64,000 bases of DNA from Pseudoalteromonas spongiae UST010723-006 (GTDB lineage: Bacteria > Pseudomonadota > Gammaproteobacteria > Enterobacterales > Alteromonadaceae): contig NZ_CP011039.1 in assembly GCF_000238255.3 (NCBI RefSeq), forward strand, positions 2,901,001 to 2,965,000, written 5' to 3'. A model generated the notes under the pieces. That model ran no database searches, was not told the DNA's origin, and was given only the letters and a program-made list of their open reading frames with translations. Shown here piece after piece: positions 1-64,000 of the stretch. Within the stretch, counting starts at the first letter, position 1, and every line of letters starts with the position of its first letter. The position numbers and the translations under genes are program-made.

Positions 1-2187
1 GTAGATTTAGTTGCCCATGTACCATTGCCAGCAAACACCTCTGGCAATGATATTTGGGGGCATGTTGATTTAAATAACGGCATTGAATATGCCATTATTG
101 GGTTCTCTGATGGTATTCGCGTATACAGTTTGGCCGATCCTACAAACCCAACATTAGTTGGTCGTGTCGCAGGCGCGAATACGACATGGCGCGATATTAA
201 AGTACTGCAATATTACGACGAAACTTTAAAAGCCTATCAAGCGTACGCCTATGTAACAGCTGAAGCAAACACTGGCGTGCAGATAATTAACCTAAATAAT
301 TTACCCACATCGGTATCGCTTTCTGGCACAAATTTCACGGTAAATAGCGCACATAACGTGTATATCAGTAATGTTGATTACAGTTTAAATCTGCCGCTCA
401 ATGGCCAGTCTGCAAAAATGCAAATTGTTGGTTCAAACAAATATGGCGGCTCGTTTACTACCTATGATTTAACAACGCCCAACAATCCCAGCAAAAGCTT
501 TGATATTGGTTCAACATCGCGAGCAAACTACACACATGACGCCACCAGCATGTCAATAAACGACACCCGTGCTACGCGAGATTGCGTTAATGCCAGTAGC
601 GGTGTATGCGATGTATTTATCGATTTTAACGAAAATGAAATTCGCATTTGGGATGCAACACAGTCAACCAATACCGAACGTTTAGGACAAGTAGGATATG
701 ATGATGTCGATAGCAGCAGCCAGTATGTTCACTCAGGTTGGTGGCACGAAAACAAACGCTACGTGTATGTGCATGATGAGTTTGATGAGAATAAAGGCGG
801 TTTAAATACCACAGTTCGCATTCTTGATTTAGCCGATTTAACACAACCAACGATTGTTGGTAAATGGACCAGTAATAACCGCACCATAGACCACAACGGC
901 TTTGTTAAAGGCAACCGTTATTACATGTCTAATTACGAGCGCGGTTTAACCATTCTTGATATTAGCGACCCTATTAACCCGCAAGAAGTAGGTTATTTCG
1001 ATACTTTCCCAACATCAGATAATCCATCATTTAATGGTGCTTGGGGCGCTTATCCTTATTTACCGTCTGGCAATATTTTAATCAGCGACATTAATAGCGG
1101 CCTATACGTATTAAAAGACAACACTCGTGATAATAACGTTAATGTAGCGTTTGAAAGCACCGAATTAACTGCTGAGCGCGGTGATGAATTGCGTCTTGTT
1201 GTCACTAAGCCATCCGCAGTTAACGAACAAGCCAGTGTTGAATTTGAAATCATTAATGGTAGTGCACAACTTAATAGCGATATGAGCCAACGTAACAGCA
1301 CACAAACGTTAACCTGGGCAGCCAAAGATACCGCTCCTAAAGTGATTGGCATAGCGCTTACTGAAAACGGTGAAACATCACTTAAAGACTTTTATATTCG
1401 CTTACACAACGCATCAGGCAACCTTGAAATTGGCGACAATCGTATTATGAAAGTCACAATTAATGGCCTTGCCAGCCAAGGCAAGGTTGGTTTTGTTCAA
1501 ACAAGCCACACCTTCTCTGAAAAAACAGGTGATGTAAATATTGAATTAAGCCGCATGGGTGGCAGCCGTGGTCAAATTACCTTTGACTACCAAGTTGAAT
1601 ACCTAACAGCGAGCAGTGACGATATTTCTTTTGAGAATGGCACAGTAACTTGGGCTGAAGGCGACACAGCTAATAAAACCATTTCATTTAGCATTACGGA
1701 CGATCAAGAAATTGAAGATGCCGAACGCTTTATTATCAAACTTACTAATAATGATGACAGCTTGTTAAGCAATCAACAGGTTGAAATCACCATTTCAGAT
1801 GATGACAGCAATAGCGCACCTGAGGTATACGCAGGTAACGATATCGAACTGGCAACAAATGCATCAACGGTTTTAAATGCAGCAACTGCCAGCGATGATC
1901 GCACAGAACAACTCACTTATCAGTGGAAACGAGTATCTGGTGTTGCAATTAATATCACCAATGAAGACAGCTTAACGCCTAGCGTTTCTGCCACAAGCGA
2001 CGCTGGAACTGCAGTTATTTCATTTACTGCTACCGATGAACATGGCGCAAGCAGCAGTGATGAATTAACCATTACCGTTGTTGCAGCGGTTGCTCCTCCA
2101 GAGCCAGAAAAATCGAGTTCATCGAGCGGTAGTTTACCTATTTACTTATTACTTCTGATGTCGCTGTTAGCAATTCGTAGAAGGTAA
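1..2187 (+). CDS. Secreted choice-of-anchor B / LVIVD-repeat protein with Calx-beta domains (5' partial)
   Basis: The frame is open from base 1, so the true start lies before the window. The first ~370 residues contain repeated segments of the type 'GLTILDISDPINPQEVGYF' that resemble LVIVD beta-propeller repeats of choice-of-anchor B proteins. Two Calx-beta-like segments follow (the second ends in the acidic ISDDDSN), then a PKD/cadherin-like domain beginning APEVYAGNDIEL. The C-terminus has a Ser/Gly-rich linker, one hydrophobic helix and RRR, which matches the plan of a GlyGly-CTERM type sorting tail (rhombosortase substrates of type II secretion). A cell-surface or secreted protein is inferred. 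The ligand is unknown. It is convergent with cusA and shares a terminator with it. Confidence 0.8.
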   Translation, partial: VDLVAHVPLPANTSGNDIWGHVDLNNGIEYAIIGFSDGIRVYSLADPTNPTLVGRVAGANTTWRDIKVLQYYDETLKAYQAYAYVTAEANTGVQIINLNNLPTSVSLSGTNFTVNSAHNVYISNVDYSLNLPLNGQSAKMQIVGSNKYGGSFTTYDLTTPNNPSKSFDIGSTSRANYTHDATSMSINDTRATRDCVNASSGVCDVFIDFNENEIRIWDATQSTNTERLGQVGYDDVDSSSQYVHSGWWHENKRYVYVHDEFDENKGGLNTTVRILDLADLTQPTIVGKWTSNNRTIDHNGFVKGNRYYMSNYERGLTILDISDPINPQEVGYFDTFPTSDNPSFNGAWGAYPYLPSGNILISDINSGLYVLKDNTRDNNVNVAFESTELTAERGDELRLVVTKPSAVNEQASVEFEIINGSAQLNSDMSQRNSTQTLTWAAKDTAPKVIGIALTENGETSLKDFYIRLHNASGNLEIGDNRIMKVTINGLASQGKVGFVQTSHTFSEKTGDVNIELSRMGGSRGQITFDYQVEYLTASSDDISFENGTVTWAEGDTANKTISFSITDDQEIEDAERFIIKLTNNDDSLLSNQQVEITISDDDSNSAPEVYAGNDIELATNASTVLNAATASDDRTEQLTYQWKRVSGVAINITNEDSLTPSVSATSDAGTAVISFTATDEHGASSSDELTITVVAAVAPPEPEKSSSSSGSLPIYLLLLMSLLAIRRR

Positions 2188-2208
2188 AACTATTAGATCT
2201 GTTGACTT

Positions 2209-2236
2209 AAAAAAAGCGCCAATTGGCGCTTTTTTG
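2209..2236. terminator. Bidirectional intrinsic terminator
   Basis: The perfect 16-base palindrome AGCGCCAATTGGCGCT is flanked by A-rich sequence on the left and T-rich sequence on the right. It lies between two convergent genes, so it can end both transcripts. Confidence 0.85.
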
Positions 2237-2254
2237 TTTTATGCTGTGGTTCGT

Positions 2255-5200
2255 TTATTTTTTAATGCGATACAACAAGTAATACGCGCAAGGTAATACC
2301 AACATACTCACCAGCGGACTTATCACCATACCGCCGAGCATCGGCGCTGCAATTTTTTGCATCACTTCACTGCCTGTGCCGCTCCCTAACATAATTGGTG
2401 TTAAGCCAATCACGATAGTCAGTACCGTCATCGCTTTTGGGCGAACCCGTTGAACCGAGCCTTGTTTTACCGCAGTTAAAATATCCTTATGCTGTTTTAA
2501 CGCCTGATTAAGGTAAATCAGCATCACCACCCCAAACTCAGCAGCAACACCCGCAAGCGCAATCATACCCACCGCAACGGCCACGGATAACTGATAATCC
2601 AGCAAATAAACGAACCACAGTGAACCCGCCAATGCCATCGGTAACGTTAACATCACTAAGGTTGCTTGTAATGATGAGTTAAAGGCAAGGTAGAGAATGA
2701 TAAAAATAATCGCCAGTGTAATTGGGATTAGTAATTCCAATTTACTGGTAACCCGCTCCATATATTCGTATTGGCCTGAAAATCGAATGCTGTGTTTAGC
2801 CGGTAGCAACAAGTCATTACCCAGAGCTGCTTTTGCAGCTGCTATGTAATCTCCAATAACCACATCTGGCGCTAAATCGACAAATGTCCACGCAATAAAA
2901 CGGCCATTTTCGCTTTTAATCATCGCAGGACCATCTTTAATTTCAATATCAGCGACTTGCTCTAGCGTGACCCATGCACCCGTTGGTGATAAAAACGGTA
3001 ATGTTTTTAGCTCTTCTATTTGATCACGATAACGGCGTGGGTAGCGCAAATTAATTGGAAAGCGCTCTTTGCCCTGCACCGACTGCCCAATACTCGCACC
3101 ACCTAATGCATATTTTACTAACGTTTGGATGTCCGCAATATTCAAACCATATTTAGCCGCGTCTTTGCGTCTTGGCGAAATATCAATATAACGTCCTGAC
3201 TGCGCCCGCTCAGCATAAGCAGATAAAGTACCCGGAACATCCGCTAAAATGCGCTCCACATCACGACCTATTTGCTCAATTTGCGCTAAATCATCGCCTG
3301 AGATTTGAATGCCAACTGGTGTTTTGACACCAGTTGATAACATATCAATTCGGGTTTTAATCGGTTGCACCCAGGCATTGGCAAGCCCCGGAAAATTAAC
3401 ACTTGCTTGTAACTCAGCAATAATGCTTTCAAGGGTGACTCCTTCGCGCCACTCACTCTTTGGTTTTAACTGAATGGTGGTTTCAAGCATAGTGAGCGGC
3501 GCAGGGTCGGTAGCCGTTTCCGCACGGCCTACTTTACCAAATACGCTAAGCACTTCTGGTTGAGTTTTAATTAAGCGGTCGGTTTGTTGCAGTATTTCAC
3601 CCGCTTCCGCAATGGAAACTCCCGGCAGCGTGGTTGGCATGTAGAGTAAGTCTCCCTCTTCTAGCTCAGGCATAAACTCACTGCCTAATTTAGAAAGCGG
3701 GTAATAACTCGATGCCGCAATCACAATAGCAACCAATAGCGTAAATTTAGGTACTTTTAAGCAGAGGTCTAAAATCGGGCGGTAGATTGCTACTAATGCG
3801 CGAGTGAGGTAATTATTTTGCTCACTTGGAATATTACCACGCACCAAATACCCCATTAACACAGGCACTAAGGTCACGCTTAACAGTGCTGCAGCCGCCA
3901 TCACAAAGGTTTTTGTATAGGCAAGCGGGCTAAATAATTTGCCTTCTTGTGCTTCAAGGGCAAACACCGGCATAAAGCTCACCGTAATTAAAATTAGCGA
4001 GAAGAAAAGCGCAGGCCCAACTTCCACAGCGGCTTTACTTACCAATTGCCAATGCGCTTTTCCCTTAGCGTTTTCGCCCGTTTCAGCGCGATACTGTTCA
4101 AGGTGTTTATGGCAGTTTTCCACCATCACAATGGCTGCATCAACTAAAGCGCCAATCGCAATCGCAATACCACCCAAACTCATAATATTGGCATTAATGC
4201 CCATTAAGCGCATTAGTATAAAGCCCGCTAATACCGCTAACGGTAAACAAATCACAGCCACTAGCGTTGAGCGTGCATGCATTAAAAAGATTAAGCACAC
4301 CAAGGCAACAACAATCATTTCTTCAATCAGTTTTGACTGTAAATTTTCAACCGAACGTTCAATTAAGTTTGAGCGATCGTAAACCGTTACAATCTCAACG
4401 CCTTCAGGCAAGCTCGGGGTAATTTGCGCAATTTTCGCTTTCACATTGGCAATGGTTGTTAGCGCATTTTCGCCATCGCGCATCACCACAATACCACCAA
4501 CCACTTCACCTTCACCGTTTAATTCGGCAATGCCTCGTCGCATTTGCGGGCCCAAACGAATGGTCGCAACATGCTCTAGCAATAACGGGCTACCGTCGTC
4601 ATTAATAATGCCCAGGGGAATGGCTTTAAACGCAGCTAAATCGGTTAAAAAACCGCGACTGCGCACCATGTATTCGGCTTCGGCCATTTCAAGCACCGAG
4701 CCGCCCACCTCGCTGTTAGCATTTTCGATTGCTGACTTTACCTGTGTGAGCGTTACGCCGTACTGCATTAACCTCAGAGGCTCAACGACTACTTGATAGC
4801 TTTGTACCATGCCGCCAACGGTAGCAATTTCACTTACCCCTGCCACTGACTGCAATTCGTACTTTAAAAACCAATCTTGCAAAGTACGTAGCTGGGCTAA
4901 GTTTTGCTGACCTGTTTTGTCAATTAAGGCATATTGATAAACCCAACCAACCCCTGATGCATCGGGCCCTAAGGTTGGCTTAGCATCACTTGGTAAATTA
5001 GCGGTAACTTGGTTTAGATATTCCAACACCCGCGAGCGCGCCCAATACAAGTCGGTATCGTCTTCAAAAATAATGTAGACGTAAGAGTCACCAAAAAAGC
5101 TAAAACCTCGCACCGTTTTTGCTTTTGGTACCGCCATTAAACTGGTCGATAGCGGATACGTTACTTGCTCTTCAACTACTTCAGGGGCCTGCCCCGGAAA

Positions 5201-5356
5201 ACTGGTTTTAACAATGACCTGCACATCCGATAAATCAGGAATGGCATCAAGCGGTGTTTGCTTTACCGAGTAAACGCCCAATATTGCTAGCATGGCAGCC
5301 AATAACAGCACCAATACTTTGTACTTTAAACTGGTTTGAATAATCCACTGCAACAT
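2255..5356 (-). CDS. cusA: CusA-type Cu(I)/Ag(I) RND efflux pump, inner-membrane subunit
   Basis: A 1033-residue RND permease of the heavy-metal (HME) class that exports periplasmic or cytoplasmic metal using the proton gradient. The three methionines that form the metal site in E. coli CusA are all present at the same numbering: M573 (LLYMPTTLPG), M623 (PLTMLETTIQ) and M672 (IDMLSTGVKTP). The transmembrane proton-relay Asp is in GALVDAAIVMVEN near residue 406. The length is normal for the family. The ATG is preceded by CTAGGAGGC, which overlaps the end of the adaptor gene upstream. Specificity for Cu/Ag rather than Zn/Co/Cd is inferred from the Met triad. It is translated after cusB in the same operon. 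Confidence 0.95.
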   Translation of the reverse strand: MLQWIIQTSLKYKVLVLLLAAMLAILGVYSVKQTPLDAIPDLSDVQVIVKTSFPGQAPEVVEEQVTYPLSTSLMAVPKAKTVRGFSFFGDSYVYIIFEDDTDLYWARSRVLEYLNQVTANLPSDAKPTLGPDASGVGWVYQYALIDKTGQQNLAQLRTLQDWFLKYELQSVAGVSEIATVGGMVQSYQVVVEPLRLMQYGVTLTQVKSAIENANSEVGGSVLEMAEAEYMVRSRGFLTDLAAFKAIPLGIINDDGSPLLLEHVATIRLGPQMRRGIAELNGEGEVVGGIVVMRDGENALTTIANVKAKIAQITPSLPEGVEIVTVYDRSNLIERSVENLQSKLIEEMIVVALVCLIFLMHARSTLVAVICLPLAVLAGFILMRLMGINANIMSLGGIAIAIGALVDAAIVMVENCHKHLEQYRAETGENAKGKAHWQLVSKAAVEVGPALFFSLILITVSFMPVFALEAQEGKLFSPLAYTKTFVMAAAALLSVTLVPVLMGYLVRGNIPSEQNNYLTRALVAIYRPILDLCLKVPKFTLLVAIVIAASSYYPLSKLGSEFMPELEEGDLLYMPTTLPGVSIAEAGEILQQTDRLIKTQPEVLSVFGKVGRAETATDPAPLTMLETTIQLKPKSEWREGVTLESIIAELQASVNFPGLANAWVQPIKTRIDMLSTGVKTPVGIQISGDDLAQIEQIGRDVERILADVPGTLSAYAERAQSGRYIDISPRRKDAAKYGLNIADIQTLVKYALGGASIGQSVQGKERFPINLRYPRRYRDQIEELKTLPFLSPTGAWVTLEQVADIEIKDGPAMIKSENGRFIAWTFVDLAPDVVIGDYIAAAKAALGNDLLLPAKHSIRFSGQYEYMERVTSKLELLIPITLAIIFIILYLAFNSSLQATLVMLTLPMALAGSLWFVYLLDYQLSVAVAVGMIALAGVAAEFGVVMLIYLNQALKQHKDILTAVKQGSVQRVRPKAMTVLTIVIGLTPIMLGSGTGSEVMQKIAAPMLGGMVISPLVSMLVLPCAYYLLYRIKK

Positions 5357-5365
5357 AATCGCCTC

Positions 5366-6595
5366 CTAGTGTTGATGCGACTGCATTGCTTTAGCTGGTT
5401 TGCCATCTTGACTCATTTTCAAAATAGCCGAACGAATATTCGATTCGCTATCTATTAAGAATTGGCCAGAAGTTACCACTTGTTCACCTTGTGCTAGCCC
5501 TTGCATAATTTCAGCGCGGCCTTGGGTGATCATACCCACCATCACTTCACGCGAGACAAAGGTGCTATCGTGTTGTTCTACCACTACACGATTTTGCTTG
5601 CCAGTTCGAATAAGCGCTTCAACGGGAATATTAAGCACATCCTCCTTAGGGCCACCATAAATACGTACATTTGCTAGCATATCTGGCTTAAATGAACCGT
5701 TTTCATTATTTAAAGACAACCTAACCTTTAATGTACGGGTTTTAGGATCAAGCGCTGGATAGATATATTCAATCTTACCTTCAATGGCATAAACACCAAT
5801 CGCAGGTAGGTCAAACTCAACCCACTTACCATTTTCCACCCAATCAATTTGATGCTCAAACACATCGGCTAACACCCACACCTGTGAAAGATCCGCCAAG
5901 GTCATTAGCTTTACGGCTGGCTGCACATACATACCTTCACGTATGCCAAGATCAGACACAATCGCATCATGTGGTGCGTAGTAAGGCACGCGAAACAATG
6001 ACTCTTTAGTTTTCTCAACTTGGTCGATTAGTTTTTCAGACATACCTAATAAACGTAAACGTGTGCGACCACGTTCTTTCAAGCCTTTATTCGTTGGATT
6101 TGTTTTAAGCAGGGATAAATAATCGTCTTGGGCAACAATTAACTCAGGTGCATAAATTTCATAAAGTAGCTCACCTTTTTTTACGCGTGCGCCCAAAGTT
6201 TTAACTTGTAGGTTTTCAACCCAGCCCGTTGCTCTTGGGTGAATATGGGTTAGGCCATTTTCGTCATACTCAACCTTGCCAAAGGTCTCTATAAAACGCC
6301 ACAATGTAGAACGCTCAACGGGTGCTTTGGTTAATGCCATGCTCTGCTGAGTATGCCCTGACACTGAAATAGCCACTTCTTCACTACTTTCAGGTGCTGA
6401 AAGCTCCACTAAGTCCATGCCACAAATTGGGCATTTGCCTGGGTGATCTTTAACGATATGGCTGTGCATTGGACAGACAAACTTTGTGCTTTTAGCGGGT
6501 GATTGTGTCAATTCATTTACCAGGTCAGGCGATGACACGTTTGCAAAACTCAGGCTTGTAAAAAGCGCTAAGCAAATAATTAATAAATTTTTCAT
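5366..6595 (-). CDS. cusB: CusB-type RND efflux periplasmic adaptor with heavy-metal-binding domain
   Basis: Membrane-fusion protein that links the CusA pump to an outer-membrane channel. I chose the ATG at 6595 rather than the upstream in-frame start because it begins a clean signal peptide (MKNLLIICLALFTSLSFA), giving 409 residues. A heavy-metal-binding domain follows at about residues 39-65 with CPMH and CPICGM motifs, then lipoyl/barrel-sandwich and beta-barrel regions (RATGWVENLQVK; GMYVQPAVKLMTLADLSQVWV). The C-terminus is HQH, a possible extra metal ligand. Nine bases separate it from cusA. Close to certain as an adaptor; the symbol rests on the pairing with a Met-triad CusA. Confidence 0.9.
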   Translation of the reverse strand: MKNLLIICLALFTSLSFANVSSPDLVNELTQSPAKSTKFVCPMHSHIVKDHPGKCPICGMDLVELSAPESSEEVAISVSGHTQQSMALTKAPVERSTLWRFIETFGKVEYDENGLTHIHPRATGWVENLQVKTLGARVKKGELLYEIYAPELIVAQDDYLSLLKTNPTNKGLKERGRTRLRLLGMSEKLIDQVEKTKESLFRVPYYAPHDAIVSDLGIREGMYVQPAVKLMTLADLSQVWVLADVFEHQIDWVENGKWVEFDLPAIGVYAIEGKIEYIYPALDPKTRTLKVRLSLNNENGSFKPDMLANVRIYGGPKEDVLNIPVEALIRTGKQNRVVVEQHDSTFVSREVMVGMITQGRAEIMQGLAQGEQVVTSGQFLIDSESNIRSAILKMSQDGKPAKAMQSHQH

Positions 6596-6663
6596 AAACT
6601 TGGTTCTCAATTCAAATAAATAAGGTGTATTTGACGTTGGCAAATACGGCTTAAAATATTGAA

Positions 6664-7008
6664 TTAAGCTATTGGCGGTATAATGCTAACTTGCAGTGGT
6701 GTTGGATAGTTTGAAAGCCCAATGGTAAGGTAGGCGAGCTCTTTTGCGATTGGCTCTGAGAAGGCGAATGCCGAAAAGACACAACATGAGGCATGGCATT
6801 TTGCACTGCAATCATTACAGGTTTCGCAATCATGCTTGGCCATTTCTTGCTGCATTTGGCTGTCATCACAACAACTGTGATTTGAGTTTTCTGTGCTTTT
6901 TTCTACTTGATGCATTTCAGCGCACGACATTTCCTCCCCTTGCATACTGTTCGCCGCAAGTGGATTTAGAAAAATACTGAAAATAAGCATTAAATATAAA
7001 ATTCGCAT
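6664..7008 (-). CDS. Small Cys/His/Met-rich exported protein, first gene of the copper-efflux operon
   Basis: Taking the ATG at 7008 gives about 114 residues that start with a signal-peptide-like segment (MRILYLMLIFSIFLNPLAA). The middle is rich in Cys, His and Met: MSCAEMHQ, NHSCCDD, KHDCETCNDC, KCHASCC. This composition suggests periplasmic Cu(I)/Ag(I) binding. It lies about 70 bases upstream of cusB on the same strand, which supports a role in metal capture or sensing. I do not recognise a named family with certainty. A longer reading from 7062 adds 18 residues ahead of the signal sequence and is less likely. Confidence 0.65.
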   Translation of the reverse strand: MRILYLMLIFSIFLNPLAANSMQGEEMSCAEMHQVEKSTENSNHSCCDDSQMQQEMAKHDCETCNDCSAKCHASCCVFSAFAFSEPIAKELAYLTIGLSNYPTPLQVSIIPPIA

Positions 7009-7270
7009 AACGCAAAAAGTATACGTGATTGTACAAAACTTAGCTAGCCCCAAGGCGAGCATCTGTTGTTACTGCAACTTCGTTTTATAACGCAAATCCG
7101 TAGGTCCTAGATACTAAAGATCAATACCAAAACAATGCGCTCGAAATTAAAATATCGCTTTTAACATATTAATAACCATATAGATCAGCATATTTAACTA
7201 ACATAGCCATCTAGATGTTATAAAATATACATACACTCATTTTCATCTTTGCAATTAAATTAAACGACTA

Positions 7271-8158
7271 ATGGTAAAAAACCAAAAACATGCAATTCTG
7301 TACGCCTTATCAGCGGTCTTTTTATGGTCGACGGTAGCTACTGCTTTTAAACTCGCATTGATGCAACTTACACCACTTCAGTTGGTGTTTTATGCCTCTG
7401 CATTTAGCTGGTTGTTTTTGGCTATATTTTTACTTGTGAACGGTGACTACAAACACGTCAAAACGGCGTTTATAACTAAACCTTTACTGTATTTAAAATT
7501 AGGCATACTTAATCCATTTTTGTATTACCTCATTCTGTTTAAAGCGTATGATTTACTACCCGCACAGCAAGCGCAGGCACTCAATTACACGTGGGCGATT
7601 GCACTAAGTTTGCTTGCAGTACCAATGCTCGGTCAACGCCTACGAAAAGTTGATATTGCCGCATTGCTTTTTGCCTATTTAGGTGTGCTGATTATTAGTA
7701 CAAAAGGGCAATTTACTGAGCTTAATTTTGAAAGCCCGCTGGGTGTTGGGCTTGCTTTATTATCCACACTACTTTGGGCACTGTATTGGATTTTTAGTAC
7801 CAAAAACACTGATAAACCAGTAATTAGTTTATTTATTTGTTTTTCTATCGGCTTACCATTTATTGCCTTAGTACTGACTTGGCAAAACGCTTGGCAAATT
7901 CCTACAGGCAAAGCTTGGCTAGCAGCAGCTTATGTTGGGTTATTTGAAATGGGTATTACATTTGTGCTGTGGTTAATGGCAATGAAAAAAGCTGAAAACA
8001 CAGCGAGTGTTAGTAACTTAATTTTTATTTCGCCGTTTTTATCACTTATCTTTATCTACACCTTACTGGGAGAAGCAATTCATTCCACCACGATTATAGG
8101 TTTAGGTTTTATAGTGTGTGGTTTGGCAATACAAAAGTTAGTAAAAGCCAAACGCTAG
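7271..8158 (+). CDS. EamA/DMT-superfamily permease
   Basis: A 295-residue inner-membrane protein with about ten hydrophobic segments in two homologous EamA halves (first half SAVFLWSTVATAFKLALMQL; second half LLSTLLWALYWIFSTKNT). The length is typical of RhaT/YedA-like drug/metabolite transporters. The substrate cannot be deduced. It is divergent from the copper operon with about 260 bases between them, and ends about 150 bases before the GGDEF-EAL gene. No strong ribosome-binding site precedes the ATG. Confidence 0.85.
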   Translation: MVKNQKHAILYALSAVFLWSTVATAFKLALMQLTPLQLVFYASAFSWLFLAIFLLVNGDYKHVKTAFITKPLLYLKLGILNPFLYYLILFKAYDLLPAQQAQALNYTWAIALSLLAVPMLGQRLRKVDIAALLFAYLGVLIISTKGQFTELNFESPLGVGLALLSTLLWALYWIFSTKNTDKPVISLFICFSIGLPFIALVLTWQNAWQIPTGKAWLAAAYVGLFEMGITFVLWLMAMKKAENTASVSNLIFISPFLSLIFIYTLLGEAIHSTTIIGLGFIVCGLAIQKLVKAKR

Positions 8159-8242
8159 CAGGTTAAACCACCAAAATTGCGCTACAGTTAGCGTTATCTA
8201 TATTACTTGATTGATTTAAAACAGGGCTTTCATGCCTATTGT

Positions 8243-8251
8243 TGATATACT
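8243..8251 (+). promoter_or_regulatory. Extended -10 promoter candidate for the GGDEF-EAL gene
   Basis: TGATATACT fits an extended -10 element (TGnTATAAT) about 60 bases before the start codon. I see no convincing -35 at 16-18 bases. Confidence 0.35.
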
Positions 8252-8309
8252 ATAAAACCCTAAAAGTTTTAACTTGCTAACAAGGCAATGGAACGTTTTT
8301 CATTAATGT

Positions 8310-10637
8310 ATGTACGATTTGTATGAAATAAAACATTTTTACAGCTCTTTTCTTGGCCGCCTCTTTATCATTATTGTTGCGCTAATTTTTGTTTTAGCAA
8401 CAACGCTTGTCGCTATGCATTATCAAAATCATTTGGCCAAAGTCGATGAGAAAATAAGAGCACACTCAGAATTCATTATGGATTCTTCAGTTACTCAGCT
8501 AGAACAACATTTAGTCGTGTTTACTATGGCTGAAAGATTGCTATCAGAGCTAAAGCAACCATACACTCAGCAAGCGTTGGCACAAATAAACCAAGAAACG
8601 TTCGCCAACTTTCCCCGCTATTTGAATGTAAGTTACTTCCAACTTACTAATAATCAGCAGCTAACGGCGTTACACACAACCCGAAAAACCTCTGCTAAGC
8701 CTGCAACAAATTTATCTGAGCTTGGCATTAAGCAGGTTATTCAAAGTAATAAATTGCTGTTTAGTATTCCGTATTACGAAGCAAACGATGGCTCACTGCG
8801 CATGGCGATTAGCTATTTATCGCAGTTAAGCAATGCTCAACCTCCGCTTTTAATGGTTGCTGAGATAAATTTACACTCACAATATAACCCATGGCGTTAC
8901 AATATTTTAGATAAAGGCATGGAGATATTGGTTACACAAAAACCACGCATTAAAGATCAGTATTGGAGCCTTTACCACACAGCACCAAAGTCACTGCATG
9001 GTGATATTGGTAACGCCTACAACCAACCTATGCCACCTGCATTTGTTGCCTACGTAAATAAAAGCGTTCAAAAAGCCACTGGCCGACCAGTCGATAAGTA
9101 CTTACAAAGTGATGGCGTGTCTATTTACACCAACCGCACTCAAGGTATTGCCAATGTAAGAGTTGGCATTTCCTACAATACGCATTTTAATACTTTTATT
9201 GCGGTTAGAGTACCGTTAATAACCATCTACAACGAAGTAAGCAACTTTGCCAGTTGGATTGGCGCGTTTGGTTTGCTTACTATTGTTGCCACTTTTTTTA
9301 TTACGCGACACTTATACCGACTTGATCTTGGCTACAAAAACAAACTCTATCAACAAGCCAACTTCGACAAACTCACCAAACTAGCGAACCGCTATTTCTT
9401 TGATAACACATTAGTTAATGAACAAATTCATAATCAAGGTCGCTACACCCTTTTGTGTATCGATCTAGACAACTTTAAACATATTAATGACCGATTTGGT
9501 CGCCACACTGGCGACAAAACCTTACAACTGATTGCCGAACGCATATCGCAATCTTGCCCATCAAACGCTTTGCCGGTACGTACCGGCGGCGATGAGTTTT
9601 TTGTTATTTTACAAACAGTTGATCGCAATATAAGTAGCTCGTTAGCACGCAACATTTTAAACGCTATTGAGCAATCAATGATGCTCGATAATTTACAGCT
9701 TTCAATAACCGCAAGTATCGGCATTTACCATGCCGATGAACATATTGATCCACAAACTGCTGAAGTTTATGCTGAAATAGCCATGTTCGAAGCTAAAAAG
9801 CTAAAAAATCGTTACTGTTTTTTTGACAAAGGCTTGGCTGAGCAATTACATCAACGCGTAGATATTGAAACTGAACTAAAGCATGCAATTGAAAATAAAG
9901 AGCTTTATTTAACCTATCAGCCACAAATTTGCTCTGCTCACGGCTCAGTTAAGGGTGCTGAAGTTCTGTTGCGCTGGCACAATAGAAAGCTCGGCTTAAT
10001 TGCACCAGATAAATTTATTCCAATCGCAGAAGAAACAGGGCTAATTGCCGATATCGGGGAGTTTGTTATTCAACAAGCGCTTTACGATTATGCGCAACAT
10101 TTGAAATACACTGAAATCAGTTTATCAATAAATGTATCGGCGTATCAGCTAATGTACACACCGCTATTTGATATTCTTAAGCATCATGTCGAGCATTACC
10201 AAATCTCACCAAATCGCGTGATTTTAGAAGTAACTGAATCTATTTTTATTGAAGATAAAGGCGCGGTGCAGGGCTTGTTTGAAAAACTAATGAGCTATGG
10301 CTTTTTAATTTCACTCGATGATTTTGGTACAGGTTATTCATCACTTTCTCAAATGCGAGACTACCCAATTCACGAGTTAAAAATCGATCGCAGCTTTATC
10401 ACTCATATCCATGAAAAAGATCAAGATGCGGCACTATTGCATCAGATTGTTTCCATTGCCAAATGCCACGATATTGTCACCGTAGCAGAAGGCATTGAAG
10501 TTACAGCCCAACATGAAATAGTGCGCACCTTAGGCATAGACATAGAACAAGGCTATTTGTATGCCAAACCGTTAGAAATCGATGCGCTAAAAGCGTATTT
10601 AGCTGCTAACACGCTAACCCAACAGGCCTGCTGTTAA
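8310..10637 (+). CDS. Membrane-bound GGDEF-EAL cyclic-di-GMP protein with periplasmic sensor
   Basis: 775 residues. A transmembrane helix at about 18-38 and a second near 310-330 enclose a ~270-residue periplasmic sensor region that looks dCache-like. The GGDEF domain has an intact signature (RTGGDEF, residues 426-430) but no RxxD inhibitory site just before it. The EAL domain starts with EVLLRW (about 551) and keeps NVSAYQL, EVTES, DDFGTGYSS, KIDRSF, AEGIE and QGYLYAKP, the residues normally needed for metal binding and phosphodiesterase activity. Both synthesis and breakdown of c-di-GMP are therefore possible; which dominates cannot be read from sequence. The stop codon overlaps that of the convergent neighbour. 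Confidence 0.92.
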   Translation: MYDLYEIKHFYSSFLGRLFIIIVALIFVLATTLVAMHYQNHLAKVDEKIRAHSEFIMDSSVTQLEQHLVVFTMAERLLSELKQPYTQQALAQINQETFANFPRYLNVSYFQLTNNQQLTALHTTRKTSAKPATNLSELGIKQVIQSNKLLFSIPYYEANDGSLRMAISYLSQLSNAQPPLLMVAEINLHSQYNPWRYNILDKGMEILVTQKPRIKDQYWSLYHTAPKSLHGDIGNAYNQPMPPAFVAYVNKSVQKATGRPVDKYLQSDGVSIYTNRTQGIANVRVGISYNTHFNTFIAVRVPLITIYNEVSNFASWIGAFGLLTIVATFFITRHLYRLDLGYKNKLYQQANFDKLTKLANRYFFDNTLVNEQIHNQGRYTLLCIDLDNFKHINDRFGRHTGDKTLQLIAERISQSCPSNALPVRTGGDEFFVILQTVDRNISSSLARNILNAIEQSMMLDNLQLSITASIGIYHADEHIDPQTAEVYAEIAMFEAKKLKNRYCFFDKGLAEQLHQRVDIETELKHAIENKELYLTYQPQICSAHGSVKGAEVLLRWHNRKLGLIAPDKFIPIAEETGLIADIGEFVIQQALYDYAQHLKYTEISLSINVSAYQLMYTPLFDILKHHVEHYQISPNRVILEVTESIFIEDKGAVQGLFEKLMSYGFLISLDDFGTGYSSLSQMRDYPIHELKIDRSFITHIHEKDQDAALLHQIVSIAKCHDIVTVAEGIEVTAQHEIVRTLGIDIEQGYLYAKPLEIDALKAYLAANTLTQQACC

Positions 10638-11122
10638 CGACGCTTTTTCGGCACCCAAGCCCAACGCATTTCGCAATGTATTGGGCTATCACCACTTTCA
10701 TCAGACAGGACTACAGGCACAATTAAGTCCCCTTTCTCATCACTGCTGATTGCTGTGATCACTTGAGATGATAGCTGCGCTGTTGCCGTTATATCACCTT
10801 GCATGCGCTTATTATATTCTAGCGTCATTGATTTCAGTAACGGTAAGTGGCTATCAGGCACATTCATACCAAACACTATGCCCGACGCTGATTCAGCAGC
10901 TAATGCTGCACCAACCGCATGAATACCACCAATATGGTTTTGTACTCGCTTTTTATTTGCAAGTTTAACCACTACTTTGTCATTACTAATCGATAAAACC
11001 CGTAGTTTTGCAGTGCCCGCAAATTTAACCTGACTGGTAAACAACTTAGTCAGTAAAAATTCATGGGTCGACTTTGGCAGTTTATAGATTTTATTAACAA
11101 GCTTGCTTAATTTATTTGCCAT
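10634..11122 (-). CDS. DUF4442 hotdog-fold thioesterase-like protein
   Basis: 162 residues resembling DUF4442 proteins, a branch of the hotdog thioesterase fold: NHIGGIHAVGAALAAESASG forms the central helix region, followed by LPLLKSMTLEYNKRMQGD. The function is not established for the family. An acyl-CoA or acyl-ACP thioesterase role is only inferred from fold. It is convergent with the GGDEF-EAL gene, sharing the four bases TTAA as both stop codons, and stands alone on its strand. Confidence 0.75.
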   Translation of the reverse strand: MANKLSKLVNKIYKLPKSTHEFLLTKLFTSQVKFAGTAKLRVLSISNDKVVVKLANKKRVQNHIGGIHAVGAALAAESASGIVFGMNVPDSHLPLLKSMTLEYNKRMQGDITATAQLSSQVITAISSDEKGDLIVPVVLSDESGDSPIHCEMRWAWVPKKRR

Positions 11123-11264
11123 ACTATTTTTTCAACTCAACTGGTTTGACCACCTAGATTACCGCAACCAAACTCAAACAGCAAAATATCAAATAGCTAA
11201 ATACTATTTCACTGACAATCCAATAAGTTGCATAGTGTGTTTTTAATTTTTTGACGTAAGCATT

Positions 11265-11609
11265 ATGACCCTAGAAACGCTACTTGAACAACTTAAGACT
11301 TCTCCTGAAAGTGTTACTTTTCAACAGGTAATTGCTGTGATTGAGACCACGTACAACTATACAGCACAAACATTTACCAATGGCGAGCTAATAAATAACG
11401 CTGGTGAAAATGCGGGTAGCTGCAAAATTTTCAGCTTTGCAAAGCTTAACAACTTAAATGAAGAGCAAACGCTAAACTGCTTTGGCGATTACTACCGAGT
11501 AGATGTGTTACAACACCCAAGTGGTGACGATCACCAAAATATTCGCAACTTTATAAAAACAGGTTGGGCGGGTGTGAACTTCGCTAAAAGTGCGCTTGAA
11601 GTAAAATAA
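11265..11609 (+). CDS. HopJ type III effector family protein
   Basis: 114 residues matching the HopJ family pattern: a short helical N-terminus, then FTNGELINNAGENAGSCKIF, LNCFGDYYRVDVL and NIRNFIKTGWAGV. Members are common in free-living marine gammaproteobacteria without a type III secretion system. The effector name comes from a Pseudomonas syringae homologue, so the name should not be read as function here. It is a single gene followed by a terminator shared with ssb. Confidence 0.8.
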   Translation: MTLETLLEQLKTSPESVTFQQVIAVIETTYNYTAQTFTNGELINNAGENAGSCKIFSFAKLNNLNEEQTLNCFGDYYRVDVLQHPSGDDHQNIRNFIKTGWAGVNFAKSALEVK

Positions 11610-11615
11610 CCGCAT

Positions 11616-11643
11616 AAAAAAACCAGCAAGCTGCTGGTTTTTT
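11616..11643. terminator. Bidirectional intrinsic terminator between hopJ-like gene and ssb
   Basis: The stem AACCAGCA/TGCTGGTT with loop AGC is flanked by an A run and a T run, between convergent genes. Confidence 0.88.
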
Positions 11644-11661
11644 ATTAACTAATCTTAGTGA

Positions 11662-12336
11662 TTAAAACGGAATATCATCATCAAAATCAATTGGTGGTTC
11701 CATTGGGTTTGATGCGCCGCCTTGTGGTGCATTTTGCTTAGGTGCAAAGCCCCCTGATTGCTGCTGTGGCGCAAAACCACCAGATTGTTGCTGACCACCT
11801 TGCTGCGGTGCAAAACCGCCAGACTGCTGTGCTGGCGCAGATTGCTGCTGAGCAGGTTGCTGGTTAAAGCCACCTTGTTGCTGTTGAGCACCTTGGTTAA
11901 AACCTTGTGATTGTTGTGGTGCAAAACCTGATTGCTGTTGATTCTGCTGTTGGAAACCACCACCAGAATTGCTACCCGCGTTATCACCGCGGCCACCTAG
12001 CATTTGCATTTGACCAGTAAAGCCATCAACCACAATTTCAGTTGTATACTTTTCTTGGCCTTGCTGATCTTGCCACTTACGCGTTTGTAATTTACCTTCA
12101 ACGTAAATTTGCGAACCTTTACGACAATATTCACCAACAACTTCAGCTAACTTGCCAAAAAACACCACACGGTGCCATTCGGTTTTATCGACTAACTGAC
12201 CCGTGTTTTTATCTTTATAACTGTCAGACGTTGCAAGTGTGATATTGGCAACTGCGTTACCGTTTGGCATATATCTCACTTCTGGATCCTGGCCTAAATT
12301 ACCAACTAGGATCACTTTGTTAATACCACGAGCCAT
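11662..12336 (-). CDS. ssb: Single-stranded DNA-binding protein SSB
   Basis: 224 residues. The N-terminal OB fold (about 1-110) begins [21 protein letters not shown] and includes [18 protein letters not shown] long Gln/Gly-rich linker contains tandem copies of a motif like [10 protein letters not shown]. The C-terminal acidic tip DFDDDIPF is the docking site for SSB partner proteins. SSB coats single-stranded DNA in replication, recombination and repair. A strong AAAGGAG lies before the ATG. It is downstream of the MFS gene on the same strand, about 16 bases away, in the familiar ssb-uvrA neighbourhood. Confidence 0.97.
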
Positions 12337-12352
12337 GGTCTGTCTCCTTTAA

Positions 12353-13741
12353 TTAAACTATACCTGCAACCGCTTTTGCTTGTTGCAAATCGAATTCTGA
12401 TTCTTTTACTTTTAAGTATGTACGATTTTCTTCAAGTACTACTGTTGTTTCTAATACACCCGGTAAATCAGCAAGGTCATTTGCTAACTTTTCGGCTGCT
12501 TTTTCAGGGTCAAAATTTTCTTTCTCCCCTTGTAATTCAGTGAGTAAGCTTATCAGCTTACTTTTTGGTGGTACTTCCATTCCCCACGCTATAGCAAACC
12601 ATATTACCCCAACCAAGGTTGCTGCGGCAAATACTGTCTGAGCATCGCTCACTTGCGCAAAATACCCACCAATAATACCGCCTAAAAACGCGCCTAAAAA
12701 CTGGGTAGAACTAAAAGCGCCCATTGCAGATCCCTTTTGGCCTGCAGGAGAAATGCGCGCAACCAATGCCGGCATTGTGGCTTCTAAAAAGTTAAACGCT
12801 ATAAAATAAATAAGCATGCACACGCCAATAATAAGTGCGCTTGAACCAAACAAACTTAAGCTCATTAAACTTGCGACAATCAGTGCGATTGACACTAAAA
12901 AAGCCATTTTTTCTTTTTGTTTTTTAATCGCAATAATCATCATTGGCACCATAAATACAAACGCCAATAATAAAACCGGAATATAAAGCTTCCAGTGCAT
13001 TTCTGCGGCTAACCCATCTTTAATAAGTTCAGCCGGCAGCGCAACAAACACCGCCGTTAAAGTTAAGTGAAGTAACATCACACCTAAATTTAAACGCACT
13101 AATTGCGGGTGTTTCACTAGGTTTTTTATATCGTTCAAAGAGGCTGATGTATCGCCTTTTGGTGCACGGTTTACCGCGGTTGGTACCACAGTTAACACTA
13201 TAAAAATACCCAACACAGCCAAACATGCCGTCAGCCAAAATATACCACTCACGCCAAACGATGCCGCAATCATTGGGCCTAGCAACATGGCCGCAGCAAA
13301 GCTAAGGCCAATACACATACCAATAACAGCCATCACTTTAGGACGTTGCTCATCACGGCTTAAATCGGCCGCTAGCGCCAATACAGCGGCGGCAATTGCG
13401 CCCATTCCCTGTAATGCACGCCCTAGGGTTACGGTGTAAATTGATTCGGCCATAGCCGCTATCACCGAGCCAATCGCAAACATAATTAAGCCCGCTACAA
13501 TCACCCATTTACGGCCAAATTTATCTGATAACCAGCCCATAGGAATTTGTAAAAGCGCTTGTGTTAAGCCATATGCGCCTATCGCAATACCAATCCATAA
13601 AGGCGAAAACCCTTCTAATTCAGTACCGTAGATTGCAAGCACAGGCATAAGCATAAATAAGCCAAGCATGCGAAATGCAAATACGCATGCAAGCGACACC
13701 GCTGTGCGTTTTTCAAGAGCATTTAATGAAGAAGCTGACAT
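12353..13741 (-). CDS. YajR-like MFS transporter with C-terminal cytoplasmic domain
   Basis: 462 residues with about 12 transmembrane segments. The MFS motif A is clear (GWLSDKFGRK, loop 2-3). The ~70-residue soluble tail (DLADLPGVLETTVVLEENRTYLKVK) corresponds to the ferredoxin-like YAM domain of E. coli YajR, and the sequence is similar to YajR along its length. It is a proton-driven antiporter by family; the substrate is unknown. It sits between uvrA (divergent) and ssb (co-directional), an arrangement seen in other Alteromonadales and Vibrio by my recollection. The start is the ATG at 13741. Confidence 0.88.
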   Translation of the reverse strand: MSASSLNALEKRTAVSLACVFAFRMLGLFMLMPVLAIYGTELEGFSPLWIGIAIGAYGLTQALLQIPMGWLSDKFGRKWVIVAGLIMFAIGSVIAAMAESIYTVTLGRALQGMGAIAAAVLALAADLSRDEQRPKVMAVIGMCIGLSFAAAMLLGPMIAASFGVSGIFWLTACLAVLGIFIVLTVVPTAVNRAPKGDTSASLNDIKNLVKHPQLVRLNLGVMLLHLTLTAVFVALPAELIKDGLAAEMHWKLYIPVLLLAFVFMVPMMIIAIKKQKEKMAFLVSIALIVASLMSLSLFGSSALIIGVCMLIYFIAFNFLEATMPALVARISPAGQKGSAMGAFSSTQFLGAFLGGIIGGYFAQVSDAQTVFAAATLVGVIWFAIAWGMEVPPKSKLISLLTELQGEKENFDPEKAAEKLANDLADLPGVLETTVVLEENRTYLKVKESEFDLQQAKAVAGIV

Positions 13742-14002
13742 TAACGAATTAGCAAATAATGATTAGAAAATTAAGGCGGCAAGTTTACCATAAACCTTAT
13801 TGGTTATTCTAACCCGTATTTGGTTAAAAGTGTTTATCGCTACACCTACTCAACTAATTCCGCTACTTAAGGTGATCCAAGCAGGTAATTTCTGCTTAAA
13901 TAAACTATTACCCATTAAAATTTGCGCCTACCAAGCTCTATTAAATACGCAATTTAGCCTTATAACATGATAAGCCATTTGGGGCATAGGTATAAGTTAG
14001 GG

Positions 14003-14018
14003 CTGTATATTTATACAA
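14003..14018 (+). promoter_or_regulatory. LexA (SOS) box of uvrA
   Basis: CTGTATATTTATACAA matches the gammaproteobacterial LexA consensus CTGT-N8-ACAG at all but the last base. It ends immediately before a TATAAT hexamer, so bound LexA would cover the promoter spacer. Confidence 0.85.
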
Positions 14019-14024
14019 TATAAT
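14019..14024 (+). promoter_or_regulatory. uvrA -10 element
   Basis: A perfect TATAAT 47 bases before the uvrA start codon. The best -35 candidate (TTAGGG at 13997) is weak. The LexA box fills the spacer. Confidence 0.7.
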
Positions 14025-14071
14025 GCAATACTAGGCGCAATATTGCTGTTCGCTAATGCTATAGGATAACA

Positions 14072-16891
14072 ATGGAACATATCGAGGTTCGCGGCGCCCG
14101 CACGCACAACTTAAAAAATATCAACTTAACCATTCCACGCGATAAACTGATTGTTATCACAGGTTTATCTGGCTCAGGAAAATCATCGCTGGCATTTGAT
14201 ACATTATATGCCGAAGGTCAGCGTCGTTATGTTGAGTCACTTTCTGCGTATGCGCGTCAATTTTTATCCTTAATGGAAAAACCAGATGTCGACCATATTG
14301 AAGGTTTATCGCCAGCTATTTCGATAGAACAGAAATCAACATCTCATAACCCACGTTCTACCGTAGGCACTATCACCGAAATTTATGATTACTTAAGGCT
14401 GCTTTTCGCCCGTGTTGGTGAACCGCGATGCCCAACTCATAATTTACCGCTCACCGCACAAACCATTAGTCAAATGGTCGATCAAGTACTTGAGCTGCCA
14501 GAAGGCACAAAAGTAATGTTGCTTGCCCCTGTCGTGAAAGAGCGTAAGGGTGAACATATCAAGTTACTTGAGAACTTAGCAGCACAAGGTTTTATTCGCG
14601 CGCGAATTGATGGTGAAGTATGCGATCTCTCAGATCCGCCAACGCTAGAACTCCATAAAAAACATACAATTGAAGTGGTTGTCGACCGTATCAAGGTAAA
14701 AGATGGCCTACAACTTCGTTTAGCGGAATCGTTCGAACAAGCATTAGAGCTTTCAAATGGCGTGGCACAAATCGCCTACATGGATGAGCCAGAAAAAGAC
14801 GAAATTGTTTTCTCGGCGAATTTTGCTTGTCCGAGTTGTGGTTATGCCATGACTGAACTTGAACCGCGTTTATTCTCATTTAATAACCCTGCGGGTGCCT
14901 GTCAAAGCTGTGATGGTTTAGGGGTACGCCAGTATTTTGATCCAAGCCGTGTGGTACAAAACCCAGAGCTTAGCCTTGCTGGCGGTGCTATTCGCGGTTG
15001 GGATAAACGCAGCTTTTACTATTTTCAAATGCTGCAAGCCGTTGCAAATCATTACGACTTTGATGTTGAAACACCGTTTGAACAACTGCCAGCCGATGCG
15101 CAAAAAGTGGTACTAAATGGTTCGGGCCGTACTAAAATTGAATTTCAATATCGTAACGACCGTGGCGATGTCGTGGTAAGAAATCACGTATTTGAAGGTG
15201 TGCTTAATAATATGGCGCGCCGCTACAAAGAAACTGAATCAAATTCAGTACGTGAAGAGCTAGCCAAATACCAAACGAATCAAGATTGCCCTAGCTGTCA
15301 TGGTTCACGTTTACGTGAAGAAGCACGTAATGTGTTTATTGGCACTACTAATTTACCTCACGTAACGCGCATGAGTATCGGTGAAGCACAGCATTTTTTC
15401 AGCGAGCTAAACTTTAGCGGACAAAAAGCAAAAATCGCCGAGAAAATCTTAAAAGAGATTAGTGATCGCTTATCGTTTTTGGTAAATGTTGGCCTTAATT
15501 ACTTATCACTTGAGCGCAGTGCCGATACGTTATCGGGTGGTGAAGCACAGCGTATTCGCCTTGCCAGCCAAATTGGTGCTGGCCTTGTTGGCGTTATGTA
15601 CGTTTTAGATGAACCCTCAATTGGTTTGCACCAAAGAGATAATGACCGATTACTTGCCACATTAACGCACTTACGTGATTTAGGTAACACTGTAATTGTG
15701 GTTGAACACGATGAAGATGCAATACGTGCTGCGGATCATATTATTGATATTGGCCCAGGCGCAGGGGTGCACGGTGGGCAAGTTATTGCCGAAGGTACCC
15801 GAGACGACATTGTAAACTGTAAGGACTCAATTACCGGACAGTATTTAGCGGGCACCAAAGCAATTGAAATACCTGCGACTCGCCACCAGCCACAAGATAA
15901 ATGGCTGGAGTTAAAAGGCGCAACAGGTAATAACTTAAAAAGTGTCGACCTATCAATTCCATTTGGTTTAATGACCTGTATTACGGGCGTTTCTGGCTCT
16001 GGTAAATCGACCTTAATCAACGACACCCTATTCAAAGTGGCTCATACTGAACTCAATGGCGCAACAACTGCCGAAGCTGCACCCTATAAATCCATTACTG
16101 GTATGGATTTATTCGACAAAGTTATCGATATTGACCAAAGCCCTATTGGACGTACTCCACGTTCAAACCCTGCTACCTACACAGGTATTTTCACTGCCAT
16201 TCGTGAGTTATTTTCAGGCACGCAAGAAGCCCGTTCGCGTGGTTATAAACCAGGACGTTTTAGCTTTAACGTAAAAGGCGGGCGCTGTGAAGCATGTCAG
16301 GGTGACGGTGTAATTAAAGTAGAAATGCACTTTTTACCCGATGTATACGTGCCATGTGATGTGTGTACTGGTAAACGCTACAACCGTGAAACCTTAGAAG
16401 TACTATACAAAGGTAAAAACATTCACCAAGTGCTTGATATGACTGTGGAAGATGCGCGCGAATTTTTTGACAAAATTCCAGCTATTGCACGCAAGTTACA
16501 AACTTTAATGGATGTTGGCTTAAGTTATATTCGTCTAGGCCAAGCGGCAACAACGCTATCTGGCGGTGAGGCGCAACGTGTTAAATTGGCCCGCGAACTA
16601 TCTAAACGCGATACCGGTAAAACGTTATACATTCTGGATGAACCGACGACAGGTTTACACTTTGCTGATATTCAGCAATTACTTGTTGTATTGCATCGCT
16701 TACGTGATCACGGCAATACCATTGTGGTTATCGAGCACAATCTCGATGTGATTAAAACTGCCGACTGGATTGTTGATTTAGGCCCTGAAGGTGGTTCTGG
16801 CGGTGGTGAGATTTTAATTTCAGGTACGCCTGAAGAAGTTGCACAACATCCTGTGTCTCATACTGGTCGCTACTTAAAACAAATGCTATAA
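14072..16891 (+). CDS. uvrA: UvrA, excinuclease ABC subunit A
   Basis: 939 residues, the usual length. Damage-recognition ATPase of nucleotide excision repair that loads UvrB on DNA lesions. Two ABC cassettes: Walker A motifs [10 protein letters not shown] (31-38) and [10 protein letters not shown] (about 643-650), and signatures [12 protein letters not shown] and [12 protein letters not shown]. Zinc-binding cysteine modules are visible (CPSC...CQSC near 253-283; [15 protein letters not shown]...CDVC near 740-765). Expression should rise in the SOS response, given the LexA box in its promoter. Confidence 0.98.
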
Positions 16892-16927
16892 GTTACTCTT
16901 ACTTAATAATAAAAATAAAGCGCCTAA

Positions 16928-17923
16928 ATGGAATTAATTAGTCAAAAACTGCCAAAGTTAACATTAGTAAAATTAAAGCTAGTTAACTTTTGGCAGTCGC
17001 TATCGCTGCCAGAAAAACTCTATAGTTTATCATTTGCCTTGCTTGTGGTTTTTCAAGGCGATTATCAGCTTGCAGCGTTATTGACTTTAGTTGGCCTAAT
17101 TATGGAGTTTTGGCCGAGATTTACCAAGGCTTGGGACACGTTAGCTGGCAAAGCGGTGATTTTACTATTTTATGCAGTCATAACTAACTTTGCTTTAGCC
17201 TCAAGTGCGTCGTTAGTAAATGAAGTAACCGGTGTGTCTGCTACGCACTTTAATTATACCCATAACTTTGCCATTTTAATGGTGCTACCAAGCTGGCTGT
17301 TAGGCATTAGTGTATTTGCCTTATTTATTTACCAACTGTTTGTTCCTTTTTACTTATTTACTATTTTATTGGCAAAACCGTTTGGCATTAAAATTGTGCG
17401 CTTCTTTTCAAAAAGCAATCATCCTTTCTTTTCCAATGCGATGCGCTTTACTGTTTGTTTTACCGTACTGTTCCAGCTGATGTCACTGTGGTTAGGCGAT
17501 CAACAGGAGATTGATAGAATCTTCCAAAGTATTGACCCAAACGTCAGCACCACTGAAAAGGAGCAAGCTAAGTTTAACGAACAGCAGAATAGGTTAACGC
17601 CATCTGATACACCTGAACCAGAAAAGCCAGAGAAAGAAACATTTAGCATTAGCTTTAATGATGATTCGGGCGCCACTGACGAATTAACAATACCGATAAA
17701 CCAAGGCTACGAGTCAGTTATTCATCACCTAGTAGCCATGTTTGCATATCGTCAAGAAGCCGACAAATATTCACGCTGTAGTAAACCAAACAACACTAAA
17801 GCGGTTGAACTAAACGATCATGAGGTGTTACTCATTAGCAAAGATAACAATGCACAGTATGGCTACCAATTTACCGTTACGGCGTGTGATTCACCTGCGA
17901 GCCACTTATTCAAAAATAATTAA
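16928..17923 (+). CDS. Hypothetical membrane protein
   Basis: 331 residues, family not recognised. The first ~190 residues carry about five hydrophobic segments (for example LYSLSFALLVVFQ, AVILLFYAVITNFALA, FAILMVLPSWLLGI, LFVPFYLFTILLA). A charged linker rich in Pro/Glu follows (about 210-245, TPEPEKPEKE), then a ~90-residue soluble C-terminal domain with two Cys (YSRCSKPNN and TACDSP). It begins 36 bases after uvrA and could be cotranscribed with it. Convergent with the thioesterase, sharing a TTAA double stop. Confidence 0.7.
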   Translation: MELISQKLPKLTLVKLKLVNFWQSLSLPEKLYSLSFALLVVFQGDYQLAALLTLVGLIMEFWPRFTKAWDTLAGKAVILLFYAVITNFALASSASLVNEVTGVSATHFNYTHNFAILMVLPSWLLGISVFALFIYQLFVPFYLFTILLAKPFGIKIVRFFSKSNHPFFSNAMRFTVCFTVLFQLMSLWLGDQQEIDRIFQSIDPNVSTTEKEQAKFNEQQNRLTPSDTPEPEKPEKETFSISFNDDSGATDELTIPINQGYESVIHHLVAMFAYRQEADKYSRCSKPNNTKAVELNDHEVLLISKDNNAQYGYQFTVTACDSPASHLFKNN

Positions 17924-18315
17924 CTCGCCTTAAAATGTTCCATTAACTGTGCTTTCTCAGTATCGTTAAGTGCTACCGACGCTTTTTTATCAAAGTTATA
18001 GCGCACCATTGTGGCGTGACCTACCGCACAGAGTTCATTGTGCTGATACACTTCTTGGCAAATTACAAATGACGAATTGCCAATACGGCTAATGCTGGAG
18101 TTTATGGTAATTTCCTGACCATAAAACAGCTCACCTTTAAATTCCACTTCGATTTTAGCGACAATTAGCTTCCACTTATTGCAATCTAAGTCTGGTGTAA
18201 AGAAACGAAAAAAAGGGGTACGCGCTGCTTCAAACCAAACCGGTAGCGCTGTATTATTGATATGTCCTAACGCATCTGTTTCGCTAAAACGCGGCATAAG
18301 TGTTTCACTAAACAT
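17920..18315 (-). CDS. Acyl-CoA thioesterase, 4HBT/YbgC-like hotdog
   Basis: 131 residues with the 4-hydroxybenzoyl-CoA thioesterase signature RFSETDALGHINN near the N-terminus: D14 is the expected catalytic Asp and GHINN the active-site loop. The remainder (VEFKGELFYGQEITINSSISRIGNSSF) follows the hotdog sheet pattern. It hydrolyses acyl-CoA thioesters by family; the chain length preferred is unknown. The gene stands alone between two plus-strand genes. Confidence 0.85.
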   Translation of the reverse strand: MFSETLMPRFSETDALGHINNTALPVWFEAARTPFFRFFTPDLDCNKWKLIVAKIEVEFKGELFYGQEITINSSISRIGNSSFVICQEVYQHNELCAVGHATMVRYNFDKKASVALNDTEKAQLMEHFKAS

Positions 18316-18391
18316 AGTAAATGAGCTTTATAAACTAAATATGTGCTCACTATAGTTATGTTTATTAATAATTAAAATAATAAGGCCAATA

Positions 18392-19087
18392 ATGCAGGAT
18401 TTTATTCGAGTATACGACAATGTACTTAGTAAGGAGTTTTGTGACAACTTCCTCACTAAGTTTGATAACAGCCCGTTTTTAACACAAGGCAAAACCAGTG
18501 GCGGCGTTGACCTTAGTAAAAAAAATAGCCAAGACTTATATTTAAACCAACACATCGAATATCAAACTGAGCTACAGCATATTCTGCAAAACACCACCGA
18601 AAAAGTATTTGAGTATTTTGAAGAACACTTCTTTGCACTTATTGGCGCATTTGGTTTAAAAGTTTATCACCCAAAAACCAAACAGCCGGTTGACTTAACG
18701 GTAGAAAATTTCGATGAAGTGGGTCGCCCTCAGTTACCCGTTTTAGTGCAGCAAATTTTTCGCTTAGGTCAAATTCAAGCGCAAAAATACACTGCAGGCC
18801 AAGGTGGTTACCCCTACTGGCACAGTGAGGTTTATCCGCAAAAAGGCCATAACGATAGCTTGCACCGTATTTTACTATTTATGTTTTATTTAAATGATGT
18901 GGAAGAAGGTGGTGAAACTGAATTCTATTATCAGAATAAAAAGATTAAACCAAAGCAAGGCTCTATGGTAATTGCACCGGCGTATTTCACTCACACTCAC
19001 AGAGGGTGTATTCCAGTTTCCAATGATAAGTACATTGTCACATCATGGGTGCTGTTCAATACCGCAGAACAAATTTATGGTGCCTAA
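18392..19087 (+). CDS. 2-oxoglutarate/Fe(II)-dependent oxygenase, prolyl-4-hydroxylase type
   Basis: 231 residues. The C-terminal half has the double-stranded beta-helix pattern of P4H-like dioxygenases: YLNDVEEGGETEF, KPKQGSMVIAPA, then the distal metal His in THRG (H203) and a basic residue for 2-oxoglutarate (K213 in NDKYIVTSW). The proximal motif is H144-S-E146 rather than the common H-x-D. HxE occurs in some family members, so activity is plausible. The substrate is unknown; it could be a protein side chain or a small molecule. The gene runs into an 11-bp inverted repeat that includes its stop codon. Confidence 0.8.
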   Translation: MQDFIRVYDNVLSKEFCDNFLTKFDNSPFLTQGKTSGGVDLSKKNSQDLYLNQHIEYQTELQHILQNTTEKVFEYFEEHFFALIGAFGLKVYHPKTKQPVDLTVENFDEVGRPQLPVLVQQIFRLGQIQAQKYTAGQGGYPYWHSEVYPQKGHNDSLHRILLFMFYLNDVEEGGETEFYYQNKKIKPKQGSMVIAPAYFTHTHRGCIPVSNDKYIVTSWVLFNTAEQIYGA

Positions 19088-19104
19088 ATAAGCTAGGCAC
19101 CATA
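19076..19104. terminator. Hairpin between oxygenase gene and envZ
   Basis: TATGGTGCCTA and TAGGCACCATA form a perfect 11-bp stem with a 7-base loop. The stop codon of the oxygenase gene lies inside it. Only short T-rich stretches follow on either strand, so termination strength is uncertain. Confidence 0.55.
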
Positions 19105-19107
19105 AGG

Positions 19108-20415
19108 TTAGTTTGTTAAATGAACTCGCAAGCTAACCTTTGCTTCTAAACCGCCCTCAGCACGATTGCGCAATGTTACTTTTCCTTGATGCATATCGAC
19201 AATGCGCTTAATAATTGCAAGCCCTAAGCCACTGCCCTCGCTACCGCGCGCCTGATCGCCTTGGGTAAACGGCTGAAACACTCGCTCTAACTCGTGTTCA
19301 GGAATACCTGGGCCTTTGTCTTGCACAAGGATCTCAACATACTCTTTATTCGCAGAGTACTGAGTCACAACAGTGACATCCTCTTCGCTATAGCGCAGCG
19401 CGTTTTCAATCATATTGGTAATTACGCGCTTCATGGCAACATGGCTGATTGGAATATTTGGCAACGCTTCATTAGCACTAAAGCTAATTTCTCGGCCTTG
19501 CTTTTGTTCCGATGCAACCACTTCCGAAACAAGCGCATTTATATCATCTGGCGCTAAATCACTTAGCTTATGATTGCGTAGATACTCAATAAACTGATCA
19601 ATAATCGCATTCATATCTTCGATATCGGTAATGATGCCTTCTCGTAAGTAATCTTCATGCTCCGACATCATTTCTGTTGCAAGACGAATACGTGTTAATG
19701 GCGTGCGTAAATCATGGGAAACACCAGCCATTAACAGTCTACGATCTTCTTCTACTGCAGCAAGGCCACGTGACATTTGGTTAAAAGCACGCGTTACTTC
19801 AATCATTTCAATTGAACCTAGCTCGGGAAGTTGGCTCGAATAATCACCAACCTCTACCTTATTAGCCGCTTTTTGCATTGCCTTTAGAGGACGGTTTAAG
19901 TGACTTGCAAATAGCCAGCCGCCTAACACGCTTAACACACCGATAAAGGCAAGATAGAAAGTCAGTACTTTTACATTCGCCTCTTGAAAACCGACTAACG
20001 GAATTTTAACCCAGTAGCCTGGCGCTTGTGGTGGCTCAACCCAGTACACAAGAATATCGGTCTGACTAATGCGTACACGCGCCTCACCCTGCAAATATTC
20101 AGACATCACCCGAGACAAATAAGGGTATTCGCTGGCTTGTTCTAAGCCGTGTCGCATCGCTTCACGTTCACTCATCATCTCAACGCCAGTCGCCAAATAA
20201 AATTGCTCCGCAACTTCATCCGACATTTCCACACCATCTTGATGACCAATAAATACCGTGCGAACTTGTTTCGCCAGCATTAAGTTAACTTGCTCGATAG
20301 AAGGCTTTACAACGTAAAGCGTAACCGAAATATAAGATACGATTTGATTGATAAGCAGCAGTGCACCAACCAAAAAAACGGTTTGACCAAATGCACTGCG
20401 CGGAAAAATACGCAT
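19108..20415 (-). CDS. envZ: EnvZ osmosensor histidine kinase
   Basis: 435 residues. Transmembrane helix at about 12-36, a periplasmic loop of ~110 residues, a second helix at about 150-170, a HAMP domain ([16 protein letters not shown]), the phosphoacceptor H234 in [12 protein letters not shown], and the ATPase motifs [17 protein letters not shown] and GSGLGLAII. It forms a two-component pair with OmpR encoded 19 bases upstream on the same strand. The gene order with greB and tex matches the E. coli region. Confidence 0.95.
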
Positions 20416-20434
20416 AATGTTAGCTTAGCTGTGG

Positions 20435-21154
20435 TTATTCTTTGCCATCTGGCACAAATACGTAGCCTAAGCCCCATACGGTTTGAATGTAGCGCGGATT
20501 AGCAGCGTCTTCTTCAATCATGCGGCGTAATCGAGATACTTGCACATCGATACTACGCTCTAACGCACTGTAATCACGACCACGTGCTAAGTTCATTAAT
20601 TTATCACGGCTTAGCGGTTCGCGAGGATGTGAAACTAAGGCTTTCAATACTGCAAACTCACCACTGGTAAGCGACACTGTTTCATCGCCTTTGCTCATTT
20701 CGCGGGTTGCTAAGTTTAATGAAAACTGGCCAAAGCGTATTTCGTTTTCTTCAGCCGAAGGCGCGCCTGGTACATCACTGGCACGACGACGTAAAATAGC
20801 TTTAATACGTGCAAGTAGTTCACGCGGGTTAAACGGCTTAGGAATATAGTCATCAGCGCCAAGCTCTAAACCAATAATACGATCAACTTCATCGCCTTTT
20901 GCCGTAAGCATAACAATTGGGATGTCATTTTCTTTTTGGCGTAAACGACGGCAAATCGATAAACCATCTTCGCCCGGTAGCATCAGGTCCAATACCATTA
21001 AATGAAAGTTTTCTCGTTCAATTAAGCGGTCCATTTGCTCCGAGTTTGCCGCAGAGCGCACAATAAAGCCCTGTTCTACTAAATAGCGCTCAAGTAAGCT
21101 GCGTAAACGCATGTCATCATCGACTACTAGTATTTTTGTTGTTTCTTGTCCCAT
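20435..21154 (-). CDS. ompR: OmpR response regulator
   Basis: 239 residues. Receiver domain with acidic pair DDD (12-14), phosphoacceptor D56 (MVLDLMLPGEDG), T83-type switch (MLTAKGDE) and K in PKPFNPREL. The C-terminal winged-helix domain contains SGEFAVLKALVSHP and VQVSRLRRMIEED. Strongly similar to E. coli OmpR throughout. It regulates outer-membrane porin genes in that species; targets here are not visible. First gene of the ompR-envZ operon. Confidence 0.97.
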   Translation of the reverse strand: MGQETTKILVVDDDMRLRSLLERYLVEQGFIVRSAANSEQMDRLIERENFHLMVLDLMLPGEDGLSICRRLRQKENDIPIVMLTAKGDEVDRIIGLELGADDYIPKPFNPRELLARIKAILRRRASDVPGAPSAEENEIRFGQFSLNLATREMSKGDETVSLTSGEFAVLKALVSHPREPLSRDKLMNLARGRDYSALERSIDVQVSRLRRMIEEDAANPRYIQTVWGLGYVFVPDGKE

Positions 21155-21258
21155 GATTTCATTCTTCTATTATTTTTTCTTTGGCAATATAGCCTACTAT
21201 AAATACTTTTTTGACAATTAGGTAAAGGAAGAGTGTTACTAGGTATTACAAACTCTTA

Positions 21259-21765
21259 CTATGACGCATCATAATTAATGGCATTAATAAAAAATAATGC
21301 TACGCCCTCTGCATTTTTAAATTCAAACTCATCATCAACTTGTTTACCTAACATAGCACGAGCAAAGGGTGAATCGATGCTAATTTTGCCATTTTTCACA
21401 TCAAACTCGTCTGGCCCAACGACCTGATAGTTAAAGGTATTACCTTCTTCATCCTCCACTTCGACACGGGCACCAAAAAACACTTTTCCTGCTTGTTCAG
21501 GCTTAGGATAAACAATATTCACTTGTTCTAGGCGTTTGGTCAAAAAGCGTACGCGGCGATCAATTTCACGCAATCGCTTTTTACCATAAATGTATTCAGC
21601 GTTTTCCGAACGGTCGCCTAATGCTGCTGCTTCCGATACGGCTTGCGTTACTCTTGGGCGCTCTTCTTTCCATAAGGAACGTAATTCCCTTTCTAGTTCA
21701 TCATAGCCGCTACGTGTAATATAATTGGAACGCTTAGGAAATACCTGCTTAGGTGCTTTTCTCAT
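21259..21765 (-). CDS. greB: GreB transcription elongation factor
   Basis: 168 residues. It inserts a coiled coil into the RNA polymerase secondary channel and stimulates cleavage of backtracked RNA. The coiled-coil tip carries the two acidic catalytic residues (D51 and E54 in LGDRSENAEY). The C-terminal FKBP-like domain follows (VVGPDEFDVKNGKISIDSP). The basic patch KRLREIDRR favours GreB over GreA. It is divergent from tex, as in E. coli. Confidence 0.95.
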   Translation of the reverse strand: MRKAPKQVFPKRSNYITRSGYDELERELRSLWKEERPRVTQAVSEAAALGDRSENAEYIYGKKRLREIDRRVRFLTKRLEQVNIVYPKPEQAGKVFFGARVEVEDEEGNTFNYQVVGPDEFDVKNGKISIDSPFARAMLGKQVDDEFEFKNAEGVALFFINAINYDAS

Positions 21766-21921
21766 AGTTAAATAACTAGGTGTGGTAATTTATTTATTGC
21801 TTATGATTGAAAAATTTAAGTTTAGATACAAGATCTATAGGCAATATATATAAAACAAATTTTCTGGTGTGGTCTCTCAAAATTACAAACCACCCACTTT
21901 TTACCGATTTAAAGGTTTTTA

Positions 21922-24219
21922 ATGAACGCTATTGCTAATCAATTAGCTCACGAGCTAAACGCCTCAGTACAGCAAGTGACTGCTGCAACACAATTATTAG
22001 ACGATGGAGCAACCGTTCCATTTATTGCTCGATATAGAAAGGAAGTTACCGGTGGTTTAGATGATGGCCAACTGCGTTTACTTGAACAGCGCCTTGGTTA
22101 TCTTCGTGAGTTAGAAGAACGTCGCTCATTTATTCTTAAGACCATTGAAGGACAAGATAAGCTAAGTGCTGAGTTAAAGGCCGACATCGATAAGGCAACC
22201 AGTAAAACTGAGCTGGAAGATCTCTACTTACCTTATAAACCAAAACGCCGTACTAAAGGGCAAATTGCCATTGAGGCAGGTCTTGAGCCGCTGGCAAATC
22301 AATTATTAGATAATCCAGTACTTGACCCAGAAGTAACAGCAACTGACTTTATTAACCCTGAAAAAGGCATTGAAGACAGTAAAGCCGCTCTTGATGGTGC
22401 TAAATTTATCTTAATGGAGCGTTTTGCGGAAGATGCAAAATTGCTTGCTAAGTTAAGAAGCATGCTACAAAAACATGCGTTTATTGAAAGCAAAGTGATT
22501 GCTGGCAAAGAAAAAGACGGCGCCAAATATCAAGATTACTTTGAACACAGTGAAGCCTTAAGCCGTGTACCGTCACACCGAGCATTAGCAATGCTGCGTG
22601 CGCGTAATGAAGGCATTATCAGCCTAACAATTAATCCTGATCCGAGTCTAGAAGATGGCAACGCTGAGTGTGTTCGTATTATCGCCGATCATTATAAGTT
22701 AGACGTACTAGCGAGCCCATGGCTTAAGCAAGTGGCGCAATGGACCTGGAAAATTAAATTAGCACTTCACTTAGAAAACGAGTTTTTAGGTAAGATCAGG
22801 GAAGTTGCAGAGCAAGGTGCAATTGATGTCTTTGCTAAGAACCTAAATGATTTATTAATGGCTGCCCCAGCGGGTGCAAAAACCACGTTAGGTCTTGATC
22901 CTGGTTTACGTACAGGTTGTAAAGTTGCGGTGGTAGATAAAACCGGCAAGCTGCTCGATAACGTAACAATCTACCCACATGCCCCGCAAAATCATTGGGA
23001 TAAGTCACTGCGCACACTAAGCCAATTATGCCGCCAACATAAAGTTGAACTTATCGCCATCGGTAATGGCACAGCATCACGTGAAAGTGACAAATTAATT
23101 GCCGAACTGTTAAAACAAGAAGCCGATCTAAAAATGAGCAAAGTTATGGTCAGCGAAGCTGGCGCATCGGTTTACTCAGCATCTGAAGTCGCAGCAGAAG
23201 AGTTTCCAAACCTAGACGTATCTATTCGTGGTGCAGTTTCTATTGCACGTCGTTTACAAGACCCTCTTGCTGAGCTTGTGAAAATTGAGCCGAAAGCAAT
23301 TGGTGTAGGTCAGTACCAGCACGATGTATCACAAAGCCAATTAGGTCAAAGCCTAACAGCTGTTGTTGAGGACTGTGTAAACGCCGTTGGTGTAGATGTA
23401 AATATGGCATCAGCACAACTATTAACACGTGTTGCAGGCCTAAACAAAACCCTTGCGCAAAATATTGTTAGCTACCGCGACCAAAACGGTACGTTTAATT
23501 CACGTAAAGAGCTTAAAAAAGTTGAACGCCTTGGTCCTAAAGCATTTGAGCAATCTGCTGGTTTCTTACGCATTAACCAAGGTAAAGATCCATTAGATAG
23601 CTCTGCTGTTCACCCTGAAGCGTATGAGATTGTGAAGAGTATCGCTGCAAAAGCGGATGTTTCAGTGGCAGAACTCATTGGTAATTCAGGTTTACTAAAA
23701 TCACTTTCACCACAAGACTTTGTTACGGATAAGTTTGGCCTACCAACCATCAGCGATATTTTAGCTGAGCTTGATAAACCAGGTCGCGATCCTCGCCCTG
23801 AATTCAAAACAGCAAGCTTTAAAGAAGGTGTTGAAACAATTGCAGATCTCAAGCCAGGTATGGTTTTAGAAGGTGTTGTATCAAACGTTGCAAACTTTGG
23901 CGCCTTCGTAGATGTGGGCGTACACCAAGACGGCTTAGTGCATATTTCATCATTAACAAACAAGTTTGTTTCAGACCCACGTGAAGTGGTAAAAGCAGGT
24001 GATATTGTAAAAGTAAAAGTGCTTGAAGTAGATGTCGAACGCAAACGTATCAGCTTTACGATGCGCCTAGACGAAGAAATACGTGAGAAAGCACCAGCTG
24101 CTAAGCCGAAAACGAATAAACCAGCGCAAGCTACTGCAAAAAAAGCAAAGCCTAAGCAAAATAATAATGCCGCTATGGGGAACGCATTTGCTGAAGCATT
24201 CGCAAAGCTAAAGAAATAA
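21922..24219 (+). CDS. tex: Tex, RNA-binding transcription accessory protein
   Basis: 765 residues, full length. N-terminal Tex helical region, YqgF/RNase H-like domain ([20 protein letters not shown] near 325-345), helix-hairpin-helix region ([18 protein letters not shown]), and S1 RNA-binding domain ([26 protein letters not shown], about 648-720). A Lys/Ala-rich tail ends the protein. It binds nucleic acid and affects transcription and stress tolerance in studied species; the exact reaction is not settled. Divergent from greB. Confidence 0.95.
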
Positions 24220-24231
24220 CGTGATTTAAAC

Positions 24232-24380
24232 TACGGGCTGTTGATCTTTCAAGTTCGTTTTTGCAGCAGTTTGATTGGGGTTTATACAAGGCAGAGGCTG
24301 CGTGGCATAGTTATTCTATGTTAGTCAGCCGATAACACAGTAGAAAACCCAATCAAGCGCTGCCGAATTGTTATAAACAC
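24232..24380. repeat. Palindromic intergenic element (candidate dispersed repeat)
   Basis: A large imperfect inverted repeat fills the gap after tex. The left arm (24263-24283) and right arm (24345-24363) pair over about 19 bases with a few mismatches. A nested CATAG-TTATT-CTATG hairpin sits in the middle (24306-24320). The whole could fold into one long stem. No open reading frame of note. The composition is unlike the AT-rich spacers nearby, and the element resembles mobile or REP-like intergenic sequences reported in marine gammaproteobacteria. Only one copy is in this window. Confidence 0.55.
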
Positions 24381-24386
24381 AATCAT

Positions 24387-24418
24387 AAAAAAAAACCGCA
24401 CAGTGTGCGGTTTTTTTA
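24387..24418. terminator. Bidirectional intrinsic terminator
   Basis: AACCGCAC/GTGCGGTT stem with loop AGT, flanked by an A run and a T run, between convergent tex and the metalloprotease-like gene. Confidence 0.88.
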
Positions 24419-24419
24419 T

Positions 24420-25253
24420 TTATGCATAGCTTGCTAAGTTAGGCCGTTCAAACGGCGACGTTGCAGCCTGATAGAATTTAGCAATGCGCTCTGCTCGCTG
24501 ATTAACTTCAGAATCACGACGCTCACTAAAATCGTAGTTAGTTTGCTTAGCCTCGCCATCGCCAGCCTCTGTATCTGAGCTTTCTTCGTTTTTATCAAAA
24601 AACGTACTCAGCTCAGCATTCAAATCAGCTCGAGCTTCGCTCATTTTCTGATTTGCTTCAGCAGCAATCGAGCGATCCGCTCCTGACGGTTCTTGTGGGG
24701 CTAATGCTGCAGCGCGTACTTGCTGCATTTTGTCTATGGTTGCCTGCGGGTCGTTAGGTACTTCGCTTACATCAATCGGCACTTCACCCGCAACTGCATA
24801 ATTGTTGCCATCGCTACCACGCTCATATTCGTAACTTGGGCTACCAGCATACTGACCACCCACTGCCGCATGTGCTTGCTCGTGTGCTTTAACTTCGCGA
24901 TCTCTTTGCTTAAGCTGAGAAAGTGCTTGTGCCTCTACTTGTTCAAGCTGTTTTTGCTTCTCTTGCTCTTGTTGCTTACTTTGCTGCTCTTGCTGATCCT
25001 GATCTTGCTTTTTTTCACTTACTTTAGTGATGTCTTCGGATTTATTTTCGAGCGCGTCTTGGTTTTCAACTTGGCTGCTGCCAGGTTGACGTGTTTTATC
25101 TTGATCAGCTGCGAGACGGGAATTTGCAGCGGCAGCTTCTGCTTGCTTTACAGGCGTAACTAATTCGCGCAACTGATTATCACGTCGCGCTGTTTCAGTA
25201 TGTACATTAGCCGTGTTTAAGCTAATGTTTGGATAAGTAGTTACGATGTTCAT
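24420..25253 (-). CDS. Putative HExxH metalloprotease, CJM1_0395/SprA-related family
   Basis: 277 residues. The N-terminal ~110 residues are disordered and extremely Gln/Glu/Lys-rich (coiled-coil-like, about 75-122). A conserved core then begins with the zinc-type motif H124-E-Q-A-H128 in KAHEQAHAAVGG, followed by YEYERGSDGNNYAVAGEVPID. This pattern matches the putative metalloprotease family named after CJM1_0395. There is no signal peptide. Substrate and location are unknown. It is 13 bases downstream of the small flagellar-rod-like gene and probably cotranscribed with it. Confidence 0.75.
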   Translation of the reverse strand: MNIVTTYPNISLNTANVHTETARRDNQLRELVTPVKQAEAAAANSRLAADQDKTRQPGSSQVENQDALENKSEDITKVSEKKQDQDQQEQQSKQQEQEKQKQLEQVEAQALSQLKQRDREVKAHEQAHAAVGGQYAGSPSYEYERGSDGNNYAVAGEVPIDVSEVPNDPQATIDKMQQVRAAALAPQEPSGADRSIAAEANQKMSEARADLNAELSTFFDKNEESSDTEAGDGEAKQTNYDFSERRDSEVNQRAERIAKFYQAATSPFERPNLASYA

Positions 25254-25266
25254 TTATTTTGCTGAG

Positions 25267-25557
25267 CTAAACTCTTACATCAATTAACGTGCCCAACACC
25301 TCGTCAGCCGTTTGAATTGAACGGGTATTTGCCTGCGCATTAAATTGTTCAACCCTAAGGTTAACTAGCTCGTTAGTTACATTAACTGGCGGGCTTTGCG
25401 CTTCACGCGTTTCTGGTGCTGGTTCGGCGCGTTCAACTTCTCGTTCCGTTTGCGCACGTGCAATATTTGCTGAAGACTCAGTAATACCATCAGAAGCACT
25501 TTGCAGGCCTTGCAAGCCAGCATTAAATGCAGACCCCAAGTTGTTTGAAACGTCCAT
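25267..25557 (-). CDS. Small flagellar basal-body rod-like protein
   Basis: 96 residues from the ATG at 25557, which is preceded by AAAGGAG at good spacing; a start 18 bases further up would overlap that site. The N-terminus (GLQGLQSASDGITESSANIA) and the C-terminus (NVTNELVNLRVEQFNAQANTR, then TADEVLGTLIDVRV) resemble the two helical ends of rod/hook proteins such as FlgC and FlgE, with little between. It is far too short to be either. A true flagellar role is not shown. Confidence 0.65.
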   Translation of the reverse strand: MDVSNNLGSAFNAGLQGLQSASDGITESSANIARAQTEREVERAEPAPETREAQSPPVNVTNELVNLRVEQFNAQANTRSIQTADEVLGTLIDVRV

Positions 25558-25659
25558 AAACACTCCTTTATTCATAAAGAATAGTGACAGCTTTATTATC
25601 GCTCAAAATTCCATCAAAATAAAGTTAAAGCGGCAATAAATTGCCGCCCTGAAAATGTT

Positions 25660-26400
25660 TTAACTTTCTATATGAGATAACAATAAGTTAGTAAATTCTT
25701 GCGGGTGAGAAATAAAAGGTGCATGAGATGCTTTAGCTAGAATATCTGCCTTAAATTGAGGATTAAGTTGCTGCATTTTTGCGACAGCTTTGACTGGCAC
25801 AAGGGAGTCAAGACGGCCAAAAATACCAGAGATAGGCAAAGGAAGTTGCGCAAAAAGATCTCTCAAATCTTCATTTTTTAAAATAGCTAAACCTCCTGAT
25901 AACGCGATCTCTTGCGCCGCTGGGTATTCAGCAAGCAGGGCTTTTATTTGCTTAATGTCTTGCTTTGCATGCTCACTTCCCATTGCTTGAATTGCCAAAA
26001 ATCGCTCTACAGTTTTTTGGTGATTGGTGCTCAATTGCGCCATAAACGTGTCTAACACTTTGTCGTCAATACCACGCCACTGTTCACTACTTGCAAAAAA
26101 TGGGGTTGAAGCAACCAACACAATTTTCTTAACTTTATGTGGAAAAAGCGCAGCAATTTTTAACGCAATAAGACCCGATAAAGACCAAGCAACTAACACC
26201 GACTGATCTGCAATATCTGTTGCAAGTTGCCTTGCAACACACTCTAAATCATAAACAGCATCGCTAAATTGATTACCGCCAAAACCAGGTAAATTCAAAG
26301 TATGTATCATATGGTCACTTTGCGCCTCAAGTGCATCTTTTTGTAACTGCCAAATACCTTTATTCATGCCCCAACCATGCAGTAGAACTACATCAGCCAT
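25660..26400 (-). CDS. bioH: BioH, pimeloyl-ACP methyl ester carboxylesterase
   Basis: 246-residue alpha/beta hydrolase. Oxyanion region LLHGWGMN at 6-13, nucleophile S73 in AWSLSG, Asp in GRLDSLVP and His in KASHAPF complete the triad. The enzyme frees pimeloyl-ACP from its methyl ester, which ends fatty-acid-like synthesis of the biotin precursor. Placement next to comF and near nfuA is the same as in E. coli (bioH-gntX-nfuA), which supports the assignment over a generic hydrolase. Confidence 0.92.
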   Translation of the reverse strand: MADVVLLHGWGMNKGIWQLQKDALEAQSDHMIHTLNLPGFGGNQFSDAVYDLECVARQLATDIADQSVLVAWSLSGLIALKIAALFPHKVKKIVLVASTPFFASSEQWRGIDDKVLDTFMAQLSTNHQKTVERFLAIQAMGSEHAKQDIKQIKALLAEYPAAQEIALSGGLAILKNEDLRDLFAQLPLPISGIFGRLDSLVPVKAVAKMQQLNPQFKADILAKASHAPFISHPQEFTNLLLSHIES

Positions 26401-26461
26401 GATTTGCCCTCACTTTAAATTTTTGCCGCTATACTAACAGTTAGCGATATGGAAATCCTAT

Positions 26462-27154
26462 ATGAATTACTGTTACCGACTTTTCGATTGGGCACTACCA
26501 AATTTATGTGTGTGTTGCCATCAACCGGTTCGAGCTCCGGCAAAAATTTGCCGCATATGTCTGTCTGATATTGCACGGTTAAATTTTAAAAGCTCAGCAA
26601 ACCTACTTCACCGCCCAGATATCAACAAACTAATACCCAACCCTACATTTGACTCACTCTTTGCAGTCTGTTGGTATCAACATCCGGTTTCAGCTTGGCT
26701 AAAAGGCCTTAAATTTAATAAACAACTGACGTACAAAGCGGCATTACATCAGTTAATTAAAGCGCAAGTAAAAGATGCGCAAGCAGAACAAAATTGGCAA
26801 ATACCTGATGTATTAATGCCAGTTCCATTGCATTGGCAGCGGCGCGTTGTTCGTGGTTTCAATCAAAGTGAGGAAATTTGGCAACGTACCAGTATTGCAG
26901 TTGATACCCAATCCATTACCCGCGTCAAACGCACTAAGCCGCAAAGCGAACTAAATAAACGCGCTCGCAAAACCAATATAAAAGAGGCATTTAGCTGTAA
27001 CCTCATACACCAATATCAACATGTGGCAATTGCTGATGACATCATAACGACAGGTTATACGGTTAATGAAATTGCAAAATTGTTAAAAAGCGCTGGGGTG
27101 AAACAGGTGTCAGTTTGGGTGTTTGCGATTAGCGATCCAACTAAACCTAGTTAA
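26462..27154 (+). CDS. ComF/GntX family phosphoribosyltransferase-like protein
   Basis: 230 residues. An N-terminal zinc-finger-like cluster (LCVCCHQPVRAPAKICRICL) precedes a phosphoribosyltransferase domain with the PRPP-loop motif VAIADDIITTGYT. ComF proteins are needed for DNA uptake in some competent bacteria, and GntX is the E. coli relative. The biochemical activity is unclear. Divergent from bioH with 61 bases between the start codons. Confidence 0.9.
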   Translation: MNYCYRLFDWALPNLCVCCHQPVRAPAKICRICLSDIARLNFKSSANLLHRPDINKLIPNPTFDSLFAVCWYQHPVSAWLKGLKFNKQLTYKAALHQLIKAQVKDAQAEQNWQIPDVLMPVPLHWQRRVVRGFNQSEEIWQRTSIAVDTQSITRVKRTKPQSELNKRARKTNIKEAFSCNLIHQYQHVAIADDIITTGYTVNEIAKLLKSAGVKQVSVWVFAISDPTKPS

Positions 27155-27171
27155 GTTCATCCAGTTAACAA

Positions 27172-27194
27172 AAAAGGCGTCCAAGACGCCTTTT
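27172..27194. terminator. Bidirectional intrinsic terminator
   Basis: GGCGTC/GACGCC stem extended by A/T pairs, between convergent comF and the M14 peptidase gene. Confidence 0.8.
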
Positions 27195-27220
27195 AAACAA
27201 TAAACTTTTAGTAACGTACG

Positions 27221-29776
27221 TTATTTAGCATCAATCGCATGACCAAAGAAAATAGCATTACTTAGTAAGCGGCTTGTGCCATACCAATAACTACGAAACA
27301 CTGGATTATCTGACATTGCAATCACTTTGCCCTTACCATAGTTATGCGCCATTAAAACGCCGGCACCGGCTATTTGCTGATTGTTTAGCTCATGACTAAA
27401 ACCCGCTAATAGCGGTGTTTTAGTGTAGGTTGCAACATTTACAAACGGTTTTTCACTTGGCTTTAAAACAAAGGTGCTATTTTTAAATACTGGCAATGTG
27501 TTACGCTCAAATGAGAAGCTTAATGGATGGCTTAAATCGATATTCGCATTAAAAATAGCACCTGCAATTCGTTTATCACCATGGTAACTATCTTTATCAG
27601 CGTAACTCAAATTATCGGTTGGAAAAGCTTTTGCCATGTCATTGCTTGAAAGATATTCGGCTTTCAAAATACCTTTGTCCGCTAAGAATTTAGCGCCCGA
27701 TTTATGACCCCAAATTACACCACCGTGTTGCACCCAATACTTTAGCTTTTCAACCATTTTTGCATTTACAGTGGAAAAACTGCCATTAGTTAAAATAACA
27801 TGGGTGTAAGATGCTAAATCAATGCGTTCCAAACGATCTAAATCAACCAAAGTAGCTGCAATATCTAAATAACGGTCAAGGTAATACCAAACTTCACCTA
27901 CTTCATATTGGCTGGTACCTTTACCGCCTAATAGTAATACTTTTGGTGTTTTTAACGGCACGATATTGCGCGAGCCAATATCAACACCTTGCGCTGTTAA
28001 TCCCGATGATATTTGATGTACTTTTACCGGTGAATTGCTAGCTAATTGCTGAACTTTGTCAAACCAATCAGCATCTTGTTGCAGACCCTTAGCGATAATA
28101 ATTGCGCCAGCAGCAAAGCGTTGTTCACCATTAGCAGTAGATGCGGTAAATGGTTTCATTGCCGCTCGAGCAATAACACCATTTTGCTGTAACTGTGATA
28201 GCAGTTTAGGTGCTAGATAATCGTTCCATTCAAAGGCAAATGCATAGCTTGAAGCTAGGCTCTGGTTTTCAGTTTGATTAGCTGGCTGCCATGAGTCTTG
28301 GTATTTAATACCGCGGGTTGAGGTTACAGCAGAAAATTCAAGGTTAAATGAATGCGCTAAGTTCCAACCTGAAACATCATAAAAGGTATTATCGTTAAAG
28401 CTTGTTTGCTCTAAAAACGCGCCTTTAATTAAGCGATATTGAGGCTGATTTAGCGGAATATAAACACTGCTATTAGCAGAGAAATCTTGCTTGTTAACGC
28501 TAATGTCTTTACTAAGCGGGTATGCCTTAATCTGATGCTGCTGCAATAGCGACAAAAATAACTCATAACGTGACTTGTCGTTACCAGCTGCAACTACATA
28601 GCCTTTTACTTTATCTTTTTTCGCAAGCTTTGCGGTATCTTGATAAAACTTCTGCTGGTAAGACAGCAAACCTTGCTTGCCCGATACAACCGCATCAAAA
28701 GTAGATAAAGAAGTCGTTAATTGGTTTTTTACAGCATCATAAAACTCGCGTACACCATTGATAGTTTCATGCTTGTGGCCTCGTGCACTGCCTTGCTCAA
28801 ACAAAATACCAATGGTGCCGTGAATATCAGGATAAGTAGAACCCTTACCAATATAAAAGTCATCAAAGCTTTCCTCGGTAAAATACAGCTCACCTTGTTG
28901 ATCTAATGCGGCTGCGTGAAAGGTCGCTATTTCTTTTGTTAGTTCTACATTTTGCTCAGGAGTAAGTGGAAACTTACGCGATGGAATACCCGGTTGGAAA
29001 AAATAAGTGCTGTGTGGACCCATTTCATGAAAGTCAGTTAATACATGAGGCATCCATTGATGATACTTAGCAATACGCGCCTGCGACTCTGGGTGCTGAA
29101 GCAACAACCAGTCTCGGTTTAAGTCTGTAAAATAGTGATTTGTTCTGCCGCTCGGCCAAGCCTCATTGTGCTCTCTGTGGTTTTCATCTGCGACTAAGTT
29201 TTTGCCTTTGTGACTGTTCACCCACTGTGCAAATCGCGCTAAACCATCTGGGTTTAATGCAGGATCTAACAAAATAACTGTTTCGTCTAATAAGCGATTA
29301 ATTTTTTCACCTTGCGCTGCAGCAAGGTAATAGGCAACTAATAACGCAGCATTACTGCCACTGGCTTCGTTGCCATGCACACTATAGCCCATCCACGTGA
29401 TTACAGGTGCATCAGCATTGATTTCAGTACCTTCGATTGATTGTGCTAAGTGCTGTTTACGCACAGTTTCAATGTTATTTAGGCGTGCTGGATTAGCGAT
29501 CGTTAATAATAATAACGGACGTTGTTCATGACTGTAACCAATCACCTCAATGTTTATGCGCTCACTTTTTTCAGCTAACAATTTCATGTAGCTAACAAGC
29601 TGATCATGGCGAACATGCCAATCGCCTACCTGATAACCCAGAACAGACTCTGGCGTAGGAATAGAAGGATCGAAACGAATATTATCGTCAAAATAAAAGT
29701 TTAAGTTCTTTGCTGAACTGATACAGCTAAACAGTGCCAAACAGGCTGTTATTAAAAAAAAGGACAGCTTTTTCAT
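27221..29776 (-). CDS. M14-family zinc carboxypeptidase, exported
   Basis: 851 residues with a signal peptide (MKKLSFFLITACLALFSC). The zinc site is HGNE at 134-137 (YSVHGNEASGSN) with a later His in VLTDFHEMGPHST. Catalytic-domain residues FTDLNRDW are present, and EQGSARGHKH may supply the general base. The C-terminal half (from about 600) resembles a class-I glutamine amidotransferase-like fold (VLLLGGKGTSQYEVGEVWYYL; HGGVIWGHKSG), a common partner of M14 in marine bacteria. It probably digests external peptides in the periplasm or outside. A lipoprotein is possible at C18 but the lipobox is poor. Confidence 0.88.
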   Translation of the reverse strand: MKKLSFFLITACLALFSCISSAKNLNFYFDDNIRFDPSIPTPESVLGYQVGDWHVRHDQLVSYMKLLAEKSERINIEVIGYSHEQRPLLLLTIANPARLNNIETVRKQHLAQSIEGTEINADAPVITWMGYSVHGNEASGSNAALLVAYYLAAAQGEKINRLLDETVILLDPALNPDGLARFAQWVNSHKGKNLVADENHREHNEAWPSGRTNHYFTDLNRDWLLLQHPESQARIAKYHQWMPHVLTDFHEMGPHSTYFFQPGIPSRKFPLTPEQNVELTKEIATFHAAALDQQGELYFTEESFDDFYIGKGSTYPDIHGTIGILFEQGSARGHKHETINGVREFYDAVKNQLTTSLSTFDAVVSGKQGLLSYQQKFYQDTAKLAKKDKVKGYVVAAGNDKSRYELFLSLLQQHQIKAYPLSKDISVNKQDFSANSSVYIPLNQPQYRLIKGAFLEQTSFNDNTFYDVSGWNLAHSFNLEFSAVTSTRGIKYQDSWQPANQTENQSLASSYAFAFEWNDYLAPKLLSQLQQNGVIARAAMKPFTASTANGEQRFAAGAIIIAKGLQQDADWFDKVQQLASNSPVKVHQISSGLTAQGVDIGSRNIVPLKTPKVLLLGGKGTSQYEVGEVWYYLDRYLDIAATLVDLDRLERIDLASYTHVILTNGSFSTVNAKMVEKLKYWVQHGGVIWGHKSGAKFLADKGILKAEYLSSNDMAKAFPTDNLSYADKDSYHGDKRIAGAIFNANIDLSHPLSFSFERNTLPVFKNSTFVLKPSEKPFVNVATYTKTPLLAGFSHELNNQQIAGAGVLMAHNYGKGKVIAMSDNPVFRSYWYGTSRLLSNAIFFGHAIDAK

Positions 29777-29941
29777 AGTGATGCCATAATGATAGGTTAG
29801 TTATATTTATTGCATTTTTATGCATATTCACAGTAACAATGTTTACTACGCAAACCTACAGCTTTAAGTTGAAGCAGCAAAAAAATAAGATAAGTTAAAA
29901 CCTTTTCAACTTGCCCTACTATTTTAGCAAAGCAAAAAAGT

Positions 29942-29949
29942 GATATACT
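29942..29949 (+). promoter_or_regulatory. Extended -10 promoter of nfuA
   Basis: GATATACT with a preceding T gives TGaTATACT, an extended -10, 37 bases before the nfuA ATG. It directly abuts the IscR-type site. Confidence 0.6.
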
Positions 29950-29950
29950 A

Positions 29951-29975
29951 AAAACCGAGTAAATTAGTCAGGTAT
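29951..29975 (+). promoter_or_regulatory. IscR type-1-like binding site upstream of nfuA
   Basis: By hand alignment to the E. coli type-1 IscR consensus (25 bases), 22 positions agree. The right half TAGTCAGGTAT is a full match and the left core is GAGT where GACT is expected. It begins two bases after the -10 element, where a bound [2Fe-2S]-IscR would block transcription. E. coli nfuA is also reported to be repressed by IscR. Confidence 0.7.
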
Positions 29976-29985
29976 AGGTCGAATT

Positions 29986-30561
29986 ATGATTACCATTTCT
30001 GAGGCAGCACAAAGCCACTTTGCCAAACTGCTAGCAGATCAAGCTGAAGGCACTAACATTCGCGTTTTTGTGGTTAACCCAGGTACAACACAAGCCGAGT
30101 GTGGCGTGTCATATTGTCCGGCAGATGCCGTTGAAGAAACGGACATTAAGTTACCATTTAATGGATTCGATGCCGTTGTTGACGAAGAAAGCGCACCGTT
30201 TTTAGAAGAAGCCGATATTGATTTTGTTACTGACAAAATGGGCTCACAACTAACGCTAAAAGCACCAAACGCAAAAGCGAAAAAGCTAAGTGATGACGCG
30301 TCACTGCAAGAGCGTGTGCAACATATGATTGAAACAGAAATTAACCCACAACTAGCGAATCACGGTGGTCAGGTTAACTTAGTTGAAATCACCAAAGACG
30401 GTATTGCCGTAGTCCAGTTTGGTGGTGGTTGTAATGGCTGTTCAATGATTGATGTAACACTTAAAGATGGCATTGAAACGCAAATGGTTGCTAAGTTTGA
30501 TGAAATCACAGGTGTACGTGATATTACTGAACACCAGTCTGGCGAGCATTCATATTACTAA
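29986..30561 (+). CDS. nfuA: NfuA, Fe-S cluster carrier
   Basis: 191 residues. The N-terminal domain is a degenerate A-type carrier that keeps VSYCPAD but not the full Cys set. The C-terminal Nfu domain has the cluster-binding C149-N-G-C152 (GGGCNGCSM), at the same numbering as E. coli NfuA. It carries a [4Fe-4S] cluster to client proteins during iron or oxidative stress. The neighbourhood with bioH and comF is conserved. Confidence 0.96.
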
Positions 30562-30826
30562 ATTCAAACATCTAGTCTACCGACTAGGTCAAGAACCTAA
30601 AACAAGCCTAAAACGCTTTTTCAGCGGTTTAGGCTTGTTTGTTATTGCTGCCAGCTTAATTGTTTATGGCTACTTTAACAGTCATTATTTTCAAATAGCA
30701 GGGCTTGTTCTACTACCTATCGCGCTGTACTTTGCTATTTATGGTTATCTAGGTATTTTTGCTAATCGCTTTTCACAAGTTATTGCAAAAGTTGGCGAGA
30801 GCGCCAAAAATCGTGATATTTTTTAG
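30467..30826 (+). CDS. Small two-helix membrane protein overlapping nfuA and MATE gene ends
   Basis: The open frame spans up to 119 residues, but the first ~33 overlap nfuA in another frame and look non-coding. The remaining part ([17 protein letters not shown], then two hydrophobic helices [16 protein letters not shown] and [19 protein letters not shown]) looks like a real short membrane protein. No good ATG exists after the nfuA stop, so the start may be one of the ATGs inside nfuA (30467 or 30500) or a rare codon. The 3' end overlaps the convergent MATE gene by 47 bases. Function unknown. Confidence 0.5.
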
Positions 30827-32114
30827 CCAGCGTTAATCCTCTTAACGCCATAAAACACGTCATAGCCAGCCATAACCCGTGATTACCCAAAGGATAGCTA
30901 ACGGCAAATACTCCTGCAAAGCCAACAAGTGCTGAAAAAATCATGGTATTACGCATTTCTTTTGCTCTGGTTAAGCCAACGAACACTCCATCGTACAAAA
31001 AGCAAAAGCTAGCGATTGGCGGTAAAATAATAGACCAAATTAAAAACTTCTCGGCGGTCGCCAATACATTCGGCAGGTCAGTTAACACACTGATAATCCA
31101 GCTACCTAGCAGCAAAAACATTACGCTGTATAAGCAGGCAAATATAAAGGCCCAAAAGCGCCCGATAACAACCCAAAGATGAATTGCTTGCGCCTTTTTG
31201 CGCCCTTTCGCTTGACCCACTTTAGCTTCTACAGCATAGGCAATACCATCTAATGCGAAACTTACTAACAATAAGAAGTTAAGTAATACAGCATTTGCAG
31301 CAAGCGTTGCATCCCCTAAAAAACCGCCATAGTAAGTCATAAAGGCAAAGCAAAGCTGCAAAAACAGTGAACGAATAAAGATATCTCGATTTAACTTAAG
31401 CGCACTAGTTAGGCCGTCGAGTGATATTTTTAAAAGCGCGGAGAACGATAATCCATGCTTAGCAAAACGTGCTTTAAGCAACAACACAGCTGCTATTAAA
31501 CCAATGTAATCGGCGCATACCGAAGCAAGTGCAGCGCCTTCAACCTGCCAGTCAAAACCCACTACAAATACAATATCGAGAACAATATTGGCGACATTGG
31601 TCACCAGCACGATCATTAACGTGCCTTTACTGTATTGCGTGCCTAACATCCACGCCAATAACACAATATTGAGTAATGCGGCAGGTGCGCTAAAAATACG
31701 AATATTAAAATACGTTTGTGCGTGCTTTATCGCGGCATCACTGCCCGATAAAAATAGCCCCATAAAATGGCTGATCACAGGGCTTATTGCTAGTAACAAT
31801 AGCGCAACAGCGAACGCAAATAGTGCTGCGCGCTTTAGCTCTTGCAGTAAACCATTTTTATTGTCTTTGCCGTAAGCCTGCGCAACCAAGCCGGTTGTGC
31901 TCATACGTAAAAAACCTGCGAGCCAGAAAAGTAAATTGATAACCATGCTGCCAAGTGCCACGCCGGCTAAAAAGCTAGCGTCACTGAGATGGCCGATTAC
32001 ACCTGTATCTACCAAACCGAGAAGTGGTACACTAATGTTTGATACAATCATCGGCCAAGCGAGTACTAACAGCCCAACATGGAACGATTTATGACGAGTA
32101 AAAAAGTTTTTCAT
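30780..32114 (-). CDS. MATE-family transporter, DinF-like
   Basis: 444 residues, about 12 transmembrane helices in two halves. The first (LAWPMIVSNISVPLLGLVDTGVIGHL) and seventh regions carry the typical MATE motifs; this first helix fits the DinF/NorM branch and the closest feel is DinF. It uses proton or sodium gradients to export cationic or other compounds; the substrate is unknown. The start at 32114 is needed to include the first helix, although its ribosome-binding site is weak. It overlaps the divergent deacetylase start by 24 bases. Confidence 0.88.
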   Translation of the reverse strand: MKNFFTRHKSFHVGLLVLAWPMIVSNISVPLLGLVDTGVIGHLSDASFLAGVALGSMVINLLFWLAGFLRMSTTGLVAQAYGKDNKNGLLQELKRAALFAFAVALLLLAISPVISHFMGLFLSGSDAAIKHAQTYFNIRIFSAPAALLNIVLLAWMLGTQYSKGTLMIVLVTNVANIVLDIVFVVGFDWQVEGAALASVCADYIGLIAAVLLLKARFAKHGLSFSALLKISLDGLTSALKLNRDIFIRSLFLQLCFAFMTYYGGFLGDATLAANAVLLNFLLLVSFALDGIAYAVEAKVGQAKGRKKAQAIHLWVVIGRFWAFIFACLYSVMFLLLGSWIISVLTDLPNVLATAEKFLIWSIILPPIASFCFLYDGVFVGLTRAKEMRNTMIFSALVGFAGVFAVSYPLGNHGLWLAMTCFMALRGLTLAKKYHDFWRSRQLLQ

Positions 32115-33116
32115 TTATTTATTGGATTATGGTTAATCTGTTATTTTACGTTTGCTAATGCCGCTGTGATTTTACAATATCACCATGTATCAGAAACTTT
32201 ACCACGTGTGACAAGCCTATCTGAAAATGAATTCAGCGCCCACTTAAGTTATTTAAAAGATAATAATTATAGTGTTGTTCCACTTCAGCACATTATTGAA
32301 GCAGTTAAAGAACAAAAGAGTATACCTGACAAAACAGTTGCACTCACATTTGACGATGGATTTATTAATAACTTCACGCAAGCAGCGCCCATTTTAAAGC
32401 GCTTTAACTATCCCTATACCATTTTTGTAAACCCACAACTGATAGATGAAGGTAAAAGCTATGTGATGACGTGGCCGCAGCTAAAAGCACTGACAAAAGA
32501 AGGTGCATACATTGCAAACCACAGCGCAAAGCACGATTACTTGCATATTCGCGAAGATAACGAGTCACTAGCGCAATGGCGAGAGAGAATACGCAACGAT
32601 ATTACGCATTCCGAACAACGTATTAAGCAGGAGATTGGCCACAACTTTAAGTATGTCGCGTATCCCTATGGTGAGTTTAATCGTGAATTACAAACGTTAG
32701 TAAAAGAGTTAGGCTATGTTGGTATTGGTCAGCATTCAGGCGCTGTTGGGTTAAGTACCGACTTAACGCGCGTGCCGCGCTTTCCGGCATCAGGGATCTA
32801 TGCCAATTTAGACACATTAAAAACAAAAATCGCGAGTCTGCCGTTTTCATTTAACCTTGATGCACAATCGGTTACAACCAACTCGACACCAGTACTCAGA
32901 TTAACCTTTACCGAGAAAGACTTTAACAACTCGCAATTCAATTGTTTTATCAGTGGTAACACAGCCAAAATTACTTGGCAAAGTGAAAATGAAGTGACTG
33001 TGCAAAGTGAAGGTGAGCTAAACAAAGGACGTTCGCGTTACAATTGTACTGCGCCAAGTAAATCTAAAGCGGGCCGATTTTACTGGCTATCTCACCCTTT
33101 CGTGATTGATAAATAG
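32091..33116 (+). CDS. Exported polysaccharide deacetylase (NodB domain)
   Basis: 341 residues from the ATG at 32091, chosen because it begins a signal peptide (MTSKKVFHLFIGLWLICYF) and follows GGAAC at suitable spacing. The NodB homology domain has TFDDGF (motif 1, metal Asp), HSAKHDYLH (motif 2, metal His pair) and YPYGEFNRE (motif 3). A ~75-residue beta-rich C-terminal segment with two Cys follows. It likely removes acetyl groups from a cell-envelope or exopolysaccharide; the substrate is not known. Ends five bases from convergent cheB. Confidence 0.85.
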   Translation: MTSKKVFHLFIGLWLICYFTFANAAVILQYHHVSETLPRVTSLSENEFSAHLSYLKDNNYSVVPLQHIIEAVKEQKSIPDKTVALTFDDGFINNFTQAAPILKRFNYPYTIFVNPQLIDEGKSYVMTWPQLKALTKEGAYIANHSAKHDYLHIREDNESLAQWRERIRNDITHSEQRIKQEIGHNFKYVAYPYGEFNRELQTLVKELGYVGIGQHSGAVGLSTDLTRVPRFPASGIYANLDTLKTKIASLPFSFNLDAQSVTTNSTPVLRLTFTEKDFNNSQFNCFISGNTAKITWQSENEVTVQSEGELNKGRSRYNCTAPSKSKAGRFYWLSHPFVIDK

Positions 33117-33121
33117 CACGG

Positions 33122-34150
33122 TCATTTTTTTGCCCAATTTGCAATTTCATTTGCAACCGAATCTAAACTAAGAACTTTTTGCGCTGCGTCCAACTCGACT
33201 GCAGCGCGCGGCATACCCCAAACCACGCTCGATGCCTCATCTTGCGCCAAAGTATACGCATCACTCTCTTTTAGCTTTAGCAAACCAGCGGCACCATCAG
33301 CCCCCATGCCGGTAAGTAACGACGCACACACTTTTTTACCCAAATTTAATTTAGCAATTGATTTAAACAATACATCGACAGCTGGGCGATGACGATTAAC
33401 AGGGGCTGACTGAACTACTTTACACATCAGTTTCGTACCTTTGCTAACCACCGCTAAGTGGTAATCGCCAGGTGCGATATAAACATGATTAGGCTTAATT
33501 TCCTCATCATCTTCCGCCTCTTTAACCGTTAACGCGACTGAACGATCCATACGCTCTGCAAACGAGGCTGAAAAAACAGGTGGAATATGCTGAGTAATAA
33601 CAATCGGTGGGAAATTGTCAGGCAAGCCGGTTAACACTTCTTTAATTGCCTCAGTGCCACCGGTTGATGCACCAATTGCCACCAGCTTAGTATTATCAAA
33701 CGTGCCCGTAGCCACACTCGCCACAGGGGGAGTTACGGGTTTTATCGCTCGTACACGAGCTTTTGCTGCCGCTCTTATTTTTTCGTGTAAGGTTTGCGCG
33801 TAACCATGCAGTTTGTCACCAACTTGCTGTGTTGGTTTAGCAACAAAGTCAACGGCCCCTAACTCTAAGCATTCAAGCGTAATCGGTGCGCCTTGCTGAG
33901 TTAAGGTCGAAATCATCACAACTGGCATTGGCCTTAGTCGCATCAAGTTTTTTAAAAAACTCACGCCGTCCATTTTTGGCATTTCTACATCGAGCGTTAG
34001 CACATCTGGATTAAGTTTTTTAATTAGATCCCTTGCTTGATATGGATCATTTGCCGTACCAATTACTTCAATATCCTGTGCTTGCTGTAAGACCTCAGTC
34101 AGTACCGCTCGAATCAATGGTGAGTCATCAACTACTAAAACCCTGATCAT
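33122..34150 (-). CDS. cheB: CheB, receptor methylesterase/deamidase
   Basis: 342 residues. Receiver domain with phosphoacceptor D54 (LTLDVEMPKMDG), then a linker and the esterase domain with the Ser in IGASTGGTEAI, His in TQHIPP and Asp in GMGADGAAG. It removes methyl groups from chemoreceptor glutamates when phosphorylated by CheA. Last gene of the chemotaxis operon, nine bases after cheD. Confidence 0.96.
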   Translation of the reverse strand: MIRVLVVDDSPLIRAVLTEVLQQAQDIEVIGTANDPYQARDLIKKLNPDVLTLDVEMPKMDGVSFLKNLMRLRPMPVVMISTLTQQGAPITLECLELGAVDFVAKPTQQVGDKLHGYAQTLHEKIRAAAKARVRAIKPVTPPVASVATGTFDNTKLVAIGASTGGTEAIKEVLTGLPDNFPPIVITQHIPPVFSASFAERMDRSVALTVKEAEDDEEIKPNHVYIAPGDYHLAVVSKGTKLMCKVVQSAPVNRHRPAVDVLFKSIAKLNLGKKVCASLLTGMGADGAAGLLKLKESDAYTLAQDEASSVVWGMPRAAVELDAAQKVLSLDSVANEIANWAKK

Positions 34151-34158
34151 CTTAATTC

Positions 34159-34767
34159 CTAAAATAGCTCGATATCAGTATGCGTATCTTGCTCTTCAAT
34201 TTCGTGAAGATATTTAAATTCACGTTGTTGAATTGTGTCGTTATGCATACTTCGAAGTTTTTTTACGTGTGCTTTGCCTGTAGTGGGATTAAACAGCACT
34301 TTTCGCGGCCAAGGCCCACCAACATCATGGGACTCAACTTGCAGTCCTTCATTTTTTAAAAATTGCGACACAAATATAATATTACCTTCGCCAATGTCGC
34401 CCATTCCGCGAATTATCTTACCACCACCAAAAATTTTAATTTTAAAGTTATCGCGATTGCCACCATTTTTAATAATTTCATTAATCAAAAACTCCATCGC
34501 CCAGTTACCATAGCGACAGCTTAAACTATCAATGCTCGCATTATTATTTGCTGGAAGCATAAAGTGGTTCATGCCACCTATCCCCATTTTGTAGTCATAA
34601 ACACATGCTGATATACACGAACCCAGCACCGTAGAAATTAATTCATTTTGTTTAGTAACATACACTTCGCCGGGTAAAATTTTCGCGACAACGGCGTCAC
34701 GGCCCCTATCCCAATAACGTTTTATGTTTTCAAAGCCATTTAGGCACTGCTTAAAATTCTCGTTCAA
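34159..34767 (-). CDS. cheD: CheD, receptor glutamine deamidase
   Basis: 202 residues. Contains the catalytic Cys in VLGSCISACVYD and the His in IGGMNHFMLP, plus the Gly-rich FGGGKII segment. It deamidates receptor glutamines and may dock with CheY/CheC-type partners in other bacteria. The start is a TTG that overlaps the cheR stop (TTGA) and is preceded by a strong AGGAAGG, which suggests translational coupling. Confidence 0.93.
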   Translation of the reverse strand: MNENFKQCLNGFENIKRYWDRGRDAVVAKILPGEVYVTKQNELISTVLGSCISACVYDYKMGIGGMNHFMLPANNNASIDSLSCRYGNWAMEFLINEIIKNGGNRDNFKIKIFGGGKIIRGMGDIGEGNIIFVSQFLKNEGLQVESHDVGGPWPRKVLFNPTTGKAHVKKLRSMHNDTIQQREFKYLHEIEEQDTHTDIELF

Positions 34768-35582
34768 AGTACCTTCCTGTACATGGTTTTACCAAGCGCT
34801 ACAAATTCCGTTTGTGTCTTATTCATACTTTCTGAATGGCCTAAAAATAAATGACCTTGTGAACATAGCTGAGCAGCATAGCGTTGAAATAACAGTTCTT
34901 TTGTTGGCTGATCAAAGTAGATGACCACATTACGACAAAAAATCACATCAAATTCACCTTTCATAGGCCACTCTTGTAATAAGTTAAGTCGCTTAAAGTA
35001 AATTTTATCCCTCAATTCAGGCCTCACTTTAAACAGGCCACTTTGCTTATTGCGCAGAAAAAAGCGTTTTTTTAAGCCATTATCTAAACCCGTAATTGAG
35101 TTTTCTGCGTATTCACCTGCGCTTGCTTTCGCCAGTACATTTGAATCTAAGTCCGTTGCTAATATCTTTACATCCCAATTAGACGGAAACTTATCAGCCA
35201 AAGTCATCGCTATTGTATAAGGCTCTTCACCTGTCGAGCAGCCAGCAGACCATATTCTTACTCGCCTTGAGCTTTTATTGCGTTCAAGAATTTGAGGAAT
35301 AAGCGTTTCACGCAAAAAATCGAAATGATACGGTTCACGAAAAAATGAAGTTAAATTGGTGGTGATTGCATTAATAAAATGACTAAACTCGTCACGTTTA
35401 TGCTGATCAAGGTAAGTAATATACTGTGCAAAACTTGCCAAATTTAATGCACGAATACGGCGCGCCAAACGAGAATAAACCATTTCGCGTTTATGGCTAC
35501 CAAGCACAATACCACAGGCTTCATAAACCATTTTCGCGATCAACTCAAACTCTTGATCTGTTAGCAGAAATTCCTTCGCCAC
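34764..35582 (-). CDS. cheR: CheR, receptor methyltransferase
   Basis: 272 residues. An N-terminal helical domain and SAM-binding motif I (IWSAGCSTGEEPYTIAM) are clear, with FCRNVVIYFD in the catalytic domain. It methylates receptor glutamates using S-adenosylmethionine. The adjacent receptor ends in a WxxF-type tether peptide, so a peptide-binding beta subdomain is expected. Overlaps cheD by four bases. Confidence 0.95.
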   Translation of the reverse strand: MAKEFLLTDQEFELIAKMVYEACGIVLGSHKREMVYSRLARRIRALNLASFAQYITYLDQHKRDEFSHFINAITTNLTSFFREPYHFDFLRETLIPQILERNKSSRRVRIWSAGCSTGEEPYTIAMTLADKFPSNWDVKILATDLDSNVLAKASAGEYAENSITGLDNGLKKRFFLRNKQSGLFKVRPELRDKIYFKRLNLLQEWPMKGEFDVIFCRNVVIYFDQPTKELLFQRYAAQLCSQGHLFLGHSESMNKTQTEFVALGKTMYRKVL

Positions 35583-35635
35583 AATGACTCCTAGAGTAAG
35601 CTAGGCAGAAACCTCTGCCTAGCTTTAACGAACAG

Positions 35636-38362
35636 TTAAAACTCTTCCCACTCTTCGCTGCTATCGGCGAAATCATCGCCCGATGGAACCGAGGTTATTT
35701 GCAGGCGCTCACTACGCGGAGCAACTTTTGGAGCGCTTTTTGCTGCTGGTCGCTGTGTAATCATCGGAGACTCAATGCTATGATTGCCGCTAGTATTAAA
35801 GAAACTTAATAACTGACGCATACCATTTGCTTGTTCCGCCATGGATTCACTCGCCGCAGAGGCTTGCTCTACAAGCGCGGCATTTTGCTGAGTCATTTCA
35901 TCCATTTGCGTAATGGCTTTATTAACCTGTTCAATACCCGAGCTTTGCTCTTCAGATGCTACCGTTATGTCAGCAATCATTTCTGTTACTCGTTGCACAG
36001 AAGCAACTATCTCTTGCAGCGTACTACCTGATTCATTCACCAGTAGCGTTCCGTCTTCAACTTTGCTCACACTGTCTCGGATTAACTCTTTTATTTCTTT
36101 AGCTGCGGCAGCAGAACGTTGTGCTAAATTTCGCACTTCACCGGCAACAACCGCAAAGCCTCGTCCTTGCTCACCTGCTCTTGCAGCTTCTACCGCTGCA
36201 TTCAGTGCAAGTAAATTAGTTTGGAATGCAATCTCGTCAATAACACCTATGATGTCTGCAATTTTCTTGCTGGCTTGATTGATTTCGGCCATGCTTTCTA
36301 CCGCACGCTCAACCACTTCACCGCCTTGTTTAGCCTTTACTTGGGTGTCGTTGGCAAGTTCATTCGCAACTTTTGCATTATCTGCATTTTGGCGAACTGT
36401 GCTGGTCATCTCTTCCATGCTTGAAGCAGTTTCTTCTAATGACGACGCTTGCTCTTCGGTACGTTGACTTAAATCAGTATTACCTTGAGAAATTTCTTCC
36501 GCGCCACTGGCAACAAGATTAGAAGACACACTAACTTTCTCTATCACTTCGGTTAGCTTTTCTGCCGTAGTGTTTGCATCGCGTTTTAACTTATCAAATG
36601 AGCCTAAGTAATCGCTCTGAATACGCTTGGTTAAGTCACCATGCGCCATTGCATCAAGCATTTCTGCCGCTTCAGTGATTACCTCATCGGATATTTCAAC
36701 TAACCTATTGAGTCCTTGCGCGAGATTTAAGAAGAAGCCTTGTTTACCAGATTGATCGATGCGTGTATCTAGTTCACCTTGCGATGCAGCTGTTACAAGC
36801 TCGTCAATTTCTTTCTCAATTGCCACCTCAGCAGTTCTATCTAGCCACTCTACAACCGTGCCCAAACGCTCCTGATTATCAGAGAAGATAGGATTTGCAG
36901 TAAGCGCAAACGTGCGACCGCCGACCAAAATTTCAGTACTATACGTTGATGTCAATCGCTCTATCATTTGTTGCTGATGCGCCGGGTTTTTATGAAATAC
37001 ATCCATATTTGACCCCATTAATGACGACGCATTGAAGTTAGGTAAATCGCGCTTAATATCAGATTCGGCATTACGCATCATATTTAACACGGCACTATTC
37101 ATATACACAATTTCATTGCTTGCATCTGCAATCATGGTGTTGGTATTAACCGTATCGAGAGCTTGGCGAACTCGTGAATTTTCAGCAGCAATTGCCTCCG
37201 CTTCTCTTTGCGCAGCTAATTCATCGGTCAAATCTTGCCACTCGACAATGGTACCAATGCGCTCACCTTCGGTATTCAGCCAAGGTGTAGCAATTAGCGA
37301 AAAGGTTAATTCAGCAACCGTGATTCTGGTGCGATACACATCTTTAAGCGCAGCTAGCATTTTTTGTTGATGGCTTGGGTCTTTATGGAAAACATCTACA
37401 CACTGCCCAATTAAGTTGTTAGCATCAAAATTTGGCAACACTTGGCGAATAGCAGCTTCGCGCCTTTTAAGCATTTTTAAATTTTCATCGTTAATGAAAA
37501 CTATCTTTAAGTCATTGTCTGCAATCATTACATTGGCTTGACACACTTTAAGTGCATTTGCACGGTTGGCGGCCAAACGCGCTTCAAATTCGGCTTCTTT
37601 TTGCTCAGTGATGTCACTCGCATATTTCACAACTTTAAAAGGCTTACCATTTGGATCAAAAATAGGATTGTAAGACGCCCTAATCCATACATTTTTTCCA
37701 CCGTTGCCTATTCGTTTATATTCGCCAGTACAAAATTCTCCACGATTCAATTTTTGCCAAAAATCTTTATAGTCCTGACTCGAAGCGTATTCTGGCTCTG
37801 CAAACATACTATGATGTTTGCCAACAATCTCATCTAATCGATAACCCATAACACTACAAAAGTTATCGTTTGCTGTGATGATTGTGCCATCAAGGTTAAA
37901 TTCAATAACCGCTTGCGATTTACTAATCGCAGCTAGCTGCCCAGCGGCATCAGCTGATGCTATTTTCTGCTCGGTGATATCAGTAGCATATTTAACAACC
38001 TTACTAACAACACCATGTTCGTTGACAACAGGGTTGTATGACGCTTGAATCCAAATTTCTTTGCCTTCGGCGTTAATACGATTAAATTCACCAGAGATAA
38101 ACTCGCCACGTGCTAGTCGAGCCCAAAACTGGCTATACTCAGCATTATTGGCATGTGCAGGTGGTACAAACATGCGATGATGTTGTCCTTGGATTTGCTC
38201 TAAGCGATATCCCAACGCATTTAAAAAGTTGGTGTTAGCCGTAATTACAGTACCATCAGGTTTAAACTCAATGACAGCTTGAGATCGACTTAAGGCTTCT
38301 AAAATTAAATCACTCTCGGATTTCCCAGATGCTGCGTCCGGTGCTTTGCTAAACCACCACAT
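35636..38362 (-). CDS. Cytoplasmic methyl-accepting chemotaxis protein with four PAS domains
   Basis: 908 residues from ATG 38362, chosen over an upstream GTG because GGTGGAG lies at proper spacing before it. No transmembrane segment is visible. Four PAS-like domains are arranged as two duplicated pairs: about 24-131 and 147-255 share SQAVIEF...DGT..TAN; about 272-380 and 400-510 share the DVFHKxPxHQQ segment. HAMP-like repeats follow (about 515-605), then the signalling domain ([33 protein letters not shown]). The extreme C-terminus is EWEEF, matching the CheR/CheB tether pentapeptide. Ligand or cofactor unknown; redox or energy sensing is possible. Confidence 0.93.
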
Positions 38363-38453
38363 ATCAATCTCCACCCTTTTTTATTTGATTGCATTTCATC
38401 ATCGGCTTTTACACTCACTTACCACTCACCCTGTAGATGAGTTTTTGTTTTTA

Positions 38454-38954
38454 TTAATCCGGCTCTTTGGCAAGACTCAACACCCGTTTTAAATCTAACA
38501 ACACAACCATTTTTTCACCGACATTGACCAGACCATGAACAAACTCTGTATTTTCAGTATTAGTTACATCAGGTACATCGCGCGCATCAGACTCTGAAAT
38601 GCTGTAAACATCTGATACTGCATCAACCACTAATCCCATAATTTTATCGCCACTTTCTAGGTCAACTTTGACCACAATTACTACAGTGACTGAGCTATAC
38701 GGCGCCTGCGGCAAGCCAAATCGCGCACGCAAATCAATAATTGGTACTATTGTGCCGCGCAGATTAATGGCACCTTTTACATAACTTGGCGAATTGGGAA
38801 TTTGAGTTATTTCCTCCCAACCACGGATTTCTTGCACTGTGAGAATATCCACACCATATTCTTCATCTGCCATCATAAAAGTCAGAAACTGGCAGATATT
38901 CTCTTCTTGATTCTCTTCGCTCGACTCGAGAAGATCATTTGCTATCGCTTCCAT
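38454..38954 (-). CDS. cheW: CheW coupling protein
   Basis: 166 residues. CheW fold with QFLTFMMADEEYGVDILTVQEI, YVKGAINLRGTIVPIIDLR and LVVDAVSDVYSI. It links receptors to CheA in the signalling array. I prefer the ATG at 38954, whose first base overlaps the cheA TGA stop (TGATG), over a TTG one codon earlier. Confidence 0.95.
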   Translation of the reverse strand: MEAIANDLLESSEENQEENICQFLTFMMADEEYGVDILTVQEIRGWEEITQIPNSPSYVKGAINLRGTIVPIIDLRARFGLPQAPYSSVTVVIVVKVDLESGDKIMGLVVDAVSDVYSISESDARDVPDVTNTENTEFVHGLVNVGEKMVVLLDLKRVLSLAKEPD

Positions 38955-41050
38955 CAAGCTTCCTCACTTTCTATCGGCTCAATTGCAAGCTCAGAAGTAC
39001 CTGCTTTTTTCAGGCCCGCTAATTTGATTAGCCCCGTAATATCAATAATTAGCGATACTCTTCCGTCACCTAAAATAGTCGCCCCAGAAACGCCTTCTAC
39101 TTTCTGATAATTGGCCTCTAGGCTTTTAATGACGACTTGTTGCTGTGCCAATAAATCATCAACTAATAACCCGACTTTTTGGTTGTCACTTTCAACAATA
39201 ACCAGTAAGCCTTTATCGAGATCTTCAATTGCACCACTGTGATTGAAGATTTTATGTAATCGTAAAATAGGAATGTATTCATCGCGTAAGCGTAAAACGT
39301 TTAAACCGCCACCCACGCAATTCACCATTTTCAAATCAATTTGTAATGATTCCACAATAGAAATAAGCGGAATGATGTAAGTATGCTGTGCCACTGTCAC
39401 TAACTGACCATCTAAAATAGCCAAAGTAAGCGGTAGGCGAATTGTAAAAGTGGAACCGATACCTTGTTCTGAAGTAACCTCAATTGAGCCATTAAGCGAT
39501 TGGATATTGCGTCTTACTACGTCCATACCTACGCCACGGCCAGAGATATCACTCACTTCATCTGCAGTTGAAAAACCGGGCATAAAAATTAGCTCATTAA
39601 TTTCATCATCCGATAAGTCGTCTGAGTCGCTAATTAGGCCGTTTTGAATCGCTTTTTGTTTGATCTTTTGTGTATTTAAGCCAGCACCATCATCCATAAT
39701 TTCAATAACTATGTTGCCGCCTTGATGAAATGCATTAAGTGTTACGGTACCAACTCTTGGCTTACCTGCCTCTTCCCGCTGTTCTGGCGTTTCTAGGCCA
39801 TGATCCAGTGAATTTCGCACCAAGTGCACCATAGGATCTGAAATTTTTTCCATTACTGTTTTATCAAGCTCAGTTTGCTCACCAAGGAGTTTTAGTTCAA
39901 CTTCTTTTCCTAGCTTTTGCGATGTGTCTCGCACTAAACGCGGAAAGCGACTAAATACAAAACTGATTGGCAGCATGCGAATTCGCATCACACTTTCTTG
40001 CAAATCGCGTGTGTTATGAGCAAGTTGTGCAAGTCCTTCTTGCAAGGCCATTAATTTGTTTTCAGTAATTTCTCCTTCGCCAAGCTGTGTAAGCATCGCT
40101 TGAGTGATTACCAGCTCGCCAACCATGTTAATTAGTGAATCGACTTTATCAATGCTGACCCGAATTGACGTACTTTCGGTGGAACCACTTTTCGCAGCAG
40201 CTTTTGCTGCTGGCGCAGGTTTGTCACTTTTACTTTCAGCTGTTGGCGTTGATGCCTCTTCAGTAGCTTGCTCACTAACACCTTCTGGTTCAGATTCTAT
40301 GGGGTCGTCACCAAACAATCCGCCACACAAAGTGATAGTGATTTCGGCATCATCTTCAACCCACTCAAATACTTCCTTTATTGCCTCTTCGCCTTTATCG
40401 GTCTCAAGATAAAAGCACCAAGTTAAAAAACATTCGTCAGCCGCAAGGTTATGAATATCAGGTACATCATCTAAATTTGCAGTCACGTCGAGCTGACCTA
40501 GTTCTGCCAACTCTTCAATCAAATAGATGGGCTCATTACCCGTTTTAAATAAATGATGTTGCGGCTTAAAAATCACCTCGTAGGTATCAAGTGCACCGTG
40601 CTCCACAGGTGGATTATCGCTGCTACTATTTGTAGCTACCGGTGTACTAGCTGGCTGTGACTCACCCGCTAAAATTGCCTCAAACTTTTCTTTTAACTGA
40701 GTTGCAGTCGTTAGGTCTGTTTCTTGATTATTTTGTAAATCACCTAACATTTCGCGCAAACAATCAACCGACTGCAAAAGCAGATTCACATGTTCGGCGG
40801 CTAACTCTCTGCTGCCTTCTCGGATTTGGTCTAAAAGGGTCTCTAAAACGTGGGTAAAATCGGAAACATGTGTGAAACCAAAGGTCCCACTTCCACCTTT
40901 AATAGAATGCGCGGCACGGAAAATAGTATTAATCGTCTCGTTATCTACATCACCAGGTGTGAGGTTGAGTAACTCCGATTCCATGACATCCAAACCTTCA
41001 AGGCTCTCTTCAAAGAAAACCTCAAAGAATTGGCTTAAGTCTATGCTCAT
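38954..41050 (-). CDS. cheA: CheA chemotaxis histidine kinase
   Basis: 698 residues. Hpt domain with phosphoacceptor H48 (RAAHSIKGGSGTFGF), a variable region with an acidic/Ala-rich linker (about 255-295), dimerisation helices, an HATPase domain (LVRNSLDHGLETPEQREEAG; ISGRGVGMDVV) and a C-terminal CheW-like domain. A CheY-docking P2 region may lie around 165-250 (TYEVIFKPQHHLFKTGNEPI). It phosphorylates CheY and CheB. AGGAGG precedes the ATG. The stop codon is fused to the cheW start. Confidence 0.96.
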   Translation of the reverse strand: MSIDLSQFFEVFFEESLEGLDVMESELLNLTPGDVDNETINTIFRAAHSIKGGSGTFGFTHVSDFTHVLETLLDQIREGSRELAAEHVNLLLQSVDCLREMLGDLQNNQETDLTTATQLKEKFEAILAGESQPASTPVATNSSSDNPPVEHGALDTYEVIFKPQHHLFKTGNEPIYLIEELAELGQLDVTANLDDVPDIHNLAADECFLTWCFYLETDKGEEAIKEVFEWVEDDAEITITLCGGLFGDDPIESEPEGVSEQATEEASTPTAESKSDKPAPAAKAAAKSGSTESTSIRVSIDKVDSLINMVGELVITQAMLTQLGEGEITENKLMALQEGLAQLAHNTRDLQESVMRIRMLPISFVFSRFPRLVRDTSQKLGKEVELKLLGEQTELDKTVMEKISDPMVHLVRNSLDHGLETPEQREEAGKPRVGTVTLNAFHQGGNIVIEIMDDGAGLNTQKIKQKAIQNGLISDSDDLSDDEINELIFMPGFSTADEVSDISGRGVGMDVVRRNIQSLNGSIEVTSEQGIGSTFTIRLPLTLAILDGQLVTVAQHTYIIPLISIVESLQIDLKMVNCVGGGLNVLRLRDEYIPILRLHKIFNHSGAIEDLDKGLLVIVESDNQKVGLLVDDLLAQQQVVIKSLEANYQKVEGVSGATILGDGRVSLIIDITGLIKLAGLKKAGTSELAIEPIESEEA

Positions 41051-41063
41051 GCCACCTCCTGAT

Positions 41064-41426
41064 TTATCGGATGACTTTCTTAATTACTGCTAATAACTGA
41101 TCTGGATTAAATGGTTTTACGATCCATCCAGTGGCGCCAGCGGCTTTACCTTCGGTTTTTTTATCCAGTCCCGATTCGGTAGTAAGCATTAGCATAGGCG
41201 TAAACTTGTAGGCAGGTAGCGCTCTTAATTCTCGAATAAGTGTAATGCCGTCCATAATCGGCATATTCACATCAGAAATGACCGCATCAAAGCTGTTGCC
41301 TTTAGCGATTTCTAACGCTTCGCTTCCGTCTTTCGCTTCTGTTACATCGAAACCAGCTTTTTTAAGCGTAAAACCAACCATTTGTCTCATTGATGCAGAA
41401 TCATCAACCGCCAAAATCTTTTTCAT
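41064..41426 (-). CDS. cheY: CheY-like single-domain response regulator
   Basis: 120-residue receiver with the acidic pair DD (8-9), phosphoacceptor D52 (VISDVNMPIMDG), TT at 82-83 and the invariant Lys in VKPFNPDQL. It is immediately upstream of cheA in the same operon, so phosphorylation by that CheA is likely. Whether it acts on the flagellar motor or on another output cannot be told. No cheZ lies in this operon. Confidence 0.9.
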   Translation of the reverse strand: MKKILAVDDSASMRQMVGFTLKKAGFDVTEAKDGSEALEIAKGNSFDAVISDVNMPIMDGITLIRELRALPAYKFTPMLMLTTESGLDKKTEGKAAGATGWIVKPFNPDQLLAVIKKVIR

Positions 41427-41438
41427 ACAGACCCCAAA

Positions 41439-41708
41439 TTATTGTTCTGATAAGGCAAGAAAATCTTGCACTCCCAATGTTTTTGCTGCAGCAAATAACG
41501 CATCACTTTTGCCATGCCACGTAATTTGATGCTGAGTTTCCGCTAGATTTTTTTGCAACGAACAGAGTAATTGAATTGAAGCGGTATCAGCACGAGTAAC
41601 CGAGGAAATATCCAGATCAATGCTCGATTGTTTCGATAATAAATCTAAGAGAGATTCTTTAAGCTCAGAGACTGAGTTTATGACAAGCTCAGCAGGTAAC
41701 TGATACAT
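41439..41708 (-). CDS. STAS-domain protein, first gene of chemotaxis operon
   Basis: 89-residue STAS domain (anti-anti-sigma-like), with LDISSVTRADTASIQLLCSL containing the segment where SpoIIAA-type proteins carry a phosphorylatable Ser/Thr. STAS proteins often head chemotaxis operons of this gene order (STAS-cheY-cheA-cheW-mcp-cheR-cheD-cheB), but their role there is poorly defined. It could link the array to a phosphorylation switch. Twelve bases separate it from cheY. Confidence 0.85.
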   Translation of the reverse strand: MYQLPAELVINSVSELKESLLDLLSKQSSIDLDISSVTRADTASIQLLCSLQKNLAETQHQITWHGKSDALFAAAKTLGVQDFLALSEQ

Positions 41709-41725
41709 AATTTTCTTTCCTTGTT

Positions 41726-41741
41726 CGCTTAAAATTAAGCG
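41726..41741. promoter_or_regulatory. Perfect inverted repeat upstream of the chemotaxis operon
   Basis: CGCTTAA-AA-TTAAGCG lies in the leader 18 bases before the STAS start codon. It may be an operator or a leader hairpin. I found no recognisable sigma-28 or sigma-54 promoter in the 113-base gap. Confidence 0.4.
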
Positions 41742-41821
41742 TAGACCCAGAATGAAAATTTGCCAAAATAATATCGATTTAATTAAAGCTAATTAATGCG
41801 TTAGCAGATCATAAATCGATA

Positions 41822-42439
41822 CTAATTGCTGTAGTAACCAATAATTGAGGTCAGTTCTTGTGTCATTTCACTCTGATTAATTAACGGTACTTTGCCTTTG
41901 GCAAATTCAGGTTTAAAAATGGCTCTAACCGCGCCATTTGGGTCGACTAACGTGACTGATGCACTGTGGTCAACTGTGTAATTTTCCGACTCACCATCAT
42001 CATGAATCGCGTACACTAAACCTAGGTTTCGAACAAATGGAAATAAATGCTTATGCTCTGCAGAAACAGCAGTAAAATCGGGGTTAAAGTAATCAATGTA
42101 CAGCTTGCGTTTTTCTGCGTTATCACGCTTAGGATCAACCGATACAAACCATACATTTATGGCAAAGTTAGGCGATAACTCTTTTGTTATCTGAGTTAAT
42201 TTTGCCAACGTCATTGGGCAAATATCTGGGCAACTTGTATAACCTAAAAATAATAGCGTCCAGTTACCCTTTAAGTTTTGATTAGTAACCTGTTGGCCAT
42301 TTTGGTCTTGCAACACAAATGGCTTAACAATCTTAGCCTCTTGATAGAGTAATGCGTTTGTTTGCGGAGGTGATTTTGGGCCGCAACCCAAAACCATAAA
42401 GATTAAAGATGTAACAATTAATAGCTTAAATTGGCTCAT
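41822..42439 (-). CDS. SCO1/SenC family copper chaperone, lipoprotein
   Basis: 205 residues. Signal sequence ends in the lipobox MVLGC (C19), so a membrane-anchored periplasmic protein. The thioredoxin-like fold has the copper-binding C70-P-D-I-C74 (GYTSCPDICPMTL) and the conserved His in YTVDHSASVTLVD. It delivers copper to the CuA site of cytochrome oxidase subunit II or reduces its cysteines. Last gene of the assembly operon, directly abutting cyoE. Confidence 0.92.
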   Translation of the reverse strand: MSQFKLLIVTSLIFMVLGCGPKSPPQTNALLYQEAKIVKPFVLQDQNGQQVTNQNLKGNWTLLFLGYTSCPDICPMTLAKLTQITKELSPNFAINVWFVSVDPKRDNAEKRKLYIDYFNPDFTAVSAEHKHLFPFVRNLGLVYAIHDDGESENYTVDHSASVTLVDPNGAVRAIFKPEFAKGKVPLINQSEMTQELTSIIGYYSN

Positions 42440-43336
42440 TTAAATCAACCACTTATCAATAAATAGTGCGATAAATAGTATCATAAGTTGCCAAATGGAA
42501 TAGATAAATAGCTTTATCGCAGACTTTTCTTTGGCAGCAAATTTTAGCTCCCAAGCACGATACATAAACACGCCATTAAGTAACACACTTACCGCTAAAT
42601 AAAAGTTTCCTGACATACCAATTAAAAACGGTAAAACACAAACCAATGTCAATAAAACGCTATATAACAACACCATTGTTTTGGTGAATTCAATACCATG
42701 CGTTACAGGCAACATGGGGACTTTTGCGTTTTCATAATCTTTTTTACGATCAATGGCTAACGCCCAAAAGTGCGGTGGTGTCCAAGTGAAAATTATCATC
42801 ACTAATAACCAAGGTTCTGCTGACATTGAGCCAGTTTCAGACACCCAGCCCAACAATGGCGGCATCGCGCCAGCAAAGCCCCCGATCACAATATTTTGTG
42901 GCGTGCGTCTTTTTAATACCAGCGTATAAACAAACGCATAACCGACTAAAGCAACTAAGGTAAGCCAAGCGGTCAGCCAATTTGCGTAAGCAACTAACAT
43001 GCAAAACCCAATAACCAACAGCGTCATTGAAAAGACAAACGCCTGACGATTTGTCACACTGCCAGTTGCGACTGGGCGCGAGTCGGTGCGCTTCATTTTT
43101 TTATCTATATCGCTATCAACAATATGGTTAATCACCGCAGCACTACTGGCTAATAATGCGATACCTACTATGGTTAACATCTGCTCTAGCAAGCTTCGCC
43201 CAACGTGGGGTGCCAAACCTTGTCCAACCACAGCGGTAAGCGCTAGCAACATCACAACTTTGTGTTTACAAAGCACTAAGTATTCATGAACTTTAGCGCT
43301 TAGTGAGCGCTGAAATTGTAAAACATAACTGGTCAT
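42440..43336 (-). CDS. cyoE: Protoheme IX farnesyltransferase (heme O synthase)
   Basis: 298-residue UbiA-family membrane enzyme. Prenyl-diphosphate-binding Asp motif NHIVDSDIDKKMKRTDSRP and the second motif DRKKDYENAKVPMLP are present. It converts heme B to heme O, the substrate of the heme A synthase encoded immediately upstream. Also called CtaB in this context. About nine membrane segments. Zero-base gap to the SCO gene. Confidence 0.95.
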   Translation of the reverse strand: MTSYVLQFQRSLSAKVHEYLVLCKHKVVMLLALTAVVGQGLAPHVGRSLLEQMLTIVGIALLASSAAVINHIVDSDIDKKMKRTDSRPVATGSVTNRQAFVFSMTLLVIGFCMLVAYANWLTAWLTLVALVGYAFVYTLVLKRRTPQNIVIGGFAGAMPPLLGWVSETGSMSAEPWLLVMIIFTWTPPHFWALAIDRKKDYENAKVPMLPVTHGIEFTKTMVLLYSVLLTLVCVLPFLIGMSGNFYLAVSVLLNGVFMYRAWELKFAAKEKSAIKLFIYSIWQLMILFIALFIDKWLI

Positions 43337-43346
43337 AGTTTACTCC

Positions 43347-44345
43347 CTAGCACTTGCTTTTAATGAGATATGCAAGCCGAACGCAACTTAAAAGTAGCAA
43401 TAATGCTGTCATATTATGAATAAGCGCAATATTGAGCGGAATATGCATCAAAATTAAGCTAACTCCCAGCGCAACCTGACAAAACAACACCACCCAAATA
43501 TGGTAAATAGCTCGTTTTATTATTGTTGAATAACAGTCTTTTAGAATTTTAAAACCAGCCCAAAGCACGACAAACGTGGTAACCATTGCCCAAATGCGAT
43601 GGAGAAAGTGAATCGACATACGCGCTTCAGCCGACAACACTCCAAACTCATAACTGGCGTGATCATTCGGTAATTGGAAAATACTCGTAAATGAAAAACG
43701 CTCAAATGTATTGGCGCCGCACAAAGGAAAATCTGCACAATGTGAGGCCGCGTAATTTGCCGCTAACCATCCACCTAATGCAATCTGCGAAATAACAAAG
43801 CCCAAAGCGATTATTGCCAAGCTATAATGAGGTTTAGCGCCCGAATCACCACCAGGGATACGCTCTGTGGTAAGCCTGATATAGAGCAAGAACAACAAGC
43901 TCATAATCGTAAAGCCTCCAAGCAAATGCCCCATAACGATAAGCGGCTGTAAGTTCATAGTGACTGTTAACATGCCTAACGCAGCTTGAAATACAACTAG
44001 CCCCAGAATTAACAACGGTAACTTCACAGGTGCTAATCGATGTTGCCGTTGCTTAAATGCCATTATCGCAATAAGCAAAATAATTATGCCTAATGTGCCA
44101 GCAAAATAGCGATGGATCATTTCTTTCCACGCTTTTCCTTGATCGACTTCGTGTGTTGGAAAGTGTTCTTCGACTTTTTCCAGCTCATGCGCCTCATTAG
44201 GCACAGTTAAAAAACCATAGCATCCAGGCCAATCAGGGCAGCCTAAGCCAGAGTCACTAAGTCGCGTATACGCACCTAACCCCACCACAATAAATGCAAA
44301 AACACAGCCAAACAGTACAATTTTATGATAGTGATTCATTCGCAC
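43347..44345 (-). CDS. ctaA: Heme A synthase, COX15/CtaA family
   Basis: 332 residues, eight membrane helices. Family hallmarks: GAYTRLSDSGLGCPDWPGCYG at the first loop, the conserved EMIHRYFAG (heme-ligand His), GHLLGG and HFLHRIWA, all with His residues expected to bind heme. It oxidises heme O to heme A for the oxidase. The pair C-P-D-W-P-G-C and HCADFPLCG are the conserved loop cysteines. It follows the small assembly-type gene by three bases. Confidence 0.94.
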   Translation of the reverse strand: MRMNHYHKIVLFGCVFAFIVVGLGAYTRLSDSGLGCPDWPGCYGFLTVPNEAHELEKVEEHFPTHEVDQGKAWKEMIHRYFAGTLGIIILLIAIMAFKQRQHRLAPVKLPLLILGLVVFQAALGMLTVTMNLQPLIVMGHLLGGFTIMSLLFLLYIRLTTERIPGGDSGAKPHYSLAIIALGFVISQIALGGWLAANYAASHCADFPLCGANTFERFSFTSIFQLPNDHASYEFGVLSAEARMSIHFLHRIWAMVTTFVVLWAGFKILKDCYSTIIKRAIYHIWVVLFCQVALGVSLILMHIPLNIALIHNMTALLLLLSCVRLAYLIKSKC

Positions 44346-44348
44346 CTC

Positions 44349-44873
44349 CTAAGCCCTACTGCGGCTATAATTGAGCAACTTTTTGAGGTCTTTAATAAGT
44401 CCGCGTTTCATATTATTGTCTGACTGAAGCTGATAATTAACGGGATACTCAAGCACTATTAAACCGTGATGATCGACTAAATAAATTGCATCTGATTCAA
44501 TAGCAAGTGTTTGATTTTCAAGTTGTGTAACAGCATTTTCATGTGCAGTTAAATTGGTCAGCTGCAATGCCTGCTGGCTGCTAGAAAGGGAAAATGCCCC
44601 CACATATAAATTATGTTTACCAAGCACATCAAACACATTTTTAATTAGTTGCTTTCGAGTTTCACAATGTTGCGCACAAACCTCTTCCGACAAAGTAACG
44701 AGCGACCATTTAAGTTGAGATTCCGCCGGCCACTTTTCAATTTTCTGTTCATTTTCAACGAAATGCCCGAAATTAGTTTGTGCGGGCTCAAGCCAATCAA
44801 ACTTTAACGCCAAAAAAGCAGTTAACGCTGGTGCTAAAAAACAAATAATAAAAAGTCCAAGAGTCTTATTCAT
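44349..44873 (-). CDS. Small membrane-anchored protein of the oxidase assembly operon
   Basis: 174 residues from ATG 44873, which follows AAGGAAG. One N-terminal helix (TLGLFIICFLAPALTAFLAL), then a soluble domain with CAQHC (the sequence EEVCAQHCETRKQL) in a position that recalls the SCO Cys motif, and LVDHHGLIVLEYP near the end. It looks like a divergent thioredoxin-fold protein of the kind often annotated as cytochrome oxidase assembly transmembrane protein. A redox or metal role is inferred only from context and the two Cys. Overlaps the SURF1 gene by eight bases. Confidence 0.7.
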   Translation of the reverse strand: MNKTLGLFIICFLAPALTAFLALKFDWLEPAQTNFGHFVENEQKIEKWPAESQLKWSLVTLSEEVCAQHCETRKQLIKNVFDVLGKHNLYVGAFSLSSSQQALQLTNLTAHENAVTQLENQTLAIESDAIYLVDHHGLIVLEYPVNYQLQSDNNMKRGLIKDLKKLLNYSRSRA

Positions 44874-45585
44874 GTGCACTTCCTTTTCGATATATAACCG
44901 CACCAATCACAATCGCAGCGAGAGCGAGTAAAATCCACTGCAAGGCGTACGCTTTGTGTTTATCTGGCGACATATTAATAACTTGGTAATGAAATTCGCC
45001 CAGCGCACTGTCCGGCTGTGCATAAAGAATATATGGCGCGAATGGCTGCTGGAGCGCACTTGCTGCAAACTCTGGCGTAATGTATTGCAACCGTTGTCCT
45101 TGGCGTAATTCAAGATCATTTGATACCAAGTTGAAGCTGGTAAAGTTACCAACCTTTAATAATGCGGTGAGTTTTAGTTGCTGCGGCAAGCTTACTTCTG
45201 GTAATTGCTCTCGATTTAACGAGCCCGCAAACCAACCAAGATTTACCAGCCACCAGCGTGAAGAGTTTTTTGGTTTCACGGCAACGATCAAGTCGTAACC
45301 AAAACTGCCATCAACCACTTGATTATCAAGCCACCAAAACTGCGAAGAGACTTCGCCGGATAGCGATACTTTAAGTCCCGTTGCAAGCCAATCGCTTGGT
45401 AAACTAGCGAGCTGATACCAAGGAATAACCCCTTGTTGGCTAAGCTGTTCTAGTTTTTTAATAATCGTTATTTTTTGCTGTGATCTTTGATACTGCCACA
45501 CAGCTAAACTCGTGCATATTAATGCGACAGTTGTTGTACACACTAGCAGAGTGATGCTTTTTGCACTATTCTGGATTAACCGCAT
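44866..45585 (-). CDS. SURF1-family cytochrome oxidase assembly protein
   Basis: 239 residues with one membrane helix at each end (about 12-30 and 215-233) and a periplasmic domain between: the hallmarks of SURF1/Shy1. Conserved pieces are LAVWQYQRSQQK, DLIVAVKPKNSSRWWLVNLGWF and HKAYALQWILLAL. It helps insert heme A into subunit I. First gene of the minus-strand block that continues to SCO; divergent from DUF2909. Confidence 0.9.
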   Translation of the reverse strand: MRLIQNSAKSITLLVCTTTVALICTSLAVWQYQRSQQKITIIKKLEQLSQQGVIPWYQLASLPSDWLATGLKVSLSGEVSSQFWWLDNQVVDGSFGYDLIVAVKPKNSSRWWLVNLGWFAGSLNREQLPEVSLPQQLKLTALLKVGNFTSFNLVSNDLELRQGQRLQYITPEFAASALQQPFAPYILYAQPDSALGEFHYQVINMSPDKHKAYALQWILLALAAIVIGAVIYRKGSAHE

Positions 45586-45605
45586 ATAGCAAACTCCCTA
45601 AACTT

Positions 45606-45824
45606 ATGTTGATAAAATTAATTATCGTATTCTTATTGTTTTACATCGTTTTTAGTTTGTTTAAAGCACTGTTTTGTATGCTTAAAAGCGACGCTGCTGC
45701 AAACTCTATGTCCCATTATTTAGGGCGCCGAGTGTTATTTTCTGCAATTGTTCTGATGATTATTTTGCTGGCAATGCTGTTTGGCATCATCACACCAAAC
45801 AGCAATCCTTATACTGTTGGTTAG
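45606..45824 (+). CDS. DUF2909 twin-transmembrane protein
   Basis: 72 residues from ATG 45606, with two hydrophobic helices (LIIVFLLFYIVFSLFKALF and VLFSAIVLMIILLAMLF) joined by a short loop with GRR. This matches DUF2909 small membrane proteins, which sit in cytochrome oxidase clusters between coxC and SURF1. It is the only plus-strand gene in the cluster. Function unknown; an accessory role in the oxidase is inferred from position. An upstream in-frame start at 45561 would overlap the SURF1 gene. Confidence 0.75.
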   Translation: MLIKLIIVFLLFYIVFSLFKALFCMLKSDAAANSMSHYLGRRVLFSAIVLMIILLAMLFGIITPNSNPYTVG

Positions 45825-45837
45825 TGGTTATTGACCT

Positions 45838-46716
45838 TTAAAGTACGTAAACAAAGACAAACAAACACAACCATACAACGTCAACAAAATGCCAATACCA
45901 AGCTGCAGCTTGGAAAGCAAAGTGCTTTTCTTCACTAAAGTGCCCTTTTAAAATTCGTATAAATACGACAAGTAAAATGAGCGTGCCTAACGTGACATGC
46001 ATGCCGTGAAAGCCAGTTAGCAAAAAGAACGTATTGCCATATATACCTGAGTCCAGTGTTAAACCTAGATCTTGATATGCATGAACGTACTCCTCACCCT
46101 GTAGCGCTAAAAATATCGCCCCTAAAGCAATAGTAAAACCAAGCATTACCTTTAACTGCGTGCGTTTTCCATGCTCAATTGCGGTGTGTGCAAAATGCAA
46201 AGTCACCGATGAGGTTAAAAGAATAATCGTGTTGATAAGTGGTAAACCTTGCCAACCCATTACTTGCGTTTCTGTACCACCGGGCGTACTGACTAAAGGC
46301 CACACAGCTTCAAATGATGGCCATAGCACTTCGTTTGTCATCGCGTTATTGCTATCACCACCGAGCCACGGTACAGCAAATGTACGGGCATAAAATAGCG
46401 CTCCAAAAAATGCCATAAAAAACATCACTTCAGAGAAAATAAACCACGCCATACCCTGTTTAAACGAGCGGTCCATTTGCGATGAATAAAGTCCACCTTG
46501 AGACTCATCAATCACATTTTTAAACCAACCAAACAGCATATAAAGTAAAACCGCAATGCCTAAGATTAAAATGTGAAAACCAAAACCACCTTGCTGTTTA
46601 GCAGTTTGCATTACCGCTAAGCCAGCTCCAATGGCAATTAAGAACAGAGCAACAGCACCCACAATCGGCCATTGGCTTTGCTCAGGTACATAATATTTTT
46701 CATATTGAGTTTTCAT
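45838..46716 (-). CDS. coxC: Cytochrome c oxidase subunit III
   Basis: 292 residues, seven membrane helices. Family motifs: YEKYYVPEQSQWPIVGA, FIFSEVMFFMAFFGALFYAR and FFLLTGFHGMHVTLGTL, ending WYWHFVDVVWLCLFVFVYVL. Subunit III stabilises the oxidase core and its proton uptake. Overlaps the ctaG end... its start lies 17 bases inside the 3' end of the gene upstream, which suggests translational coupling. Confidence 0.95.
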   Translation of the reverse strand: MKTQYEKYYVPEQSQWPIVGAVALFLIAIGAGLAVMQTAKQQGGFGFHILILGIAVLLYMLFGWFKNVIDESQGGLYSSQMDRSFKQGMAWFIFSEVMFFMAFFGALFYARTFAVPWLGGDSNNAMTNEVLWPSFEAVWPLVSTPGGTETQVMGWQGLPLINTIILLTSSVTLHFAHTAIEHGKRTQLKVMLGFTIALGAIFLALQGEEYVHAYQDLGLTLDSGIYGNTFFLLTGFHGMHVTLGTLILLVVFIRILKGHFSEEKHFAFQAAAWYWHFVDVVWLCLFVFVYVL

Positions 46717-47275
46717 TGACTAACTCTCCATCGCGCTTGCTATTGCTTGCAACTTTACCTTCAACATCTGCTGTAATATCGTAAATGGTGTACGACAAGG
46801 TCACTTCATGAATATCATTTGGCAAGGTTTCGTCGAGGTAAAAGAGCAATGGCAAATCCGCTGAACCTTTGCTTGTCAGCGGCTGTTGATTAAAACAAAA
46901 GCAAGACACTTTATGTAAATATTTAGCCGCCCGACCTGGTGCTACTGACGGTACGGCTTGCATTATCTTGTTGCTACTCGAAAGGTTTTGCGCAATAAAC
47001 TCTATGCGCTCCATTTCACCCGGGCTAACGTCAACACTGTAGCGTTTAGCTTTGACTTTAAACGGTGCGCCAGCTTGCGCGTGTGTGATAAATGTAACGC
47101 GTACACTGCGCGATTCATCACTTTGCGCACTCACTTGGGCCTGCTCCATATTAGGTTTTCCATTCAACCCTGTGATATCACAGAACACGTCATAAAGTGG
47201 CACCAGCGCAAAGGCAAACGCAAACATTAATAAACTGGTTAAGATTAGCTTTTTGAGTAGCTTAACGTTATTCAT
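46700..47275 (-). CDS. ctaG: Cytochrome c oxidase assembly protein CtaG/Cox11
   Basis: 191 residues. One N-terminal helix (LLMFAFAFALVPLYDVFCDITGLNGK) and a periplasmic Ig-like domain with the copper-binding CFCF motif (HKVSCFCFNQQPL). Cox11 delivers copper to the CuB centre of subunit I. It lies between coxA and coxC, as in many proteobacteria; its start overlaps the coxA stop by one base. Confidence 0.95.
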   Translation of the reverse strand: MNNVKLLKKLILTSLLMFAFAFALVPLYDVFCDITGLNGKPNMEQAQVSAQSDESRSVRVTFITHAQAGAPFKVKAKRYSVDVSPGEMERIEFIAQNLSSSNKIMQAVPSVAPGRAAKYLHKVSCFCFNQQPLTSKGSADLPLLFYLDETLPNDIHEVTLSYTIYDITADVEGKVASNSKRDGELVNENSI

Positions 47276-48849
47276 TACTTCACTTCCGGCGGCTCAGAGA
47301 ACGTATGATAAGGTGCAGGCGATGCAACTTCCCACTCCAACCCTTCAGCCCCATCCCACACTTTGGCAGGTACTTTTTCGCCACCCTTTGCACACTTATA
47401 AACAACGGCAACAAAAAGTAATTGAGATAAACCAAAGGCAAAGCCACCAACACTGATCAATGCATTAAAATCAGCAAACTGCAGTGCATAGTCAGGAATA
47501 CGTCTCGGCATACCGGCTAAGCCCACAAAATGCATTGGGAAGAACAGAATGTTTACGCTAATTAGCGATAACCAGAAATGGGTTTTAGCAAGACCAATGT
47601 GATACATGTTGCCTGTCCACTTTGGTAACCAATAATAAGCTCCTGCCATTATCGAGAATACAGCCCCCGTTACTAACACATAGTGGAAGTGAGCAACCAC
47701 AAAGTAAGTATCGTGATACTGAAAATCTACCGGTGTTATTGCTAACATCAATCCAGAGAAACCACCTAAGGTGAATAACACAATAAACGCAATGGAAAAC
47801 AGCATCGGCACTTCAAAGCTAATCGAGCCACGCCACATTGTCGCTACCCAATTAAAAACTTTTACCCCCGTAGGCACAGATATCAGCATGGTGCTATACA
47901 TAAAGAACAACTCCCCCGCCAATGGCATGCCAGTGGTAAACATGTGGTGCGCCCATACAATAAACGACAAAAACGCGATTGATGCTGTGGCATACACCAT
48001 TGAGGCATAGCCAAACAGTTTCTTACGTGAAAACGCTGGAATAATCGTCGAGATAACACCAAACGCCGGTAAAATCATGATGTAAACTTCAGGGTGTCCG
48101 AAGAACCAGAAAATATGCTGGAACATTACAGGGTCGCCGCCGCCTGCCGCGTTAAAGAAATCTGTGCCAAAGTATTTATCAGTTAGCACCATAGTCACCG
48201 CCCCAGCAAGTACCGGCATCACCGCAATTAATAAAAATGCAGTAATTAACCACGTCCATACAAACAGCGGTAATTTCATATACGTCATGCCAGGTGCGCG
48301 CATATTCACTATGGTTACAATTACATTGATTGCCCCCATAATTGAACTAATGCCCATAATATGCACAGCGAAGACGAATAGTGCCGTATTATCATTGCTG
48401 TATGTGGTTGATAGTGGGGCATAGAACGTCCAACCAAAAGCTGGGCCGCCGCCTTCCATAAATAACGACATAAGCAGAATGAAAAACGCAAATGGTAAAA
48501 TCCAAAAACTCCAGTTATTCATGCGCGGTAGTGCCATATCTGGCGCACCAATCATCATAGGGATCATCCAGTTTGCCAAGCCAGTAAACGCAGGCATAAC
48601 TGCACCGAAAACCATGATTAGGCCATGAACTGTAGTCATTTGGTTAAAAAAGTGTGGCTCTACAAATTGTAAGCCTGGTTGAAATAATTCGGCACGAATA
48701 ACCAGTGCCATTGCGCCACCCGTTAAAAACATTAACAGAGCGAATAGCAGATATAGCGTACCGATATCTTTATGGTTAGTCGTAAATAGCCAACGTTTTA
48801 AACCCGTTGGCGCATGATGGTGGTGATGAGATTCAGCTAGTGTTGTCAT
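47275..48849 (-). CDS. coxA: Cytochrome c oxidase subunit I
   Basis: 524 residues, 12 membrane helices. Heme-copper site motifs: WFFGHPEVYIMILPAFG with the His-Tyr crosslink pair, AHHMFTTG for the two CuB His, and VVAHFHYVL for the heme a3 and a ligands. It reduces oxygen to water and pumps protons. The N-terminus has a natural run of five His (ESHHHHHAPTG), which I take as native. Its ATG overlaps the coxB stop (TAATG). Confidence 0.97.
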   Translation of the reverse strand: MTTLAESHHHHHAPTGLKRWLFTTNHKDIGTLYLLFALLMFLTGGAMALVIRAELFQPGLQFVEPHFFNQMTTVHGLIMVFGAVMPAFTGLANWMIPMMIGAPDMALPRMNNWSFWILPFAFFILLMSLFMEGGGPAFGWTFYAPLSTTYSNDNTALFVFAVHIMGISSIMGAINVIVTIVNMRAPGMTYMKLPLFVWTWLITAFLLIAVMPVLAGAVTMVLTDKYFGTDFFNAAGGGDPVMFQHIFWFFGHPEVYIMILPAFGVISTIIPAFSRKKLFGYASMVYATASIAFLSFIVWAHHMFTTGMPLAGELFFMYSTMLISVPTGVKVFNWVATMWRGSISFEVPMLFSIAFIVLFTLGGFSGLMLAITPVDFQYHDTYFVVAHFHYVLVTGAVFSIMAGAYYWLPKWTGNMYHIGLAKTHFWLSLISVNILFFPMHFVGLAGMPRRIPDYALQFADFNALISVGGFAFGLSQLLFVAVVYKCAKGGEKVPAKVWDGAEGLEWEVASPAPYHTFSEPPEVK

Positions 48850-49979
48850 TATTGTGCTTCTCCCACAGATTCTTGAATATCACTTGGTTGCACTGAATCG
48901 CCAGTGTTGTTACCCCAAGCATTTCGCTCATAGGTCACTACTGCCGCTAATTCTTTTAGTGACAACATTTTGCTATAGCCTTGCATTGCTGTTGCTGGCT
49001 TGCCATGAACCACAATATCGATATGTGCTTTAACATCGCCAAGTGCTATTGGGCTATCTTTTAGCGCTGGGAACACACCTGGCAATCCCATCCCAGTAGG
49101 TTGGTGACACGCAGCACAATTAGCCATATACACTTGTTCTCCTAGCGTCATTAGCTCATCTTGAGATAGTGTAAGATCAAGTGACGCTTTTTCTGCAGCC
49201 GCTGCTTGCGCTTTTTCAAGCTGCGCATTTGCCAACCACTGTTCAAATTCAGCAGGCTCTTTAACTTCAACAACCACTGGCATAAAGCCATGGTCTTTTC
49301 CGCATAACTCAGCACACTGACCGCGATAAATACCGGTCTCATTGACCTTAGTCCACGCTTCGTTAATAAAGCCAGGGTTCGCATCTTTTTTAACCGCGAA
49401 CTCAGGTACCCACCAAGAGTGAATTACATCGTCCGAAGTCATTAAAAAGCGTACTTTTTTTCCTTTTGGAATAATAAGGGGTTTATCAACATCTAATAGG
49501 TAGGTTTCTGTTTTTTGATCTTGATTGGTGATTTGTTCACGTGGAGTCGAAAGAACAGAATAGAACGACACATCGTGGTCAAGATATTCATAATGCCACT
49601 TCCATTGTGACCCTGTGACTTTAATCGTTAGGTCAGCTTTAGTGGTGTCTTCCATGGCAATCAAGGTTTTGGTTGCAGGCACTGCCATACCAATCAAAAT
49701 TACAAATGGAATTGCGGTCCACAGTATTTCAATTTTGGTACTTTCATGAAATTGAGCAGGCACTGCTCCTTTTGATTTACGGTGATGAATTATTGCCCAA
49801 AACATAATGGCAAATACTACTAATCCAATAACGCAACAGATATAAAAAATTGTCATATGGAGCTCGTAGACATCACGGCTGATGTCTGTCACCCCAACAG
49901 GTAAGTTATATTGACTCGTCCCAACTGCTAAAAAAGGAAAGCTCAATAGTAACCATAAGGATAGTTTCACTAGCCTCAT
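48849..49979 (-). CDS. coxB: Cytochrome c oxidase subunit II with fused cytochrome c domain (caa3 type)
   Basis: 376 residues. Signal peptide, two membrane helices (about 45-65 and 85-108), cupredoxin domain with the CuA ligands H187, C222, E224, C226, H230 and M233 (QCAELCGKDHGFMP), then an Ala/Glu-rich linker and a cytochrome c domain with C288-A-A-C-H292. The fusion marks a caa3-type oxidase. The axial Met is probably M332 (ATAMQGYSKML). GGAG precedes the ATG. First gene of the oxidase operon. Confidence 0.96.
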   Translation of the reverse strand: MRLVKLSLWLLLSFPFLAVGTSQYNLPVGVTDISRDVYELHMTIFYICCVIGLVVFAIMFWAIIHHRKSKGAVPAQFHESTKIEILWTAIPFVILIGMAVPATKTLIAMEDTTKADLTIKVTGSQWKWHYEYLDHDVSFYSVLSTPREQITNQDQKTETYLLDVDKPLIIPKGKKVRFLMTSDDVIHSWWVPEFAVKKDANPGFINEAWTKVNETGIYRGQCAELCGKDHGFMPVVVEVKEPAEFEQWLANAQLEKAQAAAAEKASLDLTLSQDELMTLGEQVYMANCAACHQPTGMGLPGVFPALKDSPIALGDVKAHIDIVVHGKPATAMQGYSKMLSLKELAAVVTYERNAWGNNTGDSVQPSDIQESVGEAQ

Positions 49980-50317
49980 GCTCGCTCCTTAGCTAATTAT
50001 TATTATGTTGTTAGGAAATGGTCAGTGAAAGTTTTAGCGATTAAATCGCACGACGCACTACAGCATCACTCCATTTTCTTTATTATACTTGTTTTCTAAA
50101 AGCCGCACTTTGCTTAAAAAGAAAACAAGGTTACTACTAAGGTCTAGTAAACGATTAAATTTTACGCAAGTCAAATTTAAGATAAATTTTTTATAAATCT
50201 ATAAGTTAGCGATTTTTGAAGATGTAAAAATAGAAGGGGTTATAGTAAGAAATAGGGTGTTTTAAAGCAGGGTGAGGCTAGCAAAATTACTCACTAGCCA
50301 AGGTCAACAAAAGTGTA
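49980..50317. promoter_or_regulatory. Intergenic region carrying the cox operon promoter
   Basis: 338 bases without a gene. On the minus strand TATAAT (50082-50087) about 100 bases before coxB could be a -10, but no good -35 stands behind it. A GGCTAG/CTAGCC hairpin (50276-50299) lies just after lexA without a T run. Confidence 0.4.
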
Positions 50318-50935
50318 TTACATCCAGTCAGCATTTCTAATAACGCCAACCGCAAGGCCTTCGATATTAAAATGATCATGCTCTAAATCGACTTTAATTG
50401 TGTCAAAATCGTCATTTTCTGCATGTAATAGTACTTGTTTGCCTGCTTTTTCAAAACGCTTTACCGTTACATCTTCATCAACACGGGCTACAACCACTTG
50501 ACCATTATTCGCCACTGGCGTGCGATGAACAGCAAGTAAGTCACCATCCATAATGCCGATATCCTTCATACTCTCACCACGTACACGCAGTAGGAAATCT
50601 GCACATGGGTTAAATAGGTTTGGATCCACTTGATAATGGCTTTCAATGTGCTCATTAGCCAAAATAGGTGAACCTGCGGCAACTTGACCAATTAATGGTA
50701 AACCAAGTTGCTCGGGTTCATCTTCTTCCACTAAACGAATACCACGGCTAGCGCCTGGCACCATTTCAATTACGCCTTTCTTGGCTAATGCTTTTAAATG
50801 CTCTTCTGCAGCGTTTGCACTTTTAAAACCGAGTGTCGATGCGATTTCTGCGCGCGTTGGCGGCATGCCAGTATCTTTAATAAATACTTTAACAAGTTCT
50901 AAGATTTGTGCCTGACGTTTTGTTAATGGTCTCAT
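50318..50935 (-). CDS. lexA: LexA, SOS-response repressor/autoprotease
   Basis: 205 residues. Winged-helix DNA-binding domain ([24 protein letters not shown]), self-cleavage site A87-G88 (VAAGSPIL), catalytic S122 ([10 protein letters not shown]) and K159 (DVTVKRF). On DNA damage, RecA filaments trigger its cleavage and free SOS genes. It should repress itself through the two boxes before its start, and uvrA in this window. It is divergent from plsB; the dgkA gene found between them in E. coli is absent. Confidence 0.97.
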
Positions 50936-50938
50936 TCA

Positions 50939-50954
50939 CTGGTTTTCCATACAG
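50939..50954 (-). promoter_or_regulatory. lexA SOS box 2
   Basis: Read on the minus strand, CTGTATGGAAAACCAG has the CTGT-N8-nCAG form, weaker at one half (CCAG). E. coli lexA also has a second, CCAG-ending box. It lies next to the start codon. Confidence 0.7.
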
Positions 50955-50963
50955 TACAGATAA

Positions 50964-50979
50964 CTGTGAGTATATACAG
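50964..50979 (-). promoter_or_regulatory. lexA SOS box 1
   Basis: On the minus strand this is CTGTATATACTCACAG, a full CTGT-N8-ACAG palindrome that, as I recall it, is identical to box 1 of E. coli lexA. A TATACT -10 element lies inside it with TTGCGA 16 bases upstream. Confidence 0.9.
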
Positions 50980-51163
50980 TTATTCTTATTTCGCAACTTT
51001 TAATTATTTGATAATTAGCACTATGCTTAGTTACAGACGATAATTGCTGCAAATCAAAAATCATCGCAGTAAATTGCTTTATTTTTCCTCTGGCACGACC
51101 AGTTATTTAATCTTTTAGAGTTAACTGGTATGCTAGCGCCCCTTTTGTTTTTAGGTTGGTGTT

Positions 51164-53575
51164 ATGAAGTTGGTTGGCTCTATGATTCAGTGGTTTGCAA
51201 ACGGTATGAACAAGCTTTTAGTACGTTCGAAAATAGTGCCTGAACACCCTTTAGACAACCTCGCAATAGATAAGAACAAGCCGACCGTTTACATCACATT
51301 GTTAAATTCTTTTTCTGATTCAGCCGCGTTGCGCAGCACCTGTAAAAAACTCGGCTTACCAGACCCTCAGGTCACTCAGCAAATTGGTGATAAACAAGTT
51401 CCAAGGTACATTCCAATTCATCATCGCTCGCCACTGTTTGGTAAAGCCAAAAAAGACAGCCCAGCGCTCGAAATTAGCGAAGAAATATTTGCAGCATTAA
51501 AACAATCTGACGTTACCGATTTACAAGTTATTCCGGTCACCATTTTATGGGGACGCAATCCAGGTAAAGAAAAGCCAGGCCTTGGCACTATTTTATCCAG
51601 TTCTCTTACACCAAGTTGGTTACGTAAAGTATTTGTCGTGTTACTATCTGGCCGCGACAACTTAATTCGTTTTAGTCGTCCATTAGAACTATCGCAGCTT
51701 ACCAGTAAGCAACAAAGTGATGATTTACCGCATAAACTCATTCGTGTTGCCCGCGTCCACTTTAAACGTCAGAAGCTCGCTGCGCTTGGCCCTAAACTGC
51801 CATCTCGCGATCAGCTGTATCAAGGTCTTTTAGCATCAAGCACTGTCAAAGCCGCAATTGAAGATGAAGCAAAAAGTAAAAACATCTCAATTGTAGAAGC
51901 ACGACAAAATGCCATAAAACTCGTTGATGAAATTGCTGCCAACTATAACGAATCAATGATCGGTGTTTCTGAGCGCATTCTTACTTGGCTGTGGACCAAG
52001 CTATACAACGGTATTGAAGTAAATAACCCGGAACGGATTCAAGAGCTGACCGACAAAGGCCACGAAATCATCTATATGCCGTGCCATCGTAGCCATATGG
52101 ATTACTTATTACTTACTTACGTTATTTACCATCAAGGTTTTGTACCACCGCATATTGCAGCAGGTATAAATTTAAGTTTTTGGCCTGCAGGCCCAATATT
52201 TAGACGCTGTGGCGCCTTTTTCTTACGCCGCTCGTTCAAAGGCAACAAGCTTTATTCCGCAGTGTTCCGTGAATACTTAAGCCAGTTATTTATAAAAGGC
52301 TACGCTGTTAAGTTTTATACCGAAGGCGGCCGCAGCCGAACTGGCCGTTTGCTTCCACCTAAAACCGGTATGTTAGCGATGACATTACAATCAATTTTGC
52401 GCGGTATCGATCGTCCAATTTCAATCGTGCCTGTATATATTGGTTACGAACATGTAATGGAAGTAAACACTTACCTTGGTGAACTTGCTGGACAAAAAAA
52501 GAAAAATGAGTCAGTACTGGGCGTATTCAAAACTCTACGTAAGCTCAAGAATTACGGCAAAGGTAATGTAAACTTTGGCGAACCAATCAACATTAATCAA
52601 TACCTTACCCAGCACCAGTCAGATTGGCGCGACAGCATTGCTGCAAATGAAAAGCCTAATTGGCTAACGCCAATGGTTGGCAAACTTGCTGATTCAGTTA
52701 TGGTCAACATCAACAATGCGGCTGCGATCAATGCCGTTACTTTAATGTCATCTATTTTGTTAAACACCGAAAAACAGGCGATGACGCGTAACGAGCTCAT
52801 TGCTTGTATGACAAACTACCTGAGATTGCTTGAATTAGCGCCGTACAGCAAAGATGTCAGTGTGCCAAACAAAAGCGCAGAAGAGCTGCTTGAACACGCA
52901 CTCACGTTAGATAAATTTGAAGTGATTACGCAAGGGCGAGTTGAAGTAATCCGTATTCAAGACACGCAAAAAGTATTACTGAACTATTACCGCAATAACG
53001 TACTGCATTTATTCGCAGTACCAAGTCTAATTAGCTCAATCTTAATTAGCCAAAAACACATTTCTCGCGACCAGCTAATCAAGCAAGTTAACGCGTTATA
53101 TCCGCTCTTTAAACAGGAGTGGTTTATGCAACCGTATTGCGAAACGTATCTAAATGACTCACTTGAAGCCTTGAGCGGTATTGGGTTATTAACCGTTGAA
53201 AACGATGCGATTTCAGTTAATCCTAGCAGCAAATCTCTAGCTCAGCTTAACTTGTTAGCACGCTTTATCCAGTGCACATTAATTCGCTATGCCAGCGTAC
53301 TTAAATTAATTCTGGCAAGTGACAGCATTTCGCGCGACCAGCTTGAAACGCAAAGCCAAGATTTTGCACAACAGCTTGCACAACTATTTGGTATCGATAC
53401 ACCAGAATTCTTCGATAAAAAAGTGTTGTCTGGTTTTATTAGCACGCTTAAGCATAACCACATGATTGATGATTGCGAACAAGGCCGCATCACAGGCAAC
53501 GAGACAACAAAGCAGTTGAGTCAAATTATTCTAAAACAACTTAACCCAAGTATTGCCAGTGCACTTGAAAACTAG
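51164..53575 (+). CDS. plsB: PlsB, glycerol-3-phosphate 1-O-acyltransferase
   Basis: 803 residues, full length. First committed step of phospholipid synthesis: acylates sn-glycerol-3-phosphate at position 1 with acyl-ACP or acyl-CoA at the inner membrane. Acyltransferase motif I is HRSHMD (about 308-313), with the substrate-binding motif EGGRSRTGRLLPPKTG and a later P-loop motif ISIVPVYIGYE. Divergent from lexA as in E. coli. Ends with an intrinsic terminator. Confidence 0.96.
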   Translation: MKLVGSMIQWFANGMNKLLVRSKIVPEHPLDNLAIDKNKPTVYITLLNSFSDSAALRSTCKKLGLPDPQVTQQIGDKQVPRYIPIHHRSPLFGKAKKDSPALEISEEIFAALKQSDVTDLQVIPVTILWGRNPGKEKPGLGTILSSSLTPSWLRKVFVVLLSGRDNLIRFSRPLELSQLTSKQQSDDLPHKLIRVARVHFKRQKLAALGPKLPSRDQLYQGLLASSTVKAAIEDEAKSKNISIVEARQNAIKLVDEIAANYNESMIGVSERILTWLWTKLYNGIEVNNPERIQELTDKGHEIIYMPCHRSHMDYLLLTYVIYHQGFVPPHIAAGINLSFWPAGPIFRRCGAFFLRRSFKGNKLYSAVFREYLSQLFIKGYAVKFYTEGGRSRTGRLLPPKTGMLAMTLQSILRGIDRPISIVPVYIGYEHVMEVNTYLGELAGQKKKNESVLGVFKTLRKLKNYGKGNVNFGEPININQYLTQHQSDWRDSIAANEKPNWLTPMVGKLADSVMVNINNAAAINAVTLMSSILLNTEKQAMTRNELIACMTNYLRLLELAPYSKDVSVPNKSAEELLEHALTLDKFEVITQGRVEVIRIQDTQKVLLNYYRNNVLHLFAVPSLISSILISQKHISRDQLIKQVNALYPLFKQEWFMQPYCETYLNDSLEALSGIGLLTVENDAISVNPSSKSLAQLNLLARFIQCTLIRYASVLKLILASDSISRDQLETQSQDFAQQLAQLFGIDTPEFFDKKVLSGFISTLKHNHMIDDCEQGRITGNETTKQLSQIILKQLNPSIASALEN

Positions 53576-53595
53576 CTTTTATCGACAACAAAAAT

Positions 53596-53620
53596 AAAGG
53601 CGGTATACACCGCCTTTTTT
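53596..53620. terminator. Bidirectional terminator between plsB and tesB
   Basis: AAAGGCGGT/ACCGCCTTT stem of 9 bp with loop ATAC and a T run, between convergent genes. Confidence 0.88.
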
Positions 53621-54479
53621 ATCCATATTTTCTAATCACACCTTCTTGAATCGTCGAGGCAATTAACTCACCTTTCTGATTAAAGAACTGCCCTCGAACT
53701 AACCCTCGGCCTCCACTGGCTGAAGGGCTATCTACAGCATATAAAATCCATTCATCTAAACGGAATGGACGATGAAAGTACATCGCATGGTCAATGGTGG
53801 CAACTTGCATATCCGGTTGTAAAAATGACAAACCGTGCGGTTGTAACGCTGTAGGTAAAAATTCAAAATCAGAAGCATATGCAAGCAAATATTTATGCAC
53901 TCGCGGGTCATTTGGCATATCGCCATTAGCTTTAAACCATACATAGCGCTCAGCAAGAGTTACTTCAGGCTTAAACGGGTTTTGAAAATTAACCGGTCGC
54001 ATTTCAATTGGCTTGTCACAAATAATTTTATTGCGAATTTTTTCCGGGATCAGTTCTTTGTGTTCGCGATAAACATCCAGTGACGATGGCAGTTTTTCAG
54101 GGCCTGGTACATTAGGCATCGCCGCTTGGTGAGTCACCCCCTCTTCATCCACTTGAAAAGAAGCAGTCATATAAAATATCGGCTTACCAAATTGAATCGC
54201 TTTAACTCTGCGCGTGCTAAAACTGCGGCCATCGCGAATGTTCTCTACATCATAAACAATCGGGTGATCAACATCGCCAGGTCTTAAAAAGTATGAGTGC
54301 AGCGAGTGCACTTGCCTATCTTCTGCAACGGTTTCTTTTGCAGCAGATAGCGCTTGCCCCATAACTTGACCGCCAAAAACAGCTTTAAAACCAAGATCTT
54401 GGCTAGGGCCACGATACAGCCCCTGTTCTATTTTTTCTAACTTCAGCAATGCTAAAAGATCGTTTAGTACCTGACTCAT
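53619..54479 (-). CDS. tesB: TesB-type acyl-CoA thioesterase II
   Basis: 286 residues from ATG 54479, matching TesB length; an upstream in-frame start adds 17 unlikely residues. Double-hotdog thioesterase. N-terminal hotdog has [17 protein letters not shown] and [13 protein letters not shown]-terminal hotdog has [19 protein letters not shown] and STIQEG, the region that holds the Asp, Ser/Thr and Gln of the active site. It hydrolyses medium- and long-chain acyl-CoA. Divergent from the EVE gene. Confidence 0.93.
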
Positions 54480-54553
54480 AACACTATTTCGTAATTTCCT
54501 AGTATCGCTATAATAGCAAACACCTGCCACTTTAACATTAGCGAGAATAGGTA

Positions 54554-55021
54554 ATGCATTATTGGTTATTTAAAACAGAGCCTGACGAATTTTCTATCGA
54601 CGATTTAAAAGCAAAAAATGATGAAATTTGGGATGGTATTCGCAACTATCAAGCACGTAACTTTCTACGCGACCAAGTGGCGTTAGGCGATCTCGTATTT
54701 ATCTATCACTCTAGCTGTAAACAACCCGGCATTGTTGGCATTGCTAAGGTAATTAAAACAGCCTTTGCCGATCCATCTCAATTCGATGCGCAATCAAAAT
54801 ACTTTGATGCTAAAGCAACTCCCGATAACCCAAGATGGATAAGTGTTACATTAGAATTCGTTGAAAAGTTACGTATTATTCCACTCACCAAGCTTAAAGC
54901 CGATCAGCAATTGGCAGATATGCATTTAGTGCAAAAAGGTAGCCGACTATCAATTCAACCGGTGAGAGAATCTGAGTGGCAATATATACTCGATAAATAC
55001 ACTAGCAATTCACTTAAATAG
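54554..55021 (+). CDS. EVE-domain protein
   Basis: 155 residues, one EVE domain from end to end ([59 protein letters not shown]). EVE folds resemble PUA and YTH domains and are thought to bind modified bases in DNA or RNA. The target is unknown. It is a housekeeping-type single gene in many gammaproteobacteria, close to ygfA/zapA in E. coli relatives; here it is next to tesB. Confidence 0.88.
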
Positions 55022-55215
55022 CCACGTAAAAGAGTAGCCAAAGAGTTTATTTAAAGAGTGAATTGATTACCAGAGTGACGTTCGGCATGTTTCTCGCTGT
55101 TGCAATCATCAAATTGCACCACGATTTACAAGTATACTAAGTAAGCAGATCGGACTAGACAGTATTCTTTTTAATGGTTTAGTATAAGTTGTCTAATTTT
55201 TAATTGCGAAAGATT

Positions 55216-55464
55216 ATGTCTGCTTTAACAAATAAGCCTACAGCGGAGAGAAGGCAAGGAGAAGGTGATTTAAATGCCTTTTGGAGCAACTTAAGTTTTG
55301 CCCAAAAAGTCGAATTAAATAAATTAAATCGCTATGGTTATCAACTTGCTTTTGCGCGAAAACTAGAAGAAAACTACCTAGCATTCGCAAGATGTGATAC
55401 TAGCTATGCAACGATCGACTATCTTGGTGAAGTCGATATGGAGCCACATTTTCGCATTCGCTAA
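55216..55464 (+). CDS. Small conserved hypothetical protein
   Basis: 82 residues from the ATG at 55216. No named family recognised. FWSNLSFAQKVELNKLNRYGYQL is followed by LAFARCDTSYATIDYLGEVDM and FRIR, which looks like a small mixed helix/strand protein. Similar short proteins occur, as I recall, in Vibrio and Shewanella. No membrane segment or signal. It has its own terminator shared with the convergent channel gene, which supports a real gene. Confidence 0.7.
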   Translation: MSALTNKPTAERRQGEGDLNAFWSNLSFAQKVELNKLNRYGYQLAFARKLEENYLAFARCDTSYATIDYLGEVDMEPHFRIR

Positions 55465-55488
55465 AAAGGCAACCTAGGTTGCCTTTTT
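55463..55488. terminator. Bidirectional intrinsic terminator
   Basis: AAAAAGGCAAC/GTTGCCTTTTT stem of 11 bp with loop CTAG and a T run. Confidence 0.88.
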
Positions 55489-55508
55489 ATTAATTGCTTA
55501 ATGCACTA

Positions 55509-56570
55509 TTACATCGATTGCCAATCGACTTCGTCACTGAGCACTCGCTCAACAGACATATAATGCAAAATGTCGCCCTGTTTTATTTCCATTTCTAGCG
55601 GCGGATTCAAGTCTAATCCCTCACCGATACGGTTATGCGCTACACCTAAAATGGTCGCATCAAACTGCTTTTTAAAGTGGAAAAATAACACTTCAAATTT
55701 AACATTTTGCTTAATTTCACCGACTTCCAAACTAAACTGAGTATCACCATGTAACGTTGAAAGCAGCTCTTCTTGAATACGACTTGAACCTGGATCTTGC
55801 ATCGAGCGTACCAAAATTTCTACCGACTTCGAGCTCGTAGATTCCACGTTTTTACAGTGTTCTCGCAACATCTCACTTTTACTTTCATCAAGAAAGTACG
55901 CGCTGATATGACAAGATGAATGCACTAAGCGACTGATTTTCAGCGCTGTAGTAAACGTATGATCATCATCGTTGCCATCAACGATTACTTTATCAGCACC
56001 ATCTATTGCCACACGCTTAAGTTCATCAACATCAGTGAAACTTGAAAGGCGAACAAAATCCACGTGTGGGTTATCTGAAAACGGATGCGTCATCTGCTCG
56101 TCAACGGCCAATAAAATTCGTCGCTCAAGGCGCTTGTTATCAGCCAAAATATAATTAATCATCTTACGTGTGCGCGAAGGATGATAACCAAAAATTAGAA
56201 TATGTTCGCTTTGTCCTGAATAATCTTTATCGCCCGTCATAGATGCCTTGATTAACCCCGTAATACTTTGTCCAACTTTACCTAACACCACACCAAACAG
56301 TGCTAATCCAATAGGAATTTGCACCAAGGCTACAAATAGTTTTCCCCAATCGGAGCTGGGACTTAAATCACCATACCCAACCGTCGAAGTGGTCACTATG
56401 TAGTAATAAATAAATTGATTTATCCCTAATAACTCTGTTTCTTTCGCTGCAAATAAACACACCCAAGTTAAGAGCATATGTGCTGCCAGCAGAGAAACAA
56501 CCGACGTCCAACTTACATAGTGAATATGGCGTCGAATAGCTACTAGAATTTTCTTTATAACTAAGTTCAT
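55509..56570 (-). CDS. Potassium channel protein with TrkA-N/RCK domain
   Basis: 353 residues. Two membrane helices flank a pore loop with the K+ selectivity filter TSTVGYGDLSPS (about 61-72). The cytoplasmic NAD-binding RCK/TrkA-N domain follows (HILIFGYHPSRTRKMINYIL; ADKVIVDGNDDDHTFTTALKISRL). The C-terminal ~80 residues include a TrkA-C-like segment (HNRIGEGLDLNPPLEMEIKQGD). It likely carries K+ and responds to a nucleotide or voltage. Gating ligand unknown. Single gene. Confidence 0.88.
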   Translation of the reverse strand: MNLVIKKILVAIRRHIHYVSWTSVVSLLAAHMLLTWVCLFAAKETELLGINQFIYYYIVTTSTVGYGDLSPSSDWGKLFVALVQIPIGLALFGVVLGKVGQSITGLIKASMTGDKDYSGQSEHILIFGYHPSRTRKMINYILADNKRLERRILLAVDEQMTHPFSDNPHVDFVRLSSFTDVDELKRVAIDGADKVIVDGNDDDHTFTTALKISRLVHSSCHISAYFLDESKSEMLREHCKNVESTSSKSVEILVRSMQDPGSSRIQEELLSTLHGDTQFSLEVGEIKQNVKFEVLFFHFKKQFDATILGVAHNRIGEGLDLNPPLEMEIKQGDILHYMSVERVLSDEVDWQSM

Positions 56571-56737
56571 GATAACTATTATTTATTTTACTAATGATAC
56601 GCACTGTAGCGCCATCTAATAAGTGGAGCAAGCAGTACGTGAAATTATCTCAGTTTAGATTGCAGTAAAAAAACAGCAAATTGATAGGCAAAATAATGAA
56701 ACCCGTTCTAGACTTAATTTGAACTGTTAAGTTCGAC

Positions 56738-56814
56738 AAAGGCAAACTCAGCGAAAGCTGATGACGCAAAGCTATCGGTCTAAGGGAGCACTCCTATGAT
56801 TGCGAAGCTGCCAC
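56738..56814 (+). ncRNA. Cyclic-di-GMP-I (GEMM-I) riboswitch candidate, orphan
   Basis: The sequence has the full GEMM-I plan on the plus strand. P1 pairs GGCA (56741-56744) with TGCC (56809-56812). P2 is TCAGC-GAAA-GCTGA (56748-56761) with the conserved GAAA tetraloop. The joining strand is TGACGCAAAGC (56762-56772). P3 pairs GCTATC (56771-56776) with GATTGC (56798-56803, one T-T mismatch). P3 also holds a receptor-like loop (TCTAAG at 56779-56784 opposite TATGA at 56795-56799) capped by GGAG-CA-CTCC. The family binds c-di-GMP. There is no same-strand gene within 2 kb; a terminator follows. Confidence 0.8.
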
Positions 56815-56836
56815 GATAACAGGTCGGGGGCTATGT

Positions 56837-56899
56837 AGGCTGCTTCGAAACCATCTCACGAATATAAGAATCATGGGACTTTGGAGCAGCCTTTATTTT
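56837..56899 (+). terminator. Expression-platform hairpin after the riboswitch
   Basis: AGGCTGCT (56837-56844) pairs with AGCAGCCT (56885-56892), with an inner CCAT/ATGG stem. TTTATTTT follows on the plus strand only, so it points away from the riboswitch. Confidence 0.65.
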
Positions 56900-56911
56900 A
56901 GCAATTCACCC

Positions 56912-58702
56912 TTACGCTTTTTTCGCCGTTTCGATGTATGCGTCAATCTGTGCTTCGAGTAAATTCAGAGGAAGTGAACCGTTTTTCAAAATTTGAAAGT
57001 GGAACTCTCTAATATCAAACTCAGCTCCTAACGCTTGCTCTGTCTTTTTACGTAAGCGCTTAATAGTTAACTCACCAATTTTGTATGATAACGCTTGGCC
57101 AGGCCACGAAATATAACGATCTGTTTCAGTTTTAATATTGTGTAGCGACAGCGCAGAGTTATCCTGCATAAAGGTCATTGCGCGCTCACGACTCCAACCA
57201 AACATATGCATACCTGTGTCGACAACTAAACGTGCCGCACGCCACATTTCATAGGTTAAACGGCCAAAATCACTGTAGGCATCTTGGTAAAAACCCATTT
57301 CTTTGCCGAGGTATTCAGAGTATAAGCCCCACCCCTCGCCAAATGCTGAAATATAGTGACTACGACGATAACCCGGCACATTTTCTAGTTCTTTATTGAG
57401 TGATATTTGTAAATGGTGACCCGGCACAGCTTCGTGCAATGTTAATGCTTCTAACACATAAAGCGGACGCTTATCTAAGCCATATGTATTTACCCAATAA
57501 TACCCGGGCGCAGTGTCTTTATTCGCACCGACATAACGACCCGTTGTATATTTAGGCGCGATTGAGTCTGGTACTGGCGCTACACCATACGGTGTGCGAG
57601 GTAGCAGTTTAAAAAACTTAGGTAACTGCGCATCTGCTTTTTTCGCTATAAACGACGCTTCTTTTAATAGTTGCTCAGCCGATTTAGCGTAAAACTGCGG
57701 ATCAGTTCGTAAAAATTGCACAAATTCAGCAAAACTGCCGGTAAAACCAGTTTTCGCAATTACTTGCTGCATTTCATCTCGAATCCGCTTCACCTCAGCT
57801 AAACCCAACTGGTGTACCTGCTCGGCGGTCATATCAGTTGTGGTGTAATGCTTAACACGATTTTGATAAAACTCACTGCCATTCGGCGTGGTTGAAATAC
57901 CAATTTCGGCACGTGCATTCGGCGCATATTCGGTTTCAAAGAACGATAAATAGCTTTGGTACGATGGAATCACGCTGTTGCTTATAATCGATTGCGCTTG
58001 CGTTTTAAGTTTTGCAAAATCAGCGTCAGAAATGTGCTCTGGCTTGTTTTTAAATGGCTTATAGAACTCCGACTGTTCTGGGCTTTTTACAATAAACGCA
58101 TTAATTGAGTCCTCATAACCTAACAGCACTGGTTTTGGCTGAGTTAGCCCTATCGCAATCCCCTTTTTCATCCACGCTATATTCTGCTCAAAATAACGCG
58201 GTACACCTGCAAGCCGTTTTAAGTAAAGCTGATAATCTTCAACGGTTTTAAAGCTGCTGCGCGACACCATAAATGACAATGCAGAGTGAAAACCAAACTC
58301 AGAGGTTAACGGCATGTAGTGTGCATTAAAGTCATACTCATCTACCGAGTTTTGCACTTGAGAAAATATAATCGCGTGGTTAATCCGGTTTTGCTCATCC
58401 AACGCGCTCACATCAACAGCGTTTAATCGCGCTAAAAACGCAACATTCTTGGCATGATTATTAGCTAGAAACTCAGGTGATAAATCTGGTAAAAAATAAC
58501 CGTTAACACCTTCTTTTTGTTGATACGGGTCAACACTTTTACGATATGCCACAATGTCATTCGCAACACTTTCAAAGACACTCACGCTCTGCGCTTGCAC
58601 ACTCGTTGAAGTAGCTGCGGTGATATCTTGAGTAGATTGGCAACCTACCAATAAAGTACTAGATAATGTTAACGCAACTAGGGATAAATTGAACGGTTTC
58701 AT
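56912..58702 (-). CDS. DUF885-family zinc peptidase-like lipoprotein
   Basis: 596 residues. Signal with lipobox LLVGC (C21), so anchored in the outer or inner membrane. The core is DUF885, with the metallopeptidase motif HEAVPGHH (about 423-430) and a downstream Glu in AFGEGWGLYSEYLGKEMG. Members act as carboxypeptidase- or dipeptidase-like enzymes; the substrate here is unknown. The C-terminus KNGSLPLNLLEAQIDAYI is typical. Single gene; its 3' end faces the riboswitch hairpin at 13 bases. Confidence 0.88.
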   Translation of the reverse strand: MKPFNLSLVALTLSSTLLVGCQSTQDITAATSTSVQAQSVSVFESVANDIVAYRKSVDPYQQKEGVNGYFLPDLSPEFLANNHAKNVAFLARLNAVDVSALDEQNRINHAIIFSQVQNSVDEYDFNAHYMPLTSEFGFHSALSFMVSRSSFKTVEDYQLYLKRLAGVPRYFEQNIAWMKKGIAIGLTQPKPVLLGYEDSINAFIVKSPEQSEFYKPFKNKPEHISDADFAKLKTQAQSIISNSVIPSYQSYLSFFETEYAPNARAEIGISTTPNGSEFYQNRVKHYTTTDMTAEQVHQLGLAEVKRIRDEMQQVIAKTGFTGSFAEFVQFLRTDPQFYAKSAEQLLKEASFIAKKADAQLPKFFKLLPRTPYGVAPVPDSIAPKYTTGRYVGANKDTAPGYYWVNTYGLDKRPLYVLEALTLHEAVPGHHLQISLNKELENVPGYRRSHYISAFGEGWGLYSEYLGKEMGFYQDAYSDFGRLTYEMWRAARLVVDTGMHMFGWSRERAMTFMQDNSALSLHNIKTETDRYISWPGQALSYKIGELTIKRLRKKTEQALGAEFDIREFHFQILKNGSLPLNLLEAQIDAYIETAKKA

Positions 58703-59073
58703 AAATAATAACCAAAATAGAAAATTGACCCAGCATACGCAAATTCAATTTTTAATCTCAACTTATTTGCGACCAAGTAAGTAAATAATTGCAAAAAATC
58801 ATAAATTACTTAATTCAAAAACACTTAAACCCAATAAAATCAAAACAGTAAATACAGCAATCATACATTTTTTTCATATTTCACTGAAATCACATCGTGT
58901 CACCGGTTAAATTTAAGCTAAATAAAAGGGAGTTTTTTTAATAATTAATAGACTTTTCCTATTCCCAAAAGATAAAAATTGTTTTCTAATTACTTTGGAC
59001 TTCAATGGATGAAGGTTGCTAGTAATTTAGGGTGAATATTTAAGCAGTAATTAACCACTGAGGTTGGGGTTTT
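58703..59073. promoter_or_regulatory. AT-rich intergenic region between DUF885 and GGDEF genes
   Basis: 371 bases, very AT-rich, with both divergent promoters. I see no clear -35/-10 pair, operator or riboswitch, and no open frame longer than a few dozen codons. Confidence 0.5.
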
Positions 59074-60084
59074 ATGAAGTACCATGATTCCATGGCACAG
59101 GCGCAGCAAAAAATGACGGAGGTTTGCTGGTTTTTAGAAAGGTATAACTTACCACCAATTCCGATCAACTATCATACGATCTATAGCTATATCTCAAAAT
59201 CTCATGATGCGCTGTGCGAAGAAATTGAAGCACTGCTTGCTGCCGACGAAAAATTAGATAGTTACACCCTAGAAAACCTATTTAATCGCTACTTATCTGA
59301 ACACGATTCAAGCCAAAAGAAGCTTGTTAAAGGTGTGTCAGAAACAATTGATATTATGGATAATTCAGTTGACCAGAGCAGTGATAGCGTAAACAAGTAT
59401 ATTGCCACATTAGATAGCAGTTTAGTTGCCATTGACGATGCAGATATCAGTGAAGCAAAACAGCTTATTGCTGACCTAATTGATGCGAGCTATGAACTAA
59501 AAGGTTCGCAACAACACGTGCATGAATCATTATTACAAGCTAGACAAGAGCTTAAAAATTGCCAGCAGCAACTGCAACAAATTGAAAAGCATCGCCATGT
59601 TGACCCACTAACCGGCCTATATAAAGAAACCTACATGGTGGATAAAGCTGCGGTTTGGGTAGAGCAAGGTAAATCCTTATGTGCTATAGCCATTGATATT
59701 GATGACTTTAATGACTTTAATGAGAAGTATGGTCAAGCGGTAGGCGATGTTGTCATTGGTAAAGTCGCCAAAAAAATTCGTTCGTACGTGCAAGACAGTG
59801 GTCTGCCCGTGCGTACTAAAGGCAAAGAGTTTATGATTTTACTGCCTGACGTTAGCGTACAAACAGCAAAAGAAATTGCAGAACGCATGCGCTCTGGTGT
59901 AGAAAAGCTAAAATTTATAAGCTCTCGCAGTGGTAAGCGCTTACCAACACTAACCGTTTCGTTAGGTATTAGCGAGATGAAAGAAAAAGAGCAAGATCTT
60001 AAGCAGCTAACTGCAGGCGCCAGACACTCTGTCGCAAGAGCCAAACTTCAAGGTAAAAATAACGTATTTTTTAATACGCATTAG
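59074..60084 (+). CDS. GGDEF-domain protein with degenerate active site
   Basis: 336 residues, soluble. The N-terminal ~165 residues are helical with a coiled coil around 145-175 (QARQELKNCQQQLQQIEK). The C-terminal GGDEF domain has the entry motif HVDPLTGLYKE and the metal-region IDIDDFNDFNEKYG. The signature itself is K249-G-K-E-F253 (RTKGKEFMILL) in place of GG(D/E)EF, so diguanylate cyclase activity is unlikely unless the substitution is tolerated. It has no RxxD inhibitory site. A receptor or scaffold role is inferred. Confidence 0.85.
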   Translation: MKYHDSMAQAQQKMTEVCWFLERYNLPPIPINYHTIYSYISKSHDALCEEIEALLAADEKLDSYTLENLFNRYLSEHDSSQKKLVKGVSETIDIMDNSVDQSSDSVNKYIATLDSSLVAIDDADISEAKQLIADLIDASYELKGSQQHVHESLLQARQELKNCQQQLQQIEKHRHVDPLTGLYKETYMVDKAAVWVEQGKSLCAIAIDIDDFNDFNEKYGQAVGDVVIGKVAKKIRSYVQDSGLPVRTKGKEFMILLPDVSVQTAKEIAERMRSGVEKLKFISSRSGKRLPTLTVSLGISEMKEKEQDLKQLTAGARHSVARAKLQGKNNVFFNTH

Positions 60085-60140
60085 GTTTTATGGCGATAAG
60101 GCTATTTAACCTAAAATCGGCGTAAAATTTAATACAATTG

Positions 60141-62060
60141 TTACCCAATCGCGTGAGGTAGTGCGAGCTTAAAGCCCTGAAAGCCATCGCTACCTAACTG
60201 CTGCGCCCATTTGACCTGTTCTTCAGATTCAAGCTGCTCGCATACCACAACAACACCCAAACTGTGCGCTAATTTAATAATATTCTCAAGAAAGTACCAA
60301 GAATCTTGTTTTTGTTCTAACTCACGAATAAAGCTACCATCGAGCTTAACAATATCAACTGGCCACTTCCGCAATGCGAATAATGTATTGTCTCCGGTAC
60401 CAAAGTGGTCAATCGCTACTTTAGAACCCAATTTATGTAACTTAGAAATAACCTGCGGCGCGAGCTGACTTTGCGACAACATTTGTTCATCGAACTCCCA
60501 AATTATAGAAGCAAAAAAGTCTGCAAACTGATGCGCCTGTCCAATCAACCAAGTATAGAAGGTATCGTCTAAGATACTGTGGACCGACACATTAATACTC
60601 ACAGGCAAATCCAGCTGCCCTTTTACATACCAACTTCTAATCAAATTAAAAATACGCTTATCGAGTTCGCCACTTGCTGAAAATTGCTCGGCTTTTGATT
60701 GCAGTAATAAAGTAGGGATCACTTCGTCCTGGTGGGTGATTTTCGTGAGCACTTCTGAAAACATTAAACTAACTTGGTCTGACATCATTACGCTATGTTG
60801 CGATAAGCCCAGTGTTGATTCACTAATCGCCATTAAAACACGCTCACGTGTCGCTAGCATATCTGATACTTTTTTAATATGTTGAGACGGTTCATATAGA
60901 TGATATTTTCTGCGTTCTTTCGCAGCAATTAAAACGGCTTCATCTGCCGCTTTCATAACCTTCGACATTGCCTCACCGCTTTGCCACAACACAGCGCCTA
61001 CTAATACTTCTTTCTTTTGCTGGTATTGCCCTTGCAAACGAGCCAAGTGCGACGCCATGTCACTCAAAACTTTAACTAGCTCATCTCGCGTAACATGCTG
61101 TAACACACACGCAAATTCATTGTCGTTTAAGCGAAAAATTCGTGCATTAACACCTTGCTTTGAATGTGTTTGCAAGGTGTATATCACATCTTCTAAAAAG
61201 GACCGCGCTACCGAAAACCCCTCTTTACGACGAACCGTTTCCCACTCACTTAAGCGCACTAATATTAGTGCTCCGCTTTGGTTTTTCTCATCACTTAGCA
61301 ATTGATCAAATTGCGCGCAAAACAAACGGCGATTACCAAGTTGCGTAAGTTCATCTCTGTATAACGCGTTTTTAGCATGTCCCAAGCGCTGAGTTAGCTC
61401 GTTGACTAGCTCTTTTACTTGATTTGTCATGCGATTGTGGCTCGACATTAACGCGTTCATTTCAGCCACACTTTGTATCTCAGGTGCCTCGGTAAACTCT
61501 TTATTTGCAAGTTTATTGGTGTGTTGATGCAAAGCATCGATCGGGGCTTTAAGCGCGCGAATTGCAATATGTAAAATAAACCAAGCAAAACAGATGAAAA
61601 AAGCAAATACCGCACACACATCTTTAAATGAGTCATAGATATAGTTATTCGCGGGCGAAGACTGTAGCTGCAATTGCACCATGTACTCTTGCTCTGCAAG
61701 TGCGAAACTTTGTTGAAATAATGGACTAGAAACAGACAGGTAATTTGCAAGCCACTTTGGCATAGTCGAGGGCTGTGTAACACGCTTTTCAATTAAAGTT
61801 TTATCAAGGTGCTGCACTCTAATATAAGCATATTGATGTAAACGGCTAAACTGCGAAACATGCTCCGTCAATAACTGGTGATTAGCATTTGCAGACTGCG
61901 AAATACTTTGCACTAACGTTAACCCCAACAATTCAGTTTGCTCAGCGAGCTGATGCTTCATAAATGCCTTGCTATTGCTCACGGTAAAACTGGTAATCAC
62001 AATAAAAAGTGAGACCATAATGAAAGCAACAATCACATTAAAATAGGTTTTCAGGGTCAT
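60141..62060 (-). CDS. LapD-like c-di-GMP receptor (LapD/MoxY_N-HAMP-GGDEF-EAL, degenerate)
   Basis: 639 residues. Helix at 8-27, a ~115-residue periplasmic domain with the family Trp (W103 in MPKWLANYLSV), a second helix at about 148-168, HAMP, then GGDEF with NDNEF (312-316) and an EAL domain with EVLTK (436-440), DHFGTGDN and CEQLES where active enzymes have EALLRW, DDFGTG and AEGVE. Both catalytic sites are degenerate. In Pseudomonas, LapD binds c-di-GMP with its EAL domain and holds the periplasmic protease LapG, protecting a surface adhesin. No lapG or adhesin gene is next to it. Confidence 0.85.
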   Translation of the reverse strand: MTLKTYFNVIVAFIMVSLFIVITSFTVSNSKAFMKHQLAEQTELLGLTLVQSISQSANANHQLLTEHVSQFSRLHQYAYIRVQHLDKTLIEKRVTQPSTMPKWLANYLSVSSPLFQQSFALAEQEYMVQLQLQSSPANNYIYDSFKDVCAVFAFFICFAWFILHIAIRALKAPIDALHQHTNKLANKEFTEAPEIQSVAEMNALMSSHNRMTNQVKELVNELTQRLGHAKNALYRDELTQLGNRRLFCAQFDQLLSDEKNQSGALILVRLSEWETVRRKEGFSVARSFLEDVIYTLQTHSKQGVNARIFRLNDNEFACVLQHVTRDELVKVLSDMASHLARLQGQYQQKKEVLVGAVLWQSGEAMSKVMKAADEAVLIAAKERRKYHLYEPSQHIKKVSDMLATRERVLMAISESTLGLSQHSVMMSDQVSLMFSEVLTKITHQDEVIPTLLLQSKAEQFSASGELDKRIFNLIRSWYVKGQLDLPVSINVSVHSILDDTFYTWLIGQAHQFADFFASIIWEFDEQMLSQSQLAPQVISKLHKLGSKVAIDHFGTGDNTLFALRKWPVDIVKLDGSFIRELEQKQDSWYFLENIIKLAHSLGVVVVCEQLESEEQVKWAQQLGSDGFQGFKLALPHAIG

Positions 62061-62208
62061 CGATTGTTTTGACTAATTTTTATTCCATTATTCCAGTTTA
62101 GTGTGAGATCAATAAAAGTGCCCAATTTAAGCACTAAGGCACGCTGATGATTGTCATTTGTTATTCCATTCGAGTAAACTATGGGCGTTAATAATCATAG
62201 GATTGAAA

Positions 62209-62961
62209 ATGAAACCACACGACGAGCAAACTGACTTTGGTTACAAATCTGTTGCACGAGAAGAAAAGCAGGGCCTAGTCGCCGATGTATTCCATTCTGT
62301 TGCAACTAAATATGATGTAATGAACGATTTAATGTCGTTTGGTATTCACCGTTTATGGAAACGCCACACAATTGCTTGCTCGGGCGCCCGCGCTGGCCAA
62401 ACAATTCTTGACTTAGCCGGTGGCACAGGTGATTTAACGGCACGTTTTAGCGATATCGTTGGCCCTGAGGGGCAAGTAGTATTAGGCGATATTAACGACT
62501 CAATGCTTAAAGTCGGTCGCGAAAAACTACGTAATTTAGGTAAAGTAGGTAACATTGAATACGTACAAATGAACGCCGAAGCGTTACCATTCCCAGACAA
62601 CACCTTTGACCTTATTACAATTGCGTTTGGCCTTCGCAACGTAACCGATAAAAGTAAAGCTCTGGCGTCAATGCAGCGTGTATTAAAGCCAGGTGGTCGT
62701 TTACTGGTGTTAGAGTTTTCAAAACCTATTCACCAACCACTGAGTAAAGCCTACGATTTCTACTCGTTTAACCTGTTACCGAATATGGGCAAGTTAGTTG
62801 CGAATGACGCTGAATCATATCGTTATTTAGCGGAATCAATTCGCATGCACCCAGATCAAGAAACGCTCAAGCAAATGATGGAAGATGTGGGTTTTGAAAT
62901 GACTAGCTACGAAAACCTAACTGGTGGCATTGTGGCACTTCATAAAGGGTTTAAATTCTAA
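62209..62961 (+). CDS. ubiE: UbiE, ubiquinone/menaquinone C-methyltransferase
   Basis: 250 residues from ATG 62209, preceded by AGGATT; an upstream in-frame start adds an unlikely extension. SAM-dependent methyltransferase with [14 protein letters not shown] (motif I), GDINDSML and [10 protein letters not shown]. It methylates the quinone ring at C-2 or C-3 in both ubiquinone and menaquinone synthesis. First of three consecutive genes ubiE-ubiJ-ubiB, an order conserved with E. coli. Confidence 0.96.
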
Positions 62962-62965
62962 GCTT

Positions 62966-63571
62966 ATGGTGTCGAGCCTAATTTCTGCCGCAATAGAACA
63001 ACTGCTTAATCAACTAATCAAGCTTGATGGGCAGTTTGTCTCTGGGTTACATGCAGCTACGCGAAAACAGCTTACCATTGATGTTACCGATATTTCGTTG
63101 TTTATTACGCTGTTATTTGATGGTCAACGCTTTCATGCTTTACCAAAAGGCGATAGCCAAAGCGACTGCCTCATTCGCGCAGATTTAAGTACCTTGCTTG
63201 AACTCAAGCAACCAGAAAAAGTAACCCAACTAATTCGCAGCGGTAAACTCGACCTTGAAGGTGATTTAAATCTTGCCCAACAATATAGCAAGGCATTTAA
63301 CGCGCTGAACATCGACTGGGCTGATAATTTGTCATCGTATTTAGGTGATGGCCCGGCATACACGCTAGTTAATGGCATTAAACACGCGGTTAGTAACGCA
63401 AAAAAACAAAGTGCGGTATCACAGACAACGTTTACCAGCTTACTGCAAGACGAGTTAAAAGTGTCTATTCACCCACTGGAAGCGCAATTATTTAAACAGC
63501 AGTGTCGCTCATTACAGCAAGGCTTAGCGCAATTAGAGCAGCGCGTAGATAAGCTTTGTAACGCAATTTAA
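62966..63571 (+). CDS. ubiJ: UbiJ, ubiquinone biosynthesis accessory factor
   Basis: 201 residues from ATG 62966, four bases after the ubiE stop. An SCP2 lipid-binding domain with [21 protein letters not shown], then [25 protein letters not shown] and a C-terminal helical tail that ends [12 protein letters not shown]. UbiJ binds ubiquinone intermediates and helps organise the Ubi complex with UbiK. Its place between ubiE and ubiB confirms the call. Confidence 0.92.
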
Positions 63572-63582
63572 GGGCTCAATTA

Positions 63583-64000
63583 GTGCATTTTTCACGTGCT
63601 TATAAAATTATTAAAACCTTTCTTAACTATGGTTTAGATGAACTAATTCCGGCACACCTGTTTCCTTGGTATGGCAAACTCGCGCGCAGTTGTTTTTTTT
63701 GGCTTGGCAATAAACATAAAGATAAAAGTGTCGGTCAGCGTTTGCGTTTAGCCCTTGAGTCATTGGGGCCTGTATGGGTTAAATTTGGCCAAATGCTATC
63801 AACTCGCCGTGATCTATTACCCCCTGATATCGCGAAAGAACTTAGTTTATTACAAGATAATGTCGCACCATTTGACGGCAACAAAGCTAAGCAGCTAATT
63901 GAACAAGCACTAGAACTCGATGATATTCATCAGCTATTTGAACAGTTTGAACAAACACCGCTAGCTTCCGCATCTATTGCACAAGTTCATACTGCACAAC
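63583..64000 (+). CDS. ubiB: UbiB, atypical kinase of ubiquinone synthesis (3' partial)
   Basis: The open frame from the GTG at 63583 runs off the window after 139 codons. It aligns with the E. coli UbiB N-terminus: [37 protein letters not shown] with the KxGQ motif that defines the family, and [12 protein letters not shown]. UbiB is a membrane-anchored atypical kinase/ATPase needed for coenzyme Q synthesis. The start is 11 bases after ubiJ. The GTG start is chosen by length against E. coli. Confidence 0.93.

Follow-up and report, generated by a model that had tools for sequence, protein, structure and literature searches.

merRNA of Bdellovibrio bacteriovorus is a massively expressed RNA of 445 nt, and in the available part of the paper its authors saw no conservation of it outside the Bdellovibrio lineage (PMC3627812). 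In Vibrio cholerae, P1-Vc2 is described in a review as a putative small RNA tied to a c-di-GMP-I riboswitch whose level follows that of c-di-GMP (PMC10240345), and Vc2 itself is placed upstream of tfoY in the accessible part of another paper (PMC11218506). It has also been reported, in the available sections of a survey of antisense-acting riboswitches, that the c-di-GMP family is the most enriched among them, with 152 antisense and 2,554 sense cases (PMC9943018). The same sections picture the uncharacterised Colwellia ORF A3Q33_07785 as one example, which may or may not correspond to the DUF885 gene and riboswitch treated here (PMC9943018).

The RNA considered here lies on the plus strand of the window (i.e., the whole stretch of 64,000 nucleotides that was analysed), where its aptamer is followed by no same-strand gene at close range. 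The preferred reading, with a probability of roughly 0.55, is that the locus encodes a non-coding RNA in its own right, which would bind c-di-GMP autonomously instead of serving as an mRNA leader. A search of the text of open-licence papers found no description of this RNA family.

The RNA unit and its neighbours in the window

First of all, positions 56731-56815 of the plus strand match RF01051 (c-di-GMP-I) with 77.2 bits and an E value of 1.9e-13 in the Rfam scan. This score, which the earlier note had proposed to obtain, is well above the gathering cut-off of 35, and the match spans model positions 1-87 of 87, that is, a full-length aptamer. It is the sole Rfam match in the whole window at gathering thresholds, and the genome-wide search for RF01051 returned this aptamer and no other. 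The core motifs that the earlier note had read from the letters are readable in the aptamer sequence and in the Rfam alignment: a P2 with a GAAA cap, GACGCAAAGC and, in P3, the receptor-like sequence UCUAAGG / CCUAUGA. The coordinates in the note proved right to within a few bases. Judged by its aptamer sequence, 56731-56815 is a member of the c-di-GMP-I riboswitch class, and ligand binding is predicted for it. A same-strand gene behind the riboswitch, which is typical of the class and not part of the definition of the aptamer, is absent here for 2.2 kb.

The neighbourhood was also described correctly by the earlier note, in which the next plus-strand gene was placed more than 2 kb away and the 3′ end of a DUF885 gene directly beyond the hairpin. 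The DUF885 gene (56912..58702, minus strand; PF05960, E 3.7e-173) stands tail to tail with the RNA; its end at 56912 is about 97 nt from the aptamer and therefore within 500 nt, which is the geometry of an antisense riboswitch. On the other side, the ion-channel gene (55509..56570, minus strand; PF07885) is divergent from the RNA, and the next plus-strand gene, which encodes a GGDEF-domain protein (59074..60084; PF00990), is separated from the RNA by 2.2 kb across DUF885. The motif at the GGDEF site of this protein reads KGKEF, RNA-less relatives in the genus have SKDEF, SKDAF and similar motifs, and many Colwellia-type relatives retain (A/G)GDEF. A further gene on the minus strand (60141-62060) encodes a GGDEF/EAL protein that also has a HAMP domain and whose N-terminus matches LapD/MoxY weakly. 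In all, two c-di-GMP-related genes adjoin the RNA, one at 59074-60084 on the plus strand and one at 60141-62060 on the minus strand.

The aptamer (56731..56815) is embedded in a larger conserved unit, the parts of which were followed in an alignment of eight genomes of the genus. Upstream, the -10-like box TAGACT (56709..56714, plus strand) is conserved in this alignment within CTAGACTTAA / CTAAACTCAA, and it is kept as CTAGACT or CTAAACT across the eight orthologues. By eye, ATGACA is found 17 nt upstream of this box in G102, G103, G014 and G061 and is absent in the window, where the best upstream sigma-70 score is only 8/12, i.e., weak by consensus. A consensus promoter scan of 56500-57000 gave one promoter-like site, which was no better than those in shuffled sequences. 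The box is followed by the predicted 5′ hairpin P0 (GAACT-GTTA-AGTTC, 56721..56734, plus strand), fully paired in 6/8 orthologues and broken in G014 and G061. Since this hairpin and the -10-like box both belong to the conserved unit, the unit starts near 56709-56720, and the transcript would presumably begin near 56720.

Behind the aptamer, the linker AACAGGTCGGGGGC (56818..56831, plus strand) is near-invariant in the eight orthologues and contains GGGGGC at 56826-56831, an element common to the window form and to the sister RNAs treated below. The hairpin followed by T-rich sequence that had been noticed earlier appears in the predicted folds as a terminator-like structure (56838..56899, plus strand), conserved in the eight orthologues with a variable loop length. 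Its arms are GGCTGCTTCG (56838-56847) and GGAGCAGCC (56883-56891), and the tract TTTATTTT (56892-56899) comes next. The simple terminator scan takes loops of 3-8 only, so that this hairpin is unlisted there. The fold of 56731-56905 has a z value of -2.14 against shuffles, 6/200 of which were as stable or better. An origin of the locus from a plasmid was rejected, 56560-57000 having given no match in the plasmid collection.

Relief of this terminator, by which an antisense transcript would run into DUF885, had also been suggested. In the fold of the window the aptamer and the terminator coexist at a cost of 0.1 kcal/mol, and the cost is 0-2.0 in the six loci examined. For an antiterminator, the transcript was cut before the 3′ arm of the terminator and the pairing of the 5′ arm with the upstream sequence was computed. 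The mean probability of pairing between the 5′ arm and the aptamer region was 0.77 in the window, 0.82 in G063, 0.81 in G103 and 0.03-0.71 in the other five. A conserved antiterminator is not supported for the window's form, because this pairing is inconsistent over the eight orthologues (0.03-0.82), although the window itself, where it is strong, may have one; given also the coexistence of aptamer and terminator, relief into DUF885 is not supported in this form.

Orthologues within the genus

The genus sampled (108 genomes) is presumably Pseudoalteromonas, and the family, by GTDB usage, presumably Alteromonadaceae. Across the genus RF01051 was matched 115 times, in 81/108 genomes. The flanks were read for 93 of the 115; for the other 22, the coordinates were set by eye against those of the best DUF885 match in the respective genome, and the only adjacent one (G071:C433) was then read. 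Among the matches listed, most copies in the genus shortly precede a same-strand ORF, which is usual for the class. A place like that in the window, between the ion-channel gene and DUF885 and opposite to both, is occupied in G000, G044, G063, G097, G102, G103, G014 and G061. A ninth copy, in G071 (L266), lies at the same place with a decayed aptamer core (GACACAAAG), a score of 38.3 bits and an altered G-rich element, and it keeps an intact terminator-like hairpin including a compensated pair (CTTCA/TGAAG). To go by its sequence, this RNA has possibly lost ligand binding yet kept its body. The comparison with related genomes that the earlier note had envisaged therefore finds the same RNA with the same neighbours in 9/108 genomes of the genus, one of the nine copies being decayed.

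The channel and DUF885 proteins of the eight loci fall to about 61-67% identity to those of the window. Over the same loci the RNA can be aligned well from the -10-like box through aptamer and linker to the hairpin, with gaps mainly in loops, and RNAalifold gives 38 pairs on the eight orthologues, five of them with compensatory changes. That is to say, the architecture of the RNA and its chromosomal place are both conserved. It could still be supposed that the RNA is a former leader riboswitch that is now functionless. Its presence in only nine genomes, once visibly decayed, would agree with such a relic, and so would loci with the same neighbours and no RNA: in G055 and G078 the gap between the channel gene and DUF885 is 82 and 87 bp, against about 300-360 bp at RNA-bearing loci. 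However, the aptamer in the window scores 77.2 bits, the promoter box, linker and terminator are conserved over eight genomes, and the orphan arrangement is common to several genera, so that a relic is very improbable.

DUF885 was found in 108/108 genomes of the genus. Among the best 30 DUF885 loci the RNA is present in seven and lacking in 23, and the GGDEF gene is kept in all 23 RNA-less loci (23/23); ten further RNA-less loci were read, in nine of which the GGDEF gene is kept, G078 being the one that misses it. Since RNA-less loci retain GGDEF, the linkage between DUF885 and GGDEF is independent of the RNA, i.e., background synteny. Moreover, the RNA is dispensable or replaceable, because only 9/108 genomes carry it. 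Separately, two c-di-GMP-I aptamers of another type, L096 (G079) and L109 (G080), were seen without a downstream same-strand ORF of 100 aa in the fetched stretch, and from their sequence context they are perhaps another orphan class.

Sister RNAs across the family

A covariance model was built from the eight genus orthologues and used to search the genomes of the family. At E <= 1e-10 it matches in 103/395 genomes and 21/52 genera, ordinary riboswitches being counted among these matches. Aptamer plus GGGGGC, a pattern that finds both forms of the RNA, occurs in 76/395 family genomes and 18/52 genera, and the reversed control pattern occurs 0 times in the family sample among the matches listed. 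A pattern scan with one genome per species led to 65 sister stretches, mostly titled Colwellia, Cognaticolwellia, Thalassotalea, Litorilituus or Alteromonadaceae, with single records titled Endozoicomonas, Colwelliaceae and Gammaproteobacteria bacterium. In one record, L158 (NZ_JAGHQT010000005.1, titled Endozoicomonas sp. G2_1), the RNA is identical over the compared stretch to that of G108, a genome of the window's own family, and the record is possibly mislabelled.

Where the flanks are long enough, many sister loci have the same neighbours as the window, namely tesB and orf86 upstream and, on the other side, DUF885 and GGDEF, and therefore the sister RNAs occupy the same chromosomal place as the window RNA. 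In G128 (L118), a sister-like RNA stands beside a homologue of the window's ion-channel neighbour (54% identity). When the order was searched with the sister model, the matches obtained outside the family had scores of 65-93 bits; in all eight of those read (L267, L268, L269 and L271-L275), GGGGGC is absent behind the aptamer, and in each a same-strand ORF follows or overlaps.

A promoter like TTTACA-N16-TATAAT stands directly before the sister RNA, with 11/12 consensus positions in 58/65 loci, 10 in six and 7 in one; a score of 11 is reached by 0.3% of shuffles. The hairpins of the sister RNAs covary. The 5′ hairpin, at the same place as P0, has three pairs changed on both sides and 92.2% of cells paired, and the one whose loop carries GGGGGC has three pairs changed on both sides and 95.4% of cells paired. 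As a control, the partners of the whole sister structure were slid, by which pairing dropped from 95.3% to 31-41%.

In addition to these hairpins, 65/65 sister RNAs contain a complement of the aptamer core, CTTTGC or TTTGCG, 32-48 nt further on from the GGGGGC hairpin and in poorly conserved sequence. The six central pairs of the resulting core/tail helix are formed in 65/65. The helix is almost without covariation and does not exceed the shuffle control, the invariance of the core limiting this kind of evidence. In folds of the full-length sister RNAs the core pairs with the tail in 65/65, the lowest mean probability being 0.857, and with shuffled tails it does so in 15.4% of 195. The aptamer pair that was tested has, before the tail is present, a median probability of 0.77 and exceeds 0.5 in 75% of the 65 loci; with the tail present it is essentially zero in all of them. 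To enforce the aptamer in the full-length RNA costs 7.9-21.3 kcal/mol in six examples. On paper, the sister RNA is thus a mutually exclusive switch, and the folds make control of this switch by the ligand plausible. The switch would probably be set while the RNA is being made, for at equilibrium ligand binding could not repay so high a cost. The window form is without the core-complementary 3′ strand, in the place of which the terminator hairpin stands.

A strand of this kind was also seen outside the family. L271, L272 and L274 (family f25) are ordinary gene-leading c-di-GMP-I riboswitches, seemingly with an aptamer-complementary strand (TTGCGTTGCC...) before the same-strand ORF, so that a core-complementary strand alone is not unique to the sister RNAs.

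These architectures bear on the main alternative, in which the RNA is a sponge or store of c-di-GMP, i.e., an abundant RNA that binds and holds the second messenger, as has been proposed for merRNA of Bdellovibrio (PMC3627812). A stand-alone aptamer RNA with its own terminator, an aptamer stably folded in the window's form and a near-consensus promoter in 58/65 sister loci would all suit a store. Nevertheless, a store needs neither the conserved GGGGGC element nor the aptamer-closing 3′ strand of the sister RNAs, and the promoter of the window looks weak, so this alternative is considered unlikely. Action in trans by pairing is preferred over a store, because the GGGGGC element and the switchable 3′ strand of the sister form are conserved beyond the needs of a mere store.

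The flanks of the 65 sister loci are as follows: 48 face an opposite-strand DUF885 gene, 11 have GGDEF directly downstream without DUF885, two have neither (one of them, L191, judged on 2.5 kb downstream only) and four offer too little flank. Beyond DUF885, GGDEF is found in 20 of the 48, is lacking within 3.3 kb in 12 and could not be judged in 16 for too little flank. DUF885 is therefore absent beside the RNA in 13/61 judgeable loci, and GGDEF is absent in 14/45 loci with enough flank. The loss of a downstream gene, which the earlier note had named as the plain alternative, is not supported as the explanation by these loci, for 48/61 also face DUF885 and the remainder have GGDEF directly (11) or neither gene (two).

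The score of the RNA is indifferent to these neighbours: the median is 189.8 bits with DUF885 and GGDEF, 190.3 with DUF885 only, 187.6 with GGDEF only and 189.6 with neither. In L156 the DUF885 ORF is truncated (194 aa), and the RNA is intact at 187.8 bits. Both arrangements occur within one genus group in g25 (G205 with DUF885; G174, G233, G252 and G270 with GGDEF) and in g34 (G140 with DUF885; G211 with GGDEF). Since the RNA persists at an equal score without DUF885 or without GGDEF, it is independent of both, and neither neighbour explains it. The stand-alone RNA that the earlier note had put forward as one of its readings fits well with this, the whole unit being conserved at one syntenic place and surviving the loss of either neighbour.

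The same loci bear on control in cis, by which c-di-GMP would set read-through past the RNA, either to GGDEF (directly, or across DUF885 as a non-contiguous operon) or as an antisense of DUF885. A same-strand GGDEF gene is found downstream in 31/45 sister loci with enough flank, directly in 11, DUF885 stands tail to tail in 48/61, and the sister form has a mutually exclusive tail; antisense-acting c-di-GMP riboswitches have already been predicted, as the available sections of the survey state (PMC9943018). Against this, the RNA scores equally without DUF885 (13/61), without GGDEF (14/45) and with neither (two), the RNA-less loci of the genus retain DUF885 and GGDEF, DUF885 lies at anything between about 96 and 580 nt from the core in the ORF lists, and the window's form lacks a conserved antiterminator. 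Control in cis as the general role of the RNA is accordingly quite unlikely.

Proposed action and comparison with described systems

According to the preferred reading, a dedicated RNA gene, the locus would comprise about 180 nt (near 56720-56899) with a promoter region, a 5′ hairpin, the aptamer, the G-rich linker and a terminator hairpin. For the Colwellia-type sister RNAs, mutual exclusion is proposed between the 3′ strand (CUUUGCGU) and the aptamer core. If c-di-GMP were captured during transcription, the aptamer would be held folded and the 3′ strand left free; without ligand, the RNA would fold back and close. The window's form would have a constitutive terminator in place of the 3′ strand and be a c-di-GMP-binding small RNA of fixed length, with the G-rich linker as the likeliest site of contact with a partner. 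Some lineages may in addition use the RNA to control read-through into GGDEF where this gene lies next to it. What counts against an autonomous RNA gene is the weak promoter of the window (8/12) and the presence of the RNA in only 9/108 genomes of the genus, and the 31/45 sister loci with GGDEF downstream on the same strand (11 directly) would suit a cis role.

Genomic complements to the linker were searched for a trans target and identified none: besides the linker itself there is one place with one mismatch and three with two, which does not exceed the three matches of the control. A wider reading is offered tentatively and is somewhat less probable than its opposite. It sees an ancient family of autonomous, c-di-GMP-gated small RNAs, once mRNA leaders and now regulators in trans, in which the ligand would decide which of two elements, the G-rich loop or the 3′ strand, can pair, and which would have kept one chromosomal place in 18 or more genera of marine bacteria.

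A riboswitch that lacks a gene is readily taken for a relic, and the comparison made here points to one that is maintained as a separate gene with two architectures, independently of its neighbours. With the RF01051 class the window RNA shares a complete aptamer well above the cut-off. The class normally leads a same-strand gene, whereas the window RNA has none for 2.2 kb and has its own conserved linker and terminator. The same holds in relation to Vc2, which precedes tfoY, while no same-strand gene stands behind the window RNA (PMC11218506).

With the antisense-acting riboswitches, as far as the available sections describe them, the window RNA shares its location, no more than 500 nt away from where a gene on the opposite strand ends (PMC9943018). 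In these sections such loci are read as regulation of the opposite gene, whereas here the RNA persists without that gene in 13/61 loci (PMC9943018). That is to say, the RNA is not kept together with its presumed antisense target, its score being unchanged where DUF885 is missing. This is also a warning: where geometry is the only ground for calling a locus antisense-acting, the target assigned to it may be wrong.

merRNA and the predicted window RNA are alike, by description and to the extent of the available part of the paper, in being non-coding, in being centred on a c-di-GMP riboswitch and in lacking a conserved ORF downstream (PMC3627812); here, 48/61 sister loci and the nine genus loci face DUF885. 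The RNA offers a testable system for the question raised by merRNA, namely whether an aptamer for a second messenger acts in trans or as a buffer. Compared with merRNA, which in the same part of the paper measures 445 nt, the window RNA is a predicted RNA of about 180 nt, and its pattern is conserved over 18 genera of one family (PMC3627812).
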